NCBI RefSeq assembly: GCF_020541305.1
Contig: NZ_CP047396.1
Span: 434,001-498,000, forward strand
Direction of reading: 5' to 3'
DNA: 64,000 nt
From: Candidatus Vallotiella adelgis
Lineage (GTDB): Bacteria; Pseudomonadota; Gammaproteobacteria; Burkholderiales; Burkholderiaceae
A program made the position numbers and the translations under genes. This document shows positions 1-64,000 of the stretch, in pieces; position 1 is the stretch's first letter, and each line of letters begins with the position of its first letter. The notes below the pieces were generated by a model. That model had not been told where the DNA came from and did not search any database. It saw only the letters and a list, made by a program, of their open reading frames with translations.

Positions 1-6
1 CTCTGC

Positions 7-2292
7 TTAGGAGCGTACACAATCTACGAAGTATTCGATGTTTCCTCTGACTGATTCAGTGACTAATCCGTGGATATCAGTGTGAAAGCCTGGGAAATGT
101 GCATTGAGATTTCGTGCAAACTTTAGGTAACGTACAATAGTTTTATTGAACCGCTCACCTGGGATCAACAAAGGAATACCTGGGGGGTATGGTGTGAGCA
201 AGATGCTGGTAACACGACCTTCAAGATCGTCAATCGGCACCCGGTCAATTTCGCGGTGCGCAATTTTTGCGAATGCATCCGTTGGGCGCATTGCTGGCTC
301 CATATTAGATAGGTACATCTCGGTTGTCAGTCGAGCAATGTCATTATTGCGGTACACGCTATGAATCTGCTCACACAGGTCTCGAAGCCCGGTGCGCTCG
401 TACATTGAATGTTGTGCGACGAATTCCGGCAGCACATGCCATAGTGGCTTATTTCGATCATAGTCGTCCTTAAATTGCTGCAATTCGGTGACCATTGAGT
501 TCCAGCGCCCCTTAGTAATGCCGATTGTAAACATAATGAAGAACGAGTATAGTCCGGTCTTTTCGACAATAATGCCATGTTCAGCTAGATAACGAGTAAC
601 GATTGCTGCTGGAATACCTGCTTCACCAAACTCGCCGTCCATGTCAAGGCCAGGAGTAATGATCGTTGCTTTGATTGGGTCCAACATATTAAAGTCTTTG
701 GCTAGGCTACCGAAGCCATGCCAGCGGGCGTTTGGTGGTAATATCCAATCCTCTCGAGAACCAATTCCCTCAGTAACCAGCTGATCTGGTCCCCATACCT
801 TGAAGAACCAATCGTTGCCATATTCGGTATCGACCTTACGCATTGCCCGACGGAAATCAAGAGCTTCAGCAATCGATTCCTCGACTAGCGCAGTTCCACC
901 TGGCGGCTCCATCATCGCTGCAGCTACATCGCACGATGCAATGATCGCATACTGCGGGCTGGTCGATGTGTGCATTAAGTATGCCTCGTTGAATCGATGT
1001 CGGTCAAAGCGCGGTAGCTGAGAATCCTGTACTAAGATCTGCGAGGCTTGCGATATGCCGGCTAGCAGCTTGTGTGTCGAATGAGTCGCGAATACTAGAG
1101 CATCGGTCCAGCGGGCATTCCGCCCGATCGCATGCATATCTTGGTAGAACGGATGGAACTCGGCGTGTGGCAGCCAAGCTTCATCAAAATGTAACGTATC
1201 GATCGTATTGCCCAATAAGTCTTTGATCATTTCGACATTGTAAAGAACACCGTCATAGGTACTTTGTGTAATTGTTAAAAGCCGCGGCTTAAGTTTCTGG
1301 TCTTTCGCGAGCGCTTCGCGCGCGAACGGATTCGCATCAATCTTACGGCGGATATTCTCCGGTTTAAACTCATCGCGCGGGATTGGCCCAATAATGCCAA
1401 AATGGTTGCGAGTAGGAGTCAAAAAAACGGGGATTGCGCCGGTCATTGTGATCGCGTGTAAGATCGATTTGTGACAGTTTCGGTCTACAACAACGATGTC
1501 ACCCGGTGCAACCGTAGCATGCCAGACAATTTTATTGGATGTAGACGTGCCGTTAGTTACGAAAAACAGATGGTCGGCACTAAAAATTCGGGCAGCATTG
1601 CGCTCAGACGCAGCTACCGGCCCCGTATGATCTAATAGCTGTCCAAGCTCCTCTACGGCGTTACACACATCCGCGCGTAGCATGTTCTCGCCAAAAAACT
1701 GATGAAACATCTGACCGAGCGGACTTTTAAGAAATGCGACACCTCCGGAGTGACCTGGACAATGCCACGAATATGAGCCTTCGTCGGCATACTTGACCAG
1801 TTCTTTGAAGAACGGGGGTGCTAACGAATCTAAGTATACTTTAGCCTCACGGATAATATGCCGTGCAACGAACTCAGGCGTATCCTCAAACATATGAATA
1901 AATCCGTGCAATTCGCGCAAAATATCGTTTGGAATATGGCGAGATGTTCGCGTCTCTCCGTATAGAAAGATTGGAATATCGGCATTGCGACGCCGTACCT
2001 CGGCAACGAACGAGCGCAGTACTAAAATCGCGTGAGCGAGATCGGGTACTTGATCATGGGATGCGGCAACTTCATCAACCAGAGCGATCTCATCATCATC
2101 AATCGACAGGATAAAGCAAGAAGCACGACTAGATTGTTGTGCGAATGAAGTTAGATCCCCGTAGCTTGTCAGGCCGAGTGCTTCCACCCCCTCACGCTCG
2201 ATCGCCTCGGCAAGCGCACGGATACCCGAACCGGATATGTTCTCTGAGCGAAAATCTTCATCGATGATAACGACAGGGTAGCGAAACTTCAT
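7..2292 (-). CDS. Orn/Lys/Arg decarboxylase, PLP-dependent (fold type I)
   Basis: This 761-residue protein is a biodegradative-type basic amino-acid decarboxylase that removes CO2 from ornithine, lysine or arginine to give a polyamine precursor in the cytosol. An N-terminal response-regulator-like wing domain covers about residues 1-130. The PLP domain contains WHCPGH at about 177-182, the aspartate-bearing LHFDEAW at about 367-373, and the Schiff-base lysine K408 in FATHSTHK. The length is normal for the family and no frameshift is visible. It sits upstream of dcd on the same strand, separated by 107 bp, an order I recall from Burkholderia. Sequence alone does not tell ornithine from lysine or arginine specificity, so I give no symbol. 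An intact gene this large in an eroding genome suggests that polyamine supply or acid handling is still selected. Confidence 0.93.
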   Translation of the reverse strand: MKFRYPVVIIDEDFRSENISGSGIRALAEAIEREGVEALGLTSYGDLTSFAQQSSRASCFILSIDDDEIALVDEVAASHDQVPDLAHAILVLRSFVAEVRRRNADIPIFLYGETRTSRHIPNDILRELHGFIHMFEDTPEFVARHIIREAKVYLDSLAPPFFKELVKYADEGSYSWHCPGHSGGVAFLKSPLGQMFHQFFGENMLRADVCNAVEELGQLLDHTGPVAASERNAARIFSADHLFFVTNGTSTSNKIVWHATVAPGDIVVVDRNCHKSILHAITMTGAIPVFLTPTRNHFGIIGPIPRDEFKPENIRRKIDANPFAREALAKDQKLKPRLLTITQSTYDGVLYNVEMIKDLLGNTIDTLHFDEAWLPHAEFHPFYQDMHAIGRNARWTDALVFATHSTHKLLAGISQASQILVQDSQLPRFDRHRFNEAYLMHTSTSPQYAIIASCDVAAAMMEPPGGTALVEESIAEALDFRRAMRKVDTEYGNDWFFKVWGPDQLVTEGIGSREDWILPPNARWHGFGSLAKDFNMLDPIKATIITPGLDMDGEFGEAGIPAAIVTRYLAEHGIIVEKTGLYSFFIMFTIGITKGRWNSMVTELQQFKDDYDRNKPLWHVLPEFVAQHSMYERTGLRDLCEQIHSVYRNNDIARLTTEMYLSNMEPAMRPTDAFAKIAHREIDRVPIDDLEGRVTSILLTPYPPGIPLLIPGERFNKTIVRYLKFARNLNAHFPGFHTDIHGLVTESVRGNIEYFVDCVRS

Positions 2293-2399
2293 CGGTGATT
2301 CTCCAAAAAACCGCCGAAAACTCTACCGTTCAAGTATGGTAGTGGCAGTGGAAGTACCGGGAATATGTTGTGCCGCTACAGTACGGCAGTACATAAAAC

Positions 2400-2969
2400 T
2401 CAGGTCTTGGGCAATGTAACACCATGCTGCCCTTGATATTTTCCACCACGATCCGCATAGGATATCTCGCAGACTTCGTCGCTCTCGAAGAATAATACTT
2501 GCGCGACTCCCTCATGCGCATAAATTTTCGCCGGTAGTGGTGTCGTGTTGGAAAACTCCATTGTTACATGCCCTTCCCATTCGGGTTCTAGCGGTGTAAC
2601 GTTGATAATAATTCCGCATCGCGCATACGTGGACTTACCTAGGCATATAGTCAGTACATTCCGAGGGACACGGAAGAACTCGACGGTTCGTGCTAGTGCA
2701 AACGAGTTGGGCGGAATAATGCACACATCGCCCTTGAAATCGATAAATGACTTCTCGTCGAAGTTCTTTGGATCAACGATCGTTGAGTTAATATTAGTAA
2801 AAATCTTGAATTCATCTGCGCAACGAATATCGTATCCATAGCTCGATGTTCCGTAACTGATAAGCTTATTTCCATCTGGCGCGACGCGTACCTGATTCGG
2901 CGCGAATGGCTCGATTATGCTGTATTGCTCGGCCATACGCCGGATCCATTTATCAGATTTAATCATCAT
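2400..2969 (-). CDS. dcd: dCTP deaminase
   Basis: Dcd deaminates dCTP to dUTP, feeding dUMP and thymidylate synthesis. I chose the start at 2969, giving 189 residues and an N-terminus MMIKSDKW like Burkholderia and E. coli Dcd. The open frame continues upstream to 3032, but that extension (a hydrophobic stretch) does not resemble the family. Visible motifs are GKSTYARCG at about 111-119 and the catalytic glutamate E138 in VTMEFSN. The C-terminus [15 protein letters not shown] is typical. Neighbours are the decarboxylase downstream and mrp upstream on the same strand, but a 637 bp gap now separates it from mrp. No dut is present after coaBC, where I would expect it in Burkholderia. Confidence 0.96.
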
Positions 2970-3224
2970 ACGTGCTATTAAAAGCGGCAGTGCCGCGAGC
3001 TGAAAAAGAATAAAAGAACTTAGCGCCACCAATCCTCATGACAGCATAAGGATTAATTTTTGAATAATGTCTCAGCTCCCCCAACACTATATCTACGTTG
3101 CGGGGCGCAAATACACAATACTCTGACGCGTCACGATGCACGATTAAAACACAGCTGAACGCCGAGTACATGCTATCGGCAGATACGTGCGCAATACAAT
3201 GCATCCTGCACACTCCGCTGTTCG

Positions 3225-3257
3225 CGGCTGCCATAGTTTAGTAAACTATGGCAGCCG
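3225..3257. repeat. Perfect inverted repeat, 16 bp arms
   Basis: The left arm CGGCTGCCATAGTTTA (3225-3240) is the exact reverse complement of 3242-3257, with a single central base. The RNA could fold into a GC-topped hairpin of about 14 pairs. No T-run follows on either strand, so I do not call a rho-independent terminator. It lies about 350 bp downstream of the mrp stop. Confidence 0.85.
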
Positions 3258-3400
3258 GCTGTTTCCACGACTTCACGTACTTGTTTTCCGGGACCCAGAA
3301 ACCCGCCGAGTAGTAGCGCTTGTTCGGATGATCTATTAACATGATTGTGCTATGCTGCACGGTCGTTCTGATACGAACCGGATACTGGCACGCTTTTGTA

Positions 3401-3420
3401 ATTGCTAAAAATTGCTAAAA
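3401..3420. repeat. Tandem duplication of a 10-mer
   Basis: ATTGCTAAAA occurs twice in immediate succession. It lies in non-coding DNA and looks like replication slippage. Confidence 0.85.
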
Positions 3421-3468
3421 ATAGAGCCACGACCTAGGTAGCACTATGCTTGCCTCGAGCAATGTGCT

Positions 3469-3488
3469 CATCGCGTTGCATCGCGTTG
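3469..3488. repeat. Tandem duplication of a 10-mer
   Basis: CATCGCGTTG occurs twice in immediate succession, 48 bp after another tandem duplication. Confidence 0.85.
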
Positions 3489-3606
3489 AAAAGATTGTAC
3501 TTTTATTCCAATTTCATTAGGCTTCAGGCTACTAAGTAATTTTTCATCATCTGTTTTCAGTATATCTAGCGAGGCTTCTTGCAACGAAGAACGTTATAGA
3601 ACCTAG

Positions 3607-4695
3607 TTATATATTCTGCGCGATAATACTCGGAAACCTCCAGCTCGTATCGAGCGACAGCTTCGCAATCTGGACCGAGAGTTGGCGAGCAATGTCGCGA
3701 TACAAGCCAGCGATCCGCCCGTTCGGGTTAGTACCCACTATTGGACGCCCTAAATCAGCATGCTCTCGGATGCTAAGATCCAGAGGTAGGCTACCTAGAA
3801 ACGGTGTGCCATACTGCGCACAGAGGCGCTTGCCGCCGGCGTCGCCAAAAATCGGCTCGCCGTGGCCGCAGTGGGAGCAAGTATAAATGCTCATATTTTC
3901 GACGACACCTAAGATCGGTACGCCAAACTTCTTGAACATCTTTAAACCTTTTCGCGCGCCCAGCAATGCAATTTCTTGCGGTGTTGTAACAATGACAACG
4001 CCAGTTACTGGCACGCGCTGCAAAAATGTGAGTTGAATATCGCCGGTGCCGGGAGGCATATCGACGATTAAATAGTCTAAATTGTGCCAATTCGTTTGCC
4101 GTAACAACTGCTCGAGCGCGGATGCGGCCATTGGCCCGCGCCATATCATAGGATCGCTCTGTTCAACAAGGAACCCGATCGAGTTTACCTGTACGCCATA
4201 GCCCTCAAGCGGCATCATCGTCTTTCCGTCCTCGGATGCTGGATGGCCTTCGATGCCGAGCATTGTCGGTTGCGACGGGCTGTAGATGTCGGCATCTAAC
4301 ACGCCGACTGACGCGCCTTCGGCGGTTAACATAAGCGCGATGTTCGCGGATGTTGTACTCTTCCCGACCCCGCCCTTTCCAGAAGCGACCGCAATAATAT
4401 TGCGCACGTTCGGTAGCAACTGCACGCCACACTGTACTGAGTGCGTCATGATTTGGTGGGATACTACCACATGCAGATGTACTACTCCCTGTACAGCACG
4501 CAGCGCTTTTTCAACACGCGCTTGAATCAGCGAATCCTGACTTTTGTCTGGATAACCTAAAACGACCTCGAGTGATATTGCGTCACCATCAATCGCGATA
4601 TTACGCACCCCTTTTCCTGCAGTTACCGGCTCCGTTGTATTCGGATCAATCACGCTGTGCAAAATAGCATCGATTTGGGCTTTATCGATTGTCAT
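3607..4695 (-). CDS. mrp: Mrp/ApbC/NBP35-family Fe-S cluster carrier ATPase
   Basis: This 362-residue P-loop ATPase carries and transfers iron-sulfur clusters in the cytosol. An N-terminal DUF59/MIP18-like domain covers about residues 1-85. It is followed by the deviant Walker A motif GKGGVGKST at 106-114, the VLDADIYSPSQ switch region at about 132-142, and a paired-cysteine cluster site YTCSHCGHGEP with C273 and C276. All family motifs are intact and the length is normal. It is divergent from metG, as in Burkholderia. Clients within this window plausibly include IspH, IlvD, NadA and the ferredoxin-reductase, all Fe-S proteins. Some databases call it ApbC. Confidence 0.95.
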   Translation of the reverse strand: MTIDKAQIDAILHSVIDPNTTEPVTAGKGVRNIAIDGDAISLEVVLGYPDKSQDSLIQARVEKALRAVQGVVHLHVVVSHQIMTHSVQCGVQLLPNVRNIIAVASGKGGVGKSTTSANIALMLTAEGASVGVLDADIYSPSQPTMLGIEGHPASEDGKTMMPLEGYGVQVNSIGFLVEQSDPMIWRGPMAASALEQLLRQTNWHNLDYLIVDMPPGTGDIQLTFLQRVPVTGVVIVTTPQEIALLGARKGLKMFKKFGVPILGVVENMSIYTCSHCGHGEPIFGDAGGKRLCAQYGTPFLGSLPLDLSIREHADLGRPIVGTNPNGRIAGLYRDIARQLSVQIAKLSLDTSWRFPSIIAQNI

Positions 4696-5713
4696 AGTTG
4701 TTCCGCTATTTGAGGTATTTTATCTAACCTGCTCATGCCCCTCGCCCCGTAAATAAAACTTTATGCTAAATCGTAGATCAAACATTACAAAAGAGTGTTC
4801 AAGGAGCTTGTCGTGTATCGCATTAGGGCGAAAAGCTCTAATGCTTTGGTCATGCCTATCTAGTAATCACGCCCTAATACCGCCGATCAGTCTACCTCTT
4901 TTTAGGGGGTAGGCCATGCACATTAATTTTAATAAAATTAACGTATGAAACACCGCACAAGTGTATCATTTAACTTTCGCTATTATGATTTGTTTGAACA
5001 CTATACTAGACACCTAAAATAGCACCTCAGACGAGACGGTATGATCAAAGAAAGCGAGTAGACAAAAAGTGTGCAGCTATCGATACTGATAACCCTATCT
5101 TAGAATATACACAACCGAACAGCTCACTAAAAAATATTCCAAACTTAGAATAGTTTAACGCGAATAGCTACATGGTTATATATTTGCTCATGTTCATCCT
5201 CAATCGAGTGACGTAAACCCTGAAAACTTAACACTCTAAGATTAACCGACAACATAAAAACACGAGCGAGCTGCAGTACATGTGTATTTCGTGGCATTAA
5301 AACGCCGAAGAACAGCTAGCCCAGAAAGCCGTGCACAAGACGGCCGATCCCGGAAATAATATGTAGGTCAGCCGCGGATAGCATAACTTTTATTTCATGC
5401 TACCGCGATGTATCTTTGTGTTGCCGGGATATATCGGCCGTTGTTAATAGAGATTTTGTCGAACGCTCTCGATGATTCTATGCCTAGCTCATAAAAGTAC
5501 CTAGCAGCACTCTTGGTTTTATTGCGCCGTGGCTCGAAACCTCAAGCCTCAGCTTTTAGCCCGACGCGATAACCCACCAGCACCCGTTAAGTCTATGGTG
5601 CAGTACAAAAATATTACCTCACGCATTTCTCTTTCGTGACCGCGCTATCACAATCGCGCCTGCTAAGATCGACTCTCTATCTTGTTTTCATCAAATCAAA
5701 CATCCTATCTATC
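4696..5713. other. Divergent intergenic region between mrp and metG
   Basis: These 1018 bp contain no convincing gene. Promoters for both flanking genes must lie here but I cannot place them securely. A 10-pair hairpin (one G-T pair) at 4820-4844, arms GCATTAGGGC and GCTCTAATGC around GAAAA, lies about 125 bp upstream of the mrp start. The size is much larger than a normal divergent promoter region, so decayed gene sequence is likely but unrecognisable to me. Confidence 0.5.
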
Positions 5714-7393
5714 ATGTCAGACCCCGTCTCTACCGGCGCGCTGCGCCGTATGCTTGTTACATCTGCACTGCCGTACGCGAACGGCCCGATTCATATTGGC
5801 CATCTCGTTGAGTATATCCAGGCTGATATCTGGGTGCGCGCGATGCGAATGCATGGTCACGAGGCATATTACGTCGGTGCGGACGATACTCATGGCACAG
5901 CAATCATGCTTCGCGCACAGTCTGAGGGCATTACGCCACTGCAGTTAATCGAGCGTGTCTGGCGGGAGCACAAGCGCGATTTTGATCATTTTTTGATTTC
6001 GTTCGATAATTATTGCTCAACAGACTCAGACGAAAACCGAATTTTGTCTGAACGGATTTTTACCGCACTCCATGAGGCTGGGTTGATTGCGGAGCGAGAT
6101 ATTGAGCAGGCGTATGACCCAGCTAAGGAGATGTTTCTGCCAGACCGTTTTATCAAAGGCGAATGCCCGAAATGCGGCGAGAAAGATCAATATGGTGATA
6201 GTTGTGAGGTATGTGGGTCAACGTACCGGCCAACTGAGCTAGGAAAACCGTATTCAGTATTATCTGGCGCGACGCCGGTGAAAAAAACATCAACGCACTA
6301 TTTTTTTAGACTATCCGATCCACGCTGCGAGACTTTCCTACGAGACTGGGTCGGTCAACTTGCACAGGAAGAAGCTACTAAAAAAATGAGAGAGTGGATT
6401 GGTGAAGATGGAAATACAAAGCTCACTGACTGGGATATTTCGCGCGATGCACCTTACTTCGGCTTCGAAATCCCAGGCGTGCCAGGTAAGTACTTCTACG
6501 TTTGGCTCGATGCACCTATTGGCTACTATGCAAGCTTCAAAAAATTATGTGATCGGCTCAGTTTAGATTTTGAGGAATGGGTTCGTCCAGGAACGACCAC
6601 TGAGCAATACCACTTCATTGGAAAAGATATTCTGTATTTCCACACGCTATTCTGGCCTGCTACTCTCCAGTTCTCTGGATACCGTGCACCGACTAACGTA
6701 TTCGCGCATGGTTTTCTAACCGTGGACGGCACGAAAATGTCTAAATCCCGCGGAACTTTTATCAATGCAAATAGCTACATTACGAGCGGCTTAGATCCGC
6801 AATGGCTGCGCTACTACATTGCTGCAAAGCTTAACAGTACGATGGAAGACATCGACCTAAACCTTGAGGACTTCCGGGCACGCGTGAACAGTGATTTGGT
6901 TGGTAAGTATGTAAATATCGCAAGCCGCACAGCGGGTTTTTTGATCAAGTGGTTCGATGCACGCGTACACGACAGCGCGATGAACCATCGACTTCTAGTC
7001 CAGCTGCGAGCTGCAATCCCAATGATCCCAACGTACTACGAAAGCCGCGAATACAGTCGCGCACTACGCCAGATAATGGAGCTAGCAGACGCTGTCAACG
7101 TGTACGTGGATGCTGCGAAGCCTTGGGAAAAGGCTAAAAATCCCGCTAATGCGGTGGCTCTACATGAAACGTGCAGCGTCAGCCTTGAAGCATTCCGGTT
7201 ACTCACGCTAGCGCTCAAGCCCGTGCTGCCAAAGCTTGCTAAATCCGTTGAAACATTTCTCTCAATTGACCCGCTGAAATGGGCAGATGTCACGACACCT
7301 CTCTCCTCAGCGCGGTCGATCAAGCCATACCAGCATCTAATACAGCGTGTAGACCAAAAACAGATTGACGCGCTGCTCGCCGTTAATCGCTAG
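5714..7393 (+). CDS. metG: Methionyl-tRNA synthetase lacking the C-terminal tRNA-binding domain
   Basis: MetG charges tRNA-Met. I chose the ATG at 5714 (559 residues) because the 26 codons upstream do not resemble MetG. The class I signature HIGH lies at residues 27-30 and KMSKS at 341-345. Zinc-knuckle cysteines C151, C154, C164 and C167 lie in the connective insertion. The anticodon-binding helical domain follows and the protein stops after [10 protein letters not shown]. Burkholderia MetG, as I recall it, is about 720 residues and continues with a linker and an EMAP/Trbp111-type tRNA-binding domain that also mediates dimerisation. Nothing resembling that domain follows the stop. Many bacterial MetRS are naturally monomeric and lack it, so the shortened enzyme is probably active. 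Confidence 0.95.
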
Positions 7394-9945
<2,552 letters not shown>

Positions 9946-11831
9946 TTGCCCGCGTGCGGTTAGTTAGCTCTTTTTTTGTAGTTTCTGGCCTTATTTCTTT
10001 GAAATTTGTACGAGGTGCTAATTCATGCAATGTATGATGCTAAAATCGATAATCTATCATATATACATTCATGTAAATAAACTATAAAATTTCCGGAAAA
10101 ATCGACAAAATTTTTTTAAACTCAGGCGACAGAAAATCAGCAGATTGACGTTGACGTATTGAATATTATCAGTAGATACTTAACTACTTATATGATCTAT
10201 ATCATATAGGATAGTAATCCTACTCTTACTAAATAAATTCCGCTGTAGGTTGCATGTAAGCGAGCAATCCGCTTATCAAGCGCTACGCTTCTGTTGATTA
10301 ACAATAAATCGACAATACCTGCTTACATTATAGCTTTAAGCTGCACCAAGTATGCTTGGACGAATAAAATATGATGAAGAGTATACGGCCACGTGCGAGC
10401 ATAAACGCTCGATAAGAGATGGCGCTAGATTGAAGCGTGCGCAAGACAAACAGGTAGTCTGACGACTACCTTATACTCGAATCTATTTGGTAGCCGGGTG
10501 AATAGCCCACGAAATTAGGCAACAGTATCCCTTTACTATATTTCCTGGAGTTAGCATTTATTACGATAGATAGTGCTCTCCAGAGCAGCGACTTACATAA
10601 TAGATAATACCCACATAAACTAATCGCTGTTAGCTAGCTCGTATTAAATGGCTGCCTCATCAGCGAGCACGGCAGGCCAGAACGTACTAGAGCAAGCTGA
10701 TGCTAGGCAAGTTACTTGGTAAGAAAAATATAATAATGCAGTGCAGCTAGGATGATGATGCTCAGCCAGTAGCAGCAGCAACGCATCGGCGCATCTTATC
10801 TAGCGCGTAAGGTTGGATATAATACCTATCACCACCATCAATCTTGAAAATACGTCACCCTACTCCTAGTATAAAGCGTGTCGAATAACTACCGCTGTTA
10901 TATAAACAACCCCACGATTCCACTTTTCCTGCTTAATCGGCTACAGCGCCGATACGTTGCTATTGACAACCTCGACGCACTTGACCTAATTCAGTAGAAT
11001 CTGAGCGATTTTCATCGCGACCCCCCATAATCATCGTATGGTCGACACATGTCACTATTCGACATGACCACTATTTATGCAATTACTAAGCTACGCATAA
11101 ATTGCACCGCTGTTGCGAGTGATCTGCGCGACGCACAGCGTTCGCCATTTTCATAAGTCTAGAATCAGTTTCCTAGGGGGGGGTGGCATTAGTACCTGCC
11201 GAAACGCTAGTATTATGGATAGATTAAGATACCACCATACGCATATCCGAGCTTGTTGCCAACGCCCGAATCTGGTCGGCGGGAGATCTCATGAATAGTC
11301 TAAAAAAATCTATAATATGGCTTATATACCATGTATAAAAAAACTAGCAAAAGTTTGCAACATTGCTGATGCAGTACATATCTTCGCGCTTTTTTATGCT
11401 TGGACTGCACTCTACCTTCCCGCCCCTAGCTATATATCACTATGATTATCAGATGCAGTGCAGTAATGTACTAACATGCCACACGCTTTGTGCTCTCAGT
11501 AACTATCCAAGATTGACGGACATCAGACCGGCCTTTCCCCATTATATAAGTAGTGGTGGAAAAGCTTAATTTTAAGAAAAGCGAGTAGCTTACCGTAGTG
11601 ACGGATAGCGCGGATTGACCAATACGCATAAACTTTGCCGTCCGTCTTCTATAGAGCTATGAAGCGATAGCGTACGCATAAGCATGAAAAGTACCGCAAG
11701 TATGGGTACGCTATATGGAGGAGCAGCAATGACTTGAACCAGCCGCCTATTGCTTTCCAATACAAGTTTGTGGAGACTGCCGAATGCTACTAGAACCGCG
11801 CTAAAATAGCGTTTCTGCAGAGGACGAAATA
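9946..11831. other. Gene-poor region downstream of panC
   Basis: About 1.9 kb with only a short panD-like relic at 10025-10087. Frames of 61 and 68 codons at 11113 and 11363 show no similarity I recognise. There is no tRNA, no CRISPR and no insertion-sequence end that I can see. Confidence 0.5.
10025..10087 (+). pseudogene. panD: Remnant of panD (aspartate 1-decarboxylase) N-terminus
   Basis: A GAGGTG ribosome-binding site (10012-10017) precedes an ATG at 10025 whose first codons read MQCMMLKSII. Burkholderia PanD, as I remember it, begins MQRNMLKSKI, and panD normally follows panC directly, as here (79 bp gap). The frame then loses similarity and stops at 10085, and the YEGSC processing site of PanD is not found downstream. 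PanD would make beta-alanine from aspartate for PanC. The identification rests on about ten residues plus position, so it is an inference. Confidence 0.5.
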
Positions 11832-12161
11832 ATGCTGATTGAACTTGAAAATTTGTCCAAAAATATTAATCGACTAGTTGAAATTAACGACCGGAATCAA
11901 CAAGCGCGGCTAGCTGTTGAGCAGCAACTTAAGGTAGCGCGCGCACAACGCGACACGCTTTGGGCTCAACTAGAACAGGCGCAACGTGAACGCGATACGT
12001 TATGCGCAAAAATCGACGATGCACAAGTTCGCTTGAACGCAATCCTAGAAAAACTCCCGAATACGAGACTTGCAGACAGTCTACTGGAGGTAAAACCATC
12101 CCAGGCCGGTGATGCACTTTTGACTGCGTTTAGCAATGATCCCCAAGGGGAAACCGCATGA
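11832..12161 (+). CDS. ZapB-like coiled-coil division protein (TIGR02449-type)
   Basis: This 109-residue protein has a long heptad-rich N-terminal two thirds (about residues 5-80) rich in Leu, Arg, Glu and Gln, predicted to be a coiled coil. In betaproteobacteria a small coiled-coil protein of this kind precedes zapA. It starts after a GAGGAC box at an ATG and its stop overlaps the zapA start by four bases (ATGA), implying translational coupling. The likely role is at the Z-ring together with ZapA, inferred from position and shape. I recognise the family only by pattern, so no symbol is given. Confidence 0.75.
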   Translation: MLIELENLSKNINRLVEINDRNQQARLAVEQQLKVARAQRDTLWAQLEQAQRERDTLCAKIDDAQVRLNAILEKLPNTRLADSLLEVKPSQAGDALLTAFSNDPQGETA

Positions 12162-12472
12162 CAACGAAAGAGATCGATGTGTCAATCCTTGGCCAATCGT
12201 ATCGATTCGCCACTTCTCCTGCAAACGAACCCGCGCTGCGTGAAGCAGCCGAGTGTGTAAATCAAGAAGTAAATAAAGTGCGCGCTACGTACAGCGTACG
12301 AGGCCATGATCGAATCGCTGTGATAGCCGCTCTATCGATTGCCTCTGAGTTTTTGCAATTACAAAAGAGTATTTGGCGCAGCGAAGCATTTCCTACAGGG
12401 GAAATTGAGCGCACAATACGCAGTATGAATACTCAACTCACTGAAGCTATCCGCCAAGGTAATATAGAATAA
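12158..12472 (+). CDS. zapA: Cell division protein ZapA
   Basis: ZapA binds FtsZ filaments and helps bundle them at the division site. The 104-residue protein has the family N-terminus KEIDVSILGQSYRF, a central AAECVNQEVNKVR segment, and the conserved RIAVIAALSIASEFL helix before a short C-terminal coiled coil. Its ATG lies inside the stop of the upstream coiled-coil gene. In many proteobacteria the 6S RNA gene follows zapA; the downstream region here has hairpins, but I could not recognise 6S RNA with confidence. Confidence 0.9.
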   Translation: MTTKEIDVSILGQSYRFATSPANEPALREAAECVNQEVNKVRATYSVRGHDRIAVIAALSIASEFLQLQKSIWRSEAFPTGEIERTIRSMNTQLTEAIRQGNIE

Positions 12473-13008
12473 TATAAATTATGCAATGTTGATTTGCTGG
12501 TATGACTCAAGATTCTCATAAAATAACTTATAGTTTTTTCTTCCTGACTTACCAGGGCCCTAGTTTAAAAACTAGGGCGGTAATATGGTTATGACATTTC
12601 AGCACAAGCGTCTGTAGCACTTCGCTTAACGGATAATGTGCTTTTTCCGTAGCTTCCTAAGGTTTTTGGTCCTTATATTTGAAACCAAAAACCTAGTTAG
12701 AAACCTAGGAAAATAGGTTATACTAAGAGTATCTTTATCTCATGAACTATTGCTCAACGTAGCGCTAGTAGGATGACTGTCTAGCTTAGATCATCCGGTT
12801 TTAGATATCATGACTCTGGTTTACAACATGGGCACTAAGCTGATCCAAGCTCTAGAGCAGTATTATAAAACTAAGAGTTAGTCATATAAAGACTACGTAA
12901 CATTATTGCATAATAGCATATAACCAGGAAGCCGATAAAGGCTCGCGGCTGTTCTATGGCATGGTAGCTAATAGCCTGGCACAGAACAATGCGAAGTCGC
13001 AGTGTATG
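12473..13008. other. Region downstream of zapA with several hairpins
   Basis: No gene is supported in these 536 bp. There is a 9 bp perfect hairpin at 12557-12578 (arm GCCCTAGTT) and an 11 bp one at 12660-12694 (arm AGGTTTTTGGT). Between them, AGCACA at 12601 can pair with TGTGCT followed by a short T-run. A structured RNA such as 6S would be expected here by synteny, but the sequence does not match the 6S consensus I know. Confidence 0.5.
12557..12578. terminator. Hairpin downstream of zapA, possible terminator
   Basis: Arms GCCCTAGTT and AACTAGGGC flank a TAAA loop, 85 bp after the zapA stop. No T-run follows on the plus strand, so termination is uncertain. Confidence 0.35.
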
Positions 13009-13911
13009 CTAGTAGGGTGAGCCAGAGCTAAGTGAATTAGTATTCCTCCTGTAAGACCAGGCAAACATTAGTGTTCCACTAATAATCATCGGCAAAGAAA
13101 GCAACTGCCCCATCGATAAATTGAAGGTGAGCAACCCCAAAAAGTCGTCCGGCTCACGAGTGAATTCAACACTAAAACGTGCTATGCCATAGCCAAGTAA
13201 GAAAATTGCTGAGACGGCGCCAGGTGGACGCGGCTTGCATGCGAAGCACCAGAGAACGATAAAGAGCGCTCCGCCTTCCAGTGCGATTTCATAAAGCTGT
13301 GACGGATGGCGCGGAAGCATTAGGTGGCGTTGAAATACTTCTAGTAAATTCCATTGCGCGACTTTCATCGGATGCGATGTGAACCACTTTAAATCTTCAT
13401 TGACTGCACCAGGAAATCCCATAGCCCACCAAGCATCTGGTGCAATGACGCGCCCCCACAGCTCGCCATTGATGAAATTACCGAGCCGTCCGGCTGCTAA
13501 TCCTGGTGGTACAATCGGCGCGATAAAATCAGTAACATGCAGCCACGTATAGTTGTATTGATACGCAAACATAAAGAGCGCGAGCGTTACGCCTAAAAAT
13601 CCACCGTGGAACGACATCCCACCTTCCCAGACTTTAAAAATATCAACTGGATGTCTAAGGTAGAAGTTAGCCTTGTAAAATAGTACGTAGCCTAGGCGGC
13701 CGCCGAGAATCGCACCTAATATGCTAAAAAATAGCATATTGTCGATATCGCGCCATGTCCAACCTTGCACCGAGACATGCGGCAGACGTAGCCGTAGCCG
13801 ACCGACAAAAATCGCCGTAGTAAATGCAACTAGGTACATCAATCCGTACCAGCGAATTGCGAGCGGTCCGAGGTGGACCGCAATAGGATCGAAATGCGGA
13901 TGAATCAGCAC
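13009..13911 (-). CDS. lgt: Prolipoprotein diacylglyceryl transferase
   Basis: Lgt transfers diacylglyceryl from phosphatidylglycerol to the lipobox cysteine of prolipoproteins in the inner membrane. The 300-residue protein has about seven hydrophobic segments, the FHGGFLG motif around residues 101-107 and the family signature [10 protein letters not shown] at 141-150. It is intact and of normal length. Together with lspA at 44902 it gives two of the three lipoprotein maturation steps. It is divergent from ilvD, an arrangement I recall in Burkholderia, although a regulator gene expected between them is not visible. Confidence 0.96.
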
Positions 13912-14565
13912 GATAAGAACTTAAGATTAGTTAATGCTAAATAATTAATAGGGTAAGCACGAACATCGATAAAACCCGCCAGCACTAGGATGGCGATTCT
14001 CATGCGCTACAAATTGTAAGGCGATTTCGGCGCAACTCGCACAATTTGTCTTCCGCTTGGCAATACATTGTGTTTAATGTCTGGGATAATACAAGCGATA
14101 TAGTGTTGACTATTATATTAACTGAGCGAGAGAAGTAGATATGACGGTGTATCACATAACGAGAAACAATGAGCAAAATCACGCTACCACCAGTGCGTTA
14201 CGTTAATCTTGATATGAGTCGTCCCGAACAGCTAGAGGGTAATGCGTGGACAATATTTGCCGAATTACCGCAATAGGGCAAACAGAATAATAGCCAATGC
14301 TAGCAGGTGCAGCGCATGAGTAGTGTCCACTCAACTGAGCATCTGTCTAGTGTGTCCAAGTATGCACGCCGAGTGCTAACTCAGCTGAAATGCTATTTTC
14401 AGGACATCGCAATAAAGCACCAACCCTATTTACTCAAGTCGCAGGATATATACGAGTTTATATGAAAACTCATATATTTTACGACCTTATTATCCTAGAA
14501 TAATATTCAGATATGTGATTTGCGTCGCTGCATGCTGTCATACAAAGCCATAAGAGGTCTACACT
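13912..14565. other. Divergent region between lgt and ilvD
   Basis: These 654 bp contain one short possible gene fragment (14169-14276) and an imperfect hairpin at 14448-14477 (AGTTT/AAACT core with flanking ATAT pairs and one mismatch) about 90 bp upstream of ilvD. I cannot identify a regulator gene or an attenuator leader peptide. Confidence 0.5.
14169..14276 (+). other. Short open frame of 35 codons, possible gene fragment
   Basis: An ATG opens a frame beginning MSKITLPPVRYVNLDMSRPE and ending in a TAG after 35 codons. Amino-acid composition looks protein-like rather than random, in a region otherwise full of stops. I do not recognise a family. It may be the truncated 5' end of a dead gene. 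Confidence 0.25.
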
Positions 14566-16260
14566 ATGTTGTACAACCGTCGTTCGAAAAACATCACTCA
14601 AGGCATCGCGCGTGCCCCGAACCGCTCGATGTATTACGCCCTTGGCTATAAAGAAGAAGATTTCGATAAGCCGATGATTGGCATCGCTAACGGTCACTCA
14701 ACGATTACACCCTGTAATGCTGGGTTACAACGGCTTGCTGACGCAGCAGCTACCTCAGTTAAAATCGCTGGCGCCAATGCGCAGACGTTTGGTACGCCAA
14801 CTATATCGGACGGCATGTCAATGGGCACAGAAGGGATGAAGTACTCGCTGGTTTCGCGCGAAGTAATAGCAGATTGCATCGAAACCTGCGTCCAGGGGCA
14901 ATGGATGGATGGCATAGTAGTCATCGGCGGCTGCGATAAAAATATGCCCGGTGGAATGATGGCATTAGCCCGAATGAATGTGCCAGGTATCTATATCTAC
15001 GGCGGTACGATTCGTCCAGGTCACTGGAAAGGCAAGGATTTGACGATCGTATCGTCGTTTGAGGCAGTCGGTGAGTTTTCTGCAGGCCGTATGACGCAGG
15101 AAGACTTTGAGGGGGTTGAGCGCAACGCGTGTCCGAGCACTGGTTCGTGTGGCGGCATGTATACCGCGAACACGATGAGCTCGTCGTTCGAAGCGCTTGG
15201 TATGTCACTTCTATACTCGTCTACGATGGCCAATCCAGATGACGAGAAGGTAGAATCCGCTGCCGCTTCAGCACACGTACTGGTTGAAGCGGTCAAAAAT
15301 AATCTGAAGCCGCGCGACATTATCACACGCCAATCGATTGAAAACGCCGTATCGCTAATCATGGCAACCGGCGGATCAACTAACGCAGTACTGCACTATC
15401 TAGCTATTGCAAACGCCGCCGAAGTTGAGTGGACGATTGATGATTTTGAACGCATCCGCAAGCGCGTGCCAGTAGTCTGCAATCTGAAGCCATCCGGTCA
15501 ATACGTGGCTACTAACTTACATCGAGTCGGCGGCATTCCTCAAGTTTTAAAGCTCTTACTGGAAGCCGACTTACTGTGCGGCGACTGCATGACAATTACT
15601 GGTAACACAATTTCTGAGGAACTGAGAAACGTACCAAGCCAACCTTGTCTTGATCAACAAGTAATTTTCCCAATCGAAAAAGCCCTATACAGCGAAGGAC
15701 ACTTGGCGATTCTAAAAGGCAATCTAGCTGAATCAGGCGCAGTCGCAAAAATCACAGGTCTGGACACCCCAATTATCACGGGGCCGGCCCGCGTGTTCGA
15801 TGATGAACAAAGTGCGCTTGAGGCAATTCTGTCGGACCGTATTAAAGCTGGCGACATAATAGTACTGCGCTATCTCGGCCCGAAAGGTGGGCCTGGCATG
15901 CCAGAAATGCTTGCACCAACCTCCGCAATTATTGGCAAAGGACTGGGTAAATCAGTCGGGCTGATTACTGATGGACGGTTCTCCGGCGGCACTTGGGGCA
16001 TGGTTGTTGGCCATGTGGCCCCAGAAGCGTTTGCAGGTGGTACAATTGCATTAGTGCAGGAAGGCGACTCGATTACGATAGACGCTCATAAACTTCTACT
16101 GCAATTAAACGTTGACCTGGCTGAACTGGCGCGACGACGCGCCGCATGGACTCAACCCGAGCCGCGTTATATTCACGGTGTACTTGCTAAGTATGCTGAG
16201 CTCGCTGGCCCAGCTGACAAGGGTGCCGTCACAGGACGGATTCACCAAGCGAAAACTTGA
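14566..16260 (+). CDS. ilvD: Dihydroxy-acid dehydratase
   Basis: IlvD dehydrates 2,3-dihydroxy-isovalerate or -methylvalerate to the 2-keto acids that precede valine, isoleucine and leucine. Pantoate synthesis also draws on ketoisovalerate. The 564-residue protein has the Fe-S-associated cysteines C50, C123 ([10 protein letters not shown]) and C194 ([11 protein letters not shown]), and the C-terminal signature [18 protein letters not shown]. The start is set by an AGAGGT box about 8 bp upstream. It is intact and full length. No other branched-chain gene is in the window, so whether it serves a full pathway here cannot be seen. Confidence 0.96.
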
Positions 16261-16906
16261 GCAGGCTTTTCCCTAGAGCCGGTACAGTTGCATCATACTG
16301 CCGACTTTGATAAAAATTCTGTCGGCGTAATTAGGTGAGATCTGACAAAGACTATGTCAACCACCCTGACGAATCGTCAATACCTGCAGTGTAAGATGAT
16401 TGATAAAGGTTCGTCAGAATATAGAGTAATAAGTGATGTCAGCTAACGCTTAGATTACAGAAGTCAAGTAAGCGATCGCACTCGCAAAATCAATCGGTGC
16501 TAGCCCATCTCTACATGCAGCATCATTGCGTTTCCTATTTGCTACTCTAATTTTATATCAAACATCGGAACATGGCGAATATAGATCGACCTATTAGTCA
16601 ACCGCAAGCCAGATGAATAGCCTGCGAGCACTGCGCATTATATCCTGATGCCGGTCTCAGGAACAGGCAGTTTTTCGATGACACGGTCAATAGTCAGTCG
16701 TCAACCATCTGACGCCTTACGCGTATAAATATAAATGGCACTGATTTTCAGTAGATGAGGAGGTTTTCGGGTAGCATCGTTGCTTCGAGGTCTCTCAAGC
16801 GAGCCACTGACCAGAACGTCTAGCGATCTGAATAGATTTTGCGCTCAGGTCAGATATCGCTCATCTGTAGTTAATACAGCATTTGGTATCGAACTAACGT
16901 TTACTA
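16261..16906. other. Convergent spacer between ilvD and holC
   Basis: About 650 bp with no supportable gene. In Burkholderia valS lies downstream of holC, but no valyl-tRNA synthetase sequence is visible here. No clear terminator hairpin is seen. Confidence 0.5.
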
Positions 16907-17320
16907 TCAGCCCTGCTGATACATATTTAGTATGTAACCGCGGTCCCGATAGACACGGTACCGCTTACGGCCGGCCATAAGCTCGCTCTCTTCTTTGCTA
17001 ATAACCTCAAGCAACCGATTGAAACGCGAAAATTGAGGCGACACTGCGCTGCCTAAGTTCAGTAAGACGGCGTAGTGTGGCGCCTGATTTACGTCAATGG
17101 TCAGCACTACTGGCGTTTCATCGGCTAGTGGTGAGCTAGCCATACAATGCGGGATAAAGTCCAGCGGAAAAAATGTCCATAGCCACTTATCAAAAGTGCG
17201 TAGCAGATCAAGCTGGCCCAGCACAACGAGTGGCTGCGCGGCCTGGTAGGCTTTGCGGGCTAGCCGGCAGGCATAGATTAGTGGATCTGAAACATTGGTA
17301 TGAAAGTCTACACGAGTCAT
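16907..17320 (-). CDS. holC: DNA polymerase III chi subunit
   Basis: HolC is the clamp-loader-associated chi subunit that contacts single-strand binding protein. The 137-residue protein starts MTRVDFHTNVSDPL and contains the conserved core AYQAAQPLVVLGQLDLLRTFDKWLW split over about residues 26-50, then FIPHCMAS and a C-terminal half with RYRVYRDRGY. The length is typical. It follows pepA on the same strand with a 54 bp gap, the usual pepA-holC order. It is a fast-evolving accessory subunit that is often lost in the smallest symbiont genomes, so its retention suggests moderate reduction. Confidence 0.88.
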   Translation of the reverse strand: MTRVDFHTNVSDPLIYACRLARKAYQAAQPLVVLGQLDLLRTFDKWLWTFFPLDFIPHCMASSPLADETPVVLTIDVNQAPHYAVLLNLGSAVSPQFSRFNRLLEVISKEESELMAGRKRYRVYRDRGYILNMYQQG

Positions 17321-17374
17321 TGATAGTCTAAGTTTCGCTGGTTTACTAATACGGCTAGATGTACTCTAGCGACA

Positions 17375-18892
17375 TCACTTAGCCCAATCGATAAGGAATT
17401 GTGTTAGCAGCGAAACAGGGCGTCCGGTTGCGCCCTTTTTACTGCCACTCTTCCACGCTGTGCCTGCGATGTCCAGATGCGCCCATGGGTAGGTCTTCGT
17501 AAAATGTGAGAGAAAACATGCAGCAGTCACGCTACTGGCCGGACGCCCACCAATATTAGCCATATCTGCGAAATTTGACTTTAACTGCCCACAGTATTCG
17601 TCATCTATTGGCAACCGCCACGCGGGATCTAACGCATAACGGCCAGCTGCTAGTAGTCTATCGGCTAATGCGTCGTCTTTCGAAAATAAGCCACTATTGT
17701 GGCTGCCCAGCGCAATCACGCAGGCGCCAGTCAGCGTCGCAATGTCAATTACAGCGGCTGGTTTAAAGCGCTCGGCGTATGTTAGTGCATCGCATAGTAT
17801 AAGTCGCCCCTCAGCATCAGTATTCAGGATCTCGATCGTTTGGCCGGACAGACTAGTCACAATGTCGCCAGGTTTATTCGCATAACCGCTCGGCATGTTT
17901 TCGCAAGTTGGAATTAGACCAATAATGTTTAGTTTTAAGCCCATCTCAGCAATCGTGCGAAACGTGCCGAGCACTGAGCCAGCACCGCACATGTCGTACT
18001 TCATCTCATCCATGTTTTCGCCCGGCTTAATTGAGATGCCACCCGAGTCGAACGTAATACCCTTACCAATCAGCACTACCGGTGCTTGTTTTTCCCCAAA
18101 AGGCTGGTACTGTAGAATAATGAATTGCGGCAGCTGTGGCGAGCCCTTGGCGACCGATAGAAACGCACCCATTCTCAATGCCTCAATCTGTTGCCGATTG
18201 AGCACCTCAACCATTAAATTCCAGTCCTTCGCTAGTTGTTTCGCAACATCAGCTAAATAAGTGGGAGTGCAAATATTACTCGGTAAGTTGCCTAGCTCGC
18301 GGGTTAAATCTATACCATTAGAAATTGCTATACCCTCTTTTAGCGCAATGCGTGCCACCTTCTTGTCTCCGGGGTTCACCACTACAATGACCCGCTTTAT
18401 TGCACTACCATGAGGCTCATCAGCCGCTGGACTAGACTTAGTCCGCGTATATTGGTAAACCAGCTCTCGTAGCGTTAACACGCTCATGCGTGCACTCCAG
18501 CCACTATTTCGGTCGTTGACAGTTACCTGAGTCAGCATCCACATCACGCTAGTTGTACGCGTAGCTAATACCGCATGCCATGCTGCGCGCGCCACGTTTG
18601 TGAATGTCTTCGGATCTAGCGCATCCGGCTTGCCGAGACCTACTAGCAATACTCGCGATGCTCCAACACCATCTACCTCATGCAACATTAGCGTTGCACC
18701 GGTTTTTCTACCCAGATCACCGCTTTTGACTAAACGTCTGACCAGACCATTAGTTATAGAATCAAGTCTTTTTGCAGCACCGAACAGGGTTTGTGCGTCG
18801 AACACGCCCACTACAATGCAATCCGACTTTGCGTCGAGCAAGGTGCTGTCCGCGGCTTTATTCCAATCACAGGCTTCTGTGCTAAAGTCCAT
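17375..18892 (-). CDS. pepA: Leucyl aminopeptidase (M17, cytosol aminopeptidase)
   Basis: PepA is a hexameric two-metal aminopeptidase that trims N-terminal residues in peptide turnover. The 505-residue protein has an N-terminal domain to about residue 170, then the catalytic domain with metal ligands K277 and D282 in [11 protein letters not shown] and the M17 signature NTDAEGRL at 357-364. The C-terminal [11 protein letters not shown] and [11 protein letters not shown] motifs are intact. It is divergent from lptF with about 180 bp between starts, matching the Burkholderia and E. coli context. In E. coli PepA also binds DNA; nothing here tests that. Confidence 0.96.
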
Positions 18893-19075
18893 CGTGCTTA
18901 TCCTCGGCTAGAATTTCAGTCTATTAATCGATGTAAATTACGATTATCCGCTATTTCTTTGACTACAGCGTTGCTATCGCCGGATATCCTACTGTAGTAG
19001 ATTACTCTACACGCGCAACGCGAACACTGTCATTGTTCAATGCGGCAGTCGAGATACAAACATGATGTTGACCAA

Positions 19076-20176
19076 ATGATTCTTGAACGTGCCTTGCGGC
19101 GCGAACTTACCTATACAGTCGGTGCAACTTTTTTTGTGCTGCTTGCCCTCGTATTAACTACGATGATAAGCCGTATCGTCGGCTTTGCTGCCTTGGGTGA
19201 AATCGATCCCTGCGACGTCGTCGTGCTAGTTGGTTTGACTATGATTAGCTATCTGGCAGTAATGCTGATTGCGACGCTATTCATATCTATCCTCTTCGTA
19301 CTAACGCGTTGGTATCGCGACTCCGAGATGGTAATCTGGCTTTCGTCTGGCATGAGTTTGACTCAATTAATTAAGCCGATCATAGTATTTGCCGCGCCAG
19401 TTATTGGGCTGATTACTTTTTTTGCATTCGTTGGATGGCCATTAGCAAACAAGCAAAGCAAGCTAATCCGCGATCGCTTCCAGCAGCGCGATGAAGTGTC
19501 ACTGCTCGTACCCGGCCAGTTTCTCACATCCACCACAAACCATCGGGTGTTCTTCATTGAGAAGATAAGCCTCGATCAAAAACGCGTCGAAAACATATTC
19601 ATGACCAGCACAGAAAACGGCCAAGTTAATGTTGTTGTATCGCAAGCCGCTCATACGGAAATTCACTCGAATGGTGACCGTTTTGTTGTGTTGGAGAACG
19701 GACATCGCTACAGTGGGGAACTAGGCAAGCCTGATTTCCGAATCATGGAATTCGCACACTACGGGGTAAAAATCCAGACCCAACAACTAGTGAACCGGCG
19801 GCCGACGGCGAGCAGTATGTCAACAGTCGCGCTTCTAAGTGAACCGAATAATACCAATCTGGCAGAGTTCGCGTGGCGGACCGGCCTTCCGTTGACCGCG
19901 CTAAACCTGATGCTGCTAGCGATTCCGCTTGCATACCAAAACCCACGGCGCAGCCGTATGATTAATTTATTGCTTGGGGTGCTTATCTATCTCATGTATT
20001 CAAATCTGATGAACTTAGTTCAAGCCTTGATTGAACAAGGCACAATTGGATTCTTAACTGGGCTACTAGGACTGCATCTGATCGTCTCAGCGATCGTCGC
20101 CTTCATGTTTTGGTTGCGCGTTCGCAACTATCTATTTCTGAAGAGATCAGCTCTGCGCACAGGATCCAGATGCTAA
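19076..20176 (+). CDS. lptF: LPS export ABC transporter permease LptF
   Basis: LptF with LptG forms the inner-membrane channel that extracts lipopolysaccharide for transport to the outer membrane. I place the start at the ATG at 19076 (366 residues, MILERALRRELTYTV), as in the family, rather than the open frame at 19040. Three N-terminal hydrophobic segments (about 12-115), a periplasmic beta-jellyroll region (about 120-260) and three C-terminal segments fit the LptF fold. Its stop is 3 bp before lptG, so they are one operon. With lpxK and kdsB nearby it indicates a maintained LPS outer membrane. Confidence 0.95.
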   Translation: MILERALRRELTYTVGATFFVLLALVLTTMISRIVGFAALGEIDPCDVVVLVGLTMISYLAVMLIATLFISILFVLTRWYRDSEMVIWLSSGMSLTQLIKPIIVFAAPVIGLITFFAFVGWPLANKQSKLIRDRFQQRDEVSLLVPGQFLTSTTNHRVFFIEKISLDQKRVENIFMTSTENGQVNVVVSQAAHTEIHSNGDRFVVLENGHRYSGELGKPDFRIMEFAHYGVKIQTQQLVNRRPTASSMSTVALLSEPNNTNLAEFAWRTGLPLTALNLMLLAIPLAYQNPRRSRMINLLLGVLIYLMYSNLMNLVQALIEQGTIGFLTGLLGLHLIVSAIVAFMFWLRVRNYLFLKRSALRTGSRC

Positions 20177-20179
20177 CTG

Positions 20180-21328
20180 ATGCGCCTCTACGAAAGATAC
20201 TTTGCTAAGCAAATCTACTTGACCTTTGCTTTCGTCTTATTTGCATGCTCAGGATTATTTTTCTTCTTCGATCTGATTAGCGAACTGAATTCCTTGCGGC
20301 ACGGCAACTATAAGTTTAGCTATGCGATACTGCGTGTGATGCTGCAAATGCCGTCTCGGTTCTATGAGATCATCCCGGTTGTCACGCTAATTAGTGCTAT
20401 CCATGTGTTCGCGCAAATAGCAGCTAGTTCTGAGTTCACGATTTTTCGCGTCTCGGGGCTATCTACGCATCGTGCACTCGGCTCGATTCTAAGAATCGGT
20501 GTGCCTATCGTGGTGCTGACATTCGTGATTGGAGAAGTGGTTACCCCCTACACTCATCAGTTATCAGAACGCGTATGTTCGAAGATGTTGAGCCCATCAG
20601 CATCAAGCCAGGTCCGATCAAGTGTATGGGTTAAAGATACACTATCAGGCAATGGTAAAACTGCCTACATTACACGCTTTATAAGTGTGAGAGAGATAAA
20701 GCCTGATGCGACTATTGCAAATATTCTAATCTATGAATTTGATTCACGGTTCCGTCTTGCAAGCGTGCGCACTGCTAACAGTGGATGCTACGTTCGGCCA
20801 GGTCAGTGGCTGCTCTATAATGTTACAGAAACCCGGCTGCACAATATATCACCAGCTTCTTCGACAGATAAGGATGTACTCAATCCCGTATATAGGTCCG
20901 AGAAAGTCTCAATGCCAAAGTATCAGATGCACTCTTCACTAACACCGAAAATCTTATCAGTATTGCTGATCACGCCGGATCGAATGTCGATAACGAATCT
21001 ATTGTTATACGTGAAACATTTACGCGATAATCACCAGAATACGCAACGCTATATCATAGCCCTGTGGAGCAAGGTTTTTTATCCATTCGCAGTATTGGTC
21101 ATGTTGGTGCTGTCGCTGCCATTTGCCTATCTACACACAAGCGCAAGAGTCGTCGGCATCAAGGTGTTTGCCGGCATCATGCTTGGCATAAGCTTCCAGC
21201 TGCTTAATACGATATTCGCGCATATCGGAATGCTCAACACTTGGCCCGCACTCTTCACGGCAGCAATACCAGTCCTAATTTATCTTGCATTAGGATTGCT
21301 CGCGCTTCACTGGATTAACCACCACTGA
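20180..21328 (+). CDS. lptG: LPS export ABC transporter permease LptG
   Basis: LptG is the partner of LptF in the LptB2FG exporter. The 382-residue protein begins MRLYERYFAKQIYLTF and shows the family pattern of three membrane segments, a periplasmic domain (about 125-270), and three more segments ending in ALGLLALHWINHH. The IHVFAQIAASSEFTIFR segment, about residues 73-90, is the conserved cytoplasmic coupling region. It is the second gene of the lptF-lptG operon. A 10 bp perfect hairpin lies 72 bp after the stop. Confidence 0.95.
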   Translation: MRLYERYFAKQIYLTFAFVLFACSGLFFFFDLISELNSLRHGNYKFSYAILRVMLQMPSRFYEIIPVVTLISAIHVFAQIAASSEFTIFRVSGLSTHRALGSILRIGVPIVVLTFVIGEVVTPYTHQLSERVCSKMLSPSASSQVRSSVWVKDTLSGNGKTAYITRFISVREIKPDATIANILIYEFDSRFRLASVRTANSGCYVRPGQWLLYNVTETRLHNISPASSTDKDVLNPVYRSEKVSMPKYQMHSSLTPKILSVLLITPDRMSITNLLLYVKHLRDNHQNTQRYIIALWSKVFYPFAVLVMLVLSLPFAYLHTSARVVGIKVFAGIMLGISFQLLNTIFAHIGMLNTWPALFTAAIPVLIYLALGLLALHWINHH

Positions 21329-22580
21329 CGGTGTGATAAAAAGAGTAGCATCGTCAACATGACACAGTACAACTTACATCGTATAGCCTAGCCATGCGCG
21401 TGCTATTTGCTTTTGCAAATAGCATAGAGATTTTAAAGTCTATTGCGGTAAACTACCTTACCCTAGTTCGCAACAGATATTTTGCTAGACGGTTCGGTTT
21501 AGTCACAGTTTAATCTTCTGCTGAGTTAGAAATATATACAAGTGCTCAATCAATATTATTGAGCACTAAGTAATGCTCCACAACTTCGCCTATTCCGCTC
21601 CTATAATCTTATTATTTAAACCAGCGCCGGAATAAGAAATTTACTTCTTGACTTAGACTATCTCTCGTTACAGAGCGTACTACTAATCGTTATGTCGTGG
21701 TAAATCCGTTTCTAAAAACGTCACTGACTTCAATTAACGTATTCATCGCATCCTGCATTGTCCGAGTCTATCTCGGAGGTTTTTGCTATAGCGACCCAAT
21801 GAGGGTTTGATTATATCATGCAGCACTAATTACTAATAATAATCCCTCCCCGATGCGTAGGAATTATCTATCGTGGTGGAAATGCGCTTAATATAATGTC
21901 TTCTGTTATCGTCTACACAGTGTGGTATCATCTAGTAATTTCTTGACTAGCATGCGCAACTGGTCACTGAGTAAGTTTTTGTAGAACTGTTATCTAATCA
22001 AGATAAATGTACTGCTCTGTGTATAACCATTTCCAAGATTGCATAAATCGAAATTGTATTAGTCACTAATCTTTTATGATTAGCTTTTTGGACAAATAAC
22101 AGAAAACTAATAAACGTATTCTTGGGCACATTTATCGACGACCATTGAATCGTAAACTAACATGTAATATAGCTTAGTCGTTTATATTCATCATGCGTTA
22201 ACGATGTGCTGCGTCGGTTTATTGCGCCGCAGCCCTTGATAATAATCTGAAATTTGCAAGATAAAGATATCATGAAACGTACACAACAACGGTGTTGTGC
22301 CATATGCTATTGCCCACCCCAAGGAAGAACTATCTTCCTGACGATATAAGAAGTACTACATACTAACAACTATAGCATGGCTCAGCACGGCAACTGCATC
22401 CGCAGATCAGTAGCATGCCTGCATAGATCATATTGAATGACATACTTGCCGAGCATATTGAATTACGCCATAATAGAAGCTAGAATTCTAAGTTGCATAA
22501 TACATTCGGTTTTAAAAAAATTAGAATTCTTATAAAGTAATAATCAGTAAAGCAGTATTAAAAACTGCTTAGTTATTTTT
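21329..22580. other. Gene-free region between lptG and tRNA-Leu
   Basis: About 1.25 kb with no supportable gene. It carries two perfect hairpins, at 21401-21424 and at 21541-21567 (arm AGTGCTCAAT). The promoter of the tRNA gene must be near the right end, but I cannot fix its elements. Confidence 0.5.
21401..21424 (+). terminator. Hairpin downstream of lptG, possible terminator
   Basis: Arms TGCTATTTGC and GCAAATAGCA with a TTTT loop form a perfect 10 bp stem 72 bp after lptG. There is no downstream T-run, so this is a candidate only. Confidence 0.4.
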
Positions 22581-22898
22581 GCCCGGGTGGTGAAATTGGT
22601 AGACACAGGGGACTCAAATAAATTTTGAGCCCTTTGAGGGAAACCCTAAAGGTGAAGTCCGTCAAACTCGGTAAAGACCCTGGACAAGTCCGAGTTCATG
22701 CCGAGCCAAGCCTTAGAGCCAATAAGTTCTTTGGAAGGTGTAGAGAGCAGACGGCGGGCACCTAAAGCCTAAAAGTCAAGGTGAAGGCGTGCTCCAGACT
22801 ACAAACGTTCTCTTGCGAGAGAACGGCGGCGAAAGCCGAAGTGGTAAGAAAATCCCCCGCCGAAAGGCATGCCGGTTCAACTCCGGCCCCGGGCACCA
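22581..22898 (+). tRNA. tRNA-Leu(CAA) interrupted by a group I intron
   Basis: The exons are 22581-22615 and 22849-22898 (85 nt in total, CCA encoded). Acceptor arms GCCCGGG and CCCGGGC pair fully. The D-arm contains AATTGGTAGACAC. The anticodon stem GGGGA pairs with TCCCC and the joined loop reads CTCAAAA, giving anticodon CAA. A long variable arm (CGCCGAAAGGCAT) marks a type II leucine tRNA, and the T-arm is GCCGGTTCAACTCCGGC. The 233 bp insertion after the first anticodon base is at the same position as the intron of cyanobacterial tRNA-Leu(UAA), whose start and 3' exon (AAAATCC) it closely resembles. It is the only tRNA I find in the window. Confidence 0.95.
22616..22848 (+). other. Group I self-splicing intron in the tRNA-Leu anticodon loop
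   Basis: The boundaries come from restoring the tRNA fold; the last intron base is G22848, as required. P1 pairs CTC of the exon plus AAA of the intron with TTTGAG at 22624-22629. P2 is a CCTTT/AAAGG hairpin at 22631-22652. P3 pairs CCGTC (22659-22663) with GACGG (22750-22754), P4 pairs CTCGG (22667-22671) with CCGAG (22701-22705), P7 pairs GAGCA (22745-22749) with TGCTC (22790-22794), and P8 pairs CACCT (22759-22763) with AGGTG (22779-22783). P9 elements include a GTTCTCT hairpin and a GGC-GAAA-GCC stem. The core GGTGTAGAGA..AGACGG matches the Azoarcus tRNA-Ile intron as I remember it. No homing endonuclease is encoded. Confidence 0.93.
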
Positions 22899-23238
22899 AT
22901 CAATATTTTTGGAATCGAGATATTCGAAAAAACTGTAAAGATCTGATGTCTCAGAGAGTTTAAATGAATGTTTGAACTTGCCGAAGTTATAAAGAATTCA
23001 AGATTTAGAATATAATATTGCTGGCTAATTTTTTATCTTGGATTCAGATAGCCTAAAATAAACTATAACAATTCAAGATCAAGTGTTATGTAATAGAGCA
23101 CTCCAATCATTGGATATAGAGCATATACATCAAACACAGCTCGGTAAACTACCCCACGCCCGATGCCGCTATACTATTTTTCGAATCTAACAGGAAAACA
23201 CTGGGTCAACCTAATGCAAAACCATGACATCTGTGCTA
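22899..23238. other. Spacer between tRNA-Leu and the CNNM-family gene
   Basis: These 340 bp hold nothing that I can support. A short T-run (ATATTTTTGG) lies about 15 bp after the tRNA. Confidence 0.5.
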
Positions 23239-24549
23239 CTAAGCTATTACGCTCTGTTGCGTTTTCGGACTGACTTTAACCGTTACAATTCGTGGGCCGA
23301 TTCGTTCATTAACAGTGATTAGGCATGAGTCACAGTCAATGATCTGCCCCTGTTGCGGTAATTCACCTAGTTTGTCTAGAATCATACCACCAACTGACTC
23401 GGCCGACTGCTCACCAAAATTTACGCCTAGCAAGTGCTCGAGCGAAACAATCGACAAGCTGCCGCGACCGATTATACTGCCGTCTGATTGACGCTTCCAT
23501 TCAACATCTGTCATGCGCGTATCGTCCTGGATTTGGCCCACTAGCGCTGAAAGTAAGTCAGGTAATGTACAAAAGCCAACTGGTTTCAGTCCAGGACGAC
23601 CGATTACTGCAAAATGAGGCGCACCCGAGCGAAATCGCCGCAGCAGTTCGGGTGCCGGCATTTCAGGCAATATCTCGAGAACAGGGCGTACGAGTGTATA
23701 TAAGTCACGTGATGTATCTCCTCTTAAATGACAAAACAGCAAGTCTTTTACATCGACCATGCCAAGCACTTTATCGCCACTTTCATCAAATAGCGGATAC
23801 CGGCTGTAGCGGCTTTTTTCCGCTAACGCTAGATTCTCGTCGAATAACAGACCCACGTTAAGACTTACTGCGTCACGAAGCGGGCGCATTAGGTCCGATG
23901 CTGTAAGTTCAGCAAACTCTAAAGAGTGCGATAAAGTACTAAGCTCATCGCTTGAAAACTGCCGATGAGATCGGCTTGCACGCACAATTAGCTTCAGCTC
24001 GTCGCGACCATACGGCGCCTCCGTCTGTCCAGCGTCTAATAAGCCAAACCACGCGAGCATCTGATTCGAGCTGATATTAAGTAGTGCAATAGCTGGATAC
24101 ATGGTCCAGTAGAATAGATATAGCGGCACAGCCGTCAGCAGACCAGCGCGCTCTGGCATCCGGATAGCTAGCGATTTCGGCGCAAGCTCACCTGCTACAA
24201 TATGAAGAAACGAAATAATTAAGAACGCTAGAGTCAGTGAAATTGCATCGGCAAACGGCGGCACAATCTGTAATATATTAAATAGTGGAGCGAGCAAATT
24301 AGCAAACGCTGGCTCTCCTAACCAACCTAGGCCTAGCGATGCTAGTGTAATGCCAAGTTGGCAGGCTGACAAATAGGCATCCAGATGGGCGTGAACGCGC
24401 GATAATACGCGCCCCCGCCAGCCGTATTGCCGAGAAATAGCTGCAACTCGTGTGCCACGCAGCTTAACCAGGGAGAATTCCGCAGCTACGAAAAAACCAT
24501 TAAGAAAGACCAGCACTAAAGCAGCAAAAAATGCGAGAAATGTCTGCAT
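23239..24549 (-). CDS. CNNM/CorC-family membrane protein with CBS pair (hemolysin-like)
   Basis: This 436-residue inner-membrane protein belongs to the CNNM/TlyC/CorB family linked to magnesium and other divalent cation transport. The N-terminal domain (about residues 1-190) has three to four hydrophobic helices with the family motif FFVAAEFSLVKLR at about 20-32. A CBS pair follows (about 205-335) with YSRYPLFDE and GFCTLPDLL. The C-terminal CorC/HlyC domain has the IIDCDSCLITVNERIGPRIV segment split near the end. It appears intact. Older names call it hemolysin, but the family is better regarded as a transporter. It stands alone with long non-coding flanks. Confidence 0.88.
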   Translation of the reverse strand: MQTFLAFFAALVLVFLNGFFVAAEFSLVKLRGTRVAAISRQYGWRGRVLSRVHAHLDAYLSACQLGITLASLGLGWLGEPAFANLLAPLFNILQIVPPFADAISLTLAFLIISFLHIVAGELAPKSLAIRMPERAGLLTAVPLYLFYWTMYPAIALLNISSNQMLAWFGLLDAGQTEAPYGRDELKLIVRASRSHRQFSSDELSTLSHSLEFAELTASDLMRPLRDAVSLNVGLLFDENLALAEKSRYSRYPLFDESGDKVLGMVDVKDLLFCHLRGDTSRDLYTLVRPVLEILPEMPAPELLRRFRSGAPHFAVIGRPGLKPVGFCTLPDLLSALVGQIQDDTRMTDVEWKRQSDGSIIGRGSLSIVSLEHLLGVNFGEQSAESVGGMILDKLGELPQQGQIIDCDSCLITVNERIGPRIVTVKVSPKTQQSVIA

Positions 24550-26232
24550 CAGAAAACTCGAACCTAGCTCATCGCCTCGCGGGAAAAAGAGCCATTGTAT
24601 GGCAGTATAATACCGATATTAGATCAACTTAGCTCAACAAGTGCTTGCAATTGCTTATATACCACGCGCGGGCGTGCACGCACAGATTGCTTGTTAGCAG
24701 AAGCTAAGCGTATCAGGAAAAGGGCTATCTGATATTACATAAACTACCTTAGCGCAAGTACTCGGAGATGCTGAAGTACTATCTGAGTTTCTATATCTGT
24801 TCTCACTCAACTTATTGTATACAGCGTGCAATATATTAATCTCTAACTATATGTTAGATGTCGAATATACTAGGGATTATCTCGTCTTGCCGATAATGAG
24901 GCTATTCATAAACTGGTCAGGGGCCAAGCGTAAGACATTAAAGATATACTATACGTCGTTATCACGGGCCTTCAGTGCAAAATATCCAGCACCAAGAGAC
25001 ACAAACTTTACACAATATCACTGGTAGGTATGGAACTCTTAGTACGGCGCCGCAATAGTTTTCAGATTAAGAATAGATGCGTACTGAAGGAAAATACCAG
25101 CTGATTAAGAAAATGACTGCTGCTGCATAGAAGTCGACTGTCTCCTCTAAAACATGCGCCAGGTAGCGTCTTATTTGTTGTCCTTGTAGGTACACCTCAT
25201 TAGTAAAAACACTGTGATGCCCTAAGAATAGGGTTATTCGAAGCAGGCATCACCGGCGATGCCCCTGGAAATTACCAATATCATAATTTCGTTTATCACA
25301 TTATACTCAATAGTAATCTGGGTATGCTGACTATAGCTTATCTCAAGCGAAAATACCTGCCAACCTGATCAGTTGGATCTTTAGCGCAGCGCTGTATTTC
25401 GCTATCATCAGACTATACTGACGATAGCGACGATCTCGAAAGAAGTACTTACGCTTAGGCAGTGCAATTTAGCATCGGCTGTTTAGCTAGGCTATAATAG
25501 CGCGATTCTCGCATAAACAGGTAATAATACCCCCTGGTCTAGCCGCAGTCCATTGCAAGATGATGCGCTGTGTCGATTACAAGCTGTATGCGCGTAACAC
25601 CATAGTCGAAATACTAATTGATTTTCCCATGCGGTGCAGCGCTTGCATGAACAATATTCTCTGAGCAGACGTTCAATAGCATAAAATCCCGAGAGCTCTG
25701 AGAATCAACATTCTGATCACTTTATGACGCTTTATAGGCCGACGTGATATAAGATTGTCATGAAAATGCGAAGCGCACCACACGTGCTAGCTGGCTAGCG
25801 CACTATTACATGCACTTTAGACTCTTAGGGAGGGCTATATATAATACATAATTACTGAGGCTAGTATAGCGTATCTAGTACCTATGACGGTATCGCACAG
25901 TGGCATCACAGCCTATTCGTGAATGACGTGAAGCGATGATATGTTGAATCATATGTTTGCAGCAGAGTCTAGTAAGCATTTCTTGTGCTACCGTGCGTAT
26001 GGGCCTCCCTCTAGACTACTTCGGCAGCGATATACAACGGGCTATTGAGTGCGTCATAGCAAAAATAGAAGGTATTTAGCAATCTCCCTACAGCAATTTT
26101 TGAGTTATTTGCCTTGGCCATGAAGAGCACAGCGGCACTGTGCAGCACAATGAGAGAAATTAGATGGAAAAAGTTATTGAGACTAATCTAGCTAGATCTG
26201 TCAATAGAAATTTTTTATTATTTGATTGAATT
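24550..26232. other. Gene-poor region upstream of the ferredoxin reductase
   Basis: About 1.7 kb without a supportable gene. A 70-codon frame at 24815-25027 has no recognisable similarity. A short protein-like frame starting near 25563 (MRCVDYKLYARNT) may be a fossil but I cannot name it. No RNA gene or insertion sequence is seen. Confidence 0.45.
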
Positions 26233-27237
26233 ATGGCATTTAGCGTAACGCTCCGACAGAGCGGCAAGAAGTTCCAAGTTGAAGCTGACGAACCAGTTCT
26301 TATAGCGGCTCTACGTCAGAGTATCAGATTGCCGTACGGCTGCAAGAATGGCACATGCGGCTTATGTAAAGGCCGGCTCATAGGCGGAAGCACCAAACAA
26401 CGTGCGCATTCATTATCAGCGCTATCGAAGAATGAAGAAGCCCAAGGAATGGCATTATTTTGCTGTACCACGGCACAATCAGATCTAGAAATCGATATTC
26501 ATGAGATCACTGGTATAGGGGACATGCCAGTGAAGAAGCTACCGTGCCGCGTCAATGCGCTAGAGCGCGTGACGCATAATGTAATTGTACTTAAGCTACA
26601 ACTTCCAGCGAATGAGCGGCTGCAATATCTAGCGGGCCAGTATATCCAGTTTATCCTAAAAAACGGTGCTCGCCGCAGCTATTCCATGGCAAATGCGCCG
26701 CATCATCAAGGCCCACTCGAATTGCATATCAGGCATATTCCTGGCGGCAGTTTTACCGATCACGTGTTTAACGCAATACAAAAACGCGATATCCTTCGAT
26801 TTGAGGGTCCGTTCGGCATGTTTTTCCTACGCGAACACTCCGATAAACCAATTGTACTGCTTGCATCAGGAACAGGATTTGCGCCTATCAAAGCAATTAT
26901 CGAGCATGCACGCTTTACAGGTGCTACACGCCCAATGACGCTATATTGGGGTGGCAACCGGCGCAGTGATCTATACTTACTAAATATGGGCGAGCAATGG
27001 GAGCGAGAAGTACCAAGATTTAAATTCATACCAGTCCTCTCCGCACCCAATTCAGACGATAACTGGTGTGGCCGAATCGGCTTAGTTCATCGTGCTGTGA
27101 TCGAGGATTTACCAGACTTATCCAAGTATCAAGTATATGCATGCGGTGCTTCTGCAATGGTCGAGGCCGCGCAGCACGATTTTAGTACGTATCATGGTCT
27201 GCCAGCTCAAGAGTTTTATGCGGACTTATTTTACTAG
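26233..27237 (+). CDS. 2Fe-2S ferredoxin--NAD(P)H reductase (CDP-6-deoxy-delta-3,4-glucoseen reductase-like)
   Basis: This 334-residue flavoprotein reductase passes electrons from NAD(P)H through FAD to an attached plant-type ferredoxin. The N-terminal ferredoxin domain has C37, C42 and C45 in YGCKNGTCGLC and the fourth ligand at C77. The FAD-binding barrel includes RRSYSMANAP and the NAD domain has VLLASGTGFAPIKAI. Burkholderia has a near-identical gene annotated as AscD-like, although no dideoxysugar pathway is present here, so the real partner is unknown. Possible roles are electron supply to an oxygenase or to the desaturase at 36055. It is intact, although a little shorter at the C-terminus than the homologue I remember. 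Three small hairpins follow the stop. Confidence 0.88.
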   Translation: MAFSVTLRQSGKKFQVEADEPVLIAALRQSIRLPYGCKNGTCGLCKGRLIGGSTKQRAHSLSALSKNEEAQGMALFCCTTAQSDLEIDIHEITGIGDMPVKKLPCRVNALERVTHNVIVLKLQLPANERLQYLAGQYIQFILKNGARRSYSMANAPHHQGPLELHIRHIPGGSFTDHVFNAIQKRDILRFEGPFGMFFLREHSDKPIVLLASGTGFAPIKAIIEHARFTGATRPMTLYWGGNRRSDLYLLNMGEQWEREVPRFKFIPVLSAPNSDDNWCGRIGLVHRAVIEDLPDLSKYQVYACGASAMVEAAQHDFSTYHGLPAQEFYADLFY

Positions 27238-27255
27238 TATAGTATATCTAAAAGC

Positions 27256-27319
27256 GTACATCTAACAGGAGATGTACGGTAGCATGTCTATATGACATGC
27301 GCGTTGTTAAACAACAACG
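27256..27319. repeat. Three consecutive perfect hairpins
   Basis: Hairpin 1 has arms GTACATCT/AGATGTAC (27256-27277), hairpin 2 GCATGTC/GACATGC (27282-27300) and hairpin 3 CGTTGTT/AACAACG (27302-27319). They are packed within 64 bp and begin 19 bp after the reductase stop. None is followed by a T-run. The cluster may end or stabilise the upstream transcript. Confidence 0.75.
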
Positions 27320-27481
27320 ATATAGTTCCTGATTTATCATCGATTCTTGCGCCGTACATGCCATCCAGATACTACACTGAGATTAAGCCAATCTTCAATA
27401 GATTAGCTAGAAAATTTTCAGATTCCTGGTCCCGTTGATTGTTACATGCGATTTCATGTCCGTGGGAGGTGGGGGCAGGCG

Positions 27482-28475
27482 ATGAATTCCCGGGACTACC
27501 CAAGCCAATCCCTTACTGTATACAGCCGCGATTGTCCCGACATCGTTTTTCGCACAGTAAGGGATTGTGGCTAAAAGACAAAGCAGTAAGCACTATCTAG
27601 ATTTCAGTTGGGGCTAGGCAAGTCAATGCGCTTGGTGCACTGCAACAACGCAATAATCAACGCATTAAACTAGTAGATGCAACGGCTTATTAAGCCCATT
27701 CCAGCATTCTATAATGAGCCAATGGCACGGATAGCGAAGTTATTGACAAACAACAACTGCTTTCATAGGGTATTTTCGCTAATAGCGGCGCTGAAGCTAA
27801 TCAGGGTACAATCAAGCTCGCACAGAAATGGGAATATCAGTTCAGAGGCGGCACGTGCGCCATTACACATTGCGAAACAGCTTCCAGCCGTGGAAGCGCT
27901 ATATGCAACTTAGGCTTCCGGCTCTCTAAAAGCTGAATTCAATATCTTGACTTTGTTAAAAGTCAGATGGCTCAAAAACTGTTACAGTACTTTTCGCTTA
28001 TCAGCTCAGCGGTATTTAGCCGGATATGATGATCCTAGTAAAGAGAGGGTATTAGCAGCAGCGTGCCACTAGCTGCGCTGCTGGCTCGTGACATGCATAT
28101 GTTTTGAAGCGGTCGATCAGGACGGAGCGTATAACGGAAGCTTGTTGATGACTGCTGTCGGCGAAGCTACAATATTGCCACCAGTCACACCAGACTTCGG
28201 ACATGTATGTAGAAGCGCTGGCTACCAGATCGACTACGCTTGCTCTCCGAATCATACAAGCTTAGTAGAGAGCGCGGCGAAGGTCTACTTCGTGCGTTTT
28301 TCTAGTCAGCTAAGATATTGGGCCTCAATCGTTCTAAAAGCACGTGAGTTATCGCCGGAAGACCTACTGCTAAATGCCGCACACCCTAATTTACATTTAT
28401 GCTAACATTGCACGTGACGCACATAGAGGTCGATCAAATATTTGCGATGCTCGAAAATGTGCTAAATATATATAA
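27482..28475 (+). pseudogene. argD: Acetylornithine/succinylornithine aminotransferase (ArgD family) pseudogene
   Basis: A GGAGG box and ATG at 27482 open a frame MNSRDYPSQSL..PDIVF matching the ArgD N-terminus. Fragments then continue in shifting frames: YLDF near 27600, INALN followed by two stops and PAFYNEPMARIAKLLT near 27690-27750, ANSGAEANQGTIKLAQKW from about 27778, LFAYQLSGI then a stop near 27992, VPLAALLAR near 28060, DQDGAYNGSLLMTAVGEA near 28120, ARELSPEDLLLNAAHPNL near 28345, and EVDQIFAMLENVL near 28435. The central part with the PLP-binding region is mostly deleted and several frameshifts and stops are present. Order and spacing agree with an intact gene of about 1.2 kb. This is a clear recent fossil of an arginine-pathway or catabolic aminotransferase. 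Confidence 0.93.
27506..27567. repeat. Inverted repeat, 14 bp arms, inside the argD fossil
   Basis: CAATCCCTTACTGT at 27506-27519 is the exact reverse complement of 27554-27567, separated by 34 bp. It falls across the first codons of the dead argD-family gene. Confidence 0.8.
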
Positions 28476-28542
28476 TGTAATTATTTATCGCGTAGTTTAC
28501 AAAAGAAAGAGATGCACCCTCCCTTAAAGGAGGTAGTAAATT

Positions 28543-28722
28543 ATGTTTGTCAAGGCCAGCTTCTTTTCCAAGGAAAAATACAGTTCCCCTCAGATGACAC
28601 GTCTTAATAATTACCGTAGATTACTACTATCAGTAATTCTTAGAATAGTTATTACGCAGTCGATTAATCATCTTCAGCACAGTATACGCTTGTGCTGTTA
28701 TACCGCTGCAATTACTAACTAG
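28543..28722 (+). other. Possible small gene of 59 codons with a strong, hairpin-masked ribosome-binding site
   Basis: AAAGGAGGT (28527-28534) lies about 8 bp before an ATG that opens a 59-codon frame starting MFVKASFFSKEKYSSPQM. The GGAGG is complementary to CCTCC at 28518-28522, so the site could be sequestered in a short hairpin. I do not recognise the peptide. It may be a real small gene or the remaining 5' end of a dead one that followed the argD-family gene. Confidence 0.3.
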
Positions 28723-29546
28723 CTAGTCGGGCTAGGATGCTGCTATGAGTGCCCGTTCATCAGAAAGGAAGCACTATATAAAATAGTGTATTTCTATACT
28801 TCGGGGACAATAATCATACTAATCAGACTCGTTAGGTGGTCGTATACAATCTGCTCAGCCATAGAGAATACAAGATCTATTGAGTTCGAATACACTGCGT
28901 AATGTATTCTAACAATTCTTAATCCCTAAAACTATTATACAAATAACCTACTACAGGAAATCTTCATTTTTATTTCTTGATTTTCTGCTTTAGTAGAACT
29001 TACTATTTATCTTTTTTAAGTGTTGGACCGACTTTCAAACGTTACGATCTCGAAAAATTCAATAATCTTTATTTAATCTCGCCTAGATATGATCAGTTTC
29101 TGCTAAAAAATCCAGGGATATATTAAAAGTTATAATTTATGAATTAGAAATATATTTCTAACCTTATTATTCGAGGAGATTACCAAAAAACGAGTCGTAA
29201 AATACACGTATTTTCCCCCTTATTCTTTTCTAGAAAATTTTTAAAAAATAGAAATATTTATGTAAAAAATAAAATTAAAAATATTTATTTTTAATAAATT
29301 ATAGGCGATATAAATAACGACGCTTAGCTACTTGCAGCTCTCACTTAGATAAAATAAGAAAAGAATAGATATTTGGTATATCTACCCGAAAGTGGAAAAA
29401 ACTTATTCTTGTAAAAACTACTAACCCACTACCCACTAGCGATCAGATATCTTCTGACTACTAGTCACCAGTTTAATAGAATATCGAACACAAAACTACA
29501 TAAGCGTGCTGCAGTACCTAAACTAAGAGACTACACGCGAAAAACA

Positions 29547-30539
29547 CTATCTGCAGCGCGACGCTGTTTTATCCCAAAGGTACGATGAGGCTTGCGATGC
29601 CAGCCCTTTTGGTAGTGGGAAGGAAACATGTTCCTGTACACCATCTAGTGTTTGAACATGGCAAGCGCCTAATTGGCGAAGTCGCTCGACGACTGCCTGT
29701 GCCAGCGCCTCTGGTGCTGAAGCACCCGCCGTTACACCAACACTTTGCTTGCCCCTTAACCAGGCGGGATCGATTTGCTCTGGTGCATCTACCATATAGG
29801 CTAGCACACCACGTTTTTCTGCTACTTCTCGCAGGCGATTTGAGTTAGAGCTATTCGGGCTGCCAACGACAATCACGATATCACACTGTGGCGCCATGAA
29901 TTTTACCGCATCCTGCCGGTTCTGCGTCGCGTAGCAAATGTCTTGCTTCTTCGGCGCACAAATAGCGGGAAAGCGTAGCTTCAGTGCGCCGATTACCTCT
30001 ATTACATCATCAATCGATAGCGTAGTCTGCGTCACGTATGCAAGTCTGTTGGAATCGATAACCTCGAGTGCAGCGACATCGTCCGCAGTCTCGACTAAGT
30101 GCATGCCTGCATTGGCTTGCCCCATTGTACCGATAACCTCCGGATGGCCTCGATGGCCGACCATCACAATCTCGAAACCCTCAACATGGAGCTTAGCCAC
30201 CTCCATGTGTACCTTGGTAACTAGCGGACAAGTAGCATCAAAAACCCGTAATCTTTTTTTTAGTGCTTGAGCTCGTACTGCTTTTGGTACTCCGTGCGCG
30301 CTAAATATCAGCGTTGTGCCGTCTGGAACATCGTCAAGAGATTCAACAAATACCGCACCCTTGCTACGCAAGTCTTCCACAACATGTGCATTATGTACAA
30401 TCTCGTGACGCACATAGATCGGCGAACAGAACAGAGTCAATGCGCGTTCGACAATCTCGATTGCTCGGTCGACTCCCGCGCAGAATCCGCGCGGCTGTGC
30501 GAGAAATATTTCGCTTGGATATTTATTTTTTTCGATCAC
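29547..30539 (-). CDS. ispH: 4-hydroxy-3-methylbut-2-enyl diphosphate reductase
   Basis: IspH carries out the last step of the MEP pathway, reducing HMBPP to IPP and DMAPP with a 4Fe-4S cluster. The 330-residue protein has the three cluster cysteines C20 ([10 protein letters not shown]), C104 ([11 protein letters not shown]) and C202 ([11 protein letters not shown]), plus the substrate-binding HEIVHN and HRGHPE motifs. It is full length. In Burkholderia it follows fkpB; here the fkpB remains lie about 200 bp upstream as a pseudogene. It supplies precursors for quinones and the undecaprenyl carrier used by MurJ substrates. Confidence 0.96.
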
Positions 30540-30737
30540 ACTACTTCCTACAGAATTATAATGATCTTAACCATCAGCCTAGATGATGGTTAACTAACAG
30601 GTAGGTAGCATAGAACAGCACGTATGTCTTTCTAACTTTTGGTATGCTTATGTTGAGAAGATTAGCCGATAGAGCACGCACTGCTAAGTGTATTCCATGT
30701 AACTAGATCTATAGGGGAAGCAAGCTTCGTCGATCAT

Positions 30738-31034
30738 CATATTTTCATATAGCGTTGCTAGAAAAGCTCTACACACCAGTTCCTGGATTGCGCGAGCCTA
30801 ATGCCTGCCCCAGTACCAAACGAATAGTTGAGGGATTCTCCAAAATCTTCGTGCCAAGCAGAAAATCCTCTAGAGGTCGCGCAAGCTGTCTTGCCTGCTC
30901 AGAAACAATATTACGGGTTTGTTATTGAGCGCATTAACGATATCCGAACCCCTTTCTAGCGAGAGCTGATTAGAAGCATTAATAATACTCATACGTAAAT
31001 TGAGAATACTATATGCACTACCTCGCACAAGCAC
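30738..31034 (-). pseudogene. fkpB: FKBP-type peptidyl-prolyl isomerase (FkpB/SlpA family) pseudogene
   Basis: Reading the minus strand from about 31034 gives LERGSDIVNALNNKPVILFL, which matches the FkpB pattern GADIVSTFNDKPATLLLG. After a shift to the next frame comes QLARPLEDFLLGTKILE, then TIRLVLGQALGSRNPG, which matches QLAPTLE..LLG...FGPRNPE. A second one-base shift gives ELVCRAFLATLYENM. At least two frameshifts and a stop are present, and the C-terminal third is unrecognisable. The position directly upstream of ispH is the known fkpB-ispH order. Confidence 0.85.
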
Positions 31035-31057
31035 ACCAATGTTTATTTAAAACTACC

Positions 31058-31093
31058 AGGATGACATGGATATTAGTATATCCATGTCATCCT
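31058..31093. repeat. Perfect inverted repeat, 16 bp arms, 4 nt loop
   Basis: AGGATGACATGGATAT (31058-31073) pairs exactly with 31078-31093 around a TAGT loop. It lies just upstream of the dead fkpB and has no T-run on either side. Confidence 0.9.
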
Positions 31094-31512
31094 CGATAAA
31101 CCGATGATTCAATAGTGCGCTGACATATTCTCATTTAGATCAGCAAACCTTCCAAATGTAAGTAACTGTGGTTATTGAAATAATATTCATGTCTAGTGGA
31201 ACACCCTGATCAATAAAGTGCTAATTTCTATTAGACCAATCGGCAGTAGCCACGCGTACGATGCAGTTCGATTGGGTTACCGATTTTCTAAAAAATATCA
31301 ACTGACCACATAGAGAGGTTATTCAGCGTTTCTCATGAAAAGCCGACTAAGACGGCTGTATTATAATATATTTGTTTTCTTTTTCTCGATCCTCCGGACA
31401 CGCATAATTTATTTAGAAGGGTAGTCTCGAGACCCATTGCTAATGCTAGGGTCTATCTGTACAAAGTCGTCTAGTCGTAGACTAGGGGCTAATATGACCA
31501 ATATAGAGTAGA

Positions 31513-31534
31513 TTGATTTTTCTTTGATTTTTCT
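31513..31534. repeat. Tandem duplication of an 11-mer
   Basis: TTGATTTTTCT occurs twice in direct succession about 70 bp upstream of rpmB, possibly within or near its promoter. Confidence 0.85.
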
Positions 31535-31603
31535 GCTACAGTTATATTCTTTCTTGTCAGCTGTTTTATATCATCTAAATTTAAGCGTATTAGGAGTGTT
31601 CTG

Positions 31604-31852
31604 ATGGCACGAAAATGCCAGATTACTGGGAAATCGCCTATTGTCGGCAATAATGTTTCTCATGCGAACAACAAGACCAAGCGTCGCTTTCTCCCAAACC
31701 TTCAATACCGCCGGTTTTGGGTAGAAAGCGAAAGTCGTTGGTTGCGTCTTCGTGTGTCGAACGCAGGCTTACGCCTGATCGACAAAAAAGGTATTGATGA
31801 TGTACTCGAATGCCTACGCTTAGTAAAGCTTAAGGAACTACAACATGGCTAA
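31604..31852 (+). CDS. rpmB: 50S ribosomal protein L28
   Basis: L28 is a large-subunit ribosomal protein. The 82-residue product begins [18 protein letters not shown] and contains [15 protein letters not shown], both diagnostic. An AGGAG box lies 7 bp before the ATG. Its last 8 bases overlap the rpmG start (ATGGCTAA), so the two are translationally coupled. It is slightly longer at the C-terminus than the 77-78 residues usual in relatives. Confidence 0.97.
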
Positions 31853-32012
31853 AAGCGCTCGCGATAAAATAAAGCTAGAATCAACAGCGGGAACCGGTCA
31901 TTTTTACACCACGACTAAAAACAAACGTATAATGCCTGAGAAAATAACGATTATGAAGTTTGATCCAGTTGCGCGCAAGCACGTAGAATATAAAGAAGCA
32001 AAGATCAAATAA
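31845..32012 (+). CDS. rpmG: 50S ribosomal protein L33
   Basis: This short gene of 55 codons starts [20 protein letters not shown] and continues with [14 protein letters not shown], a clear L33. It overlaps the rpmB stop by 8 bases, the standard rpmB-rpmG pair. The product lacks the zinc-binding cysteine pairs, so it is the cysteine-free form. A palindromic hairpin lies about 70 bp downstream. Confidence 0.97.
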
Positions 32013-32084
32013 TGCAACTTCTAGATCGACCAATTTAAAACTATACGATCTTTTCAAAACCACAAATAAAATTTAACAACTCGG

Positions 32085-32123
32085 GCATCTAAAGACTTTA
32101 GATGCTGTTTCGCAGCTGAAACA
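32085..32123 (+). terminator. Two adjacent hairpins after rpmG, possible terminator
   Basis: GCATCTAAAG/CTTTAGATGC (32085-32105) is followed directly by TGTTTC/GAAACA (32106-32123). The first stem is followed by TGTTT, a weak T-run. It fits the end of the rpmBG transcript, before nadB on the same strand. Confidence 0.5.
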
Positions 32124-32197
32124 GGGGGGGCATCCTCTTTAGTTTTGATTTATAGGCGTAGACTATAAATCATATAGAAGATAAGGAGACCATCCCG

Positions 32198-33775
32198 ATG
32201 AATTTTGATGTTGTCATCGTCGGTAGTGGGCTCGCCGGGTTAAGCGTAGCATTAAACTTAGACCCTGCTTTCCGTATTGCTATCATCGCAAAGCGCTCTT
32301 TATCTCATAGTGCTAGTAATTTAGCGCAAGGAGGTATTGCAGCTGTATTAGACTCAGCAGACAGTATTGAAAGCCACGTGCGCGATACGATAATTGCCGG
32401 TGCAGGTCTATGCGATGAATTTGCGACGCGCTTTATTGTTGAAAATGGACGCACGGCAGTCGAATGGTTGATCAGCAAAGGCGTGCCGTTTACCGCAGAT
32501 CATAATACTGAATCAGGATTTCATCTGACACGTGAAGGGGGGCATAGTCATCGACGAATCATTCATGCAGCAGATGCTACTGGTCATGCAGTATTATCGA
32601 CGCTCATCGTACACGCTCGTCAACATCCTAATATTACTCTACTCGAGTATCATTGTGCAATCGACTTAGTCATGTCCGGCCGACTCGGATTTCCGTACCA
32701 GCGTTGCTTCGGCCTGTATGTGCTAAACATTAAAAGCAGAAAGATACTGACAATTCAGGCACCACATACCGTGCTAGCCACTGGTGGTGCAGGCAAGGTT
32801 TACTTGTATACAACAAATCCAGATACCGCAACTGGTGATGGCATTGCAATGGCCTGGCGGGCTGGAGCCCGGGTAGCAAACATGGAATTTATGCAATTCC
32901 ATCCTACCTGTTTATACCATCCATATGCCGGCTCATTCCTCATTTCTGAGGCAGTACGCGGCGAAGGTGGATTGCTAAAGCTGCCGGACGGAACCCGCTT
33001 TATGCCACAATACGACGAGCGGGCGGAATTAGCGCCACGTGACATCGTCGTCCGCGCAATTGATTTCGAAATCAAAAAGCACGGTATCGATTGCGTTTAT
33101 CTTGATATTAGTCACCAACCAGCTGTATTCCTGCATAAGCACTTTCCGACAATTCTCGCACGATGCCAGCAGTTCGGAATTGACATCACGCGTTCACCAA
33201 TTCCCATCGTCCCAGCTGCTCATTATACGTGCGGCGGTGTCGTGACCGACCTAGCAGGCCGAACTGATATCAGCGGACTCTACGCAGTCGGCGAGACCTC
33301 TTATACAGGCTTACATGGCGCTAACCGACTTGCGAGTAATTCGCTGCTGGAATGCCTAGTGATCGGCAGGGCCTCGGCAAGAGCTATAGAAAATGCAGGG
33401 CTCGATACTATGCATAATCTCAAATTACCAGAGTGGGACGAAAGCCGTGTATCTGATGCTGACGAAGAAGTGATCGTGGCTCACAATTGGGATGAGGTGA
33501 GACGGCTGATGTGGAACCATGTTGGTATTGTGCGAAGCGACAAGCGGTTAGCGCAGGCGAAGCGCCGACTAGTGCTGCTAAGCGATGAGATCCACGAATA
33601 TTATGCGAATTTTCGCATTAGCTGTGACCTACTCGAATTGCGTAATCTCGTCGACGTTGCGTTGCTGATTGTTAATAGCGCTCGCTCTCGACTAGAAAGC
33701 CGTGGCTTACATTTCAGTCGAGACTGGGAACAGTCATTACCTACAGCAAGGTCGACGGTTCTAAGTCCAAAATGA
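32198..33775 (+). CDS. nadB: L-aspartate oxidase
   Basis: NadB oxidises L-aspartate to iminoaspartate, the first step of de novo NAD synthesis. The 525-residue flavoprotein starts MNFDVVIVGSGLAGLSVAL with the FAD-binding GxGxxG. It has the active-site segment LTREGGHSHRRI near 109-120 and the signature LHGANRLASNSLLECL near 373-388. An AAGGAGA box lies 8 bp before the ATG. It converges on nadC-nadA, and the three genes together convert aspartate plus dihydroxyacetone phosphate into nicotinate mononucleotide. Confidence 0.96.
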   Translation: MNFDVVIVGSGLAGLSVALNLDPAFRIAIIAKRSLSHSASNLAQGGIAAVLDSADSIESHVRDTIIAGAGLCDEFATRFIVENGRTAVEWLISKGVPFTADHNTESGFHLTREGGHSHRRIIHAADATGHAVLSTLIVHARQHPNITLLEYHCAIDLVMSGRLGFPYQRCFGLYVLNIKSRKILTIQAPHTVLATGGAGKVYLYTTNPDTATGDGIAMAWRAGARVANMEFMQFHPTCLYHPYAGSFLISEAVRGEGGLLKLPDGTRFMPQYDERAELAPRDIVVRAIDFEIKKHGIDCVYLDISHQPAVFLHKHFPTILARCQQFGIDITRSPIPIVPAAHYTCGGVVTDLAGRTDISGLYAVGETSYTGLHGANRLASNSLLECLVIGRASARAIENAGLDTMHNLKLPEWDESRVSDADEEVIVAHNWDEVRRLMWNHVGIVRSDKRLAQAKRRLVLLSDEIHEYYANFRISCDLLELRNLVDVALLIVNSARSRLESRGLHFSRDWEQSLPTARSTVLSPK

Positions 33776-33815
33776 TTCTATATATCAGGTAACTACGCTA
33801 ATAGATGCTCGAGAA

Positions 33816-34745
33816 TTACACGCGATTAAGAACTAGCATTGAATAGTCAGTTGCTTGTACGTCTTTAGTTAATGCGCCAATCGATATTCGATCTACACCA
33901 GTAACTGCGATATCGTGTACCGTATCTAAGTTTACACCTCCAGAAACCTCAAGTAGAGCCTGATGATTATTCATAGAAACTGCATTACGCATCATATCAA
34001 GCGTAAAATTATCTAGGAGTACTAATGGAGCATGATAAGAGAGTGCTATCTGTAGCTGTTCTAGCGTTTCGACTTCGACTTGTACTGGCAACCCCGACTG
34101 TAAAGCATACGCAGTCCGCAGAGCGGCAGCGATACCGCCTGTGGCTGTAATATGATTTTCCTTAATTAAGATTCCGTCATATAACGCTAATCGCTGGTTA
34201 TCACCACCGCCGACTCGAACAGCATATTTTTGTGCCACCCTGAGGCCAGGCAGCGTCTTTCGTGTATCGAGAATCCGCGCCCCAGTGCCAGTAATCGCCT
34301 TAACATATTTGTGCGTAGCAGTTGCGACACCAGATAGCAATTGTAAAAAATTTAAACCATTGCGCTCGGCCGTTAAGAGGCCCCGTATAGGGCCCCACAA
34401 CGAGCACACTGGCGTATCACTGTGCATCCATTCGCCTTCGCGATAATGCCATAATACTTTGATGCGCACGTCGACGCTTCGCATTACTTCTACAAACCAG
34501 AGTACACCGCATAGTACTGCTGGCTCACGTACGATAATCCGGGCATTAAACATGTCGTCTGTTGGCACAAGTAAGCTGGCCCAGTCATGTGGACCTACAT
34601 CCTCTGCTAGTGCAGCCCGCACGTTCTGGTGCAGCGCAGTCATCAACGCTTCACCGTAGTCTTGAAGAATTTGCTCATAACCACTCCACTGCGGGTTGAC
34701 CACAGTGCGAATAGTGCCATTTGCTTTAGCGGATACACCTATCAT
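33816..34745 (-). CDS. nadC: Nicotinate-nucleotide pyrophosphorylase (quinolinate phosphoribosyltransferase)
   Basis: NadC converts quinolinate and PRPP to nicotinate mononucleotide with loss of CO2. The 309-residue product starts at an ATG overlapping the nadA stop (ATGA), implying coupling. The motifs [31 protein letters not shown] and VEVETL are present and intact, and the C-terminus [17 protein letters not shown] is typical. The N-terminal 30 residues do not resemble relatives, so an internal start at M35 ([12 protein letters not shown]) is possible. Confidence 0.95.
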
Positions 34746-35881
34746 GCAGCTCCCATATATCGGAATAATGCATCATCGTATTCTAAGTTACCACTAGCTC
34801 GAACATTACAGCTTTTTTGCGCAGCAAAGTCTAACATACGGTCGATTGGTATTCGCGCGCGTTTGATAATAGCTGGATCGATAAATATCTCATTTGCATA
34901 AGACTGCAGCACGGCAGCAAGACTAGACAGGCTATTCATTGCCATCCAGGGACAATGCGCACAGCTTTTGCACGTTGCACTATTACCCGCGGTCGGCGCG
35001 GCGATGAATGTCTTATCCGGCGCCACTGCCCGCATTTTATAGAGAATCCCCAAGTCGGTAGCCACAATGAGTCGTGTCGCATCAAGCGTTTTTGCTGCAT
35101 GGATCAGTTGTGTAGTCGAGCCGACTACGTCGGCCTGTGCAACGACGGATGCTGGCGACTCAGGATGTACTAGCACCTTAGCATCTGGATGCTTAGCACG
35201 TAACAAGTCAAGTTCGCCCCCTTTAAACTCATCATGTACCAGACACGAGCCTTGCCATATTAACATATCAGCACCGGTCTTACGTTGGATATAGCTACCT
35301 AGATGGCGGTCTGGTCCCCATAAGATTTTTTCGCCTCGTGCATGCAGTTCGGCAATAATATCGAGTCCGATTGACGAAGTTACCATCCAGTCCGCATGCG
35401 CCTTAACAGCCGCGCTTGTATTCGCGTACACGACGACAGTTCGGTCGGCATGAGTGCTACAAAAAAAAGAAAACTGATCGGCAGGACAACCAAGATCGAG
35501 TGAGCACGTTGCATCCAGATCCGGCATTAACACATGCTTCTCAGGACTCAATATCTTTGCTGTCTCGCCCATGAAGCGCACTCCGATCACAACTAGTGTA
35601 CGGGCATCGGAATCACGACCGAAACGGGCCATTTCCAGCGAATCAGCAACACAACCTCCAGTTTCCTCAGCCAGCGACTGCAACTCTGGGTCAACGTAAT
35701 AATGAGCAACTAGCACAGCATCCTGCCGAGTAATCCGCTCGCAGATATGCGCACGTAACTCGGCGCGCTCGGCCATCGACAGGCTTTGCGGCACGCGCGC
35801 CCATGCTTGCTCGATGCTACGCTTCCCACTAGGCATCACTGGTTTATCAAACTCGACCATCTTGCTTAAACGCTGGCTCAT
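34742..35881 (-). CDS. nadA: Quinolinate synthase
   Basis: NadA condenses iminoaspartate and dihydroxyacetone phosphate to quinolinate using a 4Fe-4S cluster. I start at the ATG at 35881 (379 residues, [12 protein letters not shown]), preceded by a purine-rich GAGGGGATAAGG, rather than at 35905. Motifs include [37 protein letters not shown], and the C-terminal cysteine cluster [13 protein letters not shown]. It is full length and forms an operon with nadC. Confidence 0.96.
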
Positions 35882-35974
35882 CCTTATCCCCTCGACGATC
35901 AACAATTATGACCCGTATCATTCTATAGTGGCCCTATCCCTATCAGTTAGCCTAACTTACTTTATCGCACCCCG

Positions 35975-36000
35975 AAAAGAAAAACCCCGCTTATGCGGGG
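35975..36000 (-). terminator. Rho-independent terminator of the desaturase gene
   Basis: On the minus strand a GC-only stem CCCCGC/GCGGGG (35985-36000, TTAT loop on the plus strand) is followed by TTTTTCTTTTC. It lies 55 bp after the desaturase stop and upstream of nadA. This is the best-formed intrinsic terminator in the window. Confidence 0.85.
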
Positions 36001-36054
36001 AGAGGAGAGTACGAGGCAGACTGTAAATCTAATAAAATGTATCTGCTCCAGCGT

Positions 36055-37251
36055 TTACGCGTAGCGACGTAATCGTACTGAAAATTCCCGCAATGCTTGA
36101 ATTCCGCTTTGCTCTGCGCGATAGCACCAGCTCTGCAAGAGCGATAGTAACTGATCGCGCGATGCGTTTGAGCGATCCCATATCTGCGTGAGTTCGATTC
36201 GCAATTGATAGTACGTGCGTAAGCGCTGGTTGCTAGCGAAGATCTGTACTAATTCTTGCTTCTGCGGCTCATCTAAGGTAGCTGTGTCGTTGTGAAGCCA
36301 TGCGCGAGCGCTTTTAATCAATGCATACCTTTCTCTCGCGCCTAATTCTTTTAACTGTACTAACTCTTTCCGGTACGCTCGGTTAACCGTTTTCGCATAG
36401 AACGCCATTACTTCGTAGCGATTAGCTAGAACCGCATGCAATGTATCTATATCTGGTACTGCCTTACGTGCTGCTAACTTCGGCATCGGGGCAATCTTCT
36501 TCACCTTCGCCAGCCGACATGCTGACATAATCCGAATATACATCCAACCCATGTCGAACTCGTACCACTTGTTTGATAACTTCGCTGAAGTTGCATACGT
36601 GTGGTGATTATTGTGCAATTCTTCGCCACCGATCAAGATTCCCCACGGCAATAGGTTTGTGCTCGCATCCGCGCAGTTAAAATTACGGTACCCCCAGAAA
36701 TGACCAAGACCATTAACCACCCCAGCAGCCCAGAATGGGATCCAAATCATCTGAATGGCCCACACTGAAATCCCGATGACCCCGAATAGCGTAAGATCGA
36801 TCAACGCCATGATGGTTACTCCAAGAAGCGCATGCTTAGCGTAGATATGGCGCTCTAGCCAATCATCTGGCGTACCGTGCCCATACTTCTTCAGTGTTTG
36901 TTTATTTTTTACTTCTGCACGGTATAGTTCGGCGCCTTCAAACAAAACTTTCCATATGCCACGTGTCTTCGGACTGTGTGGATCATCATCGGTTTCACAT
37001 TTTGCATGATGCTTGCGGTGGATAGCCGCCCATTGACCAGTGACCATACCCGTGGTTAGCCATAACCAGAAGCGGAAAAAGTGGCTGACAATTGGATGTA
37101 GATCTAACGCGCGGTGAGCTTGGTGCCGATGAAGATAAACAGTCACACCAACAATTGTGATATGCGTCATCAGCAGTGTATAAAGCACAATTTTCCACCA
37201 TGGCCAGCTTAGCAGGCCATAAGCAACGAAATGCAGCACAGAATTCACCAA
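36055..37251 (-). CDS. Membrane fatty-acid desaturase (acyl-CoA/acyl-lipid delta-9 type)
   Basis: This 398-residue di-iron membrane enzyme introduces a double bond into fatty acyl chains. The three histidine boxes are complete: HRHQAH at 41-46, HRKHH at 78-82 and HNNHH at 213-217. Hydrophobic segments lie at about 8-38, 57-75 and 138-182. The C-terminal 120 residues are charged and helical, as in the Burkholderia homologue I recall. It needs reducing power and O2; the ferredoxin reductase at 26233 is a possible but unproven donor. Retention suggests that control of membrane fluidity matters to this organism. Confidence 0.92.
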   Translation of the reverse strand: MVNSVLHFVAYGLLSWPWWKIVLYTLLMTHITIVGVTVYLHRHQAHRALDLHPIVSHFFRFWLWLTTGMVTGQWAAIHRKHHAKCETDDDPHSPKTRGIWKVLFEGAELYRAEVKNKQTLKKYGHGTPDDWLERHIYAKHALLGVTIMALIDLTLFGVIGISVWAIQMIWIPFWAAGVVNGLGHFWGYRNFNCADASTNLLPWGILIGGEELHNNHHTYATSAKLSNKWYEFDMGWMYIRIMSACRLAKVKKIAPMPKLAARKAVPDIDTLHAVLANRYEVMAFYAKTVNRAYRKELVQLKELGARERYALIKSARAWLHNDTATLDEPQKQELVQIFASNQRLRTYYQLRIELTQIWDRSNASRDQLLSLLQSWCYRAEQSGIQALREFSVRLRRYA

Positions 37252-37450
37252 GGTATTCTACTCAGAAAATAAAATCGGAAAACCTGCCAGATCAAAGTAT
37301 TTGACTCGACCCGATGCAGAGGTTAGGGAAAAGACTAGGATAGCTAAAATTTGACTTTATTAATCATAAACACCTCTAGTATTCTGAATAATGCATTTTT
37401 CTGGACACTATCACACTCTCCGGATAAACAATATCTTTCTATTAAGGAAA

Positions 37451-38788
37451 TCAAGCCTCTCTTCTTGCTTGGACCGAGACAACTTCCATCGGTTCAATAG
37501 CAGAAGAATTCAAAATCCGTACTTCGCACTGTATAAATGGAGCGCGAATACCATGCGCACTGAAACTGACCCAGATATTGTAGTTGACGGCTGAACGAAC
37601 CGACGTGATACCAAGTGCCGCTTCAGCAATCCAAAATCCTAGCTCCAGGTTTATCCCGTCGGCGCTGAATCCAGAAAAATAAGGGCGAGGCGCTGGATCC
37701 TTTAATACACGATCCACGCCTTGCGCAGCCTGGACCAGTATGCGCATTGCGAGGTTCACATCTGTATCATATGCCACTTGGACTGACACTTTAGTCCAGC
37801 CGCGCGTGAGAAACGAAGATTGGTTCTGCACGATATCAGTAATCAGCTTCTCGTTTGGAACTAGCGTTTCGACACCATCTAATCCACGCATTACTGTATA
37901 TCGAGTTCGAATTTGCGTAACTTGACCTTGTAGATTGCCGAGGCAAATCGTATCACCAAGACGCAGAGAGCGATCTAATAAGATGATAAACCCTGATACA
38001 TAATTGCTAGCAATCTTTTGCAACCCAAAGCCTAGTCCAACGCCGAGCGCACCGCTGAATACACCAAGAACGGTAATATCGATACCGACGATTGACAGAC
38101 TTACCAGCACTGCAGCTAAGATTAATGACGCGCGACCAATACGCGACAACACGACCCGCAGATTCGCATCGAGTGCGCTAGTCTGTAGCAGACGCTCGTC
38201 TAATGCACGACCCACCCATAGCGCCCCAAATAATGTGATTGTGACCCACATTAAGCCATTACACAACGATAATAGATTTAGATGCACAGTAGCTATGCGA
38301 AACTCCACACTAGACATCCAGTGCAGTACATCGTCCTGAATGTCCATTATGATTAGCGCCATTCCAGCCCATACCAGAACGGTGACGATTTTTTCAGCTA
38401 GGTACGCAAGCCCGTGCAAATGCCCATCACGGGAAAACACCTGGCGCATTAAATATAACGCTACATAGATTAGCGCAATACCAAACAGCGGAACCCGCAC
38501 AAAATCTAGTAACAGCGTCTGCGCCGCCTGTTTTAGAATAAGCGCTGCACCACTAACTATCAGCCAGCTGAGAAATGGAAATAATGCTTTATCTAGTCCA
38601 TCTACCCCGAAGTGCACTGCTGCGTTACGCGAGCGACAATATATGTCCAGCTGCTTACGCGCGTAAGCAGCAAGTCCCCATGCTAGCGCTAGCGCACCAA
38701 TCAGTATAATAACCTGCCCAAGCATCGCTGGCTGGCCAAGGTCACGAACTAAGTTTCCGAACAGCTTGGGCAGTATTTGATCCCGCAT
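37451..38788 (-). CDS. MscS-family small-conductance mechanosensitive channel
   Basis: This 445-residue inner-membrane protein has about five to six hydrophobic segments over residues 20-250. They lead into the MscS pore and beta-domain core with GALGVGLGFGLQKIASNYVS and LLDRSLRLGDTI. It is larger than E. coli MscS, with extra N-terminal helices as in YbdG or YnaI-like channels. It starts 1 bp after the rsmB stop, so it is the third gene of purN-rsmB-mscS. It probably relieves hypo-osmotic stress, although the exact subfamily is uncertain. Confidence 0.9.
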   Translation of the reverse strand: MRDQILPKLFGNLVRDLGQPAMLGQVIILIGALALAWGLAAYARKQLDIYCRSRNAAVHFGVDGLDKALFPFLSWLIVSGAALILKQAAQTLLLDFVRVPLFGIALIYVALYLMRQVFSRDGHLHGLAYLAEKIVTVLVWAGMALIIMDIQDDVLHWMSSVEFRIATVHLNLLSLCNGLMWVTITLFGALWVGRALDERLLQTSALDANLRVVLSRIGRASLILAAVLVSLSIVGIDITVLGVFSGALGVGLGFGLQKIASNYVSGFIILLDRSLRLGDTICLGNLQGQVTQIRTRYTVMRGLDGVETLVPNEKLITDIVQNQSSFLTRGWTKVSVQVAYDTDVNLAMRILVQAAQGVDRVLKDPAPRPYFSGFSADGINLELGFWIAEAALGITSVRSAVNYNIWVSFSAHGIRAPFIQCEVRILNSSAIEPMEVVSVQARREA

Positions 38789-38789
38789 A

Positions 38790-40076
38790 TCACGCCACCC
38801 GTTGCATCGCTACCGCAAAGAAGCCATCAGTGCCATGTCGGTGTGGCCACAGGATTAGGTATTTTCCAGTATCAAGTGCAATCTTTTTATCAGCTAACAC
38901 CCGGTGCGCTGACACACACTCGAACATTGGGTGAGTGGCGATAAACTGCTCGATAATTTCTTCATTTTCGTTGCTCAGTAAGCTGCACGTTGCGTAAACA
39001 AGCCGCCCACCGGGCTTAAGGAGCCGCGCTGCGGCGGAAAGTATTGATGCTTGCTTTACCGCTAACTTATCTACTGACTGCGGTGTTTGACGCCACTTAA
39101 GATCTGGATTTCGGCGCAGCGTACCTAGACCAGTACATGGCACATCGACTAGTACACGATCGATCTTGCCGAATAAACGCTTGATCTTTATATCGAATTC
39201 ACTATCAATAAGAACCGGATGCACATTCGATAGTCCGCTACGAGAAAGCCTAATCTTGAGCTTGCCTAGTCGTTTGTCAGATACATCAAATGCGTATAAC
39301 CGCCCAGTTGAATGCATCATCGCACCTAACGCAAGCGTCTTACCTCCAGCTCCAGCACAGAAATCAACAACCATTTCACCGCGGCACGGCCCAGTCAGCT
39401 GGCACAATAGCTGGCTACCCTCGTCTTGTATCTCGAACCATCCTTGTTTAAAAGCGGTCATCGTACGTATCGCCGGCTTGCCAGCGATACGTATACCCAG
39501 TGGGGCATATGGCGTCGGCTCGGCCTGCACGCCGACCTGTGCTAGTACAGCAAGCACCGCATCGCGATGAGCGCGGATTGGATTAACACGCAGATCTAGC
39601 GGCGCTGGATGATTTAGCGCTGCTGCCAGCCACGCCAGCTCCTGCGCTACTGCATCCGGCCCAGCATCTATAGTTGTTAAACGAACACCTAGTGCAGCTT
39701 CAATCCATGACGGAAAATTCGTGCGAACGTGTGCCGGAAGGCTTTCTGGATCGACCTTGGAAACAAGGTCAAGCCATGCATATTCCTCTTGAAACACATA
39801 TGGGCGCAACTCTTTCAGACCAGCAGTCTGCATGAGGCCAAGCAGTGCTAGCCGACGTGTTAATGTGCCACTGCCACTTTCAGCTAAATACTCATATTCT
39901 ATCTTACGGCGTAGAACCGAAAATACAGCCTCAGTAGCTATACTACGCTCAGTCTGGCCAAGCTTCGGATGGGCGTGAAAGAATCGACTTGTAGCTACGT
40001 CAGCTGCACTAGAAAACTTTAGTACATCGCCTAACAACACTTCGATCTGGCCGATTAAGAATCTATGTAGCCTCAT
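38790..40076 (-). CDS. rsmB: RsmB/NOP-family rRNA cytosine-C5 methyltransferase
   Basis: This 428-residue SAM-dependent RNA methyltransferase has a helical N-terminal NusB-like region and a Rossmann catalytic domain. The SAM site is VVDFCAGAGGKTLALGA at about residues 236-252. The two catalytic cysteines appear in VPCTGLGTLRRNPDLKW and in YATCSLLSNENEE. It overlaps purN by four bases (ATGA). In Burkholderia the copy next to purN is often called RsmB-like or Sun-like and is distinct from the fmt-linked rsmB, so the exact target base is not certain. Confidence 0.88.
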   Translation of the reverse strand: MRLHRFLIGQIEVLLGDVLKFSSAADVATSRFFHAHPKLGQTERSIATEAVFSVLRRKIEYEYLAESGSGTLTRRLALLGLMQTAGLKELRPYVFQEEYAWLDLVSKVDPESLPAHVRTNFPSWIEAALGVRLTTIDAGPDAVAQELAWLAAALNHPAPLDLRVNPIRAHRDAVLAVLAQVGVQAEPTPYAPLGIRIAGKPAIRTMTAFKQGWFEIQDEGSQLLCQLTGPCRGEMVVDFCAGAGGKTLALGAMMHSTGRLYAFDVSDKRLGKLKIRLSRSGLSNVHPVLIDSEFDIKIKRLFGKIDRVLVDVPCTGLGTLRRNPDLKWRQTPQSVDKLAVKQASILSAAARLLKPGGRLVYATCSLLSNENEEIIEQFIATHPMFECVSAHRVLADKKIALDTGKYLILWPHRHGTDGFFAVAMQRVA

Positions 40077-40714
40077 ACTAAGTTTTCATCCAATAGCAGC
40101 CGCGTCTTAACGGCTGTTAGCTCCACGCGGCCGTTACGTAAGCGTAAGCGGTCCTCTATAAACCAGCGTACTACGCGCGGGTAGAGATTGTGCTCTAGGC
40201 GCAATACTCGTGCAGAAAGTTCAACAACAGCGTCACTAGCAAGCACGGAAACTACGCCTTGCGCAATGATCGGACCATAGTCTAGTTCGGCAGTCACGAA
40301 ATGGACCGTAGCACCATGTACTGCAACACCCGCATCTAACGCGCGCTGATGCGTATGCAGACCCGTAAAACTTGGTAGCAACGATGGATGTATGTTTATG
40401 ATGCGGGCCGCATAGCGCTGAATAAATGCCGATGTCAGTACGCGCATGAAGCCAGCCAGAATAACAAGATTTGGTTCATATACATCTAGCGTCTGTACCA
40501 GCGCTGTATCGAATTCATCACGTCCTTGGAACCACGTGTGATCAACAACAGCCGTAGCGACCCCATGCGCAGCAGCCCACGCCAAACCTGCAGCGTCAGG
40601 GCGATTGGATATGACTGCAGCAACGCGCGCTGACCAACGTTGTGCGGCGCACGCTCGAACAATTGCTTCCATGTTGGAACCGCGCCCAGAAATTAAAATG
40701 ACAAGTTTTTTCAT
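40073..40714 (-). CDS. purN: Phosphoribosylglycinamide formyltransferase
   Basis: PurN transfers a formyl group from 10-formyl-THF to GAR in purine synthesis. The 213-residue protein begins MKKLVILISGRGSNMEAI. The catalytic residues N107, H109 (INIHPSLLPSF) and D145 (AELDYGPIIAQG) are present. It is the first gene of purN-rsmB-mscS. No other purine gene is in the window. Confidence 0.95.
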   Translation of the reverse strand: MKKLVILISGRGSNMEAIVRACAAQRWSARVAAVISNRPDAAGLAWAAAHGVATAVVDHTWFQGRDEFDTALVQTLDVYEPNLVILAGFMRVLTSAFIQRYAARIINIHPSLLPSFTGLHTHQRALDAGVAVHGATVHFVTAELDYGPIIAQGVVSVLASDAVVELSARVLRLEHNLYPRVVRWFIEDRLRLRNGRVELTAVKTRLLLDENLV

Positions 40715-40875
40715 TTATATATTTTATCATCGACACTTTAGCTGCTGGTACTGATCTACCCGTTTCTATCGAAATTGAGTGAGAGAAGCTTATAATCGTA
40801 AGCTTTTCGGCAACGTATTAATACCATCGGGTCGGCGTAGCTATCGAGCGCCGCAAGACCATCAGCTTAATTATC

Positions 40876-41847
40876 GTGAGAGTCTTCATGGGTCTTCCAA
40901 ATGCCGAGAGCTGCTCGCCCTGCGCGTTGACAATCGGCAACTTCGACGGAGTACATCGCGGACACCAAGCACTGCTGGCGCGAGTTCGCGAGGCCGCTAA
41001 TGCGCGTGCGCTCCCGGTCTGTGTGATAACGTTCGAATTGCACCCCCGAGAGTTCCTCGATCCGGCCAGCGCACCACCGCGCATCGCGATGCTACGCGAT
41101 AAACTCGAAGCGTTGCGGCTCAACGGTGTAGACCGAGTTGTAGTCGAGCATTTCAATCACACGTTCGCCAGCCAGTCTCCGGCCGAATTCGTCGAGCACA
41201 TTATTGTGAACGGATTACGTGCGCGCTGGGTTATGATCGGCGACGACTTTCGGTACGGAGCAGCGCGCGCTGGTGACTTTCTATCGCTGAAGGCGGCTGG
41301 CGTGCAGTATGGCTTTGAAGTCGAGCAAATGCCTACTATAGAGGGCCCGTCCGGCGGGCGCATCTCTAGCTCAGCTGTACGCGCTTTGCTTATTTCGGGC
41401 GACCTCGCGGCCGCTCGCAATGCACTCGGTAAAGCAATTGTGATTAGCGGCCATGTTGTGCATGGCATGAAGCTAGGGCGTAACCTTGGCTGTCCGACGC
41501 TAAATTTGTCAATCTCACATAAGCGTCCTGCACTTACTGGAATTTTTACTGCACATGTTCATGGTATTGAGATTGGTCCATTGCCTGGTATAGCGAGCCT
41601 AGGTTGGCGTCCAACTGTAGATAATTCCGGCCGCATGCTACTGGAAATGCATGTACTAGATTGGAGTGGCGATGCTTACGGAAAGCTGGTTCGGGTCGAA
41701 TTTCTTGAGAAACTACGCGATGAACAGAAGTTTTTAGATCTAGAGGAACTCGCACAAGCAATCTCGCGCGATATAGTTAAGGCGCGTGAATATTTCACTA
41801 AAAAACCCGATCAGACGACAGTGTCCAGTCCCCACTATGCGACCTGA
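40876..41847 (+). CDS. ribF: Bifunctional riboflavin kinase/FAD synthetase
   Basis: RibF makes FMN and FAD from riboflavin. It starts with GTG at 40876 (323 residues, VRVFMGLPNAESC), which matches relatives. The N-terminal adenylyltransferase domain has IGNFDGVHRGHQ near 21-32 and ISSSAVR near 160. The C-terminal kinase domain begins around residue 185 with GHVVHGMKLGRNLGCPTLNL and includes GIASLGWRPT. It heads the ribF-ileS-lspA-coaBC block, although a 216 bp gap now precedes ileS. It supplies flavin to NadB, MurB, CoaBC and the reductase in this window. Confidence 0.95.
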   Translation: MRVFMGLPNAESCSPCALTIGNFDGVHRGHQALLARVREAANARALPVCVITFELHPREFLDPASAPPRIAMLRDKLEALRLNGVDRVVVEHFNHTFASQSPAEFVEHIIVNGLRARWVMIGDDFRYGAARAGDFLSLKAAGVQYGFEVEQMPTIEGPSGGRISSSAVRALLISGDLAAARNALGKAIVISGHVVHGMKLGRNLGCPTLNLSISHKRPALTGIFTAHVHGIEIGPLPGIASLGWRPTVDNSGRMLLEMHVLDWSGDAYGKLVRVEFLEKLRDEQKFLDLEELAQAISRDIVKAREYFTKKPDQTTVSSPHYAT

Positions 41848-42063
41848 TCGGGGTAGCCATCTCAGCTCGGTCAGCAATGTTCACCGTCCGCTAACAGACT
41901 GAATGCATTAGATAGCAATTAGCCATTGCATATCAGAAAAGTGTACGACAACACGAATAAAAGCCGGCAATACATACCTATCGTCTACGCAATATTCTAT
42001 GCTTTTCCGATGCGGCTAGCAAAGCACGGCTAGTGGCCACCGAAATTTTCCATCATTTTAATT

Positions 42064-44901
42064 ATGATCGACAAAAAAGCCGATTTTAAGCAGTCCTCTA
42101 AATACCCTATCAATCTGCTTGATACACCATTCCCAATGCGGGGTGACCTGCCAAAGCGCGAACCGGAATGGGTACAAGAATGGCAACAGAATAAGGTCTA
42201 CGAAGCAATTCGTAAAGCTTGCCAAGGAAGGCCGAAGTTCGTGCTACATGACGGCCCCCCTTATGCAAACGGGGATATTCATATCGGACACGCAGTCAAC
42301 AAAATCCTTAAAGATATAGTTGTCAAGGCACGAAATATGGCGGGCTTTGACGCGGATTATGTACCTGGATGGGATTGTCACGGCATGCCGATTGAAATCC
42401 AAATTGAGAAGCTCTTCGGTAAGTCTATGCCGACCGAGCAAGTGCAGCGTAATGCACGTGCGTATGCTGCCGAACAAATTGAGCGACAGAAAGCAGATTT
42501 TCTCCGACTCGGGTTGATTGGAAATTGGGATAATCCGTATCACACGATGTACTTCTCGAACGAGGCGAATGAAATCCGCGCACTCGCACGCATTCTTAAA
42601 AAAGGTTATATCTTCCGCGGCCTGAAGCCAGTAAACTGGTGCTTTGAATGTGGCTCGGCACTTGCTGAAGCGGAAATCGAATATAAGGAGCACGTAGATC
42701 CTGCTGTGGATGTTGCATTTCCCTTTGCCGAGTTAGGGCGGATTGCCGAAGCGTTTAGGGTTCCGTCATTGCCCAGTACTAATGGCGCGATTGTGGTCTG
42801 GACTACCACGCCGTGGACTATTCCCGCAAACCAGGCGCTAAGTGTAAATCCACAGCTATCGTATAGCCTTGTAGATACGCCGTACGGATTGCTAATTCTT
42901 GCCTCCGAACGCGTCGAGCCGTGCTTGGCCACGTATGGCTTACACGGTACAGTAATTGCGTCGGCGCCAGGTATCATGTTGGGCGGCATTCATTTCCAGC
43001 ATCCGCTCGCTAACCTACACCTGGGCTATAGGCGCACCACACCGGTTTATTGTAGTGAATACGTGACTATGAACTCCGGTACTGGCGTTGTACATTCTTC
43101 ACCAGCCTATGGTGTAGAGGACTTCCAGTCATGCAAGGCACATGGCATTGACGATAGCAATATACTGAACCCAGTTATGGGTAACGGTCACTATATTGCA
43201 TCCTTACCGCTGTTCGGTGGCCTATTAATTTGGGATGCAAACCAGAAGATTATCGATGCATTACGGCGCTCTGGTTCATTGCTACATACGAACAATTATA
43301 CACACAGCTATATGTATTGCTGGCGGCATAAGACGCCGATTATTTACCGAGCGACATCGCAGTGGTTCGCTGGTATGGATTTGACGCCCCTTGATGGGGG
43401 AAAGACGCTGCGCGAAACCGCACTCGACGGCATCGAGAATACTATATTCTATCCAGCACGTAGCAAGCAGCAACTGCAAAACATGATCGCCCATCGACCC
43501 GACTGGACATTGTCTCGTCAACGCCAGTGGGGTGTGCCAATGGCCTTCTTCGTACGTAAGGGGACAGGTCAGTTACATCCTAATACGCTTGAGTTACTTG
43601 AAGAGATTGCACAACGCATTGAACAACATGGTATCGAGGCGTGGCAATCGCTCGATCTGCATGAGTTGCTCGGTAACGACGCCGACCTATATGAAAAGAA
43701 TTCTGACACGCTAGATGTCTGGTTCGACTCTGGCACCACGCATTGGCATGTTCTGCGAGGCTCGCACACACAACAGCTGCAGTGGCCCGCCGACCTATAC
43801 CTTGAAGGCTTAGATCAGCACCGGGGATGGTTCCAGTCATCGCTACTTACTGGCTCAATGCTCGATGGTCGGCCGCCCTACAAGGCACTGTTGACGCATG
43901 GCTTTGCGGTTGATGGACAAAGTCGTAAAATGTCGAAATCGGTTGGCAACGTGATGGCGCCGCAGGCAATCTCAAATCATCTCGGCGCCGAAATTATTCG
44001 CTTGTGGGTAGCTTCAACTGACTACTCTGGCGAACTATCAATCTCCGATGAGATTTTGAAACGCGTGAGCGAAAGCTACCGCCGGATCCGTAATACACTG
44101 CGCTTTCTATTGGCGAATCTGTCAGATTTCGACCCAAACTTTAATATGGTACTGTCCGAGCAGTGGCTCGAAATCGACCGATACGCACTCGCGCGCACTG
44201 CAGAACTACAAAGAGAAGCGCTCAATTATTATGATGTATACGAATTCCATCCAGTTGTATCTAGGTTACAGATTTTTTGTTCAGAGGACCTTGGTGGCTT
44301 CTATCTTGATATACTGAAAGATCGGTTGTACACGTCCTCAGTCGACTCACTCGCTCGGCGAAGTGCACAATCATCATTGTACCATATTACGCATGGCTTT
44401 CTTCGGTTAATAGCGCCATTTCTGTCATTCACCGCGGAAGAGGCATGGAAGATCTTCCGGCCGGGAAACACGACAATCTTTACGGAAACGTACTATGTCT
44501 ATCCACTATTGCCCGATAATGAAGCGCTACTAAATAAATGGGCACTTGTGCGTAAATTACGCGGTATGGTTAGCAAAGCACTCGAAAATGCGCGTCAAGC
44601 AGGCCAAATTGGCTCTTCATTACAAGCTGAAGTCGAAATCTATGCCTATGGCGAATGCTACGACGCTCTCGAGGGCTTTGGTAGCGAATTGAGATTCGTA
44701 TTAATCACCTCTGCAGCACGGCTGATTAAGGTTAACAATAAGATTGATGAAGCAATTGCAGTGATCCCGTCCCAATACTCGAAGTGTGAGCGCTGCTGGC
44801 ATTATCGCGAGGAAGTCGGTATAAACACTGAACATCCGAGACTATGTGAGCGCTGTATAGCAAACTTATTTGGGAACGGTGAATACCGGAGTATGGCATA
44901 A
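42064..44901 (+). CDS. ileS: Isoleucyl-tRNA synthetase
   Basis: IleS charges tRNA-Ile and edits valine. The 945-residue enzyme has HIGH at 73-76, the editing domain with [19 protein letters not shown] at 622-626, and a C-terminal zinc finger with C908, C911, C928 and C931. It is full length with no degeneration, unlike the shortened MetG. Its stop abuts the lspA start with no gap. Confidence 0.97.
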
Positions 44902-45408
44902 ATGGCAAAGACTTCATTTTATAAATCCAGCCGTTCGGAAATGCTTATGCTGTATCTAGGCATGTCATTAATAGTAATTCTGCTTGACCAATTGTCTAAA
45001 ATTATGGTGACACGCCTGTTCGTATACGGCGATCCGTATCCAGTTACGTCATTCTTTAATCTGCTATTAGTTTACAACCTCGGTGGCGCGTTTAATTTTC
45101 TGTCGACCGCTAGTGGCTGGCAACGCTGGGTGTTTATCTCATTGGGTATTAGTAGCGCGCTCCTAATCATTTATCTACTCAAAGGCCACAGCGGACAGAA
45201 ACTATTCTGTACTGCCCTAGCATTAATTCTCGGCGGCGGATTGAGCAACGTCATTGATCGTTTTATGCATGGCTATGTGATTGACTTCCTTGATTTCTAC
45301 GTTGGAAACTGGCATTGGCCAACATTCAATATTGCCGATAGCAGCATCACGAATGGTGCGTTACTGTTAGCGCTCGACGAACTTAGGCGCGTACGTGTAA
45401 CGCACTGA
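44902..45408 (+). CDS. lspA: Lipoprotein signal peptidase (signal peptidase II)
   Basis: LspA cleaves the signal peptide of diacylglyceryl-prolipoproteins in the inner membrane. The 168-residue protein has four membrane helices (about 15-35, 67-90, 92-112 and 140-160). The two catalytic aspartates are in [11 protein letters not shown] and FNIADSSI. It begins at the base after the ileS stop, as is usual. It pairs functionally with Lgt at 13009. Confidence 0.96.
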
Positions 45409-45469
45409 AAGTCTAGATTGAGAAATAATCCCAGAACTACTTAGCATGCGCAGTAGCAGAAGGAGTGAT

Positions 45470-46678
45470 ATGAATCTTTCGGGCAAACACTTGGTTCTTG
45501 GGCTAACTGGCGGCATCGCATGCTATAAGTCGGCTGAGCTTACGCGTATTCTGACGCAAGCCGGTGCCACTATTCAAGTAGTGATGACAAAATCAGCTAC
45601 ACAATTTATTACACCGATCACGATGAGAGCATTGTCTGGACAGCCAGTCTACACCAGTCAATGGGCTGCACGTATTGATAATAATATGCCACATATCGAG
45701 CTGTCGCGCCGCGCAGACGCAATCGTAATCGCTCCCGCATCGGCTGATTTTATCGCTAAGTTAGCTAATGGGCTATGTAACGATCTATTATCAACACTAG
45801 CTATGGCACGTTCCTGCTCATTGCTGGTCGTACCGGCGATGAACCGACAGATGTGGCAAAATCCAGCGACACAACGCAACATCGCTCAGTTGTGCAATGA
45901 CGGTATTATAGTGCTTGGTCCAGATGCTGGACCGCAAGCATGTGGTGAGATTGGCGATGGTCGCATGCTCGAACCCACGGCAATATACGAGGCGATCATC
46001 GCTTTTTTTCAGCCAAAGACGCTAGAAGGACAACGGGTACTAATTACAGCGGGCCCCACTTTTGAGCCGATAGATCCGGTTCGCGGCATTACAAATCGCT
46101 CAAGTGGCAAGATGGGATTCGCACTTGCGCGTGCCGCGGCGCAAGCTGGTGCGCGCGTACATCTAATTTCCGGCCCAGTCGCACTTGCCACGCCATGGGG
46201 CGTAAGCCGGAAGAACGTACAGACCGCGCAAAAAATGTATAATGCAGTCATGAAGGCTATTACCGACACCGACACCAATATTTTTATTGCCGTTGCCGCG
46301 GTAGCTGACTGGCGTGCTGCTCATGTATCTAATCACAAACTAAAGAAAACTGTCGGTAAGCCACCTCCGCCGCTAGACTTGATCGAAAATCCCGATATAC
46401 TCGCCAGTGTTGCTGCGTTGCCATCACCTCCTTACTGTGTCGGATTTGCGGCAGAAAGCAGTGAGCTTAGCATGAATAGTGAAGCAAAGCGGCGGCGTAA
46501 GAACGTACCACTACTCATTGGAAATCTAGGGCCGAAAACATTCGGCAAAGATGGCAATAAAGTTGTTCTATTTGATACAACCGGCTCGACACCATTGCCG
46601 CGTGCGGACAAACACTCACTCGCGCGCACCTTGGTTGACGAGATTGCACAGCGTATGCCGGGCAATATTTGTGCATAA
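45470..46678 (+). CDS. coaBC: Bifunctional phosphopantothenoylcysteine decarboxylase/phosphopantothenate--cysteine ligase
   Basis: CoaBC carries out two consecutive steps of coenzyme A synthesis. I start at the ATG at 45470 (402 residues), preceded by GAAGGAG; the frame is open from 45446. The N-terminal CoaC flavodoxin-like domain has GLTGGIACYKSAEL, APASADFIAKLANGL, the substrate-binding PAMNRQMW and the CGEIGDGRMLEP loop. The CoaB domain starts near residue 190 with LITAGPTFEPIDPVRGITN and includes GFAAESS. It is intact and full length. The usual next gene dut is absent. Confidence 0.96.
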   Translation: MNLSGKHLVLGLTGGIACYKSAELTRILTQAGATIQVVMTKSATQFITPITMRALSGQPVYTSQWAARIDNNMPHIELSRRADAIVIAPASADFIAKLANGLCNDLLSTLAMARSCSLLVVPAMNRQMWQNPATQRNIAQLCNDGIIVLGPDAGPQACGEIGDGRMLEPTAIYEAIIAFFQPKTLEGQRVLITAGPTFEPIDPVRGITNRSSGKMGFALARAAAQAGARVHLISGPVALATPWGVSRKNVQTAQKMYNAVMKAITDTDTNIFIAVAAVADWRAAHVSNHKLKKTVGKPPPPLDLIENPDILASVAALPSPPYCVGFAAESSELSMNSEAKRRRKNVPLLIGNLGPKTFGKDGNKVVLFDTTGSTPLPRADKHSLARTLVDEIAQRMPGNICA

Positions 46679-47424
46679 TTGATATACGTGTGATGATGTA
46701 TTGTGGATTGCTACGCGCATAACAGCATATTATTCAGTTTGAATATAACTCAACTTTAATGCTCTTTTACATATAGGAGATCGACGGTTCATGGGGGTAT
46801 CTTGTATACGTCATGAGTTATTGAGCTGATATAGCCTGCGTTCACGTCTGAACTCAGGCGGCATTCTATTTTTTCGGCTCCACTCATCTCCAACTAGGAA
46901 TTCTACTAAAATGTATCTCCAGAGTATAGGAGGATTAGAGACGCGTATGCTCGAGAGCAGCGTGCCGGTCAATTCTAGCCGACCTATAAAGTACCAATTA
47001 TGACTATTTAGTCAGCAGAATCTTATATCGCCATCTCCAGTGAGATGGCAGTGTGTATATCCTCTGGGAAGGCTGGGTAGCTATCGATTCGAAATTACTC
47101 AACAGGCTCCTCAACCGCAATTAGGAAATACCGGTGAGTCTGAATCCTTGGCCATAACTAGTAGCCTTGAAGAGGCTACTTTCTCAACTTCTAAACACCG
47201 AAGTAGCCAGCATTACACGCTACCAGAGTGGCCTACTCTTCAGATGTAGTTTGTACACGCAAATTTATTGATACAAGCTCGCCTATACGGCAAACATCTA
47301 ACGCTATCTAGTGCAGACAACAATTGCATGCCGATATAAGATATACGTTAATAAGATATACGTTAGTCAGTCTATAGCATTTGCGCTTTTTAACTTAATA
47401 TCTATGAACGGTTCTGTTACATGG
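46679..47424. other. Convergent spacer between coaBC and icd
   Basis: No supportable gene in 746 bp. A 69-codon frame at 47040-47249 has no recognised similarity. An 8 bp hairpin AGTAGCCT/AGGCTACT at 47160-47180 followed by TTCT could be a terminator. A perfect 15 bp tandem duplication lies at 47336-47365. Dut, expected after coaBC in Burkholderia, could not be found. Confidence 0.5.
47336..47365. repeat. Tandem duplication of a 15-mer
   Basis: ATAAGATATACGTTA occurs twice in immediate succession, about 60 bp beyond the icd stop codon. Confidence 0.9.
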
Positions 47425-48678
47425 CTACATGTTTTCGATTAAAACCTGACCAAAGCCAGAGCATGAAACCTGTGTCGCATCCTCCATCTGACGTGCAAAA
47501 TCATACGTCACACGCTTTGACAGGATCGACTTTTCCATTGTAGAAATAATGACATCTGCCGCCTCAATCCAGCCTAGGTGGCGCAGCATCATTTCGGCCG
47601 ACAGGATTTCCGAACCAGGATTCACGTAGTTCTTGCCAGCGTATTTTGGTGCAGTTCCATGCGTTGCTTCGAACATTGCAACCGAATTCGATAGATTAGC
47701 ACCTGGCGCTATGCCAATACCACCAACCTGCGCTGCCAATGCGTCTGAAATATAATCTCCATTCAAATTTAACGTTGCGATTACATCATATTCGGCCGGA
47801 CGTAGCAGAATCTGCTGCAAAAACGCATCGGCGATTACGTCCTTAATCACAACCTCATTACCGCTCTTTGGATGTTTAATTTTAGTCCACGAAGTACCTT
47901 CTATCCGCTCCGCTCCAAACTCTTTCTCGGCGAGAGCATATCCGTAGTCGCGGAATGCACCTTCGGTAAACTTCATGATGTTACCTTTGTGCACTAGCGT
48001 GACCGACTTACGGTGATTGTCGAGTGCATACTGGATAGCTTTTCGCACTAGCCTCTCTGTGCCTTCTCGCGAAACTGGCTTGATGCCGATCCCCGATGTT
48101 GCTGGAAAGCGGATTTTATTAACACCCATTTCTTCACGCAAGAAGCGGATTAGCTGTTTAGCTTGCTTAGATTCTGCAGCCCATTCGATACCCGCATAGA
48201 TATCCTCTGAATTCTCGCGGAAGATTACCATGTTAGTTTTCTCCGGTTCACGCACCGGCGAAGGAACGCCCTTAAAATAGCGCACTGGACGCAGGCACAC
48301 GTACAGATCTAACTCCTGTCGCAGCGCGACATTCAGCGAGCGAATACCGACGCCAACCGGTGTAGTTAATGGCCCTTTGATCGAAACTACATATTCTTTT
48401 AGAGCCTGCAGCGTTTCTTCCGGCAGCCATATATCTTGCCCATAAATCTTAGTCGCCTTTTCGCCGGCGAAAATCTCCATCCATCTAATCTTTTTTCTAT
48501 TACCATAGACTTTCTTAAGAGCTGCATCGACTACCTTGATCATCACCGGCGTAATATCGAAGCCAATACCATCGCCCTCAATATAAGGAATGACTGGCTG
48601 ATCTGGGACGTTGAGGGAAAAGTCCGGGTTGACGGTAATCTGCTCACCGCCAGAAACCTTGATGTGCTGATGCGGCAT
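47425..48678 (-). CDS. icd: NADP-dependent isocitrate dehydrogenase
   Basis: Icd oxidises isocitrate to 2-oxoglutarate in the TCA cycle, yielding NADPH. I start at the ATG at 48678 (417 residues, [13 protein letters not shown]), preceded by GGAGG, not at 48690. Substrate and phosphorylation-site region [14 protein letters not shown] has become [15 protein letters not shown] here, with the serine retained. [13 protein letters not shown] and [19 protein letters not shown] are present. The retained enzyme can supply 2-oxoglutarate and NADPH. Confidence 0.96.
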
Positions 48679-49290
48679 ATTTGCCTCCAATGATGGAATG
48701 GTTAAAATTTTGCTGCACAGCTACACGCAGACATATCCCTGATAGCAGGCCAGAAAAATATTATAGCATTTCGAAAATGATTTTTATTTCATATAAAAAA
48801 CGCATATATATATTATGCGTCAGCATTTTCATCTTTTCTATCGGAGATGAGTCCTAGCGGCCACGCATTACTAAGCTATTCTACTGGCCTACTCAATCGA
48901 GTTAGACTTTGACGATAGCTATACACAAAAACTGCAGTAAACTACGGGGGCGAGCTTGCGAAGGTTGAACTTGGCTTGAGTCGAATCGGTCCGCGGGGCG
49001 CGGGGATGATTTACACCCTGTCTAGCATCTAGACTGCGGATGTGGTTCCAGCAGATTATGGATATCATCTGACGCGCACGTCGTACAACAAAAGACGCGT
49101 TCTTCTCCCCGCCAGATATTCTCTATGCTATAGAGAATATCTGGCGGGGAGAAGAACGGAAAAGTAATGTTGTATATGCTAAAGTACTTTTAGTAAAATA
49201 TTCGGATATTTAGCGCGTTGCCTACCACGAGAAAGCACGTGGCACCCCGGGGGAGGGACACACCGTAAGGCGATATCGCGCACCAGAGCT
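48679..49290. other. Gene-free region between icd and sodB with a very long inverted repeat
   Basis: No gene is supported in these 612 bp. The 29 bp perfect inverted repeat at 49098-49158 dominates. A stop-free, GC-richer stretch at about 48951-49026 on the plus strand reads like protein (ELAKVELGLSRIGPRGAG), but I cannot name it. Confidence 0.5.
49098..49158. repeat. Perfect inverted repeat with 29 bp arms and 3 nt loop
   Basis: The left arm 49098-49126 starts CGTTCTTCTCCCCGCCAG and ends TTCTCTAT. The right arm 49130-49158 is its exact reverse complement, around GCT. The middle is GC-rich. On the plus strand the stem is not followed by a T-run. It lies 132 bp beyond the sodB stop and about 520 bp upstream of icd. 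Confidence 0.95.
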
Positions 49291-49875
49291 TCATACGCTA
49301 AAATTCTTAGCGGCGAAATTCCAGTTCACGATATTCCAAAACGCTTCGACAAACCTCGGGCGAGCATTTCGATAGTCGATATAGTATGCATGCTCCCAAA
49401 TGTCTAGTGTCAGTAAGGGCATAATATTGGCCGACAACGGCGTAGCCGCGTTGCTGGTTGAAATAATATCCAGTGAGCTATCGATCTTTTTCACGAGCCA
49501 AGTCCAACCAGAGCCGAACGTGCTGACCGCTGCTTTTGTAAAAGCTTCTTTCAATCCGTCGTAAGAACCCCACTGTGCGTGAATTGCATCACCGAGCTTG
49601 CCAGTCGGTGCCCCCCCACCCTGGGGTGATAAGCTTTTCCAGAAGAATGTGTGGTTCCATACTTGCGCTGCGTTATTAAAAATACCCCCCGACGATTGTT
49701 TGATAATTGCTTCCAGCGACAAGTTTTCGAACTCTGTACCCTGGATTAGATGGTTCAGATTAGTCACATAAGTTTTATGATGTTTTTCATAGTGGAATTC
49801 TAACGTCTCTTCTGAGATATACGGAGCCAGTGCATTCTTCGCGAATGGCAGAGGAGAGAGAATATGTTGTGTCAT
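49291..49875 (-). CDS. sodB: Iron superoxide dismutase
   Basis: SodB converts superoxide to O2 and H2O2 in the cytosol. The 194-residue protein has the metal ligands H28 (EFHYEKHH), H75 (QVWNHTFFW), D158 and H162 ([11 protein letters not shown]). Q71 in NNAAQVWNH and the GGGAPTG loop fit the iron type. It is full length. Its ribosome-binding site lies within a small palindrome at 49884-49900. It sits downstream of xseA on the same strand, as in Burkholderia. Confidence 0.96.
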
Positions 49876-49883
49876 TATATAAT

Positions 49884-49900
49884 ATTCCTTTATAAGGAAT
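49884..49900 (-). promoter_or_regulatory. Palindrome covering the sodB ribosome-binding site
   Basis: ATTCCTT-TAT-AAGGAAT places the minus-strand AAGGAAT, the likely Shine-Dalgarno site 9 bp before the sodB ATG, in a 7 bp stem. It could mask translation initiation. The stem is short, so a regulatory role is speculative. Confidence 0.35.
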
Positions 49901-50135
49901 TGAAGGGCCGGGGAGCATCATACTGCCGAGTACTTAATCTTAGGTCGGCTCGAATAACCTCGAACATTTTCGCTCTTTAATGAGTAGTGTGCCCTATGTA
50001 CTGCTTACGTAGGGCTAGTACTACTTGGCAGAATGCTATTCTGCGCGAAAATTGGTACCGATATCACAAATATCCAGCATACAGTTAGTTACTTGCTAGT
50101 TGATCGGGGGCAATTCTCGGGTCTACGTGCCCCCT

Positions 50136-51512
50136 CTAGAATTCCTGATCTAGGCGAGGCTGGACGTGCGCAATACCAAGATCTGCACTGCCGTGCGCGA
50201 GGTGTACTATTACACATTGACCCGGGTTAAGTACATCTAATGCACGCACCGGTGCGCCGCTGTGCGGTTCGATCATCGCTGCATAGCCTCGCTCTAGTGT
50301 ACGTCGCGGACTCAACAACTCAACGCGAGCAGCTAGTGCAGATACCCGCGCACATTGATGCTCTTGCTTTCTGCGCAGTACATCTCGAAGGCGATACCAG
50401 AGGTACTGCGAACATTCGGCTAATCGCTCTATATCAAGCCGGCTGCGTTGCCAACGCAACTGAAGTATCGTCAGCTGTGCGCGCGTACTTTGCACTAGGC
50501 GAGCGACGCCCGAGCATAACCGAAGCGATAATTGCTGCAAGTGCTGACGCTGTCTCATAATCCGCTCAGCCGGGCTAATCAGCCGGCGAGCCAGCCAATC
50601 TAACTGCTGTGCTCGTCGCTCCATCATCCGAACAATAGAGCGTGCTAGCGCCGTATAGCGATAACTTAAATCGTTTAATAACGCTGCATGCTGAGGACTA
50701 ACTAGTTCCGCAGCTGCTGTAGGCGTTGGCATACGAACATCGGCTGCAAAGTCAGCAATCGTACAATCTGTTTCGTGACCAATACCAGATACAATCGGCA
50801 AAGCACTAGAGGCAATTGTGCGCGCTAGAGACTCATCATTAAATACCCATAAGTCTTCAATCGAACCTCCGCCGCGGCACACAATCAACACATTAACTTC
50901 AGCGCGGTGGTTAGCTATGCCGATCATAGTCGAAAGACGCGCGGCCGCCTCAGCACCCTGCACCGGCGCAGGGTAGATAATAACCGACACATGCGGCGCA
51001 CGTCGCGCAAGTGTGATCAACACATCGCGCAGTGCTGCTGCTTGTAGCGATGTAATGATGCCGATAGACCGTGGGTGCAATGGAAGCGTACGCTTACGCT
51101 CGGCAGCAAACAGACCTTCGCTCTCAAGCTGCCCTTTAAGTTTCAAAAACGCTTCATATAGGCGACCTTGCCCGGTGCGTCGAACTGTTTCTACGTTTAA
51201 TTGCAACTCGCCGCGAGGTTCATACATTGCTACTGTAGCACGAACCTCGATCCAGTCGCCTGCCCGAGGCGAAAACTGCGCATATTGGGCGCGGCCACGA
51301 AACATTACACAACGAATCTGGGCACAATCGTCTTTGATAGAAAAATACCAATGACCGCTAGCTGCCCGTATAAAGTTTGAAACTTCGCCGGCAATCCAGG
51401 CAAGCGGAAGAGCTTGTCCGAGCAAAGCGCTAATCGTACGATTGAGAGCGGACACTGGAATCACTATGCCCCCATCGACCAAAGAGGTCGATGGGGAGAG
51501 TTCTAATTTCAT
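50136..51512 (-). CDS. xseA: Exodeoxyribonuclease VII large subunit
   Basis: XseA is the catalytic subunit of the single-strand exonuclease VII. The 458-residue protein has an N-terminal OB-fold (about 18-115) with AWIAGEVSNFIRAASGHWYF and the catalytic domain with IGIITSLQAAALRDV, VLIVCRGGGSIEDLW and SGIGHETDCTIADFAADVR. A long coiled-coil region follows at about 290-420. It is full length. The small subunit XseB is not in the window. This repair gene is intact in an otherwise eroding chromosome. Confidence 0.95.
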   Translation of the reverse strand: MKLELSPSTSLVDGGIVIPVSALNRTISALLGQALPLAWIAGEVSNFIRAASGHWYFSIKDDCAQIRCVMFRGRAQYAQFSPRAGDWIEVRATVAMYEPRGELQLNVETVRRTGQGRLYEAFLKLKGQLESEGLFAAERKRTLPLHPRSIGIITSLQAAALRDVLITLARRAPHVSVIIYPAPVQGAEAAARLSTMIGIANHRAEVNVLIVCRGGGSIEDLWVFNDESLARTIASSALPIVSGIGHETDCTIADFAADVRMPTPTAAAELVSPQHAALLNDLSYRYTALARSIVRMMERRAQQLDWLARRLISPAERIMRQRQHLQQLSLRLCSGVARLVQSTRAQLTILQLRWQRSRLDIERLAECSQYLWYRLRDVLRRKQEHQCARVSALAARVELLSPRRTLERGYAAMIEPHSGAPVRALDVLNPGQCVIVHLAHGSADLGIAHVQPRLDQEF

Positions 51513-51942
51513 TGGGCAGTACGTACTTAGGGGAGAATCTTCTATAGCTCTAGCGGAGGAAGGTCTGGAACTATCTATACAGTCATTTACCAGTTTTTGT
51601 ATAGCGTCGAGCTAGTGATATCCGCGCACGAGTGCATTACTTGCTCTATTTTTTATGCAAGATTTTATGCGATATCCAAGTCATTAAAAGTTACTGATAG
51701 TGGTAACCTTAAGACGCTCCACGAAGTTATCTACAGTAATCATATATAGCATATCAGTATATGCATCTATTGTAGAAAAATATGATTAACGTCTATGTGC
51801 GGATAGCAGGCGCAATTTATCTCAGCCTCTAGGCAACTTATTGAGTATGTGCCTATGCTACGTGAGAGTTGCTGGAGATTGCTGGAGTCCAAGGCCTGTT
51901 ATGCCGTTGTACAACGCTGTATATCTATCGACTACTATACCC
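51513..51942. other. Divergent region between xseA and lpxK
   Basis: No separate gene in about 430 bp. The lpxK reading frame is open from 51841, but the segment before 51943 does not look like LpxK. A 10 bp period near-duplication TTGCTGGAG-A-TTGCTGGAG lies at 51869-51887. Confidence 0.5.
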
Positions 51943-52968
51943 ATGTTACTTTCACGAGCGATAATTGCTTATATCGGACATATCTTCTCGAGAGAATGGC
52001 AGCGTCGTGGCGTGCTTGCCTACACTCTATGGCCTCTATCCCAGTTATTTTCTGCTGTCTCCGCACTGCGCCGACTCGCGTATACACGCGGCTGGTGTAA
52101 GACGTGGCACATTAGTGTGCCGGTCGTAGTAGTAGGCAATGTGACGGTCGGTGGCACCGGAAAAACGCCAACCGTTATCGCACTGATCGAGGCATTACGC
52201 GATGCAGGCTTTAGATCCGGTGTGGTATCACGTGGCTATGGCTCGCGCATCGTGCGACCCACTGCGGTCAGCCCTACGTCGCCACCTTCGCTGGCAGGCG
52301 ATGAGCCACTGCTGATAGTCCGTCGGACCAAAGTACCCATGTGGGTTTGCCCAGACCGAGCGGCAGCTGCCCGTGCACTGATACAAGCTCATCGCGAAGT
52401 AGATGTAATTATTAGCGACGACGGCTTGCAGCACTATCGGCTCGCGCGCGATATAGAGCTCGTAGTCTTTGATCACCGACTAGGGGGAAACGGGTTTCTC
52501 TTGCCTGCCGGTCCATTACGCGAACAATTAAGTCGCTCCCGCGACGCAACGTTGATCAACAATCCTGATGAACACAGTTTTCCGCCGTGGCCATCGACCT
52601 TCAGGCTAGCGCTGCAGCCAGCCGACGCATGGCACCTAGATAATCCACACCTGCGCCGACCGCTAGCACAGTTTGCTGGCCAGCGCGTTCTAGCGGCTGC
52701 TGGCATCGGCGAACCGGAACGCTTCTTCGCGACACTGCGTTCGAGCGGACTCGCGCCTGCTACACGTGCACTGCCTGACCATTATCCGTTCGATGAGAAC
52801 CCATTTGTAACCGATAGAGCGGATGCAATTCTGATCACTGAAAAAGATGCAGTAAAATGCACGACTTGGCATGACGTACGTCTATGGGCAGTACCTGTCG
52901 ACGCTACGCTCGATTCCCGCCTAATTTCGCTCGTTTTGGAGAAAATTCGTGGACTCTCGTCTGCTTGA
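51943..52968 (+). CDS. lpxK: Tetraacyldisaccharide 4'-kinase
   Basis: LpxK phosphorylates the lipid A disaccharide precursor at the inner membrane. I choose the ATG at 51943 (341 residues, [15 protein letters not shown]) because relatives start shortly before REWQRRG; the frame is open from 51841. The Walker A motif lies in [14 protein letters not shown], followed by [16 protein letters not shown] and [12 protein letters not shown]. The C-terminus has [11 protein letters not shown]. It overlaps the small trm112-like gene by 20 bp in an lpxK-trm112-kdsB operon. Confidence 0.94.
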
Positions 52969-53128
52969 AATTCTTGTTTGCCCGCTGTGTAAGGGGCCTC
53001 TGCACTATAATCTCAATACGCCGGAGCTAATTTGCCACGCCGATAAGCTTGCGTATCCAATTTGTGACGGCATTCCAGTAATGCTAGTCGATGAGGCACA
53101 CCAGATAGTCGAAGGCATACCGGGTTGA
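52949..53128 (+). CDS. Trm112/YcaR-family zinc-ribbon-like protein
   Basis: A 59-codon gene with a GTG start reads [18 protein letters not shown] when the initiator is taken as Met. It continues through [17 protein letters not shown], the UPF0434/Trm112 signature. The cysteines are C11, C14, C29 and C39. It begins within the last codons of lpxK and its TGA overlaps the TTG start of kdsB, as in the lpxK-ycaR-kdsB order of many proteobacteria. Trm112 proteins activate methyltransferases in eukaryotes and archaea; the bacterial role is less clear. Confidence 0.92.
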
Positions 53129-53964
53129 ACCAACTAGACATTAATCCGACGCATAGCGCAGTTCCATTTATCGTTATTGTTCCAGCTCGCCTTGCATCTA
53201 CCCGGTTGCCGCGAAAACCGCTGGCAGACCTAGCTGGAAAACCGATGGTGGTACGTGTAGCTGAACAAGCTAGTGCATCAGGTGCTAGCCGCGTTTTAAT
53301 TGCAACTGACGCTGAAATTGTACTCAATACGTGTCGAGAATATGGCATCGAAGCGCTGCTGACTCGCGAAGACCACTCAACCGGAACCGACCGACTGGCC
53401 GAAGTGGTCCAGGTTTGCCAATTGCCAGACGACGCGCTAGTAGTCAACGTACAAGGCGATGAACCGCTGATTGAGCCAGGAATAATCGCCAGTGTCGCTG
53501 CGCACCTAGCTGCTAACTCCGATTGTGCGATTGCTACAGCCGCTCATCCGCTCTTTAAGTTAGCAGAGATCTTTAATCCAAACATTGTAAAGGTAGTTCT
53601 TGATGCCCGGGGTATCGCGCTATATTTTTCTCGAGCGCCGATTCCGTGGTTACGAGATGCGTACCAGTCGCAATGGAGTCCGGAAAATGGTGCGGCATCT
53701 ATTCTCAATGTCACACAGCTTCTAGCATCAAGTGATGTGATATATCGCCACGTTGGCTTATATGCATACCGGGCTAGCTTCCTGCGGCGCTACCCTAAGC
53801 TTTCGAAATCGCCAGTCGAAATCGTTGAAGCACTTGAGCAATTGCGAGCAATGTGGCATGGGGAGCGGATTGCGGTCTTGCTTATACCGCATGCGCTACC
53901 AGTCGGTGTTGACACGCCAGCTGACCTAAAGCGAGTTCGCGAAATGCTCAGCAAACAAGGGTAG
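53125..53964 (+). CDS. kdsB: CMP-KDO synthetase (3-deoxy-manno-octulosonate cytidylyltransferase)
   Basis: KdsB activates KDO for LPS core assembly. The 279-residue protein starts with a TTG codon within the stop of the preceding gene (TTGA). It has [21 protein letters not shown] split at about residues 18-38, [23 protein letters not shown], and YFSRAPIPW. The C-terminal [13 protein letters not shown] and VGVDTPADL are typical. The chosen start agrees with the family N-terminus, although an initiation codon further upstream would overlap the previous gene more. Confidence 0.94.
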
Positions 53965-53986
53965 GATTACATGATGCGTGGCACAA

Positions 53987-54046
53987 TAGAGCGCGCATGC
54001 GACTTATGCCGGATTAGTATATGAACCTGATAGTATGCGCGCTCTA
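53987..54046. repeat. Inverted repeat, 12 bp arms, between kdsB and adk
   Basis: TAGAGCGCGCAT (53987-53998) pairs exactly with 54035-54046, with 36 bp between. It spans the kdsB-adk gap and could form a stem in the transcript. Confidence 0.8.
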
Positions 54047-54072
54047 CTTATAAGCAATCTCGGAAAATTATT

Positions 54073-54735
54073 ATGCGTTTGATCCTGTTAGGCGCCCCTG
54101 GCGCAGGCAAGGGCACCCAGGCAAACTTTATCAAGGATAAGTTTACAATCCCAAAAATCTCGACTGGCGACATGCTGCGCGCGGCAGTCAGGGCCTCTAC
54201 GCCGAGTAGCGTAGAGGCCAAGCGCTACATGGATGCGGGTGAGCTAGTTCCGGATACATTAATCATCCAACTAGTTAAAGAACGGCTCCAGCAGGCTGAC
54301 TGTAAGAACGGCTATCTATTTGATGGCTTTCCGCGCACGATCCCACAGGCCGATGCGATGAAACAGGCTGGTGTGATAATCGACTATGTGCTGAAAATCG
54401 ATGTGCCGTTCTACGAGATTATCGAGCGCATAAGCGGGCGCTGCACACATCCATCATCAGGGCGCACATATCACATGAAGTTTAATCCACCCAAGGTCGA
54501 TATGATCGATGATGTAACTGGCGAACCACTAGTTCAACGTAATGACGATAAAGAAGAAACCGTTCACAAGCGCCTAGCGGTCTACATCGCACAAACACGT
54601 CCGTTGATCGACTACTACATACAATGGGCACGGCGCGGTAACGAAAACGGACTGAGCCCCCCTGCGTACCGGAAAATCTCTGGGCTCGGTACTGTTCATG
54701 AAATTAGCCAACGCGTATTCAAGGTACTGAGGTAA
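54073..54735 (+). CDS. adk: Adenylate kinase
   Basis: Adk interconverts ATP, ADP and AMP. The 220-residue protein begins [16 protein letters not shown] with the P-loop. It has [10 protein letters not shown], the [12 protein letters not shown] loop, and a long-form LID domain with [13 protein letters not shown] that lacks zinc cysteines. It is full length. It follows kdsB at 108 bp in the Burkholderia order. Confidence 0.97.
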
Positions 54736-55436
54736 CTAGCAAAGAATGGAGTATCTCTAGTCAAAACACAAGTATCTAGAATAACCATGATGCATAGTAT
54801 TGCATACCCGACAGGGTTTTCAGATCAGTTGAATGCTGCATTGATATCGGAAAGAAAGTGCTATGCAAATCCGCGAACAATATTTTTATTAGCCGAATGC
54901 TAATTCAGATTTACATGTAGCGACTGCTTGTATACTAGCCGAGTACGGCAGCAAGTTAGGTATGCCGACTGAAAGAAAGAGAGGGTAAGGTGTTTGACAA
55001 ATCAATTATGATAAACGATTTGTCGAATAGCACTTATTACCGTGGACGGCGAGCACGCTGTTATCGAGAGTGTGATGCCATTTAAGATGTTGCGTAGTAA
55101 ATTGTTAGAATAGACAATAGTGAATTGCATAACTGTCTATGCTAACAATGAAGGTTTGTGGCAAGCATAGCTTTGTATCTACTCTCAAGTACCCAAGAGA
55201 AACAGTATAGTTGCTACCAAGCTTTCAGAAGAAAAAGTAATGTAGTGCCCTCCCACAAAAGGCATCAACTGAGTCATACCGCTAGAGGTCCCCGATGTCT
55301 GAAAATACTTTGCACCTCTAGATCAGATAGGCATCTTGAGATGCCGCTAAGATATATTCTTTTAGTGGCGCTGGCCCTGAGTTTTATGGGGCCAGCGCGG
55401 TGAAAATCGAGTGTTATAGAATTTATAAGAAACTTA
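54736..55436. other. Convergent spacer between adk and murJ
   Basis: No supportable gene in 701 bp. It contains a 10 bp GC-rich hairpin at 55368-55398 close to the murJ end. A short-chain dehydrogenase gene that I recall after adk in Burkholderia is not recognisable. Confidence 0.5.
55368..55398 (-). terminator. GC-rich hairpin at the end of murJ
   Basis: GCGCTGGCCC (55368-55377) pairs with GGGCCAGCGC (55389-55398) about 40 bp after the murJ stop. On the minus strand it is followed by CACTAAAAG rather than a T-run, so termination is possible but not assured. Confidence 0.45.
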
Positions 55437-56987
55437 CTATTTAACACATCGGCGGAAATATGCATATTTAAAATTCATTAAAAATAATATGGAAAAATAT
55501 ACCGCGGCAAAAATAATTAGCGTTGCTATTAATGCGGCAATTCGAATACCCGGGTGATATCCGAGTGCTATCCAATTAAACGATTGGTTAAACCAGCGCA
55601 TCACACCAGCAAGAACAAGGCATGCACCAACTAACTGCACAAAGAATAGCCCCCATCCTGCTAATGGTATATATATCAAACGCCGACGCAAACTAACGAA
55701 CAGCATCAGTGCATTCACGCATGCACTGATTCCAATACTCAATGACAAGCCCGCATGTGCAAGATAAGGCACAAATATAACATTACATAATTGCGTGATC
55801 ACTAGTACCGCTAACGCAATTTTGACCGGCGTCTTGATATCTTGTTTGGCATAAAAACCGGATGCAAGGATCTTGATCAGTATTAGCCCAAGCAACCCCA
55901 CCCCATAGGCAGCCAGAGCACGTGACACCATTAGGTTATCGTGTCCTGAAAACCGCCCATAATTAAACAGAGTCGCTGTTAGGGGTTCAGCATAGACACA
56001 TAATGCAACAGAACTGGGGGCAGCCAGTAAAAAAGTAAGCCGTAATCCCCAGTCAAGTAACGCCGAGTATTCGGCCGAATCAGAATCTGCATGCGCCTTA
56101 GATAAACTAGGTAACAGAATCGTACTAAGCGCAACACCCAGCAAGGCGGTTGGAAACTCCATGAGCCGATCTGCATATGATAACCACGATACACTGCCAG
56201 GCGGCAAGTGCGAAGCAATATTAGTATTAACAATCAGCGATAGCTGGGCAACTGATACAGCAAAGCTGGCAGGCATCATTTTCCGCAATATCAGCTTGAC
56301 CCCAGGGTGGGCTAGCGCAAGAGCTAGATTAAGTCTAATCCGAGGAATCATCTGTATCTGTTTGAGTCCCGGCAGTTGTACGAGCAGCTGCAGTACGCCG
56401 CCAGCTAATACCGCGAAAGCGAGCGCGTAGATTGGGGTGTCTAGGCGAGGCGCAACGACTAATGCTGCTACAATAAAACTAACATTAAGCAGAACGGGTG
56501 CGAATGCAGGCAGTGAAAAATTCCGATAAGTATGCAAGACGCCAGACGCCAGCGAAGTCAGTGAGCTCAGTGCGATGTACGGAAACATAATCCGCGTCAT
56601 CATTACCGCGAGGCCAAATGACCGGCCTTCGTGAAGCAAACCTGATGCCATTACCCACACGACGAACCCAGCCCCAGCAATACCCAGCAACGATAACCCA
56701 ACTAGCACCCAGGTTAGTACAGTAGCGGTCGAGTCTACGAGCGTAGACGTCGCCCTGTGTCCACGCTCGCTTTTAAACTCGGCTAAGATTGGCACGAACG
56801 CTTGAGAAAACGCACCCTCTGCAGATAGTCGCCTCAGCAGATTCGGGATGCGAAACGCAATATTAAACGCATCGGTGTATGAGCTAGCGCCAAAAGCATG
56901 GGCAATTAGCGTTTCACGCACTAATCCAGTGATGCGAGAAAGCAAGGTAAAACCACTGACAGTGATGAGGGGGCGGAGTAGATTCAT
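55437..56987 (-). CDS. murJ: Lipid II flippase MurJ
   Basis: MurJ flips lipid II across the inner membrane for peptidoglycan assembly. The 516-residue protein is hydrophobic throughout, fitting 14 helices. It starts MNLLRPLITVSGFTLLSRIT and has the family segments RETLIAHAFGASSYTDAF, PNLLRRLSAEGAFSQAF and GVALSTILLPSLSKAHA. It is full length. It is divergent from rpsT, the usual arrangement in betaproteobacteria. With murB it shows that a peptidoglycan wall is maintained. Confidence 0.95.
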   Translation of the reverse strand: MNLLRPLITVSGFTLLSRITGLVRETLIAHAFGASSYTDAFNIAFRIPNLLRRLSAEGAFSQAFVPILAEFKSERGHRATSTLVDSTATVLTWVLVGLSLLGIAGAGFVVWVMASGLLHEGRSFGLAVMMTRIMFPYIALSSLTSLASGVLHTYRNFSLPAFAPVLLNVSFIVAALVVAPRLDTPIYALAFAVLAGGVLQLLVQLPGLKQIQMIPRIRLNLALALAHPGVKLILRKMMPASFAVSVAQLSLIVNTNIASHLPPGSVSWLSYADRLMEFPTALLGVALSTILLPSLSKAHADSDSAEYSALLDWGLRLTFLLAAPSSVALCVYAEPLTATLFNYGRFSGHDNLMVSRALAAYGVGLLGLILIKILASGFYAKQDIKTPVKIALAVLVITQLCNVIFVPYLAHAGLSLSIGISACVNALMLFVSLRRRLIYIPLAGWGLFFVQLVGACLVLAGVMRWFNQSFNWIALGYHPGIRIAALIATLIIFAAVYFSILFLMNFKYAYFRRCVK

Positions 56988-57317
56988 GCAGCAGCATTAT
57001 ACGGATCTCACTATGCGACAGATACAACTACGACGATACATGACACTAACCCACTGAATCCGAGAAGTTTCTATGGCTTGCGGTTCTATGATAGTGTAGT
57101 CACTCATAAATGAGCTGACTCTTAGACCGCCTCACACCCATTGACAATATAGCTGGGCTGGACGTTTCTACTTAGATTGATTCTAAAGAGGGTCGCCGAT
57201 TGCGTATTTTATTGTTTTATTGTTACACTCTACTCTTAATAGTTGATCGGATAATCATTCCTTACGATCTATACCTAATGCACTCAAGTTTTTCTAGAAA
57301 CAAGATAAGAAACCATC
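56988..57317. other. Divergent promoter region between murJ and rpsT
   Basis: 330 bp with no gene. It should hold the rpsT promoter; I cannot place its hexamers with confidence. Confidence 0.5.
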
Positions 57318-57593
57318 ATGGCTAACTCTGCACAAGCTCGCAAGCGTGCCCGGCAAGCCGCAAAAGCCAACTCACATAATTCCGCACTACGTTCTAAAGT
57401 GCGTACTGCGATCAAGGCTGTGCGAAAAGCAATCGAATTCGGTGATCAAATAAAAGCTACGGAGGTGCTAAAACAATCAACAAAGACACTAGACATTATT
57501 GCTGATAAGAAAATAATCCACAAAAACAAGGCCGCTCGTCACAAAAGCCGCTTAGCCTCCGTCATTAAAGAATTGGCGCAGTCCGTAGCTTAA
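57318..57593 (+). CDS. rpsT: 30S ribosomal protein S20
   Basis: S20 binds 16S rRNA in the small subunit. The 91-residue basic protein begins [20 protein letters not shown] and contains [13 protein letters not shown] and the C-terminal [12 protein letters not shown] segment. Length and composition are typical. The site before the ATG is only weakly Shine-Dalgarno-like. Confidence 0.97.
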
Positions 57594-57755
57594 ATCCTGA
57601 TCCGCGCTTGCTTAACTGCACTACGATGCAGCCCTGTCGATAATTAAGTTTAGCAAAAATCTAGAAGAAAAAGTATTGCTCAAAATAATCACACTGGCCA
57701 GTTAACCGCACGCCTGAGCGTGGTGCAATGCACAAATATTCTGCTAGCGCAGCTC

Positions 57756-58055
57756 TTAGGCTTCAGTCACGACCAGATGATTATCCCGAGCAAATTTCAT
57801 CACGAAATCAAAAGCTATCGGTTCAGTATCACGCAGCCGTGAGTCGACAATCACTGTTTTAATGTTACCAAGGATCACAGGCCGCACGTAAAGTGAATAC
57901 TTTAACTTCGCATTTAGCCCAGTCGCTCCTGGACCAAACGACGACATCACGCCGCATAACCGTTCTGACCAGTCACTCGGCCGAAATTTCTTTCCACTCT
58001 TAGTGATGCCTTGAATGAAGTATTTAGTTGAGGATGAATCGCCCATGTGGAACAC
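57756..58055 (-). CDS. DUF3579 domain protein
   Basis: This 99-residue protein of unknown function matches the DUF3579 pattern that I recall next to rpsT and argF in Burkholderia. It has YFIQGITKSGKKFRPSDW, then ERLCGVMSSF, then YVRPVILGNIKTVIVDSRL and FDFVMKFARDNHLVV. The true start may be M4 (MGDSSSTKYF). It is preserved in an eroding genome, which suggests it matters. I know of no established role. Confidence 0.82.
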   Translation of the reverse strand: MFHMGDSSSTKYFIQGITKSGKKFRPSDWSERLCGVMSSFGPGATGLNAKLKYSLYVRPVILGNIKTVIVDSRLRDTEPIAFDFVMKFARDNHLVVTEA

Positions 58056-58531
58056 CCGAAAGACAGCCCAGTGCCAGCATCAACCTCGACACAGTACGTA
58101 CGCACAAGACAAGCAAAGCTCCGCAGCGCTGTGGATATGCTCTCCCATGCTTTGAACCCGCCCAAGCGACACTACCACAGCAAGCTCGCCGCGAGAGTGC
58201 CAATTATAGCTCACGCGTTCTTTCGTCGCAGCGTACTGCTTCAGATCGAATACCGGGTACGCGTTGCATAAAAAGATCTCTATCCTTGCGCTTGATTCTT
58301 CTTGTGCACCATAACAAGAATCTCGAAACTTGAAAGTTAGCACGTTAAACGCTTGTTGTTCGATAACAAATCTTGGCTAATACACCGGATATAAAGAAAT
58401 ATCTAAGGGCGACCGGGATATTAGGCCGGCGCATCAAAGACGCTGACATTCTTTATATTAGGGCGGTATAATATACATAGAACGATGGTGCTTCGGCCTA
58501 CGAATAAGTTTAATCCGCCATATTTGTTGTT
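58056..58531. other. Spacer between DUF3579 and argF
   Basis: 476 bp without a supportable gene. The first 280 bp are GC-richer and have long open frames on both strands (58028-58333 plus, 58080-58343 minus), which suggests a fossil of a former gene, but no family is recognisable. The argF promoter must lie at the right end. Confidence 0.45.
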
Positions 58532-59461
58532 ATGACCTCCACCCAAACGATTCGCCACTACCTAAAATTTCAAGATTTTTCTGCCGACGATTATAATTAT
58601 GTGCTGGAGCGCACCCGAATTCTAAAACAGAAGTTCAAAAACTACGAAACCTATCATCCTTTGCATGATCGCACGCTAGCTATGATTTTCGAGAAAAACT
58701 CGACGCGAACGAGGCTCTCGTTTGAAGCTGGTATCTTTCAGCTAGGCGGCCATGCGGTCTTCATGAGTACACGCGATACGCAGCTAGGTCGCGGTGAGCC
58801 AATCGAAGATGCGGCACAGGTTATATCACGTATGGTTGATATTATTATGATTCGTACGTTCGGTCAGGACATCCTGCAGCGCTTTGCCATAAATTCACGT
58901 GTTCCGGTAATTAATGGATTAACGAATGAGTATCACCCGTGCCAAGTTCTAGCTGACGTCTTTACATTCCATGAGCACCGAGGACCAATCCGTGGAAAAA
59001 CTGTCGCGTGGGTAGGTGATGCAAATAATATGGCCTATACCTGGATCGAAGCCGCGCAAATCCTCGGTTTCAAGCTTCGCGTGTCAACACCACCTGGATA
59101 TAAGATCAAGCACGCATCGATCCTAAAGCACCTAGAATTAGTTGAGGAAACCGATGATCCGCGTGCCGCCTGCGAAGGTGCCCACTTAGTTACGACTGAT
59201 GTATGGACTAGCATGGGCTTCGAACAAGAAAATGAAGCACGCAAGGCCGCGTTTGCAGATTGGTGTGTTGACTCGGAATTAATGGCCCTAGCGCAGCCTG
59301 ACGCGCTATTCATGCATTGTCTACCTACACATCGGGGCGAAGAAGTAAGCGCCGACGTTATCGACGGTCGGCAAAGTGTTGTGTGGGATGAAGCCGAGAA
59401 CCGGCTTCATGTACAAAAAGCGCTGATGGAGTTTTTGATGCTTGGCCGTCTAAACCATTAA
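58532..59461 (+). CDS. argF: Ornithine carbamoyltransferase
   Basis: ArgF makes citrulline from ornithine and carbamoyl phosphate. The 309-residue protein has the carbamoyl-phosphate site FEKNSTRTRLSFEAG near 52-66, the HPCQVLADVFT motif near 133-143, and the ornithine site FMHCLPTHRGEEV near 262. It is intact. The argD-family gene at 27482 is dead, so ornithine for this enzyme must come from another aminotransferase or from outside. It converges on murB. Confidence 0.96.
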   Translation: MTSTQTIRHYLKFQDFSADDYNYVLERTRILKQKFKNYETYHPLHDRTLAMIFEKNSTRTRLSFEAGIFQLGGHAVFMSTRDTQLGRGEPIEDAAQVISRMVDIIMIRTFGQDILQRFAINSRVPVINGLTNEYHPCQVLADVFTFHEHRGPIRGKTVAWVGDANNMAYTWIEAAQILGFKLRVSTPPGYKIKHASILKHLELVEETDDPRAACEGAHLVTTDVWTSMGFEQENEARKAAFADWCVDSELMALAQPDALFMHCLPTHRGEEVSADVIDGRQSVVWDEAENRLHVQKALMEFLMLGRLNH

Positions 59462-59494
59462 TGCTATCGCCCAAGGTATGGAAAAGTGCTAACT

Positions 59495-60544
59495 TTAGAT
59501 GATACGCGGCTCTATGTCGAGTTCCACGCCGAATCGCTGCCTAACATCAGCCCGTATCGCAAGCGCCAGCGCTAATATCTGTTTTCCGGTTGCGCCACCG
59601 CGATTGACAAGAACTAGAGCCTGACGTTCATGCACGGCGGACGGACCGATTGAGCGCCCTTTCCATCCGCAGCGATCAATCATCCAACCAGCAGCGAGCT
59701 TGATTCGACCATTGTGCTGTGTGTAAAACACGATATTTGGCTCTTTCGCACGCAATTCTGAAAACTTCTTGATATCAACAAGCGGATTCTTAAAAAAACT
59801 ACCAGCATTACCAAGCATCATTGGGTTCGGCAGTTTTTCACGCCGTATCTCAGTAATCGCGCCGAAGATCTGTCGTGCTGTTGGCTTGTGAATTCCTCTC
59901 GAAGAGAGCCAGCTTGCAAGATCAGCGTATGTAACACAGGCCTGCCATCGTTTCGGCAAGCGAAATACAACTGATAAAATAATTAGCCGATCGCGTGCTG
60001 CATGCTTAAATATGCTGTCACGATAACCAAATGCACATGCTTGTGCATCGAGGTCTATAATACGTCCCTCGACTATATCCAGTGAACGCAACCGTTCGAG
60101 CCTCTCGACAAGCTCGAGGCCATATGCACCAATATTTTGCACCGGAGCAGCACCAACTGTACCGGGGATCAGCGCGAGATTTTCCAATCCGGCCATACCT
60201 TGTTGCAATGTCCAGTCAACGAAGTCGTGCCAACGCTCGCCAGCAGCGACCTCGACGATGTAAGAATCATCCGTCTGTGCAAGAATGCGTTTTCCACGCA
60301 ATTTAATTACGAGTACTAAGCCATCGAAGTCGCGCGTGAGTACGACGTTGCTACCTGCGCCGAGCACTAAACGCGGCAAGTTAGCTATCCGCTGATCTGC
60401 ACACAGCGCGATAAGAGCAACTTCCGAGCAGATTGTACCGCCTAGACGCGCTCGCACGTCAAAGCCAAATGTATTGTGATCTCGGAGGGAATAGTTAGCC
60501 TGAAGCGCATTAAACGCCGGTTCAGCATTAGTTAATTGGCACAT
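59495..60544 (-). CDS. murB: UDP-N-acetylenolpyruvoylglucosamine reductase
   Basis: MurB reduces UDP-GlcNAc-enolpyruvate to UDP-MurNAc using FAD. The 349-residue type I enzyme has [27 protein letters not shown], the FAD segment [18 protein letters not shown], the catalytic serine in NAGSFFKNP, and a C-terminal GVELDIEP with the catalytic glutamate. It is full length and converges on argF with a 33 bp gap. Confidence 0.95.
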
Positions 60545-61128
60545 TACAAGCCATAATTAGTCAGCGCTACTACTGTACATACAATTAGTGTAACGCGAGA
60601 TGTAGAAAAACGCAGGTTTCCGTAAAACAATAAAATATTTCGCATTATAGCGACTTTTCATAAGATCTCAGCAATGTACATACGGTATCGCAGTAGCGGT
60701 CCTAGTAGTTTTTTTCGATAGAAAACACAACTCCGTATTTGATATAGCAGTAGAAATTAGATTCTAGATAAAAACTTTGTCAAGTAGTCACGCCAAGAAA
60801 TCTTAGTATACTTCGGTGTACGCCCAATGGAGAGAAGGTGAACTATTTCAAGCTGAGTCAAGCTAGGTACGCGTTTCTAAAATGGCTAAAAATTAGATTA
60901 ATGTACGCTTTTTAACCATGAAAGAATCGAGAAAAAAGTGTAGTAAGCATAATTTTCCTTAAAAAGATCGCAAGCTACTCAACGATAGAAAAATTACAGT
61001 TTAAAATTAGGATGCAGGACTGACACGATGCGTGTGAATGGCGGCAAAAAACGAATGACACTCCTCTTCAGTTCTACCATCTGTGTGTCTAAACAGCATA
61101 TGACCTTACTGCTACAGCTATCTCGCTA
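60545..61128. other. Spacer between murB and plsY
   Basis: 584 bp without a supportable gene. YajQ, which I recall next to murB in Burkholderia, is not recognisable. No RNA gene is seen. Confidence 0.5.
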
Positions 61129-61743
61129 TCACTGTACTCTGCTTTTCTTATCACCAATCCGGCTCTCTTCTCCGATTAGAAGCTTGCTGATATTTGTACG
61201 GTGCCGCCACACTAGTAATATACTTATAGTAATAATAACTAAAGCGATCTGGTTGCAGCTGAACATGAATATGTCAAACAACGGTGCGAGCAGGGCTGCA
61301 ATAAGTGCTGCTAAAGATGAGTAGCGAAAAAGAAAAGCAATGATCAGCCACGTGGAAGCAGTCGCGATACCAAGTCTTAGATCGATTGCAAGCAGAATGC
61401 CAGCGGCAGTAGCTACCCCCTTTCCGCCTTTAAAATCGAAGAATACGGGATATAAGTGGCCAAGAAATACGGAAATCGATGCTAAAGCCACTAATAGTAC
61501 ATCAAGTTTATATGTGGCTACAACATGCTTAACTAGCCACACGACAAGCCATCCCTTAGAAACATCTCCAAGCAAGGTCAAAACTGCCGCTATCTTATTA
61601 CCGCTGCGCAGTACATTGGTCGCGCCAGGGGTTTTAGATCCATAGGTACGCGGGTCAGATAGCCCGACTATGCTGCTGACTACCACCGCAAACGATATAG
61701 AGCCAATTAGGTACGCAACCAGGGTAACAAGCAGATTAGCCAT
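61129..61743 (-). CDS. plsY: Glycerol-3-phosphate acyltransferase PlsY
   Basis: PlsY acylates glycerol-3-phosphate from acyl phosphate, starting phospholipid synthesis in the inner membrane. I use the ATG at 61743 (204 residues, MANLLVTLVAYLIGS) because relatives begin just before the first helix; the frame is open to 61773. About five hydrophobic segments are present. The acyl-phosphate loops GSKTPGATNVLRSGNK and FKGGKGVATAAG are complete. Confidence 0.94.
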   Translation of the reverse strand: MANLLVTLVAYLIGSISFAVVVSSIVGLSDPRTYGSKTPGATNVLRSGNKIAAVLTLLGDVSKGWLVVWLVKHVVATYKLDVLLVALASISVFLGHLYPVFFDFKGGKGVATAAGILLAIDLRLGIATASTWLIIAFLFRYSSLAALIAALLAPLFDIFMFSCNQIALVIITISILLVWRHRTNISKLLIGEESRIGDKKSRVQ

Positions 61744-63130
61744 GGAGAAAAACGAACTACTCATGCAAAACACGCTATTTTACCTAACCTTAACCGTGCT
61801 AGGTACACATAAAATTGTACGCTAACGTACAATATAGGCATTATGCGGGATAGCATGCTCTCGCTGTGATTCTAGTCACTTGCCCCCGTTTGCATAGTAC
61901 TAGTGTAGTCGCTAGCTATATCGCGATATCTACACAGTAAAACTCGCGCGATAATTTTGATTCTTGCTGTTTAGTCACTCTTATTCGCGACAGAATATAC
62001 AAAAATACAGCGATCACCGGCAATTTACGCGTCCTAAATAGCGATGCTACTAAAAACCAGATAGTCCAAATGATAGTTCGCAATATAAAGCTGAGAAAAA
62101 GCGTTTAATTTTATTTTTTAAAAATATTTATATAGTATTTTAAACTAATAAAGTCTTTTTATCATAAAGTAATATGATATATTACTCAAGTAAATAAGTT
62201 ACCGTGTAGATGAGATATTACTATTCGATTAAGTATTTATAAAAATATTTACTGAAATCGGCAAAATACTAAACTCGATACAATGATATTGCTAAATTTA
62301 TTTAGAAGTCGTATATTTTATATCATGTGATAATTTTTATCACAAAAAATAAAATTTTGTTACTTCATCATAAATTTTTTCGTTATATCTGTAATATTAA
62401 AAAGGTATAGTTTATTACTATAAACAATATAAAATATTTAGATAAAAATAATATAAATATGATGTATTATTTCCTATCGTAAAAAATTATTTACTGAGCA
62501 TTTATAATATAACAATCTAAATTGTATTTAGAGTACAAATTCTCATATAGAATTAATTCTATACAAAGCATTAATTCTATGTTATTTGTTATTTAAAAAC
62601 ATTTTTATTTATACCAAACAATAATATTGTTTTAATAAATCAGTTTTATAATCTTTTTTTTACTCGATTTATCTAATTTTTTTGCCGAGTATATATTATA
62701 TAATATATCAATTTATTTTTCATTTATTACACTTCTTAGAAGTGAGATTTTTTGAAAAATTTTTTTAATGTGCCACTTCGCCGCGCAAAAATAGTTCAGC
62801 GGCACTTTAAACCAACCTAAAAGCGCTGGGCGCGCATCGTCGGGAAGTATAACCCATTATATTGTAATACAGACTCTGCTGGCTGCCTATGACTCATACC
62901 ATGCTTAGTTATATAATTGACGTAGTTATAGAACTTTGCAGCAAATAGCTTTTCAGAATAAAAAAATTAGTAGTATAAGTGCTAATTATGCTAAAACTTA
63001 ATTCAAGTACTTATTCACAATAATTCTACGCTAGTGATCTTAGATCAGGTTAGTAACCCTAGATCGAAATTGGTAATACATATCGCGATAAATCTCATAT
63101 TGATAGTTTTTATCATCTCTACTTTACGCA
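61744..63130. other. AT-rich non-coding island between plsY and tsaE
   Basis: About 1.4 kb with no gene. From about 62100 to 62770 base composition falls to roughly 20 percent G+C in the lines I counted. At the right edge are a DnaA-box-like TTATTCACA (63011-63019) and three GATC sites at 63036, 63043 and 63062. No RNA gene is recognisable. Confidence 0.6.
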
Positions 63131-63676
63131 ATGCTACTTTCTAAATGCTTACCTCATCTGTTGATAGAACGCACATTCGAGCTGCAAAATGAGCGCGCAG
63201 CCTATAAATTCGGTGCAACGTTGGCTAAGTCAATCCCGAAAGCAATGCGTGCCTCGCTTAGGCACAGCATGCAAGTGCATTTAGTCGGCAACCTTGGCGC
63301 GGGCAAGACGACGTTAGTACGGGCGCTCCTGCGCGCTCTCGGCTATAAACAGCGCGTGCGCAGCCCAACTTATACGCTTATCGAGCCTTATACAATAGAA
63401 AACGTCGATGGAAAACCACTATCAATCTACCATTTCGATCTATACCGCTTTGCAGATCCGAGGGAATGGGATGATGCTGGTTTTCGAGAGTACTTTGATA
63501 TCGGAGCGCTATGCCTGATCGAGTGGCCGCAGCGTGCTGGTAGCCTGCTGAATATGCCCGACCTGAAACTTAACCTCGTAGTCCAAGGAGAAGGGCGTAA
63601 TCTAACTGCGGGCGCTTATAGTGCAACTGGAAAAAAGTGCCTACTCGACGCTCATCAAACCGCTGAACTTAGTTAA
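63131..63676 (+). CDS. tsaE: tRNA threonylcarbamoyladenosine ATPase TsaE
   Basis: TsaE is the ATPase partner of TsaB and TsaD in making t6A37 on ANN-decoding tRNAs. The 181-residue protein has the Walker A motif GNLGAGKTTLVRALL near 55-69, the switch segment RSPTYTLIEPY, YHFDLYRFADP, and LIEWPQRAG. It is intact. It stands to the right of the AT-rich island. In Burkholderia amiC usually follows, but it is not identifiable in the 324 bp left here. Confidence 0.94.
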   Translation: MLLSKCLPHLLIERTFELQNERAAYKFGATLAKSIPKAMRASLRHSMQVHLVGNLGAGKTTLVRALLRALGYKQRVRSPTYTLIEPYTIENVDGKPLSIYHFDLYRFADPREWDDAGFREYFDIGALCLIEWPQRAGSLLNMPDLKLNLVVQGEGRNLTAGAYSATGKKCLLDAHQTAELS

Positions 63677-64000
63677 ATTCACGAACTGTCTATAGTAAAG
63701 AATTCTGACAGGAACTTTCGGGTAGACGCTTGAATATTGATAGCCTAGACTAAATACCAAAAGATTTGGTCACAAAAATTTGCCTAACGATCCGAGAATC
63801 TATGCGGTACGTATTAGCTAGTTCCAAGAACACGTGATTTAAGGTAATGCGTCACCCTCAGGGTGATCTGCGGTGTAAGTGATAAAAGCTCAACTTATAT
63901 TCCAGCTTGAACCAGGGGCGCATCCATCTAGATAGACACAGATATTCTAATCAGTGGTTATATGCAAGCTGCAGACACTTAGCAACATGCCCGACAGAAA
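63677..64000. other. Non-coding right end of the window
   Basis: 324 bp after tsaE with no supportable gene. No terminator with a T-run is seen. Confidence 0.5.

Follow-up and report, generated by a model that had tools for sequence, protein, structure and literature searches.

The window, as we call the whole stretch of 64 kb that was analysed, carries on its plus strand a tRNA-Leu(CAA) gene interrupted by a group I intron (22581-22898). The 5′ exon (22581-22615), delimited by ARAGORN in intron mode and by comparison with an intronless gene, ends with base 22615, which is the first anticodon base (C34) and base -1 of the 5′ splice site. The intron (22616-22848; 233 nt), delimited by Rfam Intron_gpI, alignment, pairing, and a tree, lies between C34 and A35 and ends with omega-G (22848); it is too short to house an endonuclease gene. 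The 3′ exon (22849-22898) contributes anticodon residues A35A36, the long variable arm, the T arm, and the encoded CCA. The joined exons form an intact 85-nt tRNA that differs from the intronless Burkholderiaceae tRNA-Leu(CAA) (L024/L026) at 5 of 85 positions. The coordinates, the 233-bp insert, and the intact leucine tRNA left after its removal had all been given in a preliminary description of the locus, and ARAGORN in intron mode and the exon comparison reproduce them.

ARAGORN run without introns finds no tRNA in the whole window, and Rfam at gathering thresholds finds no match in it. With introns allowed, ARAGORN makes a single call in the 64-kb window, the tRNA-Leu(CAA) gene at 22581-22898 with its 233-nt intron, and makes no call in ten order-1 Markov controls. 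A permissive Rfam search aligns Intron_gpI (RF00028) end to end with 24.1 bits (E=6.4e-4), short of the gathering cut-off of 50 bits. In the Rfam check proposed in the preliminary description, the full model therefore matches, but under the cut-off, so that an outcome of no significant hit is narrowly avoided. The other introns that follow C34 (C34 introns) and were checked score below 36 bits or are missed by Rfam, and several relatives that follow U34 (U34 introns) are likewise sub-threshold. The sub-threshold score reflects a limitation of the Rfam model and does not define the RNA. Intron-split tRNA genes of this class escape the tools tried; standard ARAGORN and Rfam both missed the window gene.

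Pairing was counted over 138 distinct tRNA-Leu introns (78 C34 and 60 U34 introns). The internal guide sequence (UUUUGAGCCC; 22623-22632) has UUGAG in all but one of them. Its GAG (22627-22629) pairs with CUC of the 5′ exon (22613-22615) to form P1, the C34-G pair included, and its U run is able to pair with AAAA of the 3′ exon (22849-22852) to form P10. P2 (22632-22651), closed by a GAAA loop, is 86% paired over the 138 introns, with 318 double-change cells, and carries one A·C mismatch in this genome. P3 (22657-22663 with 22753-22759) is 92% paired with 129 double-change cells. The pairing counts also place P4 (22667-22673 with 22699-22705), P5 (22676-22678 with 22694-22696, plus a distal stem-loop), and the P6 region (22705-22706 with 22738-22739, plus a distal stem). 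The P5 pair 22677-22695 is A-U here instead of G-C, a compensatory change. J4/5, the wobble receptor (22674-22698), has A22674 and A22675 facing C22697 and A22698. P7 (22743-22749 with 22790-22795), which contains the guanosine-binding pair G22745-C22794, is 99.6% paired with 118 double-change cells. P8 (22760-22782), P9 (22806-22825), and the GAAA-capped P9a (22827-22838) follow from the same counts. Every tested P3-P9a pair is standard in the window genome.

Overall, P2-P9 pair in 81-99.6% of cells, compared with 1-62% after a one-base shift of one strand, and double changes are present in P2, P3, P7, P9, and P9a. In particular, two adjacent P7 pairs (132-177 and 133-176 in window-intron numbering) change in concert, being G-C/C-G in 82-84 introns and C-G/U-A in 53-56. 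The guanosine-binding pair beside a bulged A is found as well, with pairs 130-179 and 128-180 (same numbering) being G-C in 138 of 138 introns. The core helices P3, P4, P6, P7, and P8 occur in group I order in both the full-model alignment and the 138-intron pairing, the guide pairs with the 5′ exon, and the intron ends with omega-G. In addition, the unspliced gene folds better than shuffled sequences (z=-3.6), and the general layout resembles that of the Azoarcus and Anabaena introns. Judged by this fold, the insert is a genuine group I intron of a known kind. The preliminary description had proposed these pairings and the covariation in P7; the former hold over the 138 introns, and the latter is seen in the joint swap of the two P7 pairs.

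The insertion point equals that of the tRNA-Leu(UAA) introns, as had been claimed and as the alignment confirms, but base 34 at the 5′ splice site is C. As AAAA opens the 3′ exon directly behind the terminal G, the normal seven-base loop CUCAAAA is obtained only with a 5′ exon that ends with C34. With the insertion at C34^A35 and the guide G kept, the splice-site pair is thus a Watson-Crick C-G pair and not the usual U·G wobble. This C in place of U is the unusual part of the locus, and the preliminary description overlooked it. The C34 introns were collected with a pattern that requires GGACTC and TTRAG, which gives at least 78 distinct ones. In 78 of 78, the intron is preceded by C34 and its terminal G is followed by AAAA. 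The guide G, which faces U34 in tRNA-Leu(UAA) introns, is retained in all 78, so that C34-G replaces the U·G wobble, a highly conserved group I feature, throughout. The host anticodon is CAA, not UAA, in the window and in all C34 relatives.

U is almost universal at base -1 of the group I 5′ splice site, and two natural C·G exceptions to the splice-site U·G were reportedly described by Hur and Waring in 1995 (cited in PMC6468297). Given these reported exceptions and the core common with the U34 relatives, the C-G pair does not disqualify the intron from group I. The choice of the 5′ splice site depends critically on the U·G pair, which in Tetrahymena is recognised by the J4/5 residues A207 and A114 (PMC10020454). 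A guide A, which would give a C·A wobble, was permitted by the pattern (TTRAG), yet no intron with A occurs among the matches listed. The TTAAG candidate L175 has an integrase-like open frame downstream and no group I core, and the other candidates are intronless tRNAs. L175 itself (near 5993, matching strand) consists of the 5′ half of a tRNA-Leu(CAA) followed by the integrase-like frame and represents a genomic element that has entered the anticodon loop. In the viral contig L289, a candidate C34 intron was rejected, as neither a tRNA nor a core follows. No additional C34 origin with guide GAGTG turned up in 398 genomes of the phylum. L188 (near 6129, matching strand) holds a broken C34 intron gene that ends after P8.

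The window genome (1.24 Mb) comprises two contigs, C1 (1,174,085 bp) and C2 (66,104 bp), and belongs to a Vallotia-type adelgid symbiont, consistent with the reduced betaproteobacterial symbiont that had been proposed. Four genomes of the genus, this one included, are 1.1-1.2 Mb in size and four are 3.3-3.8 Mb. An orthologous C34 intron gene is present in eight of eight, including all four small ones; Candidatus Vallotia (L143) and Mycetohabitans (L103) are named loci with the same gene. These orthologues, together with the P2-P9 pairing, settle by comparison that the intron is real. Synteny with other C34 carriers was considered and rejected, as lptF/lptG and a CorC-like gene are common neighbours within the genus only. 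Across families of Burkholderiales, a C34 intron was found in 4 of 399 sampled genomes, so the search for the same intron among relatives, which the preliminary description had recommended, bears out the patchy distribution it expected. A pattern scan with one genome per species lists, among its matches, carriers in Bordetella, Pusillimonas, Cupriavidus, Comamonas, Acidovorax, Polaromonas, Rhodanobacter, Lysobacteraceae, Steroidobacteraceae, and others. The preliminary description had stressed the persistence of the intron in a decaying symbiont. It is not peculiar to one: the larger Mycetohabitans genomes and many free-living beta- and gammaproteobacteria carry it, and it predates the reduction.

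A tree built from 102 introns unites 76 of the 78 C34 introns in a single clade (100/98), which is nested among U34 introns of the same P7 type. The nesting argues for shared descent of the C34 introns with tRNA-Leu(UAA) introns. The clade, of at least 76 introns, spans beta- and gammaproteobacteria; the two C34 introns outside it are L095, from an alphaproteobacterial MAG, and L144, from Bdellovibrionota. The C34/U34 label changes three times on the tree, and well-supported branches force at least two of these changes. The introns from the eight genomes of the genus group together (93/99), indicating that the C34 intron is older than the genome reduction of the symbionts. Beta- and gammaproteobacterial carriers are intermixed, which suggests horizontal spread, although the bootstrap values are not fully settled. 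The UAA intron that the window genome also carries was rejected as donor of the CAA intron, as it is placed in another clade.

J4/5 is AA/AA in 49 of 78 C34 introns versus 59 of 60 U34 introns, and a string-based check that is independent of alignment columns gives 46 of 78 versus 58 of 59. Sixty-seven sites are at least 95% conserved in U34 introns, and 62 of them reach the same level in C34 introns. Conservation is lower at the remaining five: both sites of the first P4 pair (52/92), the site at the P4/J4-5 boundary, and two sites in J4/5. J4/5 takes 15 of the 33 C34 changes at the 67 sites (permutation p=0.004), a value that comes largely from one site (11 of the 15 changes) and from a region picked for its known role but after inspection of the alignment. 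Despite its J4/5 variation, the C34 clade accounts for only 7.9 of 28.6 units of tree length. The variants include AA/GA, AA/CA, GA/CA, and GA/AA, and the window genome has an A-to-C change at 22697. AGA on the 5′ side of J4/5 occurs in 13 C34 introns, L144 included, and in no U34 intron. L144, which lies outside the main clade, has a changed J4/5 (AGA/AAT), and L095 keeps the usual J4/5 despite C34; the link is not strict.

The first P4 pair (22667/22705) is C-G here and in most C34 introns, and U·G in U34 introns. This change mirrors that of the splice-site pair. L144 retains U·G and L095 has G at this pair, so the P4 C-G may be a single lineage-specific change. The closing pair of P5 was considered as a C-G-specific compensation: the association was perfect with 24 U34 introns and gone with 60. 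It was rejected because cyanobacterial and viral-type U34 introns also have G·U or A-U there. Taken by itself, the J4/5 comparison suggests that the constraint on J4/5 changed once its U·G target was lost, by either co-evolution of receptor and splice site or relaxed constraint.

We put the probability at about 0.87 that the locus is a self-splicing group I intron in tRNA-Leu(CAA), descended from UAA introns, with a C-G splice site and a J4/5 that changed afterwards. In the first step, an external guanosine bound at the P7 pair G22745-C22794 would attack after C34. In the second step, the freed 3′-OH of C34 would attack after the terminal intron G (22848). C34 would thereby be joined to A35, giving the 85-nt tRNA that reads UUG. 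As to origin, tRNA-Leu(UAA) introns would have moved into the CAA gene with the guide G kept, which would create the C-G splice-site pair, and the J4/5 receptor would have been altered after the move. Comparison of sequences establishes the fold, the junctions as the only ones that would yield a normal tRNA, an origin within the UAA introns, inheritance through the genus, and an altered conservation of J4/5. From the same sequences we infer that the intron is spliced in the cell and is capable of self-splicing in vitro. The J4/5 change is likewise only presumed to be a response to the C-G pair. The fuller account, in which a widespread and previously undescribed C34 clade switched its target from UAA to CAA and from U·G to C-G and its J4/5 receptor evolved along, has in our estimate an even chance of being correct.

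The C-G pair may instead be merely tolerated. Splicing would then be slower or less precise, little of the tRNA would be needed, and J4/5 would drift, with no adaptive co-evolution. The diversity of the J4/5 variants, where one substitute motif might have been seen, resembles relaxation, the P5 pair is not C34-specific, and a tRNA-Leu(UAA) that could also read UUG is present. However, the positions equivalent to A207 and A114 are mostly A still (77 of 78 and 64 of 78, respectively), indicating that the receptor is not free to vary, and G at the A114-equivalent position arises again in the independent intron L144. We consider toleration a serious contender whose chances fall slightly short of even. 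If the receptor did evolve along with the splice site, the C34 introns would be a natural mutation series for the choice of the 5′ splice site by a group I ribozyme. The recognition of the splice-site U·G by its J4/5 receptor is a textbook example of tertiary contacts in RNA, known mainly from mutants of one or two ribozymes. A natural U-to-C change in at least two lineages, one of them widespread, with U34 introns as controls, makes co-evolution of receptor and splice site directly testable.

The other leucine tRNAs CAG, UAG, and GAG of the window genome are intronless and chromosomal. The tRNA-Leu(CAA) had been described as the only one in view, and it is the sole CAA gene in the whole genome. 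The only tRNA-Leu(UAA) found in the genome lies on plasmid C2 (13017-13369, minus strand; L079) and contains a 268-nt group I intron, which scores 56.9 bits with Rfam and falls in a clade other than that of the CAA intron. An intron-bearing UAA gene is present in eight of eight genus genomes and lies on contig C2 in the four small ones. None of the eight yielded an intronless CAA or UAA tRNA-Leu, and the intronless motif GGACTYAAAATCC is absent from all of them. UUA and UUG make up ~32% of leucine codons in the long ATG open frames of the window, some of which are possibly not genes. A tRNA-Leu(UAA) normally also reads UUG, and the CAA tRNA can be dispensable in other bacteria that have a UAA tRNA; the CAA tRNA therefore need not be essential here. 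Accordingly, the earlier statement that UUG decoding would suffer if splicing were lost goes too far. Splicing is more likely to be indispensable for the UAA tRNA than for the CAA tRNA.

C2 has a GC content of 41.8% and carries Rep3, ParB, an aromatic aminotransferase, and thiC; it is like the Vallotia plasmids in gene content and GC. The V. lariciata plasmid is 67 kbp long with 41.8% GC (PMC8857208), and the annotation of Vallotia from another adelgid has 41 tRNAs on the chromosome and 0 on the plasmid (PMC8692619). Retention of the Vallotia plasmid has been credited to argG and tyrB (PMC8692619, PMC8857208). The intron-split tRNA-Leu(UAA), perhaps indispensable, is a candidate for a simpler reason why the shrunken plasmid is retained.

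With UUG read by tRNA-Leu(UAA), the insertion could be dead and tRNA-Leu(CAA) a pseudogene of the symbiont. Genome reduction, the possible dispensability of a CAA tRNA beside a UAA tRNA, and two core changes unique to this genome (the A-to-C in J4/5 and the A·C in P2) would fit such decay. Nevertheless, the exons fold as a normal tRNA and have 63.5% GC amid flanks of 36-37% (the intron has 50%), all tested P3-P9 core helices are fully paired, including the compensatory A-U in P5, and the gene is retained in four of four small genomes of the genus. We therefore regard a pseudogene as improbable. Splicing might also be assisted by a protein or use another site, with the 5′ cut elsewhere than after C34. 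The near-universal U at that position speaks for this, as does the wobble being termed critical (PMC10020454). A cut after U33, however, would leave a six-base anticodon loop, the 3′ end (omega-G, then AAAA) is invariant in 78 of 78 introns, and the sequence just past C34 (e.g. AGACC) usually has no U for the guide G, so that such splicing is very improbable. Chance resemblance or an assembly artefact, for which the Rfam score below the cut-off might be cited, has a negligible probability given the same site in eight genomes of the genus and dozens of named genomes and the pairing over 138 introns.

Among known systems, the tRNA-Leu(UAA) introns of cyanobacteria, plastids, and proteobacteria are alike in 34/35 insertion, guide UUGAG, core fold, and P10 to AAAA, and the C34 clade nests inside the proteobacterial ones. 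They differ in the host anticodon UAA, the U·G splice pair, the near-invariant J4/5, and the U·G first P4 pair. The introns of Hur and Waring (1995), going by the title, have C·G in place of U·G at the 5′ splice site, as here. In the present case, by comparison, a clade of at least 76 introns at one tRNA position and two more introns outside it can be set against U34 relatives as a control. The Azoarcus tRNA-Ile(CAU) intron and the tRNA-Ile2 introns of Acidovorax and Burkholderia are also small group I introns in the anticodon loop of a proteobacterial tRNA, but they occupy another tRNA at another insertion position. They have U at the splice site. The tRNA-Ile2 introns of Acidovorax and Burkholderia are covered in the tRNAscan-SE 2.0 paper (PMC8450103). 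The literature searched contained no description of a bacterial group I intron in tRNA-Leu(CAA).

Several further loci were observed in passing. L004 (1361-1659; pCTX-M3, NC_004464.2, about 61823-62121) contains an apparently unannotated tRNA-Leu(UAA) gene whose group I intron of 213 nt scores 36.8 bits with Rfam. On resistance plasmids, aac(3)-IId is a few hundred bases away from this gene, whose junctions ARAGORN misplaces. DNA like L004 occurs in 1262 plasmid records, and 635 of 5426 complete E. coli genomes have near-identical copies, which bear no annotated feature among the matches listed. The IMG/VR contigs L222-L300 include many tRNA-Leu(UAA) genes with a group I intron (~50 ARAGORN calls), some of the contigs being possibly host DNA. 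An uncultured phage record (LR756501; 735 kb) matches 69% of the window gene. According to a 2014 review, phage tRNA introns were then unknown (PMC3984707). L006 (1001-1178) is a truncated UAA intron gene on plasmid pBB1 of Cupriavidus necator N-1. In L209, L210, and L214, from genomes of the same class, the tRNA-Leu(UAA) introns reach 688-698 nt, which leaves room for a small gene or insert.
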